Virus record (IMG/VR): IMGVR_UViG_3300042542_001562
Span: 1-37,281 of that record
Origin: a virus
Length of the DNA stretch: 37,281 bases
Direction: 5' to 3' (one strand)
Shown here one piece after another: positions 1 through 37,281 of the stretch. The notes beneath the pieces were generated by a model that made no database searches, had not been told where the DNA came from, and saw only the letters and a program-made list of their open reading frames with translations. The position numbers and the translations under genes were made by a program. The number at the start of each line of letters is the position of its first letter. Position 1 is the stretch's first letter.

Positions 1-640
1 AGTAACTTGCCTGCTTCATGTCCATAAGGTGACCGACTTCCATACCATAGATAGTTTTATTCTTACCGTATAGTCCAGTAGTCTCATGCTGTAGTCCCAG
101 TTTGTGCGTGTGTCCACACACAACACTCTTACCCAGCTTCTTAGCTAATGACATAGCTGTACTTCCAGGAGTTTGTATTGACCTGCCTTCATCACCGTGT
201 GCCATTACCCAGCCTGGTAGAAGTTCTTTAAATTTGTGCAGGTATTGTATGTTTAAAGAATGATACCCCAGCAATTCTTCTATCTTGAGAGTATCAAGAG
301 AGCCGAATGCCGGGGCATATTTTCTAATGTAAGTCTGTATTCTATCCGTATGATTAGACCTTTGAATAACAAACGGTTTATTTCTACCGAGTGCTGCTCT
401 AAAGTCTGCCATTATGTTGTACGTTAAATCAATTGAATCTTGTAAGGTTGGTGCGTACTCACCAGCCATACCCTTATTCCAACGCGAAGGTTCGGGTGCG
501 TCTAGCTCATCACCCACGCACCACAATTCGTGGGGCTTGTACCATTTGATGAACTTCATTACTGCATTGACACTCTTGTCGTCTTGATAAGGTATCTGCA
601 GGTCGCTCAATACTACTATTCGGCGTTGATGTGTTGCCAT
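1..640 (-). CDS. Calcineurin-like metallophosphoesterase, 3' end cut by window edge
   Basis: The reading frame starts at ATG 640 and stays open for 213 codons to the window edge. The metallophosphoesterase motifs appear in order: SDLQIP near residue 12 (first metal-binding Asp), VGDELD near 42 (GD motif), QRSNHTDR (the GNH-type motif), MAHGDEG and CGHTH (the late metal ligands). Such enzymes hydrolyse phosphomonoesters or phosphodiesters at a two-metal centre; the substrate is not evident. Phage relatives sit among replication genes, as here, and may act on nucleotides or nucleic acid ends. GGGAAGG lies 8 nt before the ATG. The start lies inside the preceding gene, giving a 131-nt out-of-frame overlap. 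The C-terminus is missing. Confidence 0.9.
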   Translation of the reverse strand, partial: MATHQRRIVVLSDLQIPYQDDKSVNAVMKFIKWYKPHELWCVGDELDAPEPSRWNKGMAGEYAPTLQDSIDLTYNIMADFRAALGRNKPFVIQRSNHTDRIQTYIRKYAPAFGSLDTLKIEELLGYHSLNIQYLHKFKELLPGWVMAHGDEGRSIQTPGSTAMSLAKKLGKSVVCGHTHKLGLQHETTGLYGKNKTIYGMEVGHLMDMKQASY

Positions 641-926
641 TAGGCAAGCCTTCCCATTGTCCGTTTTGAACCAATAGTCCTATTATGGCATAGTTTGCTA
701 GGTCCATGAAGGAATCAGCGATGGATTCGTAGTTCGGCGTGTCGCCACCCTTCTCGTAAAGGTTGTTAATCCTTGCAAGTTTGTCATACATTCGTACTCG
801 TAGTCCATTGATAGGACCACCGGGTGCGTTAGAGATATTGAGCGGACCGTAATCGTGCTGCTTCTTGAGTAGTAAATTCTTGAGGTCGGCGATGATGACA
901 TCTATATTATGCTCCATGTTTTCCAT
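510..926 (-). CDS. DUF1599 / nucleotide modification-associated domain 1 protein
   Basis: This 138-residue protein carries the DUF1599 signature: KKQHDYGPLN near residue 22, RMYDKLARINNLY near 45-57, and ESIADSFMDLANYAIIGLL near 67-85. The family occurs in many phages and has been linked by genomic context to nucleotide metabolism or base modification; no reaction is shown by the sequence. ATG 926 is preferred over ATG 917 because GGAGG sits 9 nt before it; the start overlaps the upstream gene by 20 nt. The conserved domain ends near residue 95. The last 42 residues read out of frame through the start of the metallophosphoesterase gene and have no family counterpart, so they may be a read-on tail rather than functional sequence. 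Confidence 0.85.
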   Translation of the reverse strand: MENMEHNIDVIIADLKNLLLKKQHDYGPLNISNAPGGPINGLRVRMYDKLARINNLYEKGGDTPNYESIADSFMDLANYAIIGLLVQNGQWEGLPNGNTSTPNSSIERPADTLSRRQECQCSNEVHQMVQAPRIVVRG

Positions 927-1221
927 TAAGTAAATCCTCCATACTTAGCTCGAAGTTTCTCATACCTTCATGAACCATTAGTTCTTCCCATACCCTATCG
1001 GCTTGACCCAATGGAGCGGCTACTAGTAGTGCTGCTAAACCTATTAGTAATTCTTGCGCTTGTTCTTTATCTTTCTTGTTAGCATGATAGATGTCATATA
1101 AGGCACCCAATATATCCAAAGCTTTATCTTCTGTTAGCTGTATACCAACTGACTTGTTCATGTGTTCAACATGACTCCATATACTTTCATCAAGAAGCAA
1201 TACAATTTCTGACTCGTTCAT
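907..1221 (-). CDS. Hypothetical protein, 104 aa
   Basis: I do not recognise this protein. It is acidic and looks helical, with a hydrophobic stretch near residues 58-73 (ELLIGLAALLVAAPLG) that could be a buried helix or one membrane segment. ATG 1221 follows AAGGA at a plausible distance and overlaps the end of the primase catalytic gene by 32 nt. The gene is co-directional with and overlaps neighbours on both sides, so it is almost certainly translated from the replication operon. Its place between primase and a nucleotide-associated protein suggests a DNA-metabolism accessory role, but that is only context. Confidence 0.7.
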   Translation of the reverse strand: MNESEIVLLLDESIWSHVEHMNKSVGIQLTEDKALDILGALYDIYHANKKDKEQAQELLIGLAALLVAAPLGQADRVWEELMVHEGMRNFELSMEDLLNGKHGA

Positions 1222-1819
1222 CTATCCATTCCTTTCCTAGTTTAATGAACACGCTATTTACGTCTTCACCTTCTGGCATTGCGATAACATTTGCGTTAGG
1301 TAACTCTCTTGTTATCTTCTTGCCAAACTCTGCACCTGCTGTATCTCCATCGGTTAATATGATAACCATATCGAAGTCATCTAGTATGCGTGAGTAGTGT
1401 GGCTTCCAGTTGTTAGCACCTGGAATACCTACCGTAGGGTGATTAGTTTTAACTGACATCATGATGCAGTCAAACTCTCCTTCGGTTACACATATGTATT
1501 TAGATTGCACAAAGCATGCTGGTGTATTAAACATGGTTGTCTTTGCGCCTACCATTCCCATGTACTTAGGGTCTACATCTCCCATTGCACGGAAACGAAT
1601 GTCAACTACACCGCTAGGTGTTATGTAAGGTATAGCTAATCTATTCTTAAAGCCCTCATGCCCAGGCATAGGGTCAACTACTACCCCTAGATGAAATGTT
1701 CGTGCCTCTTCTACCGAGAGATGTCGGGTTAGTAGATAGTCTTTTGCTACCTCTATTTGAGAAGCGTATTGTTGGGTTGCCCGAAGTAGAAATTGTCTGT
1801 GCGAATTCGATAGCCTCAC
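1190..1819 (-). CDS. DNA primase, TOPRIM catalytic part (split primase)
   Basis: The protein has the DnaG-type TOPRIM motifs: VTEGEFD at 111-117 (catalytic Glu), GIPGA at 131-135 and DGDTAG at 157-162 (metal-binding acidic pair). It should carry the RNA-primer polymerisation centre. At 209 residues it lacks the zinc-binding domain, which is encoded just upstream in another frame. The start is a GTG at 1819 with GAGAGGCGG about 8 nt upstream, so internal initiation is plausible; alternatively a frameshift fuses the two parts (this frame is +1 relative to the upstream frame). The 146-nt overlap is unusually long. An assembly indel is also possible. Confidence 0.9.
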   Translation of the reverse strand: MRLSNSHRQFLLRATQQYASQIEVAKDYLLTRHLSVEEARTFHLGVVVDPMPGHEGFKNRLAIPYITPSGVVDIRFRAMGDVDPKYMGMVGAKTTMFNTPACFVQSKYICVTEGEFDCIMMSVKTNHPTVGIPGANNWKPHYSRILDDFDMVIILTDGDTAGAEFGKKITRELPNANVIAMPEGEDVNSVFIKLGKEWIDERVRNCIAS

Positions 1820-2036
1820 TTAATGTACCGCCTCTCTTTTCTTTTATTAAATCATATATGTCTCCAGCAACACCGCAACCATGACATTTAAATTTGTTAA
1901 GTTCAAAGTTAATTGCAGATGATGCAGTTCTATCTTCATGAAAAGGACATCTCATCTTACGCCAGCCGTGCCCATCTGACGGCAGGCTGGCGCCTAGATA
2001 AGCTAAGTAATCACTTACCTTGTGCTTCTCTTCCAT
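1674..2036 (-). CDS. DNA primase, CHC2 zinc-binding part (split primase)
   Basis: The first 80 residues match the primase zinc-binding domain: C30-P-F-H33 and C51-H-G-C54 form the CHC2 zinc site, followed by GDIYDLI and the SEAIEFA helix. In DnaG this domain recognises template and regulates initiation. ATG 2036 has AAAGG 6 nt upstream and overlaps the nuclease gene before it by 26 nt. From about residue 82 the frame becomes Ser/Arg/Thr-rich and lies over the TOPRIM gene in another frame, so the real functional part likely ends there. Together the two ORFs equal one small phage primase. Confidence 0.88.
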   Translation of the reverse strand: MEEKHKVSDYLAYLGASLPSDGHGWRKMRCPFHEDRTASSAINFELNKFKCHGCGVAGDIYDLIKEKRGGTLSEAIEFAQTISTSGNPTIRFSNRGSKRLSTNPTSLGRRGTNISSRGSS

Positions 2037-2367
2037 CAGTAACCTTTCTTAGTAAATCTATCCATACTTGAACGGGCATAGTGGCGTACCAATCGGATGG
2101 ACTCCCCTTGCCTTTCCGCTTGTGTACCACTACACCTGTCCAAGCTTTATCATTAGCCATCTCGACTAATAATTCTTCTACCCACCCTGCCAAGTCCATC
2201 TTGGCGTGGTTTTTAATCTCTATTGTGACTCCAGGTATGCCAGATATATCGCCCTTATCTAGTGTTGCACCAGCTAAGCGACGGTCTACGTAAGGGAACC
2301 ATTCTTTAAGATACTTTACTACATCACGTTCTGCTTGGCTACCCTTAGCCTTAGACGCTGAACTCAT
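2011..2367 (-). CDS. PD-(D/E)XK nuclease, Holliday-junction-resolvase-like
   Basis: This 118-residue protein has the compact order of PD-(D/E)XK resolvases: E13 in KGSQAERDV, D40 in LDKGDISGI, and E50-x-K52 in VTIEIKNH, followed by the helix GWVEELLVEM and a basic strand VVVHKRKGKGSP. Archaeal Hjc-like and phage resolvase-like nucleases share this layout and cut branched DNA; here that would serve recombination or clearing of DNA before packaging. The ATG at 2367 shares ATGA with the stop of the ATPase gene, so translation is coupled. Specificity for four-way junctions is inferred from architecture and length only. Confidence 0.8.
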   Translation of the reverse strand: MSSASKAKGSQAERDVVKYLKEWFPYVDRRLAGATLDKGDISGIPGVTIEIKNHAKMDLAGWVEELLVEMANDKAWTGVVVHKRKGKGSPSDWYATMPVQVWIDLLRKVTDGREAQGK

Positions 2368-3185
2368 ACTGGCATTTCTACTTGTTGATAATCTTTATAT
2401 GTATCTTCTAAATACATAGAGCCTGGTTCAAAACTTAAGGTAACGTATGTGTTACCAGTTTGGTCAGCCTTACCATAACGATTCTTTACTGGTGCTACGC
2501 ATAAGTATGTATCTTTACCTTCATGCATTAGCTGTTGACCAACTGTTAATACCATTGCAGGTATTTGATTAACCATACCTTGTAGAGATGAACGTGGTTG
2601 ACATGGTCTACCCTCGTATCCTTCTTTAGTATGGTGCAGTACCAACACACATGCATTGGTATCCCTTGCTAAGTACTTAAGTTCTTTCATTGCTGCTCGC
2701 ATACCAGAGAACTCTTCATGTCCATCCATAGAGATGTCCATTAAGTTATCAACAACTATAAGGGTAGGACTTCTACCCCACATAGTCTCGAATGCAGCAA
2801 CCTCTTCATCTAAATCTTTAAGTGTAGGGCTAGGTTCAAATGACCAATACAAATGATTGTTGTTAGCAAGAATAGACTCAGCAGTATCTGGATTATGTTT
2901 TAATAGATTCTCCGCTTGCTGTTGAGTCATCTTGCCTGACATGGCAATCAATCGCATAGCCATGGTATGTGCATTAGTATCAGCTGAGAAATATAATGTT
3001 GGTTGTTTTAATCTTGCAGCTATATGTAGTGCAATAGAACTCTTACCAGCACCAGGAGTGCCAGCAATTACCGTAACTTCCGCACGTCTAAGTATCATAC
3101 CGGCACGTTCAAAGGCTTGAAAGGGAGCCGGTAAAGGCTCCCCTCCTACTTCTGATTTACGTACGCTACGTCGTAGTGTCTTCAC
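2364..3185 (-). CDS. DnaB/RecA-like replicative helicase ATPase
   Basis: A single RecA-fold ATPase domain of 273 residues: Walker A GTPGAGKS at 42-49, Walker B LIVVDN at 142-147, and an HHTK motif at 184-187 typical of DnaB/KaiC/RepA-like ATPases. The N-terminal DnaB domain is absent, so it resembles the minimal helicases of small phage replisomes. It probably forms a ring that unwinds DNA and works with the split primase encoded just downstream. The start is a GTG at 3185 inside the 3' end of the zinc-ribbon gene (20-nt overlap) with only a weak GGGA ribosome site, suggesting coupled translation. Confidence 0.85.
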   Translation of the reverse strand: MKTLRRSVRKSEVGGEPLPAPFQAFERAGMILRRAEVTVIAGTPGAGKSSIALHIAARLKQPTLYFSADTNAHTMAMRLIAMSGKMTQQQAENLLKHNPDTAESILANNNHLYWSFEPSPTLKDLDEEVAAFETMWGRSPTLIVVDNLMDISMDGHEEFSGMRAAMKELKYLARDTNACVLVLHHTKEGYEGRPCQPRSSLQGMVNQIPAMVLTVGQQLMHEGKDTYLCVAPVKNRYGKADQTGNTYVTLSFEPGSMYLEDTYKDYQQVEMPV

Positions 3186-3348
3186 TTATCCCACAATCTG
3201 TTTCTAGTTGTGTGCCACATTCTTCACATGTACTTGCTTCACATTCTATATCGGTATCATAATGTATATCACATTCGTCCCATATTATATGAGCATTACA
3301 ACATTGAGATAGTTGTGGTGCTTCAGGGAAAGGTATTACTTCCCCCAT
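3166..3348 (-). CDS. Small zinc-ribbon protein, 60 aa
   Basis: A 60-residue acidic protein with a four-Cys pattern (QCCNAH near residue 15 and CEECG near 41) plus two nearby Cys, as in minimal zinc ribbons. Such proteins usually act as nucleic-acid-binding or protein-contact modules. The gene begins 2 nt after the preceding stop and overlaps the helicase start by 20 nt, so it belongs to the replication operon. The ribosome site is weak. No precise function can be assigned. Confidence 0.75.
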   Translation of the reverse strand: MGEVIPFPEAPQLSQCCNAHIIWDECDIHYDTDIECEASTCEECGTQLETDCGISEDTTT

Positions 3349-3350
3349 TG

Positions 3351-3788
3351 TTACTTGATTCTATCGGCTAAGAATGTATTCCACTCTGGCTCATGCTTAA
3401 GTACATAGATAGTCTTGCATTTATCTAATGCACCTCTAGCAGATGGGCAGAAGTATCCCTTATAGATACCACCATCCTTGCTTGGGCCTTGGAGTGCAGT
3501 CATCTTACCGTGAGGACATGTGCGCCCCCCACCTAACGATTGCGTTGGAGGGGCTTGGTTAAAAGGTGGTATCTCCTGTGCATTGAACGCTTGTTTAGCA
3601 TATGCAATAGCATTTGGAGCTTGAGATGGCTTAGCTATAACTTCTAGTTCTGTTATAGCAGATTGAATACTTGCTAATGAGGTAGCAACTAATTGGTCTA
3701 GTTCCTCACCTGTGTTAGCACGTACTGTTAACTGCGTACCTGATGCAGTTCTTATGTTGATACTGATTGGTGCTTCCGTACTACTCAT
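3351..3788 (-). CDS. Zinc-binding hypothetical protein, 145 aa
   Basis: ATG 3788 is chosen over an upstream in-frame ATG at 3833 because AAAGGAG lies directly upstream; it overlaps the nuclease gene by 8 nt. The N-terminal 50 residues form a beta-rich start and an amphipathic helix (TGEELDQLVATSLASIQSAI), the middle is Pro/Gln/Ala-rich and probably flexible, and the C-terminal part has C91-P-H93, C114 and C124 as a likely zinc site near GKMTALQGPSKDG. I do not recognise a named family. Position between a RecB-like nuclease and the helicase suggests an ssDNA-binding or recombination cofactor, which is inference only. Confidence 0.75.
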   Translation of the reverse strand: MSSTEAPISINIRTASGTQLTVRANTGEELDQLVATSLASIQSAITELEVIAKPSQAPNAIAYAKQAFNAQEIPPFNQAPPTQSLGGGRTCPHGKMTALQGPSKDGGIYKGYFCPSARGALDKCKTIYVLKHEPEWNTFLADRIK

Positions 3789-4410
3789 GCTTCTCCTTTG
3801 GTGTATACCATTGACATTGTGCAGTATATCCACACATTATGCAATGGTCGAAGTTAGGTAAAAATATACCAGACTTCCTTGCCTTATCAAACATATCTAC
3901 CAACGTCTCGACCTTGCTGTCATCCAGACCAGCAAGGTCGTGCGGTGGAGATAATTCTCCCTTACGTGCCATCCAGTAGTAACCTTTGGTTATGTTTAAA
4001 CCAAACTGTTTACGGATTCCATATGCATAGAAGGCTAACTGTAATGAACTATGCGGTGTAGTCTTACCTGTTTTTAAATCTACGATTACATATTCTTTAT
4101 TGAAACTATCATAGAACACCCGGTCGATTGCCATCTTAACTGTCACACCATTAACTACCGGTGCTAGTTCTAATTCAATTGCCAATGTCCCGTCGTCTAG
4201 CTTAGCGATTGACATGTGGGTATTTTCTTCACGCCATTGCACCCAGTTCTCTAGGAATTTATATCCATTCGCATACCACCACTCTCCATCTTCTGGATTG
4301 CGTGACTTCATTGCAGCCATGCGCCAATTGGATGTGTCGCTTAAATTATATTCTTCTCTTTCGTCAGCAGTAGCCTGCCACCATGTGTTCCAATGTTCTA
4401 AGATACTCAA
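3781..4410 (-). CDS. Cas4/RecB-like exonuclease, C-terminal part (split gene)
   Basis: This 209-residue frame holds most of a RecB/AddB/Cas4-type nuclease: D96 in AIDRV, D111-x-K113 in IVDLKTGK, the LQLAFYAYG helix (Gln motif), and a C-terminal C190-x2-C193-x5-C199 set that in this family binds an iron-sulphur cluster with one earlier Cys. That Cys and the N-terminal His are missing here but present in the preceding ORF, so the two encode one enzyme. The only start near the junction is TTG 4410, overlapping the upstream stop as TTGA. Likely role: processing DNA ends for phage recombination or degrading host DNA. Confidence 0.88.
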   Translation of the reverse strand: MSILEHWNTWWQATADEREEYNLSDTSNWRMAAMKSRNPEDGEWWYANGYKFLENWVQWREENTHMSIAKLDDGTLAIELELAPVVNGVTVKMAIDRVFYDSFNKEYVIVDLKTGKTTPHSSLQLAFYAYGIRKQFGLNITKGYYWMARKGELSPPHDLAGLDDSKVETLVDMFDKARKSGIFLPNFDHCIMCGYTAQCQWYTPKEKHE

Positions 4411-4595
4411 GGGTTCAACCTATCCCATTCTTCAGTCGCCTTATGTACGGCTGAACCTCCATAGAACCACCATGCTGGTAGCTCTGCAATTTTTTGTACT
4501 CTGCTTAAATAATATTTCCATCCACATGATAACCATTCAGTAAGTGATGAGTATGAAACGTGAATAGGTAAATCGTGGTCATCAATCTTAATCAT
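4407..4595 (-). CDS. Cas4/RecB-like exonuclease, N-terminal part (split gene)
   Basis: Sixty-two residues carrying the first elements of the Cas4/RecB nuclease fold: SYSSLTEWLSC (C24, the first Fe-S cysteine) and GGSAVHKATEEWD (the active-site His at 51). It ends at TGA 4407 just as the -1 frame opens into the rest of the domain. The codons at the junction read AAC CCT TGA; a -1 slip of the CCT-decoding tRNA onto CCC would read through into the downstream part. AAGGAG precedes ATG 4595 by 5 nt. This is the first gene after the promoter at 4656. Alternatives are a natural two-chain enzyme or a one-base assembly error. Confidence 0.85.
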   Translation of the reverse strand: MIKIDDHDLPIHVSYSSLTEWLSCGWKYYLSRVQKIAELPAWWFYGGSAVHKATEEWDRLNP

Positions 4596-4655
4596 TGGAC
4601 TCCTTAGTAAGGGCTGAACTAGGAGAAAGTAGAGAAAGCCTAGCCCAGCCTATAC

Positions 4656-4684
4656 ATTATACACCATGGAAAGGACACTAGAAA
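4656..4684 (-). promoter_or_regulatory. Predicted sigma70-type promoter of the replication operon
   Basis: On the minus strand a perfect TATAAT lies at 4661-4656, about 60 nt upstream of the nuclease start. At 17-nt spacing the -35 hexamer is TTTCTA (4684-4679), only a 3/6 match. The -35 region is overlapped by CACTAG repeats, which fits control by a bound regulator. Confidence 0.55.
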
Positions 4685-4720
4685 ATGAACTAAACTAGTG
4701 CCTTATTAGTGTACCACTAG
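4676..4720. repeat. Cluster of CACTAG/CTAGTG inverted repeats, possible operator
   Basis: Plus-strand hexamers: CACTAG 4676-4681, CTAGTG 4695-4700, TTAGTG 4706-4711 (one mismatch) and CACTAG 4715-4720. They form two inverted pairs with spacers of 13 and 3 nt. The first copy overlaps the predicted -35 element and the last overlaps the stop codon of the amidotransferase gene. The outer pair could also form a small hairpin in RNA. An operator is the simpler reading; no cognate regulator was recognised in the window. Confidence 0.45.
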
Positions 4721-5616
4721 AACGGGATAGCGTCCTGTCCTAGTTTCTTTGTGTGTCCTACCCGCCCATTCGGGTACCCACACTGACATAGTTCAGCAAC
4801 GTTCTCGCAATCAAAGCAAGAGCCACACCAGGTACATGTACCCATGCTCTCCCATAAATCAGCTTCTGATATCCATGCGCTGCAATTAAAACATTCTTGT
4901 ACTTCTAATTCATTATCTGGTTTGTCTTGTTTGATTGTATCTTTGGCTAACTTATTATACCCGCCGCTAGCCCAAGCATACTCATCATCGTAATCACCAT
5001 ACCAACCAGCGTACCGGCCAGTAACATTTGCTGTACCATAGGAATAACCTAAGTTACATGTATCGTTAGACCACCATACACCTGACTCATCTTCTTTGCC
5101 TGACTCAGCATTGAGTAGATACATAGGGTGCTTAGCGGCAGGGTCAATAGTAATGATACATACCTTTGAACCAGATGTATATTCTTGTAGCATATTCCAG
5201 ATGAAGTCATCATCTAGTGCGGTAACCCCACCTAATCTAGGTATTAACTCTTCAGCAAATACTTTAGTATCACTGCGGTCATCTTTATCTGGTATCTCAA
5301 TAGGTAAGATACCGTTATGCCCAAGATAGGTACGGTCATCATGACCTACTGCAAATGGGTGGCAATTCTCTAGTGTGCGAGAACCATGAGTAGCAAACCG
5401 AGCATGCCACATGGCATAGCCATCTTGATAGATAGCACGTTGTGCTAAGAACCTATTGATAGATTCATCTGCGTCCATGCTTTTCTCTACTATGATTCTG
5501 TTCTCACTAGGTACGGCAATGGCAAAGCCAAAGCCATGTGGATTATTTAATGCAGAGTTCTCCAACTTATCTCTTGACGGAGTAACTCCTGGTGGTAGTA
5601 CGCATAACATACACAT
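4717..5616 (-). CDS. Class-II glutamine amidotransferase with C-terminal zinc region
   Basis: The N-terminus reads Met-Cys, so removal of Met exposes Cys2 as the Ntn nucleophile of a GATase class-II domain. Other family motifs follow: HARFATHG 71-78, NCHPF 84-88 and the GHNG loop 99-102. This domain (about 1-190) releases ammonia from glutamine. The C-terminal part has eight Cys (242, 245, 261, 264, 267, 270, 277, 279), probably a pair of zinc sites. No synthetase domain is fused; the partner is the amidoligase gene 2 nt upstream in the same operon. AGAGGA precedes ATG 5616. The pairing with GS-like amidoligases is known for phages and bacteria; the amidated substrate is unknown. Confidence 0.9.
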   Translation of the reverse strand: MCMLCVLPPGVTPSRDKLENSALNNPHGFGFAIAVPSENRIIVEKSMDADESINRFLAQRAIYQDGYAMWHARFATHGSRTLENCHPFAVGHDDRTYLGHNGILPIEIPDKDDRSDTKVFAEELIPRLGGVTALDDDFIWNMLQEYTSGSKVCIITIDPAAKHPMYLLNAESGKEDESGVWWSNDTCNLGYSYGTANVTGRYAGWYGDYDDEYAWASGGYNKLAKDTIKQDKPDNELEVQECFNCSAWISEADLWESMGTCTWCGSCFDCENVAELCQCGYPNGRVGHTKKLGQDAIPF

Positions 5617-5618
5617 GA

Positions 5619-6938
5619 TTAGTCCTCTCTACTCTCATTGTGTGAATCGCTATTGAATGAACGATTGATTGTCTCAAACAAATTAGGATACTTATCGGTA
5701 TTAGAACCGATGTAACCTACATACTTTACCCAAGAGAATGGTTTATCTTTGGGGATTATCTTAAGCTCACGAGTATATTCAACTACTGAATGAACAAACT
5801 CTAAGCCAGATAATATTCTAGGTATATGTAATGAACCCTTAAACACACGAACTTCTAATGTATTATCTGGCTCGACATTAACGGCAGCATACCTACCATT
5901 TGATTGACTCTTGTATTTAACCTTTGGAATAATCTTACCTGCGTCAGAGAAGCTAGCGTAGTTAGAACTACGACCAGCAATCCTCTGTACTTGGCGTTCA
6001 TTATCATAGATTAGTTTAATGAATCTAATCTGATGGTCGTCATCATCGAATGCAGTACGACTTACATGTACGTGCAATCCACAAGTACTAGTATTCCAAG
6101 ACCTGAATCTTAACTTCTTAAGTTCAGTTAGCATAGTCCAAGGAAAATTCTTTTGATACTCTTCAAGTGTATGCGGATGAGTAACAATTTCGAAGCCATT
6201 TGCCAATGAACCATCACTCTTAAGATAGCCACGATACTTGCGATTACGCATTGGATTCATAGCATTATGTGCTAGTTCAGCACCTATTGCATAGTTATCA
6301 TTGGTATCTTCTACCTCTAGTTCAAAGCCAAGGTAGTACTTAGCTTCACCCCAAAATCTAGGGTCAGGTTTATAACTCCAGCTATGCACCCACTCACTGT
6401 AGTTTCGGTTATTATTTTCACAACTATGACCGTTCTCTTCACCAAAACATTCACCGCAATCATCACACTCTATCTCTTGATTGTAACAATCACGGCACCT
6501 GCTATCTTGATGTAACTCAGACCAGTATAAATCGTCTGCGTCACCAAACATTTGATTACATTCATCACATGCAACATAATCAGGATTGTTTTCTTCCCAT
6601 TGTTCTGAACATGATGGGCAGTATAATTTGTTATGAATATAATTCATCTTAACTTTAGGTACACCGCCGGTGTGCCATCCACCCCAACGACTACCTAAAA
6701 AATAGTGATTACATTCATCACATTGTGTAGCACATCTTTTATGACCATAGATTATTTCAAGGCAGTCATTGTCAGAAGATATTCTTGCAGACATTTGTAC
6801 CTTTGAGTATCTATAATTCCAGACGGCGTCAACATCACCTGTTGTGTCTGGCTCTGCATATATGTCATTACATACACCACATACATCTCGTATGGTTTCG
6901 GTAACGACATCACTTGATGTCTCTACTACATCAGGCAT
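5619..6938 (-). CDS. GS-like amidoligase with N-terminal multi-zinc-finger region
   Basis: Residues 200-395 match the putative amidoligase family (glutamine-synthetase fold): YLGFELEVE 202-210, KSDGSL 240-245, GFEIVTHP 248-255, CGLHVHVSR 286-294 and EVRVFKG 362-368 supply the Glu/His/Arg positions expected for ATP, metal and carboxylate binding. Such enzymes join an amine or ammonia to a carboxylate in an ATP-dependent way. Residues 18-175 contain at least eight CxxC-type pairs (for example C20/C23, C73/C76, C107/C110, C124/C127, C148/C151, C158/C161), so several zinc ribbons precede the catalytic domain and may hold the target. AGAAAGGAAA precedes ATG 6938. It is the direct neighbour of its likely ammonia supplier. 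The target could be peptide, wall or another metabolite; unknown. Confidence 0.88.
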   Translation of the reverse strand: MPDVVETSSDVVTETIRDVCGVCNDIYAEPDTTGDVDAVWNYRYSKVQMSARISSDNDCLEIIYGHKRCATQCDECNHYFLGSRWGGWHTGGVPKVKMNYIHNKLYCPSCSEQWEENNPDYVACDECNQMFGDADDLYWSELHQDSRCRDCYNQEIECDDCGECFGEENGHSCENNNRNYSEWVHSWSYKPDPRFWGEAKYYLGFELEVEDTNDNYAIGAELAHNAMNPMRNRKYRGYLKSDGSLANGFEIVTHPHTLEEYQKNFPWTMLTELKKLRFRSWNTSTCGLHVHVSRTAFDDDDHQIRFIKLIYDNERQVQRIAGRSSNYASFSDAGKIIPKVKYKSQSNGRYAAVNVEPDNTLEVRVFKGSLHIPRILSGLEFVHSVVEYTRELKIIPKDKPFSWVKYVGYIGSNTDKYPNLFETINRSFNSDSHNESRED

Positions 6939-6953
6939 TGCATTTCCTTTCTG

Positions 6954-7400
6954 TTAGTACCAACCGTGTTTACGGTGGTGTGTCCAAGCAATAGACGGAC
7001 GTCCATATCTATGTTCTATATAGGCCAGCCCACGCTCAATCTGACGCGGGGCTGGCGCTTTAGGGTCCAGTCCTAATATCTGTGGTATACCACCCGCATG
7101 TTTACCTGTATGTTTATCTGCACTCTTATTGAAAGCTTCATGCCTCCAGTTAGATTCAGCAGTCCACAATTTATTTAAAGCTATGAACTCTGATGAGTTC
7201 CAGTCGTACATCATGTTCATGTATGCACGTGCATAAGTTTTAGCAAGGCGCGGTGTCCAATGAGAGTTAGGTGCCTCTTTACATTCTGCCCTACTACCTA
7301 CTGCTATTGCATATGCAGATGATGGATACCCAATCAACCCAGTAAAGATTAACCAGAAAGAACTTAAGAGAGATAGAGCACGTTTAACTTTATCTTTCAT
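6954..7400 (-). CDS. Secreted transglycosylase-like (APF/SLT-type) wall hydrolase
   Basis: A signal peptide is clear: basic start (MKDKVKR), hydrophobic core about 9-26, and a likely cleavage site after AYA at 29-31. The mature domain has the layout of actinobacterial aggregation-promoting-factor or lytic-transglycosylase-like domains: KLWTAESNWRHEA with E82 as the probable catalytic acid, AGGIPQILG 102-110, IERGLAYIEHRYG and a terminal HGWY. It would cut glycan strands of peptidoglycan outside the membrane. At 148 residues it is a minimal single domain. It lies 15 nt upstream of the amidoligase, in the early arm rather than beside the holin-like gene, so a wall-remodelling role is as likely as lysis. 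Confidence 0.85.
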   Translation of the reverse strand: MKDKVKRALSLLSSFWLIFTGLIGYPSSAYAIAVGSRAECKEAPNSHWTPRLAKTYARAYMNMMYDWNSSEFIALNKLWTAESNWRHEAFNKSADKHTGKHAGGIPQILGLDPKAPAPRQIERGLAYIEHRYGRPSIAWTHHRKHGWY

Positions 7401-7510
7401 TCTTCATCCTCCCACATGCGGTCGGGTAGTCCGGTATCGTTCTCGTCTACATCATCTTCTGTTCCATTCAGGGCATAGTCATCACCCTGTAGATACATAG
7501 GTTCACTCAT
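7397..7510 (-). CDS. Acidic microprotein, 37 aa
   Basis: A 37-codon frame from ATG 7510 to TGA 7397, sharing ATGA with the start of the transglycosylase gene and one nucleotide with the stop of the previous small gene. It is strongly acidic (NGTEDDVDEND in the centre, WEDEE at the end). The coupled overlaps on both sides are the main evidence that it is a gene. I do not recognise it. Small acidic early proteins in phages often bind a host protein, but nothing here shows a target. Confidence 0.6.
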   Translation of the reverse strand: MSEPMYLQGDDYALNGTEDDVDENDTGLPDRMWEDEE

Positions 7511-7647
7511 TAGTTATGCACTCCATACTTCCAACATACATCATGCACTGCTTTATTTAGTAAGCTTATAAACTCAGCCTTCCTTGCTTCATTCATATTG
7601 CTTACATCTGTGTTACGGATACGGCATTCCCAGAGATTATCATTCAT
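7510..7647 (-). CDS. Microprotein, 45 aa
   Basis: The second in-frame ATG (7647) is preferred to ATG 7656 because GGAG sits 9 nt before it but directly touches the first. The product has an amphipathic helix (NEARKAEFISLLNKAVHDVCWK) that could contact a partner protein. It overlaps the upstream small gene by 8 nt and the downstream one by 1 nt. Unrecognised. Confidence 0.6.
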   Translation of the reverse strand: MNDNLWECRIRNTDVSNMNEARKAEFISLLNKAVHDVCWKYGVHN

Positions 7648-7813
7648 AGTATTCATCTCCAATCCATTGGGCTTCATACGTTTCCTCCTGGTCTATAGGT
7701 GCAAGCCAAGCATTATGTAGCCTGGCTTGTTCGACTGCGTCTACTTCATTTAGTGCGGTCACATCTTGCTCTTGCTCATAGGTGGTAAGTTTCCACACTT
7801 TATACTTAGGCAT
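7640..7813 (-). CDS. Microprotein, 57 aa
   Basis: Starts at ATG 7813, sharing its A with the previous gene's stop, and ends 8 nt inside the next gene. It begins with a strand-like MPKYKVWKLTTY and continues with an acidic helical part rich in Glu and Gln and a terminal DEYYE. GAGGAAGG lies about 11 nt upstream. Unrecognised; the tight packing with its neighbours supports translation. Confidence 0.6.
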   Translation of the reverse strand: MPKYKVWKLTTYEQEQDVTALNEVDAVEQARLHNAWLAPIDQEETYEAQWIGDEYYE

Positions 7814-7968
7814 TAGACCCTGCCTTCCTCAACAAGTCCATCAAGTATGTCGCCTACCATTATGATAATTGACATATCATCTTGATTAATAGAACCACTA
7901 GAGCCTACTTTGTAGCAGACATCTATTGCTCCCTTGATTTGTTCTTCAGTGTAACCCATCAGACTCAT
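7813..7968 (-). CDS. Microprotein, 51 aa
   Basis: ATG 7968 follows a strong AGGAGG at 6-nt spacing, located inside the end of the upstream gene (23-nt overlap). The product contains two likely helices, YTEEQIKGAIDVCYKVG and DDMSIIIMVGDILDGLVEEG, joined by a Ser/Gly turn; the second is hydrophobic on one face and could dimerise. Unrecognised. Confidence 0.65.
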   Translation of the reverse strand: MSLMGYTEEQIKGAIDVCYKVGSSGSINQDDMSIIIMVGDILDGLVEEGRV

Positions 7969-8257
7969 CTGATTCCTCCTTGTATTGTTTGATTAGATGA
8001 TTGAGTTCATCCTCCCAATCAGGCTCAGTCGTTGGCACCTGAAATGATGCAGAGCTTTGAGTAACATTGACCGGTTTGATGTAGTCAATCTTAGCAAAGG
8101 TTGCATGCTCATTCATATTCTTAATTAGAAAGTCTAGTATTTCATAGACTGACTGTTCGCCTGCCCATTGCAGTCGTACCTCATTGTACTTTTTGTACTC
8201 AGGGTATTTCTCTATGTCTATCTCAGTTCTAAAGACTACTGGTGTATAGATTTCCAC
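7946..8257 (-). CDS. Hypothetical protein, 103 aa
   Basis: An acidic soluble protein starting at ATG 8257, one nucleotide after the upstream stop region. It has a beta-like N-terminus (YTPVVFRTEIDI), a central helix (EQSVYEILDFLIKNMNEHA) and an acidic tail (KEESDESD). No family is recognised. Its 3' end carries the ribosome site of the next small gene, so the two are coupled. Confidence 0.7.
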   Translation of the reverse strand: MEIYTPVVFRTEIDIEKYPEYKKYNEVRLQWAGEQSVYEILDFLIKNMNEHATFAKIDYIKPVNVTQSSASFQVPTTEPDWEDELNHLIKQYKEESDESDGLH

Positions 8258-8258
8258 G

Positions 8259-8390
8259 TTACCTCCTCATTAATCTAATTGAATAAGTTAATCCGACTGC
8301 ACCTACTGCCAGCCAGGTTGGTACCTGCATGGCTAGACCTATGCTATCTGCATATAGTTCTAACCATTCTATTCCTACTGCGATTTCCAT
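8259..8390 (-). CDS. Membrane microprotein, 43 aa
   Basis: ATG 8390 is chosen because AAAGGAAA lies just upstream; an open frame reaches further (8471), but that extension crosses the terminator and has no ribosome site. The product has a hydrophobic stretch (IGLAMQVPTWLAVGAVGLTYSI, about residues 17-38) ending in a basic RLMRR, which fits one membrane-spanning helix with a cytoplasmic tail. A holin-like or membrane-modifying role is possible but unproved. It is the first gene after the terminator at 8450-8490. Confidence 0.65.
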   Translation of the reverse strand: MEIAVGIEWLELYADSIGLAMQVPTWLAVGAVGLTYSIRLMRR

Positions 8391-8424
8391 ATGTTTCCTT
8401 TCATAGATGATGGACTTCCAATGT

Positions 8425-8448
8425 CCCGCCATAGTACGGCGGGGTTTT
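8425..8448 (+). terminator. Terminator-like hairpin facing rightward
   Basis: CCCGCC (8425-8430) pairs with GGCGGG (8438-8443) around a 7-nt loop and is followed by GTTTT. In this orientation it would stop plus-strand RNA, although no plus-strand gene lies upstream. It may also only be a structure in the leader of the membrane microprotein mRNA. Confidence 0.4.
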
Positions 8449-8449
8449 G

Positions 8450-8490
8450 AAAAAAAATAGAGGGATACCAAGCCGAAGCCTGGTATCCCT
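8450..8490 (-). terminator. Strong intrinsic terminator with cUUCGg loop
   Basis: Read on the minus strand, AGGGATACCA pairs with TGGTATCCCT (10 bp, 8461-8470 with 8481-8490), extended by G-U, G-C and C-G pairs closing a UUCG tetraloop, and followed by CTA and eight T. It lies 10 nt after the stop of the SSB-like gene, so it ends the transcript of the first leftward block. Confidence 0.9.
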
Positions 8491-8499
8491 GAGTATTTA

Positions 8500-8826
8500 T
8501 TAGATGCCTACTGTTAGTTCACTTACTTCGATTTGAGTCCATGGCTTGCGACGGTCAGCATTTTCTACATCTTTGCGTCTATCGAAGTTAGTTACTAGTC
8601 TGCCTGTAAGTTTTACATTCTCTATAACTCCGCTTTCATTTGGAGTTAAGCCGTCTGCTAAACCTAAGCGACTTTGAGTAAATACGATTGGGAAAGTAAA
8701 GACACAACCTGTTTTCCCGCTATCAAGAATAGCGTATTGAGAGAATGAAGCGGTTTTGATTTTCCAGTTTCCGTTCTCTTTAGTTTGGATATTCTTGATT
8801 TGTCCTGTTAGTGATACTGTGTTCAT
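8500..8826 (-). CDS. SSB-like OB-fold protein
   Basis: From ATG 8826 (GGAG 7 nt upstream; the earlier ATG 8838 has no ribosome site) the product is 108 residues. It has the strand pattern of a single-stranded-DNA-binding OB fold: NTVSLTGQIKNI at the start, FTFPIVFTQS in the middle, VKLTGRLVTNFDRR and WTQIEVSELTVG at the end. The acidic C-terminal tip of bacterial SSB is absent, so it probably does not recruit host SSB partners in the usual way. It is placed alone before a strong terminator, which fits high early expression. Function as ssDNA binder in replication is inferred from fold and context. Confidence 0.65.
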   Translation of the reverse strand: MNTVSLTGQIKNIQTKENGNWKIKTASFSQYAILDSGKTGCVFTFPIVFTQSRLGLADGLTPNESGVIENVKLTGRLVTNFDRRKDVENADRRKPWTQIEVSELTVGI

Positions 8827-8865
8827 TTGGTGCTCCATTTCTTAGTTAGTTGGATTTTTTGTGGG

Positions 8866-8903
8866 TTGCCCCCTGTCACTTGTTACTGGGGGCAAGCCTT
8901 TTT
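8866..8903 (+). terminator. Terminator-like hairpin facing rightward
   Basis: TTGCCCCC (8866-8873) pairs with GGGGGCAA (8888-8895), 8 bp around a 14-nt loop, followed on the plus strand by GCC and five T (8899-8903). On the minus strand the hairpin is followed by ACAAAAAA, which would not terminate. It therefore faces against the genes around it, or serves as a 3'-end stabiliser of leftward mRNA. Confidence 0.5.
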
Positions 8904-9306
8904 ACGATACGTATTCGTCGCAGTTAACGCACTTAACCTGCGCTAGCGTTGTTAGATGACACCAGTTACAAACAACTTGGTTGTTTGGAATTTCAGTGTC
9001 ATCGTCGAAGGATATAGATTCTGCACGAGCATGAATCTCGCCTTCGAAGTATTCCTTACGAAGTATAAAGAAACCGTCTGTATCTTTGCCCACGATTTGG
9101 GTTGCAGATACCCAATCATGGCCACTTGGTTGCTTTATAGAATATACCCACTGGTACTTGTATTGAAGGTTGCCTTCATCTACAAGTTCATGGGCTAGGT
9201 CAGCAACTCGAGCGTCTGCAAGGTCTTGGCAGTTATCGCACAAGGCGTCCATTTGCATGCAGTCGTAGCATTGGTTGGTAATGTTTATGCCGTTATTAGG
9301 CTCCAC
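8902..9306 (-). CDS. Zinc-binding hypothetical protein, 134 aa
   Basis: Two four-Cys sites bracket the protein: C13-x2-C16-x6-C23-x2-C26 at the N-terminus and C113-x2-C116-x9-C126-x2-C129 at the C-terminus, each suited to one zinc ion. Between them is a beta-rich acidic middle with YKYQWVYSIKQPSGHDWVSAT. I do not recognise the family. It overlaps the upstream gene by 11 nt. Its early position suggests an immediate-early nucleic-acid or host-protein binding factor, which is inference. Confidence 0.75.
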   Translation of the reverse strand: MEPNNGINITNQCYDCMQMDALCDNCQDLADARVADLAHELVDEGNLQYKYQWVYSIKQPSGHDWVSATQIVGKDTDGFFILRKEYFEGEIHARAESISFDDDTEIPNNQVVCNWCHLTTLAQVKCVNCDEYVS

Positions 9307-9511
9307 TTACTTCTCCTTTCGTTCCGTCGGTTAAGTGAAAGAACCAGCGAGCAACTTCTGCGTTGGTAACACCAACGATAGGTATTTGCTTACGCTTTAC
9401 CATGCGTAACGCTAACTTGTTAGGTGAGTATCCACCTATGGTCTTGCCGGTCTTTTTTTGAACCTTAGGTCTTTTCTTAGATGCTTTACCATTAGGTCTT
9501 GTAGTATTCAT
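9296..9511 (-). CDS. Basic hypothetical protein, 71 aa; first leftward gene
   Basis: The first 40 residues are very basic (Lys/Arg-rich, for example KKRPKVQKKTGK), which suggests nucleic-acid contact; the rest (VGVTNAEVARWFFHLTDG) may be a short helical module. AGAAGGG precedes ATG 9511. As the first gene after the central non-coding region it should be among the earliest expressed leftward. No family is recognised. Confidence 0.65.
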   Translation of the reverse strand: MNTTRPNGKASKKRPKVQKKTGKTIGGYSPNKLALRMVKRKQIPIVGVTNAEVARWFFHLTDGTKGEVSGA

Positions 9512-9552
9512 TTTTTACCCTTCTGACTCTCAACCTTTGAAAGTCACCTACA

Positions 9553-9649
9553 ATTGGACACCCTAACGCACCTGAGCGTATTTCAGCTCAGGCTCCGAGT
9601 CGCGCTCTAAGGGCTGAAGGCCCTTGCGACTTGCGGACGGGTGTACAAT
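9553..9649. ncRNA. Candidate structured RNA with three-way junction
   Basis: A closing helix of ATTGgACACCC (9553-9563) with GGGTGTaCAAT (9639-9649), 10 pairs and one mismatch, encloses two arms. Arm 1 is CCTGAGC (9571-9577) with GCTCAGG (9586-9592), 7 bp, 8-nt loop. Arm 2 is AGTCGC (9598-9603) with GCGACT (9626-9631), then a GCTCT bulge and AAGGGC (9609-9614) with GCCCTT (9620-9625) closing a TGAAG loop. On the minus strand it would lie in the leader about 40 nt before the first leftward gene, like a riboswitch or other cis-regulator; on the plus strand it could be part of a small RNA. It does not have the T-arm of a tRNA. Family unknown. Confidence 0.55.
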
Positions 9650-9716
9650 GAGAACACCAGCGAACTCTGTCTGTGTCCAGCAGTAGGCAGTAAGGCAGTT
9701 ACTCTTTAACAACATT

Positions 9717-9750
9717 GAACGGCGCCAGCCGTTCCTTGCTTTTAAATTTT
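9717..9750 (+). terminator. Hairpin with T-rich tail
   Basis: GAACGGC (9717-9723) pairs with GCCGTTC (9728-9734), 7 bp around a GCCA loop, followed by CTTGCTTTTAAATTTT. It resembles a rightward intrinsic terminator, possibly the end of a short transcript through 9553-9649. Confidence 0.45.
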
Positions 9751-9789
9751 GTGCTTGGCATGGGATTTTTATTTAAATCCTGAAGCACA
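9750..9789. other. Two-tier inverted repeat
   Basis: TGTGCTT (9750-9756) pairs with AAGCACA (9783-9789), and inside it GGATTT (9763-9768) pairs with AAATCC (9775-9780). The loop is AT-rich. It could be an RNA hairpin or a DNA element such as an origin cruciform; nothing decides between them. Confidence 0.4.
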
Positions 9790-9866
9790 CGGAGCGCCTG
9801 GTTGTGGCGTGGAGTGAGCAGTCCTGCAGACGCCTGACTGTATAGCAGTACAGAGCGGCAGTCTTG

Positions 9867-9899
9867 AAAGCCGGAGGGTCGTATGACCCGGAGGCTTTT
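9867..9899 (+). terminator. Hairpin with internal loop and T tail
   Basis: AAAGCC (9867-9872) pairs with GGCTTT (9893-9898); inside, after matching GGA/GGA bulges, GGGTC pairs with GACCC around GTAT. TTTTAAAT follows on the plus strand. It looks like a rightward terminator placed upstream of the terminase promoter region, perhaps ending a central non-coding RNA. Confidence 0.5.
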
Positions 9900-10031
9900 A
9901 AATGTCAGTCGTAAGTAGTTATGTATCTCTCCCTAAAATTATTTGTGGTTATAGTGACCCTTGCTAAATCAGTACAAAATAGGACATAACGACCTACTTA
10001 GCATAGGTAATAAAAATAGTTGAGAATAAAA

Positions 10032-10126
10032 CGTCCGTTTTACCTGTTTGGACGGATTAGTACTGTATGTAGCAGTAAGTTATTCGCCAGGCTTTTATAT
10101 AGCCTGGCTCATACAGTTACAGTACA
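10032..10126 (+). promoter_or_regulatory. Structured leader of terminase mRNA with alternative stems
   Basis: CGTCC (10032-10036) pairs with GGACG (10050-10054). Further on, ACTGTATG (10062-10069) can pair with CATACAGT (10110-10117), or GTACTGTA (10060-10067) can pair with TACAGTAC (10118-10125); the two 8-bp stems share the same 5' arm and exclude each other. Both enclose GCCAGGC (10086-10092) with GCCTGGC (10102-10108). It ends about 50 nt before the terminase start and could control entry into the late operon. Confidence 0.45.
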
Positions 10127-10175
10127 GGTGACTGACAGACAGTGTAGGACGGCGAAAGACTATCTAAAGGACACC

Positions 10176-12062
10176 ATGACATTCAAGGCGGGCGAAGAGC
10201 ATTTTAAAGTTAAGGCTCTAGCCGAGGCAAAAGCTAAGGTTATAGAGTTAGTGAGCCAAGGTGCTACTACCCACCAAGCTATGAATCTAGCTGGCAAGAA
10301 ACCAGATACGGTTCGTCAGTGGATGGTTAGGGATGCTGACTTTGCAAAGGAGTTAGCCAAGGCTAAGGAACTAGGGGAAACTCTTACTCTAGCCAACCTA
10401 GGGTATGACAAAAAGGATTTACCCTTTGCTGAATTTTCAAAAAATTTTTTAGACCAGACGGTCTTCCCACATCATCAAGACTGGGTCGACCTGTTAGAGG
10501 GACGGGAACCTTCCTGGCTTCACCCTAGTATGATATATGACAAGGCTGATAAGTCTAGGATTCTTATTAACGTGCCACCGGAGCACGCTAAGAGCACGGT
10601 TATTACCGTGAACTACTCAACATACCGTATCGCTCTCGACCCTAATGTTAGAATCATCGTTGTTTCTAAGACACTGATAAAGGCACGAGAATACGTGTAC
10701 GCAATCAAGCAACGTCTCTCACACCCAAGATGGCTTAAGATGCAAAACGCATTTGGTCCTCAAGGTGGGTGGAAAGAAGACGCAGATACTTGGCGAACCG
10801 ATACAGTGTATCTCGGGAGCGATGCTCGTAACTCAAGTGAGAAAGACCCTACCATTCAAGCACTAGGTATGGGTGGGCAGATTTATGGAGCCCGTGCAGA
10901 TTTAATTATTCTTGACGACGTGATAACCACAGCCAACGCCCATGAATGGGAAAAACAACTTAACTGGCTGCAAAAAGAAGTTATCACTCGTCTCGGCAAA
11001 AACGGCAAGCTATTAATAGTGGGGACTAGAATTGCGCCAAGTGACCTATATAAGGAACTTCGTAGTCCTGAGCATTGGTCTGGTGGTAGGTCTCCCTTTA
11101 CTTATATGGGTATGCCTGCTGTACTTGAGTATGATGTTGAGCCAAAAAATTGGGTTACTCTTTGGAAAGAATCAGATGTACCCTGGGATGGCGATACAGA
11201 TACACCACAAGAGAACGGCTTCTATCCCAAGTGGGATGGACAAACATTATTCAAACGTCGTTCCGAGGTTACTCCTACTACGTGGGCTCTTGTCTATCAA
11301 CAAGAAGACGTACAAGAAAACTCTATCTTCCCACCAGCTTTGGTACAGGGAAGCATACTCGGGGCTAGAAGAGTCGGACCTTTAAAGCCAGGAGCATCAG
11401 GTCATCCTAAAAACGTTGAGGGCTACACCATTATTGGTATGGACCCAGCTATTGCCGGACATGCAGCTTTAGTTGCAATAACTTTTAATAGAGCTGATGG
11501 TCGTATCTACGTACTAGATTGCTTGAACATGGCAGAGCCTAGTTACCAAAAGATACGTGATGCTATAGAAGCTATGACCATTAAGTATGCACCCCAAGAA
11601 ATACGAATTGAAATCAACGCATTTCAGAAAGCATTTGAATTAGATGACAGCTTACGACAGTGGCTTGCTGGATACGGCGTACGGCTTAATTCTCACCATA
11701 CAGGAAAAAATAAATGGGACTCGAACTTTGGAGTTGCCTCCATGTCAAGCTTATTCGGAACTACTCAAGACGGTAAGTTTCAAAACAACAACCTCCTTGA
11801 ACTCCCATCAAGTGATGGCTCAGAAGGAATCAAAGCTTTAGTACAGCAGTTAATTACTTGGAAGCCAGACACTAGAGGTAAGACGGACTGTGTTATGGCT
11901 TTGTGGTTTGCAATCATTAGGGCAAGAGAATTGATTCAAAGCGGTACAAGGGTATCACCTTATTTAGATAATAGGTGGGCTACTAGAGCTCAGATGGAAA
12001 AAAGAAACTCAATCAACTTAGACGATGCTTTTAGTGAGCAATGGTCTGAAGTCTACGGATAA
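10176..12062 (+). CDS. terL: Terminase large subunit with N-terminal HTH-like region
   Basis: ATG 10176 is chosen because AAAGGA lies 4 nt upstream; the longer open frame to 10020 has only a TTG and overlies the structured leader. The 628-residue product is the packaging motor: ATPase with a Walker A-like PPEHAKST 134-141, Walker B LIILDD 243-248 and the coupling GTR 283-285; RNase H-like nuclease with D423 (GMDPA), E479 (IEINAFQ) and D571 (TDCVMALWF). Residues 11-62 (VIELVSQGATTHQAMNLAG, then PDTVRQWMVRD) look like a helix-turn-helix of the type found in small terminases. No separate small subunit was seen, so the DNA-recognition role may be fused here. Confidence 0.93.
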   Translation: MTFKAGEEHFKVKALAEAKAKVIELVSQGATTHQAMNLAGKKPDTVRQWMVRDADFAKELAKAKELGETLTLANLGYDKKDLPFAEFSKNFLDQTVFPHHQDWVDLLEGREPSWLHPSMIYDKADKSRILINVPPEHAKSTVITVNYSTYRIALDPNVRIIVVSKTLIKAREYVYAIKQRLSHPRWLKMQNAFGPQGGWKEDADTWRTDTVYLGSDARNSSEKDPTIQALGMGGQIYGARADLIILDDVITTANAHEWEKQLNWLQKEVITRLGKNGKLLIVGTRIAPSDLYKELRSPEHWSGGRSPFTYMGMPAVLEYDVEPKNWVTLWKESDVPWDGDTDTPQENGFYPKWDGQTLFKRRSEVTPTTWALVYQQEDVQENSIFPPALVQGSILGARRVGPLKPGASGHPKNVEGYTIIGMDPAIAGHAALVAITFNRADGRIYVLDCLNMAEPSYQKIRDAIEAMTIKYAPQEIRIEINAFQKAFELDDSLRQWLAGYGVRLNSHHTGKNKWDSNFGVASMSSLFGTTQDGKFQNNNLLELPSSDGSEGIKALVQQLITWKPDTRGKTDCVMALWFAIIRARELIQSGTRVSPYLDNRWATRAQMEKRNSINLDDAFSEQWSEVYG

Positions 12063-12071
12063 GGAACTAAT

Positions 12072-12365
12072 ATGGCTAACCCAATTAAAGTAGTTAAAGC
12101 AATAGGTCGTGCTGTTGGTGGTATTACCGGCAAAGGCGCTCAGACTGTCAACCCAATTTACAAGAATGGCGGCGCTCCACCTATCAGTAATGTAAAAGTT
12201 GTGCAATCAGAAAAGCAAAGAGATGCTGCTTTTTGGGCTGCGCAGGATAAAGACATGGCAGATGCTATGAAACAACAAAGTAAGCAGATGTTTGACAATA
12301 TGAGTTCTGGAGAAAATTTTAGTAAAACTAAAAAAATTAATACTGACCCGGCTCGTGGTAGATAA
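12072..12365 (+). CDS. Hypothetical protein, 97 aa
   Basis: A basic, polar protein following the terminase by 9 nt, with AAGGA before ATG 12072. Its N-terminus (IKVVKAIGRAVGGITGKGAQ) closely resembles residues 29-48 of the next gene product, so the two probably arose by duplication. The remainder is Gln/Lys/Asp-rich and likely helical or disordered. Function unknown; location between terminase and portal suggests a small virion or assembly protein. Confidence 0.7.
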   Translation: MANPIKVVKAIGRAVGGITGKGAQTVNPIYKNGGAPPISNVKVVQSEKQRDAAFWAAQDKDMADAMKQQSKQMFDNMSSGENFSKTKKINTDPARGR

Positions 12366-12535
12366 TGAATAGCTCTAAGAAAATGGCATTACCAACTTTA
12401 AAACAACATGTAGCATTTACTCAAACTGTTGCTTCGACTTTTATTCCAGTTATTAAAGTAGCTAAAATAGGTTCTCGTGCTGTTGGTGGTATTGTTAAAG
12501 AAGGCGCTAAATACGTATCTAAAGTTTATAGATAG
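12365..12535 (+). CDS. Basic microprotein, 56 aa, related to its neighbour
   Basis: The frame runs from ATG 12365, sharing one A with the previous stop, to TAG 12535. It is basic, with a hydrophobic middle (FTQTVASTFIPVIKVAKIG). The stretch IKVAKIGSRAVGGIVKEGAK matches the start of the preceding protein, supporting both as real genes and as paralogues. The glycine-flanked hydrophobic segment could contact membrane, but a function is not evident. Confidence 0.65.
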   Translation: MNSSKKMALPTLKQHVAFTQTVASTFIPVIKVAKIGSRAVGGIVKEGAKYVSKVYR

Positions 12536-12541
12536 GCAGCA

Positions 12542-13354
12542 ATGGCAATTCCACTTAAAGGTATATCTATAGGGCTTACTAAAGCTGCACAGCTTGCTAA
12601 GGAAGCTAAAGAGATTGCAGAGAAAGCGGCCGGATTTTCTAAACCTAGAGTTCTTTACAATCCTGAAAATGAAGTTATTAAAGTTCCAGTTAAACCTATT
12701 ATAGCTAAACTAGAAGAAAAAAAATTGCGTCGTTCAGTTCCAGAACCTAAAGAAATTTCTGGTAAAGATTTAGCTAAAGAAAAAGCTAAAGCATTTGGGT
12801 TAGGTTCAGTATCACCTGAACAAAGAGCGGCTATTGAATTTCAAATGAATAGAGGGCTACGCCCTGATATGGCTCCTTTGAGAACTAATCCACTTCCTCC
12901 AGAGGCAGTAAATATCCGCCCACCTAAAGCTCCAGGTATGCGAGTATGGACACCGGAAACTAAAAAGGTTGTTGCGCCTATGAAACCAACATTACCTAAG
13001 CCACAAGTATTTGATATTAAAATATCAGAAAAAGCTCCAAAAATTCCAAGACCAAAAGATGAACTACCACCAATACCTAAAGGTGCTAAAGATACTGAAG
13101 TTAAAGATAGTAGCGGTAGGTTAATTTTTAAAAGAACGCCTGAAGAAATGCAAAATCTTAATGAAAAACTTAAGAATGCAAAAGAAGCTGAAGAAGCAGG
13201 ATTAAAGAATTTTTCAGATAGTACTGTACGTAATTCTGGTACTTCTGTTGAAAGAACACCTGGTGTGTTTAAAGAACGTAATTGGTATGAAAACGAAGAA
13301 GATGCTATTAAAGCATTTATTGCTCGCACAAAACGTGAATCTCAGGGAGATTAA
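12542..13354 (+). CDS. Lys/Pro-rich hypothetical protein, 270 aa
   Basis: Begins with an amphipathic helix (LTKAAQLAKEAKEIAEKAAG) and continues with a long Pro/Lys-rich, low-complexity middle (about residues 40-185) and a Glu/Lys helical end with NWYENEEDAIKAFIARTKRE. Such composition suggests an extended, mostly disordered virion or assembly protein. AGGCAGCA precedes ATG 12542, and the next gene, portal, starts 4 nt after its stop. Not recognised; it might be an internal head protein ejected with DNA, which is only a guess. Confidence 0.7.
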   Translation: MAIPLKGISIGLTKAAQLAKEAKEIAEKAAGFSKPRVLYNPENEVIKVPVKPIIAKLEEKKLRRSVPEPKEISGKDLAKEKAKAFGLGSVSPEQRAAIEFQMNRGLRPDMAPLRTNPLPPEAVNIRPPKAPGMRVWTPETKKVVAPMKPTLPKPQVFDIKISEKAPKIPRPKDELPPIPKGAKDTEVKDSSGRLIFKRTPEEMQNLNEKLKNAKEAEEAGLKNFSDSTVRNSGTSVERTPGVFKERNWYENEEDAIKAFIARTKRESQGD

Positions 13355-13357
13355 TTT

Positions 13358-15133
13358 ATGGCATTAGATATGAGACAGATAACTGCGAGAGTTGACTCTC
13401 TACGTTATCGTTCCACCGAAAGAGATTCTCGTAACCTAGACGTACTTGCTGTTCGTCAAGGAAAAATCTCACAAGTTTATCCTAACTTCTTTCCAGCTGG
13501 TATAGACCAGAACGTAGTAGCTAACTTTATTGATATTGTTGCAAGAGACCTTGCAGAAGTTATGGCTCCACTACCTGCTGTTAACTGCTCAGCAGTAAAT
13601 CAAGTTTCAGATAGAGCACGTCAGTTTGCAGACAAGCGTACAAGAATTGCTGCTAACTATTTCCGCCATTCAGATTTGCAAGTAAATATGTACAACGGTG
13701 CGGACATGTACATAACATATGGTTTCCTTCCTTTCATTGTTGAACTAGATGAAGAAGCAGGATTACCACGGATTAGATTAGAAAATCCTATTGGAGCTTA
13801 TCCAGAGTTTGACCGGTATGGTCGTTGTGTAGCATTTGTAAAACGTTACACCCTTACCTTGGGTGAGCTGGTTAGCCAATTCCCTGAGTTTGAATTCCAA
13901 CTCCTAGGCTCAGAGGGTTACAACCAAAATCTTAATCATCAGATGGAGATGATTCGTTATTACGATAAAGACCAATCAGTTATTTATATACCAGCAAAGA
14001 AAAATTTAGTTCTATCAAAGGCAAGTAATCCTATAGGTAAGATGAATGTAATCGTTGCTAGACGCCCAGGTGTTGATGGTGAACTTCGTGGACAGTTTGA
14101 TGATGTATTAGGAATTCAGTTACTTCGCAATCGTTTTGCTTTGCTTGCAATGGAAGCTGCAGAGAAATCTGTTCAGGCACCAATTGTATTACCAAACGAC
14201 GTACAAGAATTACAATTAGGCGGAGACGCTGTAATTCGTACAAACAATCCAGCAGGTGTTAGACGTGTTGAACTTAATCTCCCACAAGGAGCTTTTACAG
14301 AACAACAACTTCTAAACGAAGAACTACGTGTAGGAGCTCGTTATCCTGAATCACGTACTGGAAATGTTAAGGCTTCAATCATTACTGGCGAAGGTGTTCA
14401 AGCACTACTAGGTGCATTTGATACACAGGTTAAATCAGCACAATCTATATTTACTACAGCATTACGTGATGTTATTTCTCTTTGCTTTGAAGTAGATGAG
14501 AAATTATTTAACGAAGAAAAAACAATTCGTGGTACCGATGCTGGTGCACCTTATGCGGTTACATATACACCTACAAAAGATATCAAGGGTGATTACTCAG
14601 CCGATGTAAGATACGGAATGTTAGCTGGTTTAAACCCAGCACAAGGACTTATCTTCATGCTTCAAGCTCTTGGCGGAAAGCTTATCTCTAAAGATATGGC
14701 TATGCGTGAGTTGCCATTTAACGTCAACGTCACCTTAGAACAAGAGCGCATTGAAACAGAAGATATGCGGGCTGCATTGATTGGTTCATTGCAAGCTTAT
14801 GCACAAGCAATACCTCAAATCGCTGCTCAGGGCGGTGACCCAAGCGACATTGTTAACAAGATAGCTGAAGTCATTAGGCAACGTCAAAAAGGCATAGCAA
14901 TTGAAGATGCCATCAGTGAGGTATTTGCAATCGAGAATCCTCCAGCTGGTGGCGCACCATCGGTCGAGCAGCCGTCCGTCCCCTCTGCTCCCGGCGCTCC
15001 AGTTGGAGGCTCACAACCAGAACAACCAATAGAAGCTCAAGCACAACAAAGACCAGAGTTACAAAGTTTATTAAGTAATTTAAATATGGCTGGAAGAACT
15101 AACGCAAGTGTAAGGACAGTAAACAGAAGATAA
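13358..15133 (+). CDS. Portal protein
   Basis: The 591-residue product, its place two small genes after the terminase, and its sequence layout fit a phage portal: an N-terminal helical region (SLRYRSTERDSRNLDVLAVR), a wing domain with conserved NPIGAYPEFD-type strand, a central GVQALLGAFDTQVKSAQ stretch like the stem and clip region, and a Pro/Gln-rich, probably disordered tail from about residue 535. The portal dodecamer forms the DNA entry channel and docks the terminase. GGGAGA precedes ATG 13358. No motif is catalytic, so the call rests on length, order and general resemblance. Confidence 0.85.
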   Translation: MALDMRQITARVDSLRYRSTERDSRNLDVLAVRQGKISQVYPNFFPAGIDQNVVANFIDIVARDLAEVMAPLPAVNCSAVNQVSDRARQFADKRTRIAANYFRHSDLQVNMYNGADMYITYGFLPFIVELDEEAGLPRIRLENPIGAYPEFDRYGRCVAFVKRYTLTLGELVSQFPEFEFQLLGSEGYNQNLNHQMEMIRYYDKDQSVIYIPAKKNLVLSKASNPIGKMNVIVARRPGVDGELRGQFDDVLGIQLLRNRFALLAMEAAEKSVQAPIVLPNDVQELQLGGDAVIRTNNPAGVRRVELNLPQGAFTEQQLLNEELRVGARYPESRTGNVKASIITGEGVQALLGAFDTQVKSAQSIFTTALRDVISLCFEVDEKLFNEEKTIRGTDAGAPYAVTYTPTKDIKGDYSADVRYGMLAGLNPAQGLIFMLQALGGKLISKDMAMRELPFNVNVTLEQERIETEDMRAALIGSLQAYAQAIPQIAAQGGDPSDIVNKIAEVIRQRQKGIAIEDAISEVFAIENPPAGGAPSVEQPSVPSAPGAPVGGSQPEQPIEAQAQQRPELQSLLSNLNMAGRTNASVRTVNRR

Positions 15134-15145
15134 CTTGGGGGAATA

Positions 15146-15715
15146 GTGACGGCTATTGTTGGAATTCAAGGCAAAGGTTGGGCTGTCCTAGCAGCAGATT
15201 CTATGACTACATATACAGATAGACCGTATGTAGCAAAAGGTTGCGACAAGATAGTTAAAATTGGTGAGTATCTAATTGCAGTAGCAGGTGATGCTATAGC
15301 AGGAGATATCCTTAATAATTTATGGCAACCACCTAAAGTAATTAAGACGCAAGACCCAGATAGATTTATGATGATTAGAGTTTTACCATCTATCAAGCAA
15401 GCATTAAATGAAGCAGGCTATGACCCAACACCTAAGGGCAAGAGCGATGATGATTCTGGCTGGGATGCGTTAATTTGTTTTAATGGAAAGTTATATCAAG
15501 TTAGTGATGACTATGGATATATGCGAGACGATAGAGGATTTTACGGAATTGGTTCAGGCGGTGGACTAGCTCTTGGTGCATTAGTCGCAATGGAAGTTGA
15601 AACTAAGACACATGCTAAAGCAACAAGTGCGGCAAAGAAAGCAGTTAATGCAGCAATCCAATATAATATTTGGTGCGGTGGAACAGTTAATATCAAAACT
15701 CAATTTACTAAGTAG
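15146..15715 (+). CDS. Proteasome beta/HslV-like Ntn-hydrolase, candidate prohead protease
   Basis: The GTG start at 15146 (GGGGG upstream) gives Met-Thr, so Met removal exposes Thr as N-terminal nucleophile as in HslV and proteasome beta subunits. Motifs follow at family spacing: TAIVGIQGKGWAVLAADS with Asp at mature position 17, DKIVKIG with Lys at mature 34, AVAGDAIAGD and the GIGSGGGLALGAL loop. The length of 189 residues fits one beta-type subunit. Such subunits form rings with inward active sites and need an unfoldase partner; none is encoded here. Position between portal and scaffold/capsid genes makes capsid maturation the likely job, replacing the usual serine prohead protease. That role is inference; the fold call is strong. 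Confidence 0.85.
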   Translation: MTAIVGIQGKGWAVLAADSMTTYTDRPYVAKGCDKIVKIGEYLIAVAGDAIAGDILNNLWQPPKVIKTQDPDRFMMIRVLPSIKQALNEAGYDPTPKGKSDDDSGWDALICFNGKLYQVSDDYGYMRDDRGFYGIGSGGGLALGALVAMEVETKTHAKATSAAKKAVNAAIQYNIWCGGTVNIKTQFTK

Positions 15716-15723
15716 GAGTATAA

Positions 15724-16146
15724 ATGGCAAATGGACGTGGCGGATATCGTCAACCTAGTAATCCAGCACCTGTATCAGGTCCAGGCGCTTTGTCAAAGCG
15801 TACTGATGGTGGTGCAACTGAAGGTATGACTCAAGCTCCTAAGTACATGGCTGGAATGAGATACGGCATGGGTGGAAATATGGAACAACAATCTGGTGCT
15901 CCTATGCAAGGGACTGATATACCTTCTACTCCAACTCCTATAGTGCCATTAAGCGCACCTACAAGCCGTCCTGAAGAACCTATTACAGCCGGTGCTGACT
16001 TCGGTGAAGGTCCTGGCTCAGAGGCTTTAATGGGTATGCCATCTCCTCAAATTAATATTACTAACATCCTTAGCAGACTTGCTCAGTATGATGACTCAGG
16101 AGACGCAGAGCTTATCTATCGCAGGTTACTAGATAGCGGTTACTAA
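15724..16146 (+). CDS. Conserved phage head-module protein, 140 aa
   Basis: The first 35 residues (RGGYRQPSNPAPVSGPGALSKRTDGG region) belong to a motif I recall as widespread in aquatic phages beside portal genes; it is Gly/Pro-rich and has no known fold. The middle is Met/Pro/Gly-rich and disordered, the last 35 residues (ITNILSRLAQYDDSGDAELIYRRLLDSG) form a helical end. It may be a small scaffold or head-assembly peptide. AGGAG precedes ATG 15724 and the stop overlaps the next start by one nucleotide. Confidence 0.75.
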   Translation: MANGRGGYRQPSNPAPVSGPGALSKRTDGGATEGMTQAPKYMAGMRYGMGGNMEQQSGAPMQGTDIPSTPTPIVPLSAPTSRPEEPITAGADFGEGPGSEALMGMPSPQINITNILSRLAQYDDSGDAELIYRRLLDSGY

Positions 16147-19100
16147 TGCCTAGACTACCGCGTCCAGTAGTAGCTCAGACATCTCAAGGTCTATATAATG
16201 CAGTTGCTTCAGCTAACCTTTCGCCTGAAGAAGATGGCATGATTACGCAGATGTCTTATGCGTATCAAGAAGGTTTAAGATTAAGTAAACTATCTCCCGA
16301 TAAAGCTAAAGCAGATTTTGATATTTTAAATGATAGTGCTAAAAGAGACGTTAGAGTTCTGTTTCCAAATGAAGAATACTCTAAGCCTGAACAAAGTTTA
16401 TTAGGAAAAGGTTTAAGTGTTGCTGGCAAAATAGCTAATGTTCCTTACAAGTTTTTTGGTTCTCCTTTTCTTGGTACATTCTCAGCTTTAGAAAAATATG
16501 GTAAGACACTTAATACGCCAGCTCGTGTAGCATTTCAAGCTACAACTTTAGACAAGCCTTTGTTTTCTCAAAACACTTGGTCAGATGCTTATAAAGGTAA
16601 AGATTTTTATAATCCAAATGATGTTAAGAATCTTGAAGAGAAATATGGTAGAGCTAATGCCGCAGTTGCAATGGGTATTGCTGCTGCTAAAACTCCAGGT
16701 GAGATTATTAAAGACTGGGGCAAGGTAGATGCAGAGATAACTCAAGCACTTGCTGATTCATTAGATGACCCAGATAAGTTTGAACCTATTCTTAAAGAAA
16801 CAAAATTAGCAAGATTTTCTCCTGGTCGTTCAATTATACGTATGGTATATGATGAACAACATCCAGTACTTTCAACAATATGGTTCTCTGCCTTTGGCAG
16901 ACCAATGGAAGTTCCTGGTCAATCTCCAGAAGTTAAAGCTGCAAATGCAGCCTATAAAGCCAATGTAATGGCTAAGCAATCTGGAACTATTGACGCTATT
17001 TATCAAGTGATAATTTCTCCTGATACTTACCTAACCATGGGTCTTAGTAAGATACCTTTAATTGGTTCTAGGTTAGCTGGAGCTGCTGTCGCAAGAGGAG
17101 CCGATGAGGCTGGCTTTCTTGTTGCCGGACAAGGTAATAAAGGTAGAGTATTAGCTAATAAAATATTAGCGGCTAAACCAGAGGAACTAAACCTTACCGT
17201 TCGTGAGACTTTTCAAAGACCAGATGTATTTGGCTTGTGGCAAAATGAAGTTGGTCCAGTAGTTAAAGCATTTACTGAGGCTAAGGATAACACAGCTAAG
17301 GCAGAAATATTTAGAAATTTTAGAATTACTTATCCAGAATTCAATGACCTTGCAGTATTTAAACTGTATTCTAAAAACAATGTATTTGATGCAGCATCTG
17401 CTGAGAAGTTTTTTACTACCGCAGATAATGCAAGATATTTAATAGGCGGAAGATTAGACGGTACTACTTTTTATCGCAATGGTGTAGCTACTGCACGTGC
17501 ATCTCGTCAATTCACATCAGGAATTGCTCGTAAGGTAGACGCAATATTTAATCCAACAATAGGAAATATTGCTGCCAGAGATACCCTTGAAAAGGCTACT
17601 GCTGCACATGAACGTGGTTGGGAAATCCTTACACGTTTAGGTGAAGAAGCTGATTTGGGAGTTAACCCAAACATAACAAAACTTATAGACATTGAAAACG
17701 ATATGTCTAAAACACGTAAATTAGCATTTAAAATAGGCACAGCAGCTGGCAGAAGTCCTACTAGTAGTGGTATTAGATATGGCGATGACGCCATTGAGAC
17801 TGTTTCTGAGTTTAGAAACATGGCTGCATTAGTAGTAGATAGAGATTTTGCAGATACATGGGCATTAAACTATTTAGATTTAGATTCTGCTCAACAAGTA
17901 GTAGCTATTCGTAACCTTTATGCTGCATATTTTCAGAAACAAGGCTTTGAAGGATTACCTGGCGGTAAAAACTACACGCAAAAAATATTAGACAGAACAT
18001 TTAATCATCATGCTGGCTTCGGTGTTACCTCTAAGGTGGAAATACGTAGAGATTTAGCGGACATGATGGACCCTAGTGCTATTGAATATGAAAATGGTAT
18101 TCCGTATTTAAGAAACCGTGGTATTACTCATGGATTCCAAGCGGCTGGAATGATTGCTCCATTACCTTTTGAAGAGATTGCTGCTACAAAAGCAATGCTT
18201 GGTATGAAAGACCAGGCTGGTCACTTTACTTTAAGAAATGGCATACCTTCTCTGTTTGATGGCATGCATAGAAACTATTTTATGCGTGCAGTTACTGATA
18301 CTTGGGCTGTTCTTACCCTAGGTATTCGTCAAGGTCTACGAACTTCTATAGACCACTTCACGTTTTATGCATTTACTGCTCCTGGCGACGCTATTAAAGA
18401 CTTTGCAGTTGGAGAATCAAGAAAACTAGGCAAGGTTCTTACTGTTGCTACTGGTTCTAAGGCAGCTGTTGGTCCATATAAGCGTTTGTTTAACAAACTG
18501 TTTCTTAATGGTGGTTTAGAGCAACGTCTTACCAAGGGTGACCGATTAGAGATTGTAAAAGACTTACAAAAAGAAATGTCTGAAAAGCTTGGGTACGATG
18601 TACCGATGCAAGAAGTTAGCAATGTTTTAATTAGACAAGAATCTGGTAAGCGTGCTTGGGATATTCTATTCAAGGGCCAAACCGATGAAGCTCAACAAGA
18701 CATTATGGATTTATTAGTATATCAACCAGATACTATCGATGCAATGCAAAGAGCCGTTAGCGCAAAATCAAACTTAAGCGGTAGATTTGATGATGAGGTT
18801 AGAAATCTAACCCTTCCTGAGTCTAATGTAACTAGAGCGGTTGAAGATGTTGGTTTGAAATTAGGCAGGAAGTGGAAACCTATTTCCACTAGAGAACTTG
18901 CTCAACTAAATCAACAGTATCCAGCATTAGCACACTATGATAACTGGGCATTGCGTTTTGCATTTAATAGAATTCAACTTGCTGAGTATAAATCTTTTAG
19001 TCCTGTATCAGCATTTTTTATGCACAATGGATTAAGAGATACCAAGGATATTGAGAGAGCTAGACAATCTATCCTTAAACAAGTTGGTGTTAATTACTAT

Positions 19101-22004
19101 TCAGAAGAAGACCAAGCTATCCAACTAGCTAATAGGACTATCAATTCTGGTGGAGCATCAGGCGCAGATACAGTATTTGGTCGCGAAGGTGCAGTATTTG
19201 GAATGAATGTTAAGGCTCATTCATTTGATGGCCATAAGATTCAACCTGGTTCTGGTACTCAAGTTATTCATACACAGCAAGAGCTTGAAATTGCTGATGA
19301 CTTAATGAAAACTGTAAATGAAAAATATTTAAAGAGAGCGTTTCCTCCGACCAATAAATATGTAGCTAATTTATTGCGTAGAAATTACTATCAAGTAAAA
19401 GATTCTGAGGCTGTTGTTGCTATAGGTCGTATTGATAATAATGTCGTTCAAGGTGGAACAGCCTGGGCTGTCTATGCTGGTATTGAACTTAATAAACCAG
19501 TTCATGTATTTGATATGAATGTCAATAAATGGTTTACATGGGCAGATGGTGCTTGGTCACAATCAGATACGATTCCTGCTTATAGAAATTTTGCTGGTAT
19601 TGGTAGTAGAGATATATCTCCAGCTGGTACAAGAGCAGTTAAAGAGTATTTAACCAATATGTCTCTTATTAAGCCTGGTATATCATTAAAGGTTTTTGAT
19701 GTAGATTTACTAAGACGTTTTGTTACCAAGTTTGGTGATACAGTTGCATTTCGTGAAAGAGGTTTAACTGACGAACAAGTATCTCTTATTCTTGTAGATA
19801 ACATGTTGGCTGATATGCAGGTTGCTTTCCATGGCGGAGCTAATTCCTATAATCAAGAGCTAATGAACCTAGTTAAAGAAAAACATTTTGATATTACAGA
19901 AGCAGCAGCTAGACGTTCTAAGCGTATCCCATCTGATGCATGGGAAAAATCTGTATCTAGTATTGAGTTTTCTGACTTTGAAAAGGTTACGGTTAACATG
20001 CACCCAAGTGGTGAGATTAACACACGTATTGATTTCCTTAATGAAGATATGGAAGGAAACTTTAGGAAGTTTGGCAATGCTATTTATGAGCAAGCAGACC
20101 GTCAAGCAACTGGTTTGTTTAGCCAACCAGTCTTAGTCTATACATACAAAACCTTGCGTCAATCTTATAGAAACCAAGAGAAACTATTTGCTAAACAACA
20201 AGAGGCTAGGCTTATAGAACAAGACCCATTCAATAGTAAAGCTAAAGAAATTGCTACTGATTTGGCACGTAAAAGATATGCTGAAATAGCGCATAATGAT
20301 GCTATATATACAATATTAAAGTACATAGATAACCCTGCTATTAGAAGCAATTTCTCTATGTCTGTTAGACACGTAGGCAGATTCTATCGTGCAACTGAAG
20401 ACTTCTATCGTCGTTACTATCGTATGTTACGTGATAAGCCACTTCAAACTGCGTATCGCATGCGGTTATTACATCAAGGTCTACAGTCTTCTGGCAGTGT
20501 ACACAAAGACCAAGACGGTGTCGAGTACTTTATCTTCCCAACAGATACGGTTATCAATGGTGCAATTGAGCCAGTAGTACGTAAACTATCTGGTAACAAT
20601 CAATTTAAAGTACCTCAATTTGATAACTTTAAAATGAAATTACAGATGCTTAACCCATCTTTCTCACCTGATGCTGGTATACCTACCTTCTCTGCACCTG
20701 CTGCTTCGGTAACCATACTTGCAATAGATGGATTATTGGGTAAGTATGGTAATGCTTTTACGTCTAACTTAGGCGAGAGTTTTAAGCAAGCCACACTAGG
20801 TAGCTTTGGCGAAACCATGAGTTTCCGCAGTGCTGTTATCCCTATGTATGTTGAGAATGCTATTAGATTAAGCAAGCCAGCACAGGAGATTCTTGGTATT
20901 ACTGATATAGAACACAAGACTCGTGAAGAGAAGAGCGCTGCTATGCAGGCTATCTCTTACATGCAGGCATACGGTAATCAACCATTACCAGAGAATCCTA
21001 CACCTCAAGAGCGTAATGATTACTTAAAAGCAATAAGTATATCAACAAGCAACTTACTGTTTATGCGTGGTTTCTTAGGTATGTTCTCACCTGTATCTGC
21101 ATCTTTACAAGAGAGCAAAGGTGTTCCAGATTATTACAAGCAGATTGGTATAACCAGTCTACGTAATGAATTCTATGACATATTAGATGGCATAAAGCAG
21201 ACATATGGTACTGATATTCAAGATGCTTATGCCCTTGCTACTGCTATCTTTGTGGCTAATAACCCAAAGAAGAGTATCTACTTAGCTTCTCGAAACGATA
21301 AGCAAACAAGTATTCTAATTAACAAGACTCAACAGGTTAAAGACTGGGCTCTAAGTAATAAAGACTTTATAGATACTTATGGCGAGACTGCTTATATCTT
21401 TGCACCAAAGGTAGGAGACTTTAATCCTGCAGTATATAACTGGTTGGAGTCACAAGACCTACTGGGTCAGCCTGACTTAGAAGTATACCTAGAAAGAGTG
21501 CTAGTAGCAGAGGATAAAGCTGCTTACTTTAATATTGCTAATAAGGAAAAAGAAGCTTTGGCTAATACTACTAGTATCAGTCAACGTCAAGCTATTATCA
21601 ATAATGCAACAAGAAGTCGTCAGACTTTGTTGAACTCTAATCCATATTTACTGGAAGCCTTACAAAGTAAGAATAGTTTTCCTTCAGAGAAGATAATGTT
21701 AGACAACCTATCTACATTACTATCTGATGAAAACACCCCTATACCTGATATTACACGGGTTAAAATGAGGGCGGCAGTTAATGAGGTTCAAGGGTTTATA
21801 GCACTTGCTACTGACCAAGAATACAAATCATCACCTTACTTTGTCGATTCTAAACGTATAAGAAAAGCTGAGATTGAAAAACTTATTGAAGATTTAAGGA
21901 CTGGAGACCTTGTTATGACTGAAGCGTACAGAGCTGTATTACAGCCAATACTTGATTTCTATTCACGGGATACATATGTAGCATTCAGAAAGGCTAACTA
22001 CTAA
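16146..22004 (+). CDS. Giant virion protein, 1952 aa, with embedded SLOG-like domain
   Basis: One continuous frame of nearly 5.9 kb, mostly helical and Ala/Lys/Asp-rich, resembling the large internal or ejected proteins of podoviruses. Residues about 990-1185 differ: NSGGASGAD at 1000-1008, KDSEAVVAIG, VVQGGTAWAVYAGIELNKPVHVFD and FAGIGSRDIS at 1150-1158 are the signature pieces of SLOG/YpsA-DprA-type nucleotide-binding domains, here in circularly permuted order (GIGSR after the GGAxGAD loop). SLOG domains bind nucleotides or NAD-related ligands. No lysozyme or polymerase motif was recognised elsewhere. There is no tape-measure gene, so delivery into the host with DNA is plausible. The start overlaps the previous gene by one nucleotide. 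Confidence 0.8.
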   Translation: MPRLPRPVVAQTSQGLYNAVASANLSPEEDGMITQMSYAYQEGLRLSKLSPDKAKADFDILNDSAKRDVRVLFPNEEYSKPEQSLLGKGLSVAGKIANVPYKFFGSPFLGTFSALEKYGKTLNTPARVAFQATTLDKPLFSQNTWSDAYKGKDFYNPNDVKNLEEKYGRANAAVAMGIAAAKTPGEIIKDWGKVDAEITQALADSLDDPDKFEPILKETKLARFSPGRSIIRMVYDEQHPVLSTIWFSAFGRPMEVPGQSPEVKAANAAYKANVMAKQSGTIDAIYQVIISPDTYLTMGLSKIPLIGSRLAGAAVARGADEAGFLVAGQGNKGRVLANKILAAKPEELNLTVRETFQRPDVFGLWQNEVGPVVKAFTEAKDNTAKAEIFRNFRITYPEFNDLAVFKLYSKNNVFDAASAEKFFTTADNARYLIGGRLDGTTFYRNGVATARASRQFTSGIARKVDAIFNPTIGNIAARDTLEKATAAHERGWEILTRLGEEADLGVNPNITKLIDIENDMSKTRKLAFKIGTAAGRSPTSSGIRYGDDAIETVSEFRNMAALVVDRDFADTWALNYLDLDSAQQVVAIRNLYAAYFQKQGFEGLPGGKNYTQKILDRTFNHHAGFGVTSKVEIRRDLADMMDPSAIEYENGIPYLRNRGITHGFQAAGMIAPLPFEEIAATKAMLGMKDQAGHFTLRNGIPSLFDGMHRNYFMRAVTDTWAVLTLGIRQGLRTSIDHFTFYAFTAPGDAIKDFAVGESRKLGKVLTVATGSKAAVGPYKRLFNKLFLNGGLEQRLTKGDRLEIVKDLQKEMSEKLGYDVPMQEVSNVLIRQESGKRAWDILFKGQTDEAQQDIMDLLVYQPDTIDAMQRAVSAKSNLSGRFDDEVRNLTLPESNVTRAVEDVGLKLGRKWKPISTRELAQLNQQYPALAHYDNWALRFAFNRIQLAEYKSFSPVSAFFMHNGLRDTKDIERARQSILKQVGVNYYSEEDQAIQLANRTINSGGASGADTVFGREGAVFGMNVKAHSFDGHKIQPGSGTQVIHTQQELEIADDLMKTVNEKYLKRAFPPTNKYVANLLRRNYYQVKDSEAVVAIGRIDNNVVQGGTAWAVYAGIELNKPVHVFDMNVNKWFTWADGAWSQSDTIPAYRNFAGIGSRDISPAGTRAVKEYLTNMSLIKPGISLKVFDVDLLRRFVTKFGDTVAFRERGLTDEQVSLILVDNMLADMQVAFHGGANSYNQELMNLVKEKHFDITEAAARRSKRIPSDAWEKSVSSIEFSDFEKVTVNMHPSGEINTRIDFLNEDMEGNFRKFGNAIYEQADRQATGLFSQPVLVYTYKTLRQSYRNQEKLFAKQQEARLIEQDPFNSKAKEIATDLARKRYAEIAHNDAIYTILKYIDNPAIRSNFSMSVRHVGRFYRATEDFYRRYYRMLRDKPLQTAYRMRLLHQGLQSSGSVHKDQDGVEYFIFPTDTVINGAIEPVVRKLSGNNQFKVPQFDNFKMKLQMLNPSFSPDAGIPTFSAPAASVTILAIDGLLGKYGNAFTSNLGESFKQATLGSFGETMSFRSAVIPMYVENAIRLSKPAQEILGITDIEHKTREEKSAAMQAISYMQAYGNQPLPENPTPQERNDYLKAISISTSNLLFMRGFLGMFSPVSASLQESKGVPDYYKQIGITSLRNEFYDILDGIKQTYGTDIQDAYALATAIFVANNPKKSIYLASRNDKQTSILINKTQQVKDWALSNKDFIDTYGETAYIFAPKVGDFNPAVYNWLESQDLLGQPDLEVYLERVLVAEDKAAYFNIANKEKEALANTTSISQRQAIINNATRSRQTLLNSNPYLLEALQSKNSFPSEKIMLDNLSTLLSDENTPIPDITRVKMRAAVNEVQGFIALATDQEYKSSPYFVDSKRIRKAEIEKLIEDLRTGDLVMTEAYRAVLQPILDFYSRDTYVAFRKANY

Positions 22005-23191
22005 TGGCTGATTCTAACTTTAACTATCAAGCAGGAAAGCTTAATCAGGCTGACGAGTTTGCCGCAACCGGCGCTACTCTAAGTATTAACCCTTCTACTA
22101 ATAAATCTGAATTAGTTATCAAAGATAAAAGCGGTGCTCTTAATCCAGCTTACGTATATATCTCTCCAGATGGAATTAGCTTTGATGTTGATACTGACTT
22201 AGATAGAATATTAAATCTATATTATACTGACTTCAGAAAAGACCCTGCATATAAAGATACAGTATACAAGAATCTAAGGATTAAAAAGGGTGCTAACCCA
22301 ACAGATGTAGGCAATGCTCTCAATAAACGCATTGTTGATTTTGGTGTAGATGTAGCAACTCAGCTTAAATCAAACCCTGACCTTACTGCCTTCACCCCAT
22401 TAAACAAATGGGCAGGTGGAGCAGGAGGTTCTACTACTACAGTAGACCGTGCTTTATCTACAAAGGCTCAAGCATCACAAGAGTTAGATGACTTCTTTGT
22501 TGAGCAATTAGGTCGCAAAGCTACTCTTGAGGAGAAGAAAGATTTTTATAATAGAGTAAGAAAAGAAGAAAGTATATCGGGAGTTACTACTACTACCGGA
22601 GAAACTACTCGTACTTCAGTAGGTCGTGGCTTAAGGCCAATAGACCGTCAGAGAATCATGGGTGATGTTTTACGCCCCGCTGCTGAGCTCATGACTGGTG
22701 ACGAACTTCTTAAATCAGGTGGTTTATTAGGTACATATATATCTAAGCTACAAGCTACAGCTAGAAACTATGGCTTGGCTTATAGCCCTGACATGGCTAA
22801 GAAGAATGTATTAAGTAACTATCAATCAGGTGGAACTCTTACAAGTGGTTCCCTTGAAGCTGAAGAGTTAGGTATTAAAAGTATAGCTAAGACTATATAC
22901 CCTAACCTAGGTAAGTTAATTGATAGTGGCGTAAAGGTAAGTAGTCTTGCTGACCAGTACGCATATTACATGGGTCAAACCCTTGAGTTACCGGATAACT
23001 CTATTGATATTACTAAAGATACTTACATACAGAATGCTCTTAAGAATGGCGGACAAGAAGGTTCAATGAATCTAAATGATTTTGAATTATCATTGCGTAA
23101 AGACGCACGCTGGGCTAAGACTAAGAATGCTAGAGAAGAAGCATCTAGTTATGTTAACTCTATCTTATCTTCATTTGGGTTGGTGAGATAA
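22004..23191 (+). CDS. Putative virion structural protein, 395 aa
   Basis: Coupled to the giant protein gene by a one-nucleotide overlap (AAAGG before ATG 22004). The product has a beta-rich start (LSINPSTNKSELVIKDK), a helical middle and a C-terminal helical part (NDFELSLRKDARWAKTKNAREEASSYVNSIL) typical of large internal-protein partners. No family is recognised. Position suggests a second internal core or ejection protein working with the giant protein. Confidence 0.65.
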   Translation: MADSNFNYQAGKLNQADEFAATGATLSINPSTNKSELVIKDKSGALNPAYVYISPDGISFDVDTDLDRILNLYYTDFRKDPAYKDTVYKNLRIKKGANPTDVGNALNKRIVDFGVDVATQLKSNPDLTAFTPLNKWAGGAGGSTTTVDRALSTKAQASQELDDFFVEQLGRKATLEEKKDFYNRVRKEESISGVTTTTGETTRTSVGRGLRPIDRQRIMGDVLRPAAELMTGDELLKSGGLLGTYISKLQATARNYGLAYSPDMAKKNVLSNYQSGGTLTSGSLEAEELGIKSIAKTIYPNLGKLIDSGVKVSSLADQYAYYMGQTLELPDNSIDITKDTYIQNALKNGGQEGSMNLNDFELSLRKDARWAKTKNAREEASSYVNSILSSFGLVR

Positions 23192-24429
23192 TGGCTAATC
23201 CTAAAATGTCCGCAGAAGAAAAAGCGGTTAGAGATGCGTTAGCAGTAGTTCAGGCTGACACTGGAATAACAAGGGCACAAGAAATAATAAAAACTGGGAC
23301 TGTTCCTGCACCAACTGCTGCTGACAAACTTAATTATGAAGATGCAAGAAATGCAGTTTCACAACTATCCCCAGATTGGCAGGCAAGACTTGGAAAAGCC
23401 TATGCTGGCTTAGACGCTCAACAGCAAAAAGTTATAGACCAAGCAGGTGCATTAGGTTACGATGTAAATACTACTACTGGTGCACTAACCCCAAAAGTTA
23501 ATACTGGTGGTAATAACCCTGCTGGTGGTAATAACCCTGCTGGTAATAACAAAGATGCTGTAATAGATAAAGATACTAAAGATGCTTATGCTCTCCTTGA
23601 AGATACTTTAAATACCTATGGACTAGGCTCTCTTGCTTCTGTTATCAAGGGTTACATGCTTGCAGGTCTTGGACCTCAGCAAGCTAAATTGCAGATTAAG
23701 CAAGACCCAATATACAAAGCTAGATTCAAAGGTAACGAGTTACGTATAGCTGCTGGATTAAACGCTTTATCTGAGGCTGAGTATTTAGGTCTTGAAGATA
23801 CCTATAGTCAAGTCATGAATCAGTATGGTTTGGGTGATTACTTTGGTAAGACAAGAGAGGCACGCCAAGTTAAACTAGCTGACATTATAGGCGGAGATAT
23901 ATCAGCAGTAGAGTTAAAGAGCAGAATATCTACAGTAGTAGATAGAGTTAACAATGCTGACCCTGGTATTAAAGCACAGCTTAAAGAATTCTATCCTGGT
24001 ATTACAGAAACAGATTTAGTTAAATACTTCTTAGACCCTAAACAAACATTGCCACAGTTACAAGAAAAGGTAACATCAGCTGAAATTGGTGCCGCTGCTA
24101 CTGGTCAAGGATTAAAAACTAGTATGACTAGTGCTAGTGATTTAGCTAGATACGGTATCGACCGTGCTACCGCAGTTAAGGGTTATTCAACCATTGGTGG
24201 AATACTTCCAGAGGCTACAAAATTAAGTGGCATTTATGGCGAAGCAAAGATTGATTACACACAGGCTACAGCTGAACAAGAAGTCTTTAAAGGTAATGCA
24301 TCTGCTGAGCGTAAGCGTAAGCAATTAGCCGCTCTTGAGTCGGCCCAATTTAGTGGGTCAGCTGGAGTTGGTACTGCCGGACTAAGTACTACTTACTTAA
24401 GAAAGTCATCTAGCGGCGGACAGTTCTAA
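23191..24429 (+). CDS. Putative virion structural protein, 412 aa, with Gly/Asn linker
   Basis: Starts on a one-nucleotide overlap with the preceding gene. An N-terminal helical domain (about 1-105) is joined by a NTGGNNPAGGNNPAGNN linker (106-122), encoded by an 18-nt tandem repeat, to a longer helical domain with repeated YGLGSL/YGLGDYFG elements and a C-terminal helix ending in Gly/Ser-rich residues. No family recognised; likely third member of an internal-protein set, as in podoviruses that eject several proteins. Confidence 0.65.
   Translation: MANPKMSAEEKAVRDALAVVQADTGITRAQEIIKTGTVPAPTAADKLNYEDARNAVSQLSPDWQARLGKAYAGLDAQQQKVIDQAGALGYDVNTTTGALTPKVNTGGNNPAGGNNPAGNNKDAVIDKDTKDAYALLEDTLNTYGLGSLASVIKGYMLAGLGPQQAKLQIKQDPIYKARFKGNELRIAAGLNALSEAEYLGLEDTYSQVMNQYGLGDYFGKTREARQVKLADIIGGDISAVELKSRISTVVDRVNNADPGIKAQLKEFYPGITETDLVKYFLDPKQTLPQLQEKVTSAEIGAAATGQGLKTSMTSASDLARYGIDRATAVKGYSTIGGILPEATKLSGIYGEAKIDYTQATAEQEVFKGNASAERKRKQLAALESAQFSGSAGVGTAGLSTTYLRKSSSGGQF
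23506..23550 (+). repeat. 18-nt tandem repeat inside a linker
   Basis: GGTGGTAATAACCCTGCT occurs at 23506-23523 and 23524-23541, followed by a partial copy GGTAATAAC. It encodes GGNNPA units. Copy number could vary by slippage without changing frame. Confidence 0.85.
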
Positions 24430-24550
24430 ATAGAATCCTATGTGAATCCATCGGCCTCACATAGCGTACTAGACCGATAGCAAGAGCCAGACCGATTCCC
24501 CGATTGGAACCTGAGGCTTGCGACTACAACGAATAGAAGGGTGGGTTGCT
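24430..24550 (+). promoter_or_regulatory. Non-coding leader before the scaffold-capsid genes
   Basis: A 121-nt gap with CTATGTGA (24438-24445) pairing with TCACATAG (24457-24464), 8 bp, and a direct repeat AGACCGAT at 24471-24478 and 24489-24496 that can pair with ATCGG near 24450. It may hold a separate promoter, an RNA-processing site or a stabilising leader raising capsid expression. No clear sigma70 promoter was found. Confidence 0.45.
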
Positions 24551-25027
24551 ATGAGCAACAACTACTGGGATGAAGACGAAGACGACCAAGATACCGACAA
24601 CGAAACACAGTTGGATGGAAGCGATTTACTTAAAAAATTGCGGAAAGCCAAGCGTAACGATGAAAAGCGTATTAAGGAACTTACTGAGCAACTTGAGGGA
24701 TTATCCAAGTCGCAGCGTGAGCGTATAGTCAAAGATGTCCTAGACAAGAAGGGTGTCAATCCAAAGGCACAACGCTTAATCCTTAAAGACTTAGAAGACG
24801 TTAACGAAGAGTCAGTTAATAACTGGCTTGATGATAACGGCGACTTGTTTGGATTAACAAAGGAGCCTGAGGTAAACCAAGAACAAGAACTTAATCGAGC
24901 AGCCTTACGGCAGCAAGATGTAGTTACTCAGTTGGGTACGACCCCTGACAAAGCCCAAGACTTATTGAACAGAGTTATGAATGCGGCTAACGCAGAAGAA
25001 CTTACTCAACTAATTCAAGGCAATTAA
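24551..25027 (+). CDS. Scaffolding protein
   Basis: ATG 24551 is chosen over a TTG-type start further up because AAGGGTGGG lies just upstream. The 158-residue product is highly charged: acidic head (WDEDEDDQDTDNE), a long coiled-coil (LLKKLRKAKRNDEKRIKELTEQLE) and a helical C-terminus (TTPDKAQDLLNRVMNAANAEEL). This composition and its place directly before the major capsid gene are typical of phage scaffolds, which guide capsid assembly and are then removed, here perhaps by the Ntn-hydrolase. Confidence 0.8.
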   Translation: MSNNYWDEDEDDQDTDNETQLDGSDLLKKLRKAKRNDEKRIKELTEQLEGLSKSQRERIVKDVLDKKGVNPKAQRLILKDLEDVNEESVNNWLDDNGDLFGLTKEPEVNQEQELNRAALRQQDVVTQLGTTPDKAQDLLNRVMNAANAEELTQLIQGN

Positions 25028-25047
25028 TATCCATAGTAATTCTTAAT

Positions 25048-25060
25048 CACCTTGGAGGTG
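25048..25060 (+). promoter_or_regulatory. Major capsid ribosome site inside a small hairpin
   Basis: CACCT (25048-25052) pairs with AGGTG (25056-25060) around TGG. The 3' arm is part of GGAGGTGA, a perfect match to the 16S anti-Shine-Dalgarno, 5 nt before ATG 25065. The hairpin is short and would compete with ribosome binding only weakly. Confidence 0.6.
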
Positions 25061-25064
25061 AACA

Positions 25065-26018
25065 ATGGCTAATGCCTATTCAAGTACAGGCTCAAGCACC
25101 CTCGGCGGAACCGCTGGTGGAGCTGGTTTAGTACAGACAGCGTATGACCGACTGTTAGAATTCGCGTTGCGTTCAGAACCCCTAATTCGTAGTGTCGCTG
25201 ACAAGCGTCCTGCAAAGCAGGCAATTCCTGGCTCAACCGTAGTTCTACAATTATACGCAGATTTAGCAGCGCAATCAACTGCGCTGACCGAAGCAACAGA
25301 GCGTGACTCTGTAGCACTAGGTACCCCAACATCAGTTACTTTAACTCTTGCAGAGTACGGTAACTCAGTATTAGTAACACGTGCTTTGGAGCTATTCAGC
25401 CTTGCTGATGTAGACCCAGCAATTGCTAATATTATTGCATTCAACCTTGCAGATTCCATTGATGGTGTCGCAATGACAGAACTACGTCAAGGAACCAACG
25501 TAATTTACGCTGGTGCAACTGCAACTTCTACTGCAACCATTACAGCAGCAGCAACTATTTCTTCAGCAAACATCCGTAAGGCTGTTGCTAAGTTACGTGC
25601 TGGTAAGGCTGTAGCCCGTAAGGGTTCACTATACTGGGCTGGAATTCACCCAGAGGTTTCACACGACCTTCGTGCTGAGACTGGTTCAGCAGGATGGTTA
25701 CTTCCTAACCAATACGGCTCTGCACAAGACCGTATCTGGGCAGGAGAAATTGGTACCTATGAAGGTGCTTATTACGTAGAGTCTGCTCGTTTGTACAATG
25801 CTACAGACGGTGCATCATCTGCACGTAACTACCGTACAATTATTGCTGGTCAGCAAGCAATGGCAGAAGCCGTTGCTGAAGAGCCACATGTAGTTATCGG
25901 TCCAGTTATTGACCAACTTATGCGTTTCCGCCCAATGGGCTGGTACGGCGTTCTTGGCTTCAAGCGTTATCGCGAAGCAGCCTTGTATCGTATTGAGTCT
26001 GGTTCATCAATCGCTTAA
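25065..26018 (+). CDS. Major capsid protein, N4-gp56 type
   Basis: A 317-residue protein with the N4-gp56 capsid-family layout: LRSEPLIRSVADKRPAKQAIPGSTV, then LTEATERDSVALGTPTSVTLTLAEYGNSVLVTRALE, NIIAFNLADSIDGVAMTEL, and a C-terminal GVLGFKRYREAALYRIE. It forms the HK97-fold shell. It has the strongest ribosome site in the window and follows the scaffold gene, as expected for the most abundant product. No long cleavable N-terminal delta domain is seen; the scaffold is a separate protein. Confidence 0.9.
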   Translation: MANAYSSTGSSTLGGTAGGAGLVQTAYDRLLEFALRSEPLIRSVADKRPAKQAIPGSTVVLQLYADLAAQSTALTEATERDSVALGTPTSVTLTLAEYGNSVLVTRALELFSLADVDPAIANIIAFNLADSIDGVAMTELRQGTNVIYAGATATSTATITAAATISSANIRKAVAKLRAGKAVARKGSLYWAGIHPEVSHDLRAETGSAGWLLPNQYGSAQDRIWAGEIGTYEGAYYVESARLYNATDGASSARNYRTIIAGQQAMAEAVAEEPHVVIGPVIDQLMRFRPMGWYGVLGFKRYREAALYRIESGSSIA

Positions 26019-26028
26019 TTGATTGACG

Positions 26029-26056
26029 GTAGGGCTAGGGGCAACTCTAGCCTTAC
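26029..26056 (+). other. 10-bp hairpin after the capsid gene
   Basis: GTAGGGCTAG (26029-26038) pairs with CTAGCCTTAC (26047-26056), ten pairs including one G-U, around an 8-nt loop. No T tract follows, so full termination is unlikely; it may stabilise the 3' end of capsid mRNA or give partial attenuation before the low-copy genes. Confidence 0.6.
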
Positions 26057-26078
26057 AGTAAGTTCATTAAGGAGAACA

Positions 26079-26354
26079 ATGGCAACGTACACATTTCTAA
26101 CACCTACCTTAGAACAGGGGTTAATAGGTGGTCACAGACTGTTCCAATTCTTTACTCAAAGAACTAAAAGCTATACAGTTATTAATGATGGTGGAGTATA
26201 TTCACTAACTCAATATCCGGCACAAGATGATTTAGAAACTTATACTGCCCACTATATGGGTGGTCTTATACATACCGGAATTAGCGATGCTATTAGGACA
26301 GCAATGATAGCAGCAAACATAGGAATAACAGCAAGTAACTTCACAACAGAGTAG
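26079..26354 (+). CDS. Small head-module protein, 91 aa
   Basis: ATG 26079 has AAGGAG upstream; the open frame to 26019 crosses the hairpin and lacks a start signal. The product (TYTFLTPTLEQGLIGGHRLFQFF at the start, YTAHYMGGLIHTGISDAIRTAM in the middle) resembles small proteins encoded after capsid genes in aquatic phages, perhaps head-completion or decoration factors. Not recognised as a named family. Confidence 0.7.
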   Translation: MATYTFLTPTLEQGLIGGHRLFQFFTQRTKSYTVINDGGVYSLTQYPAQDDLETYTAHYMGGLIHTGISDAIRTAMIAANIGITASNFTTE

Positions 26355-26360
26355 GGACAT

Positions 26361-26669
26361 ATGAAACATTGGGAGCATCACCCTGAACCAATTGAGGGTT
26401 GCTTTGGGTGCAAGGGCCTAGGACTTCAGATGAATTCTGGAGATGCTGGACGAGATGTACCAGATAAGAAATGGAATTCTGAACTACAGGCATATCGTGA
26501 TGCAAGAGCACAGGGGATACAGCCTGCTGGTACCAGAATGAAGGATATAATATCAGCGCACGAAGCATCAGAAACTTTAGGTAAAGCCTACAATGCAGAG
26601 ACTATGCCTAAAGCAAAAGAAATAAATAAAAAATCCGTAGAAGTACTCAAAGAGATAGGTCAAATATAA
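26361..26669 (+). CDS. Conserved phage protein with CxxC near N-terminus, 102 aa
   Basis: The start HWEHHPEPIEGCFGCKGLGLQMNSGD carries His and Cys residues that could bind a metal, followed by DKKWNSELQAYRDARAQGIQPAGT and a helical end. I recall this family as common in actinobacterial and aquatic phages, without known function. It starts 6 nt after the previous stop and overlaps the next start by one nucleotide. Confidence 0.75.
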   Translation: MKHWEHHPEPIEGCFGCKGLGLQMNSGDAGRDVPDKKWNSELQAYRDARAQGIQPAGTRMKDIISAHEASETLGKAYNAETMPKAKEINKKSVEVLKEIGQI

Positions 26670-26818
26670 TGCCAAAAGTAGGAATGAAAAAATTCCCATA
26701 CACCGCAAAAGGCAAGAAGGCTGCAAAGGCTTATGCTAAGGGTGAGAAGATGGAATCCAAGTCTGAGAAGATGATGGAAATGAAAAAGGGTATGAAGAAG
26801 ATGGGAAAGAAGAAGTAA
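26669..26818 (+). CDS. Lys/Met-rich basic microprotein, 49 aa
   Basis: Of 49 residues, 18 are Lys and 7 Met. It opens with MPKVGMKKFPYTAKGKKAAK, a start I recall in small phage proteins near capsid genes, and ends KKGMKKMGKKK. Strong charge suggests nucleic-acid binding or internal head packing. The Lys-rich content resembles basic DNA-condensing peptides; no experimental role is known to me. Confidence 0.7.
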   Translation: MPKVGMKKFPYTAKGKKAAKAYAKGEKMESKSEKMMEMKKGMKKMGKKK

Positions 26819-26819
26819 C

Positions 26820-26984
26820 ATGGCTAACAAACCTAGTGAATTATCTGCTCAACAAAAAGCAGAACGTAGTCGTGCAAAAACTCGTTCATTTAAAATGCAA
26901 AAGTTTGACCCGTATTTAAATAAAGAGGGTAAGCATGATATTACAAAAATTCCTGGATTTAAATTCGGTAAAGAAACAGAGTAA
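26820..26984 (+). CDS. Basic microprotein, 54 aa
   Basis: ATG 26820 follows the preceding stop by one base. The product is basic and polar (ELSAQQKAERSRAKTRSFKMQKFDPYL, then ITKIPGFKFGKETE) with one likely helix. It lies in a row of four tiny co-directional genes. No family recognised; presence in a tight translational chain is the main evidence. Confidence 0.65.
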   Translation: MANKPSELSAQQKAERSRAKTRSFKMQKFDPYLNKEGKHDITKIPGFKFGKETE

Positions 26985-26987
26985 GTA

Positions 26988-27131
26988 ATGTCATCAGGTC
27001 AATTTGTACGTAGTGATGGTTTTAATAAAACTATTATGAAAGATGGTCTCATCCTTACCCTGCGTAAGGATGGAACTGTCAAGGTTCAAAGAGACCCCAA
27101 GACTGGGGATATAATTAAGGGGAACAAATGA
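26988..27131 (+). CDS. Microprotein, 47 aa
   Basis: A 47-residue frame from ATG 26988 to TGA 27131, sharing ATGA with the next gene. It looks like a small beta structure (SGQFVRSDGFNKTIMKDGLILTLRKDGTVKV). Alternating Gly/Asp turns and strands are consistent with a decoration or head-completion peptide, but this is weak. Unrecognised. Confidence 0.62.
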   Translation: MSSGQFVRSDGFNKTIMKDGLILTLRKDGTVKVQRDPKTGDIIKGNK

Positions 27132-27418
27132 CGGCAGCATGGACACGTAAAGAAGGCAAGAACCCAGCAGGAGGCCTAAATGCGAAGGGTAGAGCATCCT
27201 ATAAGGGTGGAACCCTCAAGGCACCTGTAAAGAGCGGGGATAACCCCCGTAGAGCCTCATTCTTGGCCCGTATGGGCGGTATGCCAGGACCTGAACGCAA
27301 GCCTAATGGTGAGCCTACAAGATTACTACTATCCCTGCAAGCTTGGGGTGCTAGTTCAAAGGCAGATGCTAAACGTAAAGCAGCAGCAATATCCCAACGA
27401 AACAAAGGAAAAAAATAA
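27128..27418 (+). CDS. DUF6321-like conserved phage protein, 96 aa
   Basis: The sequence AWTRKEGKNPAGGLNAKGRASY, then GDNPRRASFLARMGGMPGPE and SLQAWGASSKADAKRKAAAIS, fits a small basic family (DUF6321, from memory) found in many marine and freshwater phages. It is positively charged throughout and may bind nucleic acid inside the head. The start overlaps the previous gene as ATGA. Function unknown. Confidence 0.75.
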   Translation: MTAAWTRKEGKNPAGGLNAKGRASYKGGTLKAPVKSGDNPRRASFLARMGGMPGPERKPNGEPTRLLLSLQAWGASSKADAKRKAAAISQRNKGKK

Positions 27419-27419
27419 T

Positions 27420-27647
27420 ATGGCACGAGGTAATCAAGGAAAAGTCACTCCAAAGCAACCAACATTGGGTACACAAAGAACATATTCAGGTCGTTCAGGT
27501 GTTCCAAAATCACGTTCAGATTTCAATAATCAATCAAGTGTTAATAAACTTTATGGTTGGCTAAAAGCAAATTGGAGCAACCCAATTGTTAAACCAGGTG
27601 ACCCAAAACCATGGTCTGCTGAAGACGGATATAACTACAAACCGTAA
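27420..27647 (+). CDS. Hypothetical basic protein, 75 aa
   Basis: ATG 27420 follows AAAGGA; the upstream open frame overlies the previous gene and is a shadow. The product is basic and Gln/Asn/Ser-rich at the start (GNQGKVTPKQPTLGTQRTYSGRSG) and has a short helical end (NKLYGWLKANWSNP). Unrecognised. It closes the run of small basic proteins after the capsid gene. Confidence 0.65.
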   Translation: MARGNQGKVTPKQPTLGTQRTYSGRSGVPKSRSDFNNQSSVNKLYGWLKANWSNPIVKPGDPKPWSAEDGYNYKP

Positions 27648-27673
27648 TTAATTGATTAGAGAGGGGGGGGACA

Positions 27674-28390
27674 ATGCAAGAGACGGTATCAATCGCTTGG
27701 TGCGACAACGGTATGGTGGATGGCAAGTTTATGCAAGGCATAACAGATGTAATGTTAAAGTCTGGAGTAACCTTCAGTTCTACGTTGCGAAGTCAAGGTA
27801 ATCAGATTGCTAGACAAAGACAAACAGTAATTGAGCATTGGTATGAGAAGTCTAAGTCTGACTGGCTGCTATGGGTAGACTCAGATATAGTTATTAGTCC
27901 AGAAAAATTTAAATTATTATGGGACAACAAGGATGCCAAAGAGCGTCCATTAATTTCTGGAGTATACTTTACTACAGATAATCCAGAGGAACCTTTGATG
28001 GTTCCAATGCCTACTGTATATAGTTTTACTAATAAAGGTGATGGAACATTTGGTTTAGCCAGAATTCATCCACTGCCAGAAAATAAAATAATTAAGGCTG
28101 ATGCAGCAGGGTTTGGATTTATCCTTATGCATCGCAGTATAGTTGAAAAAGTTAAAGCCGTAGCACCTGATGGTCAGATGTTTATGGAAATGGGTAGAGG
28201 CACTAAGTTTATAGGAGAAGATATATTCTTCTTTATGTTATGCGATAAGGCAGAGGTTCCGCTCTATTGCCATACCGGAGCGCTAGTACCACATATGAAA
28301 CGATTCTCATTTGATGAACATTATTACAAAGCATTTATGGGTTCTCCTGAAAAGGAAAAACCTAAGTCTAAAATCATTATACCTAGATAG
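27674..28390 (+). CDS. GT-A-fold glycosyltransferase-like protein
   Basis: Residues 60-75 (SDWLLWVDSDIVIS) hold a DxD metal-nucleotide-sugar site (D69-S-D71), preceded by LRSQGNQIARQRQTVIEHW, and followed by AAGFGFILMHRSIVEKV and GEDIFFFMLC, the acceptor-side and catalytic ED region of family-2-like transferases. It would transfer a sugar from a nucleotide-sugar to a protein, glycan or DNA base; the target is not shown. Placed among head and tail genes, virion protein glycosylation or host surface change are both possible. A run of eight G (27663-27670) forms part of the ribosome site before ATG 27674. Confidence 0.8.
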   Translation: MQETVSIAWCDNGMVDGKFMQGITDVMLKSGVTFSSTLRSQGNQIARQRQTVIEHWYEKSKSDWLLWVDSDIVISPEKFKLLWDNKDAKERPLISGVYFTTDNPEEPLMVPMPTVYSFTNKGDGTFGLARIHPLPENKIIKADAAGFGFILMHRSIVEKVKAVAPDGQMFMEMGRGTKFIGEDIFFFMLCDKAEVPLYCHTGALVPHMKRFSFDEHYYKAFMGSPEKEKPKSKIIIPR

Positions 28391-28398
28391 GATAAACA

Positions 28399-28653
28399 AT
28401 GGCAACTGGTAAAGAAGGTAGCAGTTTAAACGCAGAGCTTAATCGTGTTGCGGGTACAACTGGCAAGGCAGACCAAGGTGCGGCTAATGCATATGCCAGC
28501 ACATCTGGTAAAGGAATCATTGGTGCTCTTAATATAAAGGCTAGTGCTTCTCGCCAACCTAACGACTATAAAGGTCTTAATGCTATATGTAATGAACTTG
28601 CTGGTACAACCGGTAAATCTGCAGTTGTTGCGTTAAGGAGCATAAACATATAA
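28399..28653 (+). CDS. Small conserved phage protein with internal repeat, 84 aa
   Basis: Two similar segments are visible: LNRVAGTTGKADQGAANAYA near residue 14 and CNELAGTTGKSAVVALRSI near 64, each a short helix after AGTTGK. Related small proteins sit before tail-adaptor genes in aquatic phages. AGGATAA precedes ATG 28399 and the stop overlaps the next start by one nucleotide. Function unknown. Confidence 0.7.
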   Translation: MATGKEGSSLNAELNRVAGTTGKADQGAANAYASTSGKGIIGALNIKASASRQPNDYKGLNAICNELAGTTGKSAVVALRSINI

Positions 28654-29603
28654 TGGCAATCACATTAACTGATATGATTAATGAAGTATCTATGAACCTA
28701 TCTGGATACACATTAACTCAAGACCGTTCTACTTATCTTAAGACTGCAATTACTACAACTACATCATCTAGCGCTTCTCCACTAACTGTAAGCCTTGGCT
28801 CAACAGCTAATGTGGGTATGGGTGTTATTGAAATTGATGAAGAATTATTATGGGTAGATACATACGATAGAGTTGGTAACTCTGCTATTATTGCACCTTA
28901 CGGTAGAGGCTATTTAGGAACTACTGCTGCTACACACACTGCTGATAGCAAGGTAACTATCTCTCCTACTTTCCCAAGGTTTACAATTAAGAAAGCAATT
29001 AACGATACTATCAATGCTTTGGGCGCTAGTATTTTTGCTGCTGCTACAACTACTATTACTTCTAATGCTGCTGTTGCGGCCTTTAAGATACCAGCTACTG
29101 GTGATACCTCATTAAACGTTCGTAATATTTTAGCAGTTGCTTATCAAGCAATTGGTGCTAGCAAAGAGTGGGTTCCTATCCGTTCTTGGCGATTTGATTC
29201 CAACGCTAATACTACTGCATTTAGCACAGGTCAAACTATATCAATCTATGACCGTGTTCCATCTGGCCGTACAATTCAAATTGTATATGCTAAAGACCCT
29301 ATTGCATTTTCTGAACTAGCAACAGTTACATTAACAGGAGCTCAAGATTTTTCAACAACTGGATTACCTAACTCTTGCAAAGATTTAGTTATCCTTGGTG
29401 CTACCTATCGTTTGCTTACTAACCTTGACCCAGCTCGTGCTTCAATGGTATCCCCACAAGCAGATGAGATAGATAGCAAACGTCCATACGGTTCATCTCA
29501 AGCTCTTACTAAAAATATTTACGGTTTATATAACCAACGACTAGCCGAAGAAATTAGAAGCCAGCAAGAAAAATATCCTATCCGTGTCCACTACTCTATC
29601 TAA
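28653..29603 (+). CDS. Probable tail adaptor / tubular protein A-like, 316 aa
   Basis: The N-terminal helix (LTDMINEVSMNLSGYTLTQDRSTYL), the beta-rich middle with GRGYLGTTAATHTADSKVT, the FTIKKAINDTINALG helix and the C-terminal LVILGATYRLLTNLDPARAS helical part resemble head-tail adaptor or tail tubular protein A of short-tailed phages. It would ring the portal and carry the nozzle. The call rests on layout and gene order, not on a decisive motif; a different connector protein is possible. Confidence 0.6.
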   Translation: MAITLTDMINEVSMNLSGYTLTQDRSTYLKTAITTTTSSSASPLTVSLGSTANVGMGVIEIDEELLWVDTYDRVGNSAIIAPYGRGYLGTTAATHTADSKVTISPTFPRFTIKKAINDTINALGASIFAAATTTITSNAAVAAFKIPATGDTSLNVRNILAVAYQAIGASKEWVPIRSWRFDSNANTTAFSTGQTISIYDRVPSGRTIQIVYAKDPIAFSELATVTLTGAQDFSTTGLPNSCKDLVILGATYRLLTNLDPARASMVSPQADEIDSKRPYGSSQALTKNIYGLYNQRLAEEIRSQQEKYPIRVHYSI

Positions 29604-29615
29604 ATAGGAACATAA

Positions 29616-31700
29616 ATGACAATCAGAAAATACTCATCCCGTGCTCAACAGACCACGTTATCTGCTGCTATAACCTCTACGACTGCAACCACTATGACGG
29701 TTGCCAGTCCTACCTTACTCATGGGTGGAAAAACATTAGCTGCTAATGAAACTTACACAGTAGTCATTGACCCGGATACAGCTGTTGAAGAAATTGTAAA
29801 TATTGTATCTAGTGCTGGTAACCCGGTATCTGGTTCTACTATAACTATTACTAGAGGTGTAGATAGCGATACTCCTGGTACTGGCTCTCTTCATAGCATC
29901 GGCGCAGTAATTCGCCATATGGTTATTGGTCGTGACCTACAAGAGGCTAATGACCACGTTAACGGTACCCTTGCTCAACACGCAGCAACAACCTCTACTG
30001 AACTTCGTGGAGTTATATCAGATGAAACAGGAACTGGCTCTTTAGTATTTGCAACATCCCCAACTTTAGTAACTCCTATTCTTGGAACTCCTACATCTGG
30101 AACATTAACTAATGCAACTGGATTACCTATCTCTACTGGTGTATCTGGTCTTGGTACTAACGTAGCAACATTTTTGGCTACCCCATCTAGCGCTAACCTT
30201 GCTGCTGCTCTTACAGATGAGACTGGTTCTGGTGCTGTTGTACTTGGAACTAGCCCAACAATTTCTAGCCCAACCATTACTGGTACTGGTGCTATTGCAG
30301 GTACCTTTACAGGCAATTTAACAGGTAACGTAACTGGTAACGTATCTGGAACTGCAGGTAGTGCAACAGGTAATGCTGCTACTGCGACTGCTTTACAAAC
30401 AGCCCGTAACTTCCAACTAACTGGAGATGTAGAAGCATCTGCCGTATCATTTGATGGTACTGGCAATGTAAGTTTAACTACTGTCATTGGTACTGGCGCA
30501 ATTGTTAATGCTGACATTAACGCATCTGCTGCTATTGCTTATAGCAAGTTAAACCTTAATGGAACTATTACCTCTGCTGATATTGTCAATGGAACTATTG
30601 TTGCCGCTGATATTGCTGATGGAACTATTACTGCTGCTAAATTAACTGCAGACCCATTTGCTCGTGCTAACCATACTGGTACACAATTAGCAGCAACTGT
30701 CTCTGACTTTGATACACAGGTAAGAACATCTCGCTTAGACCAGATGGCTGCGCCTACTGGCAGCGTATCTGTTAATAGCCAGAAAGTAACATCTCTTGCT
30801 ACACCTACAGTTGATACCGATGCAGCAACTAAGCTTTATGTAGATACAAAAGTTGCAGACCTTGTTAACTCTGCACCATCTACACTTGATACCCTTGGTG
30901 AGATTGCAACAGCAATCCAAGCAGGTGGAACTGTCTATGATTCATTTGTATTAAAAGCAGGAAGCACAATGACTGGCAACCTAACCCTTGCTGGTGCTCC
31001 TTCATCTAACCTACACGCTGCTACTAAGTTGTATGTAGATGATGTGGCTGGTTCTGCTACTGCTGCTGCAGCCTCTGCTGCTGCCGCTGCTGCTTCATAT
31101 GATTCTTTTGATGATAGATACTTAGGTGCTAAATCAACTGCTCCTACATTAGATAATGATGGTAATGCATTAGTAACTGGTGCCTTATATTGGAACTCAG
31201 TATCTGCAACTATGTTTGCTTGGACAGGTTCTGCTTGGGGTTCAATTTCCTCAACTGCAGCAATCTATCGTTACAAGTTTACTGCTGCTGGTGGAGAAAC
31301 ATCTGAGTCTGGACTTGACGATAATGGTGTAACACTTTCTTATCTTCCTGGTAAGGAGCAGGTATATCTTAACGGTGTACTTCTTGTTCGTACCACAGAC
31401 TACACAGCATCTGATGGAACAAGTATCACTTCTCTTGCTGCACTAACTGCTGGAGACATTCTTGAAATCATTACTTTTACTGCCTTTGATTTAGCAACTG
31501 CTATTGACAAGACACTATTTGATGCTAAGGGAGATATTCTAGTAGCAACTGCTGCTGATACACCTGGTAAACTAACAGTAGGAACTAATGGCCAATATTT
31601 AGTGGCTAATTCAGCAACTGCTACTGGTTTAAACTGGGCAACTCTTGATACATCAGCAATTGACAACAACTATATACTCGCTCTTATGGGCGCAATCTAA
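29616..31700 (+). CDS. Tail fibre protein, 694 aa
   Basis: A long repetitive Thr/Ala/Gly-rich protein. The N-terminal 110 residues form a beta domain with conserved TITRGVDSDTPG; the middle has repeated GTLTNATGLP, FTGNLTGNVTGNVSG and IVNGTIVAADIADGT units typical of fibre shafts; then two ATKLYVD segments with a short Ala-rich coil between them and a C-terminal beta domain (YLNGVLLVRTTDYTASDGTSI). Such proteins trimerise and extend from the tail. The opening domain probably attaches to the tail. AGGAACA precedes ATG 29616. Confidence 0.85.
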   Translation: MTIRKYSSRAQQTTLSAAITSTTATTMTVASPTLLMGGKTLAANETYTVVIDPDTAVEEIVNIVSSAGNPVSGSTITITRGVDSDTPGTGSLHSIGAVIRHMVIGRDLQEANDHVNGTLAQHAATTSTELRGVISDETGTGSLVFATSPTLVTPILGTPTSGTLTNATGLPISTGVSGLGTNVATFLATPSSANLAAALTDETGSGAVVLGTSPTISSPTITGTGAIAGTFTGNLTGNVTGNVSGTAGSATGNAATATALQTARNFQLTGDVEASAVSFDGTGNVSLTTVIGTGAIVNADINASAAIAYSKLNLNGTITSADIVNGTIVAADIADGTITAAKLTADPFARANHTGTQLAATVSDFDTQVRTSRLDQMAAPTGSVSVNSQKVTSLATPTVDTDAATKLYVDTKVADLVNSAPSTLDTLGEIATAIQAGGTVYDSFVLKAGSTMTGNLTLAGAPSSNLHAATKLYVDDVAGSATAAAASAAAAAASYDSFDDRYLGAKSTAPTLDNDGNALVTGALYWNSVSATMFAWTGSAWGSISSTAAIYRYKFTAAGGETSESGLDDNGVTLSYLPGKEQVYLNGVLLVRTTDYTASDGTSITSLAALTAGDILEIITFTAFDLATAIDKTLFDAKGDILVATAADTPGKLTVGTNGQYLVANSATATGLNWATLDTSAIDNNYILALMGAI

Positions 31701-31716
31701 CGGAAGGTAGTAACTA

Positions 31717-32019
31717 ATGGCTACAACAAGTAAAGTAATGGCTAGAACAGCCGCAGCAACATCAAGCACAACCCTATATGCAGTACCAGCAAGCACAACT
31801 GCTGTAGTTACAAATATAGCAGTGACTAACTCAGCAGCATCTGCTGCTACATTCACTATCACACTAGATGGTGTTGATTTATTCAAAGATGCAGCCATTG
31901 CTGCTAACACAACAGCATTGTTTGACCTTAAGCAGGTCCTTGCTACAACTAAAATTATTGCTGGTCTTGCATCAGCAGTTACAGTTAAGTTCCAAATTAG
32001 CGGAGTGGAGATAGTATAA
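31717..32019 (+). CDS. Small beta-sandwich tail protein, 100 aa
   Basis: Predicted all-beta protein with strands TTLYAVPASTTAVVTNIAVTN, TFTITLDGVDLF and VTVKFQISGVEIV, and a Thr/Ala-rich composition. I recall similar proteins between fibre genes of aquatic phages; a fibre-connecting or capsid/tail decoration role is likely. AAGG precedes ATG 31717 and it overlaps the next gene by one nucleotide. Confidence 0.65.
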   Translation: MATTSKVMARTAAATSSTTLYAVPASTTAVVTNIAVTNSAASAATFTITLDGVDLFKDAAIAANTTALFDLKQVLATTKIIAGLASAVTVKFQISGVEIV

Positions 32020-33287
32020 TGGCATCAGCAGTATTCCCAGCGCCCTCAAGTTCAGGTGTAAATTATGCTGCTGGCCTTACGGCAAGCAGACCAGAAGCAC
32101 CTGCAAATGGTACTACATATTTTAATTCTACTACTAACCTTGTAGAAATTTACAATTCAACTACAAGTGCTTGGACTACATTAATACAAACCCCTAATGC
32201 TCCTGTGTGGACTACTGCGGTTGGAACTATTTTATCCATTGCAGAAGGAAATGCAGTTTCTGTTACAGTTACCGCAGTAAGCCCAAATAGTGGTTCGTTG
32301 GTTTACAGTTCATCTAATTTACCTGCTGGGTTAAGTATTGCATCATCAACTGGTGTAATTACTGGAACAGCACCTACTGTTGCTACTTTAACAACATTTG
32401 AATTTGATGTTACTGCAACTTCTGGGTTTAATTCAAGTTCAAGAAGATTTAATATTGTTGTTGCAGATGCAATAGAAGTCGACTTTTTAGTGGTTGCAGG
32501 TGGTGGTGCAGGTGGTTACAGCACCAGCAGTGCTGGTGGGGGTGCAGGTGGTTATAGAACATCCGCTTCACAAACTGGTGGACCAAATACTGCAGAAAAT
32601 AAAACAGGTATATCTGTTGGTGTTGCAACAACTATTACGGTTGGTGCTGGCGGTGCTGCAACTACAACACAAAATCGTGGTTCAAATGGAAGTAACTCTG
32701 TACTGGGTGTAATAACTTCCATAGGTGGTGGCGGAGGAGCAACTTATCAAGGCGGCGACTTTAATGGTACTGCTGGAAATGGTGGTTCAGGTGGTGGTGG
32801 CGCTGGCAACGGCGCATCAGGTGGTGGTTCAGGTGGTACTGGTACTGCTGGTCAAGGAAACAATGGCGGAACATATGGCAACGCTCCTTATTATGGTGGT
32901 TCTGGTGGTGGTGCTGGCGCTGGTGGTGGAAATCAAGGCGCAGCGGGTGGTGCTGGATTATCAAGTTCGCTATCTGGAACATCTACTGCTTATGCTGGCG
33001 GTGGGGGTTCTTACAATAGTTTAGGTGGTACAGGCGGAGGTGGCGCTGGACACCCAAATGGAAGTACTTCAACTGGTACTGCAAATAGAGGTGGTGGCGG
33101 AGGTAACGGCAATAGCAGTGTGAGTAACGTAAATTCTGGTGGTTCTGGAATTGTTATAGTAAAAATTCCAGACACATACACAGCAACTTTTTCTGGTGGT
33201 GTTACTCAAACAAATTCTAGTGCTGGCGGGTTTAAAACATATATTGTTACAGCCGCTGGTGTTTCCGATACAATAACAATTAACTAG
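32019..33287 (+). CDS. Tail adhesin with Ig-like and glycine-rich domains, 422 aa
   Basis: Residues 1-60 form an attachment segment (GVNYAAGLTASRPEAPANGTTYF, a common phage fibre start). Residues 62-150 match the He_PIG/cadherin-like Ig fold (VYSSSNLPAGLSIASSTGVITGTA). Residues about 155-375 are a glycine-rich domain (VDFLVVAGGGAGG, then repeated GGGGAGNG, GGAGAGGG units) with a beta close. Glycine-rich regions form bundles of polyglycine helices in adhesins of some phages, and display host-binding loops. This is a strong receptor-binding candidate. Confidence 0.8.
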   Translation: MASAVFPAPSSSGVNYAAGLTASRPEAPANGTTYFNSTTNLVEIYNSTTSAWTTLIQTPNAPVWTTAVGTILSIAEGNAVSVTVTAVSPNSGSLVYSSSNLPAGLSIASSTGVITGTAPTVATLTTFEFDVTATSGFNSSSRRFNIVVADAIEVDFLVVAGGGAGGYSTSSAGGGAGGYRTSASQTGGPNTAENKTGISVGVATTITVGAGGAATTTQNRGSNGSNSVLGVITSIGGGGGATYQGGDFNGTAGNGGSGGGGAGNGASGGGSGGTGTAGQGNNGGTYGNAPYYGGSGGGAGAGGGNQGAAGGAGLSSSLSGTSTAYAGGGGSYNSLGGTGGGGAGHPNGSTSTGTANRGGGGGNGNSSVSNVNSGGSGIVIVKIPDTYTATFSGGVTQTNSSAGGFKTYIVTAAGVSDTITIN

Positions 33288-33295
33288 GAGTAATT

Positions 33296-33679
33296 ATGGC
33301 ACATTATGCAATATTAAATGAAAACAATATAGTTGTTCAAGTCATTGTAGGCAAAGATGAAAATGAACCATTACTAGAGGGTTATTCTTCTTGGGAAGAA
33401 TACTATGGTGGTAAAAGAACATCTTATAATACTTATGCTAATACTCATTCAAATGGAGGAACGCCTTTTAGAAAAAATTATGCTGGTATCGGGTACACTT
33501 ATGATGCTAAGTATGATGGTTTTTTTGCACCACAACCATATCCTTCTTGGACATTAGATTTTAAAACATTTGTTTGGGTTTCTCCTGTAGCAAAACCAGC
33601 AAATATTGAAGGTTATGATTGGATATGGTTTGAATATACTAAGTCTTGGGAGCAAATTCCATTACCTCCTACACAATAA
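33296..33679 (+). CDS. Conserved fibre-associated protein, 127 aa
   Basis: The start MAHYAILNENNIVVQVIVG and the motif GGTPFRKNYAGIGYTYD, followed by APQPYPSWTLD, belong to a family I recall as widespread in aquatic phages, often next to fibres. It is a beta-rich domain. It may cap or assist a fibre. AGGAG precedes ATG 33296. Function not proved. Confidence 0.75.
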   Translation: MAHYAILNENNIVVQVIVGKDENEPLLEGYSSWEEYYGGKRTSYNTYANTHSNGGTPFRKNYAGIGYTYDAKYDGFFAPQPYPSWTLDFKTFVWVSPVAKPANIEGYDWIWFEYTKSWEQIPLPPTQ

Positions 33680-33706
33680 TTAACTTAAACAATTAAGGAG
33701 CAAACA

Positions 33707-34525
33707 ATGACTAAAGCAAGAGACCTAGCCAATGGCGCTACCGCATTAAGTGCGGTATCAGCCACAGAATTAGCCTACTTAGATGGCGTAACTTCTGCCG
33801 TGCAAACACAAATAGATGGCAAGCAAGCAGTTAATGCTGCTGTATCTACAACTGAACTTGGATACCTAGATGGTGTTACCTCTGCTATCCAGACACAGTT
33901 AGATGCAAAGACTGCAAAGTCTACCCTTACAACTACAGGTGATATTTACTATGCATCTGCTGCTAATACCCCTGCAAGATTAGGTATTGGTTCAACTGAC
34001 CAAGTGCTTAAAGTAACTGGTGGAGTGCCTGCTTGGGCTACACCTGCTGCTGGTGGTGGAATGACTTTGTTATCAACAACTACAATGTCTGGTGCGGTAA
34101 CAACAATTTCCTCAATTAGTGGAAGTTATAAACAATTATATGTAATTTGGTATGGTATGACTAATGCAACAGGCAGTGGTTATATGGAAATGAAATTTAA
34201 TAATACTGGTAATTATTCAGGTAACAAAAGTATAGGTTCTTCAGGAAGTCCTACTTCACAGGCCGAAAACAATGTATCAATAGTGCGTATATCTTATGGT
34301 ACAACCAACAATACTAATGCAAACAATTTCGCCGCTATGACAATAAACGATTATGCTAGCACTTCAAACCGCAAAACTTTTACCGTTTCTTATAGTTATA
34401 GTACTAGTGAAATTATTGACTACACAGGCGCATTTCTTAACAATGCTGCAATTTCAGAATTAAACTTTTCAAATACTGGTGGCGACTGGACTGCTGGAAC
34501 CGTAAAGATATATGGAGTAAACTAA
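33707..34525 (+). CDS. Tail fibre or spike protein, 272 aa
   Basis: The first 70 residues carry two copies of a repeat (TELAYLDGVTSAVQTQIDGK and TELGYLDGVTSAIQTQLDAK) found in fibre shafts of many aquatic phages. A linker with GIGSTDQVLKVTGGVPAW leads to a C-terminal Ser/Thr/Asn-rich beta domain (GGGMTLLSTTTMSG to WTAGTVKIYGVN) likely to bind the receptor. AAGGAG precedes ATG 33707. It overlaps the next gene by one nucleotide. Confidence 0.8.
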   Translation: MTKARDLANGATALSAVSATELAYLDGVTSAVQTQIDGKQAVNAAVSTTELGYLDGVTSAIQTQLDAKTAKSTLTTTGDIYYASAANTPARLGIGSTDQVLKVTGGVPAWATPAAGGGMTLLSTTTMSGAVTTISSISGSYKQLYVIWYGMTNATGSGYMEMKFNNTGNYSGNKSIGSSGSPTSQAENNVSIVRISYGTTNNTNANNFAAMTINDYASTSNRKTFTVSYSYSTSEIIDYTGAFLNNAAISELNFSNTGGDWTAGTVKIYGVN

Positions 34526-34734
34526 TGACTAAACCAATGGTTAGAATACACAACATTAAAACTGATGAAATCATTGACCGAGAAATGACTGACGCAGAGT
34601 TTGCTCAATACAATCAAGACAAAGCAAACAGGGAAGCAAAAGAAGCCGAAACACAAGCAAAGGCAACAGCCAAAGCAGCACTATTAACACAACTAGGCAT
34701 TACAGAAGAACAAGCAAAACTTTTACTTTCTTAA
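34525..34734 (+). CDS. Small tail protein, possible fibre chaperone, 69 aa
   Basis: Begins with a short beta segment (VRIHNIKTDEIIDREMTDAEFAQY) and continues with an Ala/Lys/Glu helix and a terminal GITEEQAKLLLS. Proteins of this shape follow fibre genes and resemble tail-assembly or fibre-assembly chaperones. Overlap with the fibre gene implies coupled synthesis. The chaperone role is inference. Confidence 0.65.
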   Translation: MTKPMVRIHNIKTDEIIDREMTDAEFAQYNQDKANREAKEAETQAKATAKAALLTQLGITEEQAKLLLS

Positions 34735-34746
34735 TTAAGGAGCACT

Positions 34747-36705
34747 GTGGTCAGTCGTGATATAACCGAAGGACGAGGCTCGGCAACTGCCAGTATTGGT
34801 CGTTCTATTGCCGTTGATATTGGTATTACATCTAATAACTCCGTCTGGACAAATACAGATATAGCTTATGATGTAGCTGTAGGTGGCATGCCATTTATCT
34901 ACGCTCTTTCGGATGAACGACCATACACTAGACAGACAGCTCCATTTAGAAAAGAACAGTTTGATAATAACAATGAGCCAGGTGAGCAATCACTTACCGG
35001 TTGGTGGATTAGAAGTCAATCATCTTTCCATAATGGCACAGGCATTAAGTTCTATGACCCATCTGCTGGTGAGACAACAGCGCATAGGTTTGCCGACTCT
35101 TTAGGTGTAGATGTGTGGACTAAGGGTGAGGTAACTTTACTTAAAGAAAGCACTAACACTGCAGTAAGTAGTGGTATATACAAAGTTCTATCTATAGTAG
35201 ATGCAGGTACCAACAAGATACTTGGCTGGAATACAGAAAATACAACTATCAATAACTATACTGCTGCTGGTACTCCTGTTACTTATACACATCCTGTTAC
35301 TGCTGGATTAGATACTGCTACCCTTGCTATTGCAAGTGATGGAATTAACCTATTTATTGCAGACAATGACCACATATATACAGGTCCTATTGCTACTCCT
35401 ACAGCTGGATACACAGCGTATTATAATACTGACAATGCTAAAGTAACACTAGCCTGGGTTAAACAACGTCTTGTTGCCGGTATCGGTGCATCTGTTTATG
35501 AATTAACTAATGCTAAAGGTTCATCGCATTCACTACCTGCTACTCCTACATATACCCACCCTAACTCTGGTTGGGAATGGACATCCATATCAGAAGGTGG
35601 CTCTGCCATCTATGCTGCTGGTTATGCTGGTACTAATGGTGCTATCTATAAGTTTACTTTAAATACTGCTGGCGTTATGCCAACTCTTACCTCAGGTATC
35701 ATTGCAGCACAACTACCTAGCGGTGAGTATCCACGCAAGATTGAATCATACCTAGGCTATCTAGTAATTGGTACCAACAAGGGTGTGCGTGTGGCATCTA
35801 TATCAGATACTAGTGGAGACCTAAGCTATGGTCCATTAATTATTGAAGCAGAAAACACAGGGTTAGACTTTGCATTTAGAGATAGATTTGTTTATGCAAC
35901 TGGTTCTATTAGTGGTTACCCTGGATTATACAGAATTGATTTAGGTAATGAGCTTGAGACATTACGTTTCGCTTATGCTCCTGATACATATCTTGATGGA
36001 GTAACTGGTCATGCTACTAGCGTGGACTTTATCGGCAACTCAAATCAATTAGCATTTACTACATCAGGTAGCAATGGTATTGCTATCCAGTCTGCGTCTA
36101 CACTGATATCAAGTGGCTATATTAAGACCGGTAAAATCCGTTACGGAACATTAGAGCCTAAGAATTTTAAACGATTAATAGGACGTGGCATATTTAAGAC
36201 TGGGTCTATGACCCTATCAAGTGTAGCTACTAATACACTAGGAGCAGATGTTGAGTACGACCATGTTGTATACGATACCGGTGTTAACCCAGTAGAGATA
36301 ACTACCCTACAACCTGAAACTGCTCAAGAATTTTTAGCATATAAATTTACATTGACTCGTGATACTACAGATACCTCAACTGGTCCTACCTTTAAAGGTT
36401 ACCAAGTTAAGGCAACCATTGCTACACCCCGTGTAAGGTTAATTAAGTTTCCTGTTTATTGCTTTGATATAGAAACAGATAGATACAACACGGTTACAGG
36501 CTACTCAGGTAGAGCATCCGAACGTATCGCTACGCTAGAAGCATTAGAAAAATCTGGAGATGTACTTAGCTGGCAAGACCTAACCACTGGTGAGTTGCAG
36601 CAAGCAGTGATAGAACAGATTTCATTTACTCGTATGACACCACCTGATAGAACGTTTGATGGCTTTGGAGGAATCATAGAAATTGTGATTAGGACGGTAT
36701 CATGA
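34747..36705 (+). CDS. Probable tail nozzle / tubular protein B-like, 652 aa
   Basis: GTG 34747 follows AAGGAG. The 652-residue protein is beta-rich, with successive four-strand-like blocks (for example TLAIASDGINLFIADNDHIYTG, LVAGIGASVYELTNAKG, SAIYAAGYAGTNGAIYKF, GYLVIGTNKGVRVA) that suggest a beta-propeller, and a C-terminal domain with RLIKFPVYCFDIETDRYN and a helix RASERIATLEALEKSGD. Nozzle proteins of short-tailed phages contain propellers of this kind. Length and position near the end of the tail module support the call; a minor tail or receptor-binding protein is the alternative. Confidence 0.6.
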   Translation: MVSRDITEGRGSATASIGRSIAVDIGITSNNSVWTNTDIAYDVAVGGMPFIYALSDERPYTRQTAPFRKEQFDNNNEPGEQSLTGWWIRSQSSFHNGTGIKFYDPSAGETTAHRFADSLGVDVWTKGEVTLLKESTNTAVSSGIYKVLSIVDAGTNKILGWNTENTTINNYTAAGTPVTYTHPVTAGLDTATLAIASDGINLFIADNDHIYTGPIATPTAGYTAYYNTDNAKVTLAWVKQRLVAGIGASVYELTNAKGSSHSLPATPTYTHPNSGWEWTSISEGGSAIYAAGYAGTNGAIYKFTLNTAGVMPTLTSGIIAAQLPSGEYPRKIESYLGYLVIGTNKGVRVASISDTSGDLSYGPLIIEAENTGLDFAFRDRFVYATGSISGYPGLYRIDLGNELETLRFAYAPDTYLDGVTGHATSVDFIGNSNQLAFTTSGSNGIAIQSASTLISSGYIKTGKIRYGTLEPKNFKRLIGRGIFKTGSMTLSSVATNTLGADVEYDHVVYDTGVNPVEITTLQPETAQEFLAYKFTLTRDTTDTSTGPTFKGYQVKATIATPRVRLIKFPVYCFDIETDRYNTVTGYSGRASERIATLEALEKSGDVLSWQDLTTGELQQAVIEQISFTRMTPPDRTFDGFGGIIEIVIRTVS

Positions 36706-36905
36706 CACCTACTGATTGGGCTGCATTAGCAGTAGCAATAAGCACTTTGATTGGTTCCTTTGCCTTGATGGTAAGGTGGCTAGTTAATCATTATCTATCA
36801 GAACTTAAGCCTGATGGCAACGGGGGACATAACCTAGAGGGACGCATTACCCGATTGGAAACCCGTATTGACCAAATTTATTTACTCCTTAGTAATAGGG
36901 ATTAG
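36702..36905 (+). CDS. Holin-like membrane protein, 67 aa
   Basis: ATG 36702 shares ATGA with the nozzle stop. One hydrophobic helix (WAALAVAISTLIGSFALMVRWLV, about residues 6-28) is followed by a charged tail with a coiled-coil stretch (LEGRITRLETRIDQIYLLL). This matches small one-TM phage holin-like proteins common in actinobacterial phages. It would form membrane lesions at lysis. The paired endolysin is not in the window and may lie downstream. Confidence 0.65.
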   Translation: MTPTDWAALAVAISTLIGSFALMVRWLVNHYLSELKPDGNGGHNLEGRITRLETRIDQIYLLLSNRD

Positions 36906-37281
36906 CCTACTCTTTATACCAACTCCTGCTAGTGCCGAAGATGTAATCATTAATCTTGATGCTACAACTGCTTATGTAGATGTAGTAGTTCAAGTAGATA
37001 CAACAACAGCCTATACAATTACCACTACTACTGGACCACGAACTGAAGTGGTTGACTCTGTAACAGTAGAGCGTGTGGCTTGGGTAGATTCTTGGCTATG
37101 GTTATATCGTGGTGTTGCTGATAGCACTACTGCTAACCCCATAAGGGGTGATGATGATAGCAATCATAACTCTGAGAATAATTATTTTGCATCTGCACTT
37201 AGTGGTGTATTAAATGCTGACACCTATACAATCCGTGCTACATCTTATGACTATGTAGTTGGTGGTCAAAGACCAATAGGA
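36868..37281 (+). CDS. Secreted beta-rich protein, partial at window edge
   Basis: A frame from TTG 36868, overlapping the holin-like gene by 38 nt, stays open for 138 codons to the window end. It starts with a clear signal peptide (MTKFIYSLVIGISLLFIPTPASA, cleavage after ASA near residue 23, followed by EDV), and the mature part is Thr-rich and beta-like, ending with SGVLNADTYTIRATSYDYVVGG, a pattern seen in secreted beta-sandwich (PPC-like) domains. GGAAA precedes the TTG by 6 nt. It would be exported or anchored outside. The C-terminus and any catalytic part are outside the window. Confidence 0.75.
   Translation, partial: MTKFIYSLVIGISLLFIPTPASAEDVIINLDATTAYVDVVVQVDTTTAYTITTTTGPRTEVVDSVTVERVAWVDSWLWLYRGVADSTTANPIRGDDDSNHNSENNYFASALSGVLNADTYTIRATSYDYVVGGQRPIG

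Follow-up and report, generated by a model that had tools for sequence, protein, structure and literature searches.

A virus record of 37,281 bases from IMG/VR (the window, as the whole stretch of DNA analysed is termed here) carries two adjacent genes which had been read, from the sequence alone, as an amidoligase with a zinc-finger region and a dedicated class-II glutamine amidotransferase (GATase). The locus raises the question of what the two products are, whether they belong together and what they might modify. Both open reading frames were found where that reading had placed them, and the motifs FELEVE, CGLHVHVSR, EVRVFKG, Cys2, HARFATHG and HNG were all present (Table 1). Translation of the two frames is likely to be coupled, given the short gap between them, and a purine-rich AGAGGA lies ~10 nt upstream of the GATase ATG. 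Comparison with relatives gave dN/dS values of 0.1-0.3, indicating purifying selection on the pair; this, with the invariance of 13 of 16 putative zinc ligands in 42 relatives and the retention of catalytic residues by 120-122 of 122 amidoligases, rules out chance reading frames.

Table 1. Features of the amidoligase-GATase locus in the window
Feature	Position	Strand	Remarks
Amidoligase ORF	5619..6938	-	439 aa; first of the two genes; stop TAA at 5619-5621
Putative N-terminal Cys/His module	6420..6881	-	Amidoligase residues 20-173
Predicted GS-fold catalytic core	5643..6347	-	Amidoligase residues 198-432
Intergenic gap, amidoligase/GATase	5617..5618	-	2 nt
Class-II glutamine amidotransferase (GATase) ORF	4717..5616	-	299 aa; second gene; ATG at 5614-5616
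Predicted Ntn glutaminase domain	5062..5616	-	GATase residues 1-185; Cys2 nucleophile, H71-R73-T76, H100-N101-G102, D116
GATase C-terminal Cys module	4780..4893	-	GATase residues 242-279; 8 Cys, which could form two zinc sites

The genes surrounding the pair were assigned with Pfam and PHROGs. The pair is followed on the minus strand by ORFs for a PD-(D/E)XK exonuclease, an L5/D29 gp49-like protein, a DnaB-like helicase, a RusA-like resolvase and a primase, and therefore adjoins replication genes. The exonuclease is divided between two overlapping ORFs (3781-4410 and 4407-4595, minus strand) that match separate parts of PF12705; the relative L011 retains the same 209-aa ORF, so the division may be old. 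The zinc-binding (1674-2036) and Toprim (1190-1819) parts of the primase are likewise separate, overlapping ORFs. Three genes elsewhere on the plus strand were also observed: an HslV/proteasome-like Ntn peptidase immediately downstream of the portal gene (15146-15715; PHROG 1040, 1e-27; Pfam Proteasome), possibly a capsid maturation protease; a 1952-aa protein (16146-22004) with a DprA-like domain at residues 996-1133 (PHROG 768, 5e-11) and nothing further in Pfam or PHROGs; and a glycosyltransferase amid the structural genes (27674-28390; PHROG 34859, 2e-78). The terminase of the window was nearest to that of an unnamed Caudovirales record and next to those of Streptomyces phages, and a WhiB gene lies near the pair in relatives of the locus, from which the host is probably an actinobacterium. 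An Rfam search gave no matches to RNA elements, and the pair matched no known anti-phage defence model in PADLOC.

The first protein is a glutamine synthetase (GS)-fold amidoligase, as judged from its Pfam match, predicted fold and residues. It scored 23.7 bits against Amidoligase_2 (PF12224; gathering cut-off 22), all 42 aligned relatives matched that family at E<=1, and it belongs to PHROG 16683 (5e-36), a family of unknown function in PHROGs. An AF2 model built with its own relatives as input had a pLDDT of 80.5 overall and ~90 in the core. In Foldseek/VIA the core matched YbdK (Z 12.4), GS (Z ~11-12) and plant glutamate-cysteine ligase (GCL; Z 11.8), with Dop/PafA also among the matches; TM-scores over the whole model were low, with residues 197-438 as the aligned portion. 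A sequence search against solved structures gave no relative of the amidoligase, chains of YbdK, GCL and GS included. The residues expected to handle metal and ATP (ExE, D, E, HxH, R and ExR) were retained across the alignment, with E206, E208, D242, E250, H289, H291, R323, N354, E362 and R364 each kept in 120-122 of 122 cores. The order of the conserved acidic, His and Arg residues is presumably that of YbdK, GCL and GS; a one-to-one match with GCS/GS residues is presumed and does not come from a superposition. The predicted fold contains a GS-like active site, and its catalytic residues, like those of the GATase, are essentially invariant in more than 100 lineages, so that two of the outcomes that would have counted against the sequence-only reading did not occur.

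The second protein is a class-II glutamine amidotransferase on similar predicted grounds. GATase_4 was matched at 28 bits (cut-off 23), and the N-terminal Cys, Arg, Asn-Gly and Asp are all kept; the family is PHROG 25883 (5e-35), again of unknown function in PHROGs. The AF2 model, made from its own relatives, had a pLDDT of 71.4, with the glutaminase domain at ~90 and the C-terminal tail poor, and its fold matches in Foldseek were the GlmS glutaminase (5.9e-8), PurF and EgtC. Among 104 partner GATases NG was present in 103 and HxRxxT in 100, while all 104 begin with MC, a start that was itself selected by searching for MC. Both family calls of the sequence-only reading are therefore upheld.

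Ahead of the amidoligase core lies a Cys-rich region. The earlier count of at least eight Cys pairs was slightly generous: there are 16 Cys and seven CxxC, of which the conserved subset is 14 Cys with H66 and H171, and the three ligands of this subset that are not invariant in the 42 relatives are nearly so. Ligand spacing is consistent with four putative zinc sites of C3H or C4 type, which we propose to be C20-C23-H66-C69, C73-C76-C107-C110, C124-C127-C148-C151 and C158-C161-H171-C173, and the module may accordingly bind zinc. The AF2 model is of moderate confidence here, and no known zinc-finger family exceeded its Pfam cut-off in the window protein, relatives giving weak matches at best. 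The eight Cys with which the GATase had been said to end were all found to be conserved within its clade (seven invariant and C277 nearly so in 24 relatives). This tail is shared by the window clade, Marvin, actinomycetes and mycobacterial plasmids, and by few other partners, whose amidoligases still carry the Cys module; being nearly confined to the actinobacterial group, the tail is a feature separate from the amidoligase module. The suggestion that zinc modules on both partners dock the two proteins was consequently rejected as a general rule, as the amidoligase module occurs in nearly every GATase-linked relative whereas the tail is almost restricted to actinobacterial phages, plasmids and chromosomes.

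Relatives of the amidoligase were found in at least 592 candidate stretches in scans of IMG/VR, and a genome scan yielded 167, of which 80 were kept, from actinomycetes, Clostridia, Ignavibacteria and others. Nearly every amidoligase among close viral relatives is followed on the same strand by a GATase, with a gap of -1 to ~35 nt. The two genes also recur as neighbours on one strand, usually amidoligase first, in phages, actinomycetes, Clostridia, Ignavibacteria and mycobacterial plasmids, which bears out a dedicated pairing across phage, plasmid and bacterial lineages. No fusion of the two genes was found among the relatives, and fusion was dropped as a proof of interaction. Variants of the arrangement were observed: three tandem pairs in ~7 kb of Nocardia vaccinii (L117), and two amidoligases with one common GATase at five loci (L131, L159, L163, L220 and L221).

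The association between module and partner was counted for complete amidoligases away from contig edges, clustered at 70% identity, a GATase counting as nearby up to 3.5 kb away on the same strand. By profile, 110 clusters had module and GATase, one the module without a GATase, six a GATase without the module and four neither, an association that depends partly on the starting points of the scans. In the lone exception (L031) the profile had missed a GATase at 4921-5829, so that all 111 module-bearing clusters are paired, one of them added by hand. The converse rule, that a GATase implies a Cys module, fails: among the six clusters, L222, L225 and the distant L030 appear genuine (we read the others as truncated ORFs or fragments), and the LUZ24 cassette combines a GATase with an amidoligase lacking the module. 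The clusters with neither feature comprise giant Pseudonocardia proteins and the Clostridioides difficile phage type with its relatives, and these zinc-less amidoligases mostly have no GATase nearby. Such forms belong to few lineages, so that the linkage, though strong in counts, depends on a small number of independent changes. The giant Pseudonocardia ORFs (L164, L177, L143 and L166; at least 2,660-3,920 aa) have a central amidoligase core, and neither a Cys module nor a GATase was found. The identity matrices of amidoligases and GATases were correlated (Mantel r 0.69, with none of 999 permutations as high), as is also expected from simple co-inheritance.

Carriers of the pair include actinophages, methylotroph phages, gut phages, three mycobacterial plasmids and regions of Clostridia bearing integrases or resolvases. 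A resolvase family was present in 39-41 of the bacterial loci and an integrase-like one in 13, whereas a relaxase, ArdC-like, SmpB or methyltransferase gene lies near the pair only in single cases. No conserved third gene was seen across all carriers, the resolvases and integrases of bacteria and the WhiB of actinophages being context genes. A modification role, as first suggested, is a natural inference from the two families; "phage modification system" proved too narrow a description, given the mycobacterial plasmids and bacterial mobile-element contexts. In one Ignavibacteria locus (L138), which also holds a resolvase-like gene, the pair stands beside TIR-domain and Aga-like defence genes, a possible defence island.

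These data appear to suggest, with moderate confidence on our part, that the pair is a two-protein glutamine-dependent amide synthetase carried on mobile DNA, with a zinc module that serves to couple the GATase or to hold a macromolecular acceptor. The GATase would free ammonia from glutamine by means of its N-terminal Cys, the amidoligase would activate a carboxylate with Mg-ATP, and the ammonia, presumably passed on within a complex of the two proteins, would be joined to it to give a carboxamide. The Cys/His module would most likely serve as a platform holding the GATase against the ligase, or as the holder of the acceptor. We infer a host macromolecule as the probable acceptor, in view of the large size of the module and of the lack of any visible biosynthetic pathway common to the phages, plasmids and integrating elements that carry the pair. 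A more specific and speculative version, which we consider doubtful, has a host protein as the acceptor, its Asp/Glu or C-terminal carboxylates being amidated soon after entry; if true, host takeover or counter-defence would here make use of an enzymatic protein modification of a new kind.

The module may instead be unrelated to the GATase, reading a protein or nucleic acid target while the GATase is a mere source of ammonia, the joint loss in the C. difficile type then reflecting a change of substrate or amine donor. This has a real, if lesser, chance of being correct. The size of the module varies strongly, some lineages having a compact Cys cluster and others at least 10 CxxC, as would suit a target reader, and L222, L225 and LUZ24 pair a GATase with a module-less ligase, so ammonia coupling can be independent of the module. 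However, a target reader need not follow the presence of a GATase as tightly as in 111 of 111 clusters, and most paired lineages have a Cys-rich stretch close to the catalytic core.

It is unlikely that the amidoligase couples amino acids or peptides in place of ammonia, with the Ntn protein a processing peptidase or deamidase. The GS-fold kin Dop/PafA, GCL and GmaS do use other amines or hydrolyse amides, and the fold matches of the GATase include EgtC, an Ntn hydrolase by which gamma-glutamyl groups are removed; yet the GATase retains the glutamine-binding set HxRxAT, HNG and D116, and the domains that it matches best hydrolyse glutamine.

Amidation of peptidoglycan stem peptides or their precursors in the infected cell, blocking superinfection or altering lysis, is quite improbable. 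It is the proposal for phiEco32-type cassettes quoted in PMC10580990 and PMC5498523, and a transglycosylase-like ORF (6954-7400; PHROG 12661/15428) stands directly upstream of the pair in the window. Such a neighbour was present in 16 loci only, and the hosts of the carriers differ greatly in wall type. Furthermore, the companion genes of that cassette (ATP-grasp, a second COOH-NH2 ligase and gamma-glutamyl cyclotransferase) were not found by Pfam among ~20 window proteins, covering most genes around the pair; identity with the peptidoglycan cassette was rejected, and the host wall peptides named in the sequence-only reading gained no supporting evidence as the target. A step in DNA or nucleotide hypermodification is very improbable. 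In its favour, the window has a DUF1599 gene ('Nucleotide modification associated domain 1') at 510-926 on the minus strand, and a related family lies near the pair in 52 viral loci; against it, that family was found only in viral loci of the window's own type, and the genes of a carboxylated-base pathway were not seen.

Set against known systems, the favoured reading of a glutamine-dependent amide synthetase extends observations already made in part. Pairs of this kind have been noted in phages for more than 10 years, and no function for them was found in the literature. The pairing itself is already known from Marvin and the OM43 phages; the linkage of zinc module to GATase is apparently new within the literature searched, where no paper found contained it or the module, and Iyer 2009 could contain it. 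YbdK, GCL and GS share the core fold with the window amidoligase (Z ~12) and differ in having neither a Cys module nor a GATase partner. Cassettes of the phiEco32/LUZ24 type, reportedly described by Iyer et al. in 2009, resemble the window in placing a PF12224 amidoligase near a class-II GATase; they also have RimK-type ATP-grasp and UPF0131/GGCT genes, and LUZ24 gp18 lacks the Cys module and falls below our core profile. The OM43/Methylophilales phages MEP401 and MEP402, whose pair was reported in PMC10580990 with citation of Iyer 2009 and the Marvin paper, have the genes adjacent and in identical order beside primase and helicase genes, but with few CxxC ahead of the core and no GATase Cys tail.

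The closest counterpart is gp105/gp106 of the cluster S mycobacteriophage Marvin, whose annotation goes no further than glutamine amidotransferase domain proteins, with no function shown. As in the window, an amidoligase with a CxxC region is followed directly by a class-II GATase with an 8-Cys tail, at 29% and 33% identity, respectively; the N-terminal Cys region of Marvin is shorter and its C-terminus longer. The close association of Cys module with GATase, together with the occurrence of the pair in phages, plasmids and integrating elements, gives what had been a loose annotation the shape of a two-protein enzyme open to experiment: the module can be deleted, the catalytic residues are clear, zinc-less and GATase-less forms offer natural controls, and Marvin and MEP401/402 are carriers that can be cultured.

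Follow-up and report, generated by a model that had tools for sequence, protein, structure and literature searches.

The window (the whole 37,281-nucleotide stretch analysed, IMG/VR record IMGVR_UViG_3300042542_001562) is a tailed-phage genome with a G+C content of 41%, in which replication genes on the minus strand are followed by genes for TerL, the portal, a putative Ntn hydrolase, a small protein (p8200), a giant protein, a protein in scaffold position and an N4-gp56 capsid (Table 1). The Ntn hydrolase ORF is real, as the initial annotation had it, its product beginning Met-Thr, and its start codon lies 12 nt past the portal stop. It had been described as lying between the portal and scaffold/capsid genes; it does adjoin the portal gene, but the next gene is that of p8200, and the scaffold position and the capsid gene are ∼9 kb downstream. 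Within the giant protein, residues 996–1133 form a DprA-like stretch (phrog_768, 4.8e-11), the remainder being unmatched. The TerL ORF (10020–12062, plus strand) has a small-terminase-like stretch at residues ∼67–123 (PF20901, 0.0026; phrog_1482, 0.00027), perhaps a fused TerS-like domain.

Table 1. Features of the window around the Ntn hydrolase gene and in the head gene block
Feature	Coordinates	Strand	Remarks
Portal protein, upstream neighbour of the Ntn gene in slot A	13358..15133	+	phrog_104, 2.3e-25
Plausible ribosome-binding site, GGGGG	15137..15141	+	4 nt 5' of the GTG; sequence reading
Ntn hydrolase (proteasome/BPH/HslV-like) ORF	15146..15715	+	GTG start, 189 aa; Thr2 = mature Thr1
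140-aa protein p8200, function unknown, downstream neighbour in slot A	15724..16146	+	phrog_8200, 2.2e-17
Giant 1952-aa protein	16146..22004	+	type does not follow Ntn type
169-aa protein, scaffold position; candidate substrate if the Ntn hydrolase is a prohead protease	24518..25027	+	phrog_7813, 8.3e-31 (unknown function); position as annotated scaffold in Dennebes
Major capsid protein, N4-gp56 family, 317 aa	25065..26018	+	TIGR04387, 106 bits, cut-off 60

The ORF matches the Pfam Proteasome family PF00227 (E 3.3e-7; 30.6 bits against a curated cut-off of 22.4) and belongs with phrog_1040, "peptidase HslV family" (E 1.1e-27), a label that is silent on function and position. Sequence matches in the PDB include proteasome beta (2.8e-6) and the betaproteobacterial protein BPH (2.2e-5), and an 11-row profile (A2) ranks BPH first (2.6e-13), then a mixture of HslV and BPH, then proteasome beta. 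An AlphaFold2 model built from 15 sequences (the window and viral contigs) has a mean pLDDT of 87.8 and a pTM of 0.86 and contains the proteasome-type sandwich fold; its top Foldseek matches are BPH (1.4e-11), and a second structure aligner places it on BPH structure 5ovs with Z 19.2 and rmsd 3.1 over 174 residues, a score with which many proteasome betas tie. The family and fold checks thus uphold the proteasome/HslV-like Ntn hydrolase of the initial annotation. The NCBIfam equivalog cut-offs for HslV are missed by a wide margin (19.5–19.7 bits against 137–157.75), as is that of the archaeal-type 20S proteasome beta (TIGR03634, 33.8 bits against 224). In sequence and predicted fold the protein is closest to BPH and HslV.

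The catalytic set expected of this family, much of which the initial annotation had pointed out in proteasome-type order, is complete: Thr2, Asp18 (mature position 17), Lys35 in the motif DKIVKI, and G136-S-G-G. An alignment of 53 distinct proteins and the window shows no variation at M1, T2, D18, K35, G136 and G138 in any of its 54 rows, and the active-site residues are kept in 15/15 and 11/11 rows of two further alignments; S137, the Ser129-type residue, varies (Ser in 41 rows, Ala in eight and Thr in five). Pairwise dN/dS (NG86) has a median of 0.10 and a maximum of 0.23 over 848 pairs. These sequence data indicate a maintained enzyme that is probably active. In each of the 15 rows of alignment A1 the loop at residues 92–106 has an acidic net charge, with four to five acidic against one to two basic residues.

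Proteasome homologues of phages are a kind already known, so that novelty was overstated by the initial annotation, which had called a threonine protease ring in capsid maturation or scaffold removal without an ATPase partner unusual. Three of them, PPH, AAH and CPH, were named by Fuchs, Alva and Lupas (2021, PMC8665760); like the present protein they are Group I proteasome-like proteins in phages. They are reported to have no co-occurring AAA+ partner and no informative gene context, and no Actinobacteria-specific phages were found carrying AAH. PPH is described there as having ∼140 residues and lacking helix H2, whereas the window protein has 189 and has the H2 region (helices 50–58 and 71–89 in the AlphaFold2 model), which excludes membership of PPH; membership of AAH is possible. 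BPH (5ovs, 5ovt, 5ovu), the best Foldseek and profile match, offers the closest comparison. The BPH paper (PMC5777263) describes removal of the initial Met, the chemistry of Thr1, an acidic loop in the pore and no known unfoldase, with inactivity on the model substrates tried. A tetradecameric double ring with an epoxomicin-reactive Thr1 is a further mark of BPH. The window protein shares the Met-Thr start, the Thr1/Asp17/Lys33-type/Gly47 set, the acidic loop and the lack of a known AAA+ partner, but it is only ∼23% identical, is phage-borne and is known here from its sequence and predicted fold. With HslV it shares the fold and the order of motifs, but its acidic loop is longer. The label BPH is given to such a gene in a passage of a marine phage paper, and the text of Kavagutti (2023) lists degradation of host proteins among annotated genes and says nothing further on it.

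The window record contains a single proteasome-like match and no separate alpha subunit. Pfam models recognized no HslU or other unfoldase partner among the 29 window ORFs scanned (a mechanical list holds 67 ORFs of at least 70 aa), in agreement with the earlier remark on a ring without an ATPase partner, and no further protease family among the same 29, as had been said of a serine prohead protease.

Three positions of the gene can be distinguished in related phages: after the portal (slot A), after the capsid (slot B) and at the opening of an early replication/WhiB block (slot C). Eighty loci were kept from 494 IMG/VR relatives. A portal gene lies on the same stretch in 46, and in every one of these the Ntn gene is directly 3' of it. 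No portal is shown at 34 loci, four of which end too early for the next gene to be scored; in the 30 with enough contig a Cas4-like exonuclease always lies 3' of the Ntn gene (within 400 bp in 27 and at 448 bp in three, of which one is truncated where the contig stops). Thirteen such loci viewed in detail have lysis-type genes upstream, usually with a divergent small ORF, and downstream the Cas4-like exonuclease, a WhiB-like protein and a DnaB-like helicase, named by sequence reading and from the Pfam names of window counterparts; a WhiB-like gene was not found in the window itself.

How regularly the gene is carried was counted in a census of every record of at least 36 kb from the p8200 and capsid scans, in which the Ntn protein was not the query (n = 19). 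It is present as a single copy in 18, in slot A in 14 (G001, G003, G004, G005 and G031–G040), in slot B in one (G012, after the capsid and two small genes) and in slot C in three (G015, G017 and G018). The nineteenth, G021 (43 kb), is a distant relative with a portal 24% identical. All 10 large records that came from the capsid scan have slot A filled. By search set, the protein was matched in 15/16 records of one and 20/30 of the other, some of the 30 having been picked for carrying it. Apart from G021, the records without a match are 14–32 kb long and may be fragments (G010, G011, G013, G014, G016, G019, G020, G022 and G029; G045 is 30 kb). A second match in G038 (1.5e-4, 84 residues, inside a 1643-aa frame) was taken as chance.

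The portal and p8200 genes occur with no Ntn gene on the stretch in 50/75 loci, from which the gene might be taken for a dispensable moron. This was rejected: four large records without it at that place (G012, G015, G017 and G018) hold it elsewhere, and we read the gene as near-universal but movable. The gap between portal and p8200 in Ntn-less loci contains other ORFs only, mostly <100 aa; several unlike kinds of small ORF are seen there (e.g. L095–L103 and L121–L158), which suggests that the gap is a general site of insertion. In a tree of 74 sequences, which gives no direction of change and has long branches flagged, place needs three changes and slot C falls on two separately supported branches. 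The Ntn gene has no fixed tie to the head genes.

Exchange of the gene on its own is visible at the nucleotide level. Two early-block loci, L041 and L076, encode Ntn proteins 87% and 85% identical to that of the window, and when the full window is compared with the 11.6 kb of L041 by BLASTN, the sole match is 15145–15719, which is the Ntn ORF. Between L009 and L026 a 602-bp block of 89% identity covers the Ntn gene between flanks of 66%; their Ntn proteins are ∼95% identical and their portals 56%. The L009 protein has a relative score of 0.91 to that of the window, with no giant-protein similarity. L094, with a 93%-identical portal and a 28%-identical Ntn protein, was also considered as an Ntn-only swap, which is ruled out: p8200 (68%) and the giant protein (26–34%) differ too, and the exchange there was therefore larger than one gene.

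Slot A is occupied by the window type of allele and by several types ∼28–37% identical to it. Window-type copies are 81–100% identical to the window in the Ntn protein and 57–100% in the portal, so that the Ntn protein changes more slowly than the portal. Over all pairs, Ntn identity correlates with portal identity (Spearman 0.54) and giant-protein identity (0.51), as expected because the phages are related. As judged from these comparisons, the Ntn alleles track neither the portal nor the giant protein.

The nearest cultured or named relatives of the window are OX376640.1 and OX376641.1 (Caudovirales sp. ct2KA10), which appear to be the Planktophila phages LanE43AprE7 (E7) and F5, F5 by inference. 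They are like the window in portal (74–76%) and major capsid protein (78%) and in having the Ntn gene beside the portal, but their Ntn allele is only about 28–32% identical. Beephvirinae, podoviruses of Streptomyces, have the TerL-portal-giant-scaffold-capsid module in the same order (portal 42–44% and capsid 50–53% identical among the matches listed), with the Ntn gene found only on the window side of the comparison. Three whole Beephvirinae records searched with a profile gave no match, and a tblastn search (E 0.01) of 50,697 phage records, with five matching records overall, included no Streptomyces phage. Scanning genome contigs with the window protein gave no bacterial relatives.

The initial annotation saw in the gene a stand-in for a prohead protease, that is, a late enzyme that would trim or remove the scaffold, or process the portal, giant or other virion proteins. 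Several observations suit such an assembly protease: its preference among large records for slot A (14/18, with one more after the capsid), its retention in nearly all of them, and the want of another protease family among the 29 scanned ORFs. A prohead protease would, however, be expected to stay with the head genes and to be present wherever their module is; this gene has three positions, including the early block in two lineages, and alleles independent of portal and giant protein, and the three Beephvirinae records manage the same module without it. In XacN1, D'Alembert and DSL-LC01 the homologues are not among the head genes (that of DSL-LC01 is beside an annotated WhiB gene), and in D'Alembert a head maturation protease is annotated separately, next to the portal. 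The Immanuel3 capsid gene of 963 nt encodes 320 aa against 317 in the window, and with lengths so alike no extra prosegment is evident. Ntn moves too freely in the genome to be simply a shell-maturing enzyme. The head function is weakened and a dedicated assembly protease appears unlikely, although a late assembly role is possible.

The hosts offer a second line of evidence. Phages E7 and F5 lyse the Nanopelagicales strain LanE-43 (PMC10202952). From kinship with them, we infer for the window phage a host among the Nanopelagicales, bacteria that are very common in lakes. PF00227 was matched in 0/10 genomes comprising LanE-43 and nine more (10 of 17 listed; search controls positive in 10/14), and across the order of LanE-43 147/151 genomes are without a match. 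The four exceptions (G084, G109, G159 and G183) each have two neighbouring proteasome-family genes and, at 1.8–1.9 Mb, are larger than most of the order; both of those that were included in the search for Mpa carry it too. We read the absence elsewhere as loss with streamlining. The phages thus bring in a protein family that is missing from most of their presumed hosts. Streptomyces, the hosts of the Ntn-less Beephvirinae, have a 20S proteasome, which fits this reading as a single contrast.

The same genomes bear on whether the protein could be a borrowed HslV-like partner of a host unfoldase (ClpX, FtsH, Lon or Mpa-type). Its predicted HslV-like fold would allow this, and ClpX-sized relatives (∼430 aa) occur under the HslU cut-off in the host order. 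HslU itself, however, was above cut-off in 0/41 genomes of the order and Mpa in 2/61, and the acidic loop speaks for BPH more than for HslV; we regard a host partner of this kind as very improbable. A viral partner was also sought in the gene of a second Ntn-fold enzyme (class II glutamine amidotransferase-like, Met-Cys start; 4717–5616, minus strand), directly 3' of an Amidoligase_2 gene (5619–6938, minus strand). A tagging system of the two feeding the protease was rejected, the amidoligase being found in only 11/24 related or compared records; since E7 has the Ntn gene and no amidoligase, the latter is not an obligate partner.

We favour, at a probability of roughly 0.58, an intact and maintained BPH-like threonine protease, probably independent of an unfoldase, that is brought into a host lacking the family and acts in the infected cell rather than as a dedicated prohead protease. 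Host Met aminopeptidase would expose Thr1, and the subunits would assemble into a BPH-like barrel, its inner loop acidic, a form suggested by the likeness to BPH and the net acidic loop at 92–106. Such a barrel could do without an AAA+ unfoldase, taking chains that are unfolded or folded only loosely, and might act in the cytoplasm on host or phage proteins, in takeover, counter-defence or clearance, at a time set by gene position. A gene in the early block should be expressed early, before capsids exist, and one in slot A late; a task that serves both would more probably be cytoplasmic than lie in prohead maturation. Against this reading count the position of slots A and B inside the head block and the filling of slot A in every large record of the capsid scan, which fit late expression and some assembly role, as well as the reported inactivity of BPH on model substrates, a host assigned through relatives and a window in which no WhiB-like gene was found.

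A narrower form of this proposal makes the protein a counter-defence or superinfection-exclusion enzyme with a host-varying target, strongly diverged alleles being swapped as targets change. Several alleles 28–37% identical in one slot and precise transfer of a single gene are what such a role might leave behind, but within one allele type selection is strongly purifying (dN/dS 0.10), with no sign there of an arms race, and no defence target is known, so that a generic clearing enzyme fits equally; we think this version improbable. Less doubtful, and still tentative, is the proposal that the unfoldase-independent barrel is a near-obligatory takeover enzyme of freshwater Nanopelagicales phages, carried as a precise cassette among strongly diverged alleles and three positions, as its targets would be host proteins or defences and not the capsid; on this view the phages would supply a viral proteasome to cells that lost the family.

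In the literature covered, subscription journals being mostly outside its scope, we met no description of a movable, single-copy gene of this kind in actinophages whose hosts nearly lack the family. Since 2021 phage proteasome homologues have been listed without function or telling context; here the context yields testable facts, in that almost every large related record has one copy, the gene changes place irrespective of the head genes, and the order of the known host is nearly free of the family. With the cultured pair of E7 or F5 and LanE-43, the role of a viral proteasome-type protease could be learned in a cell that itself lacks such an enzyme.
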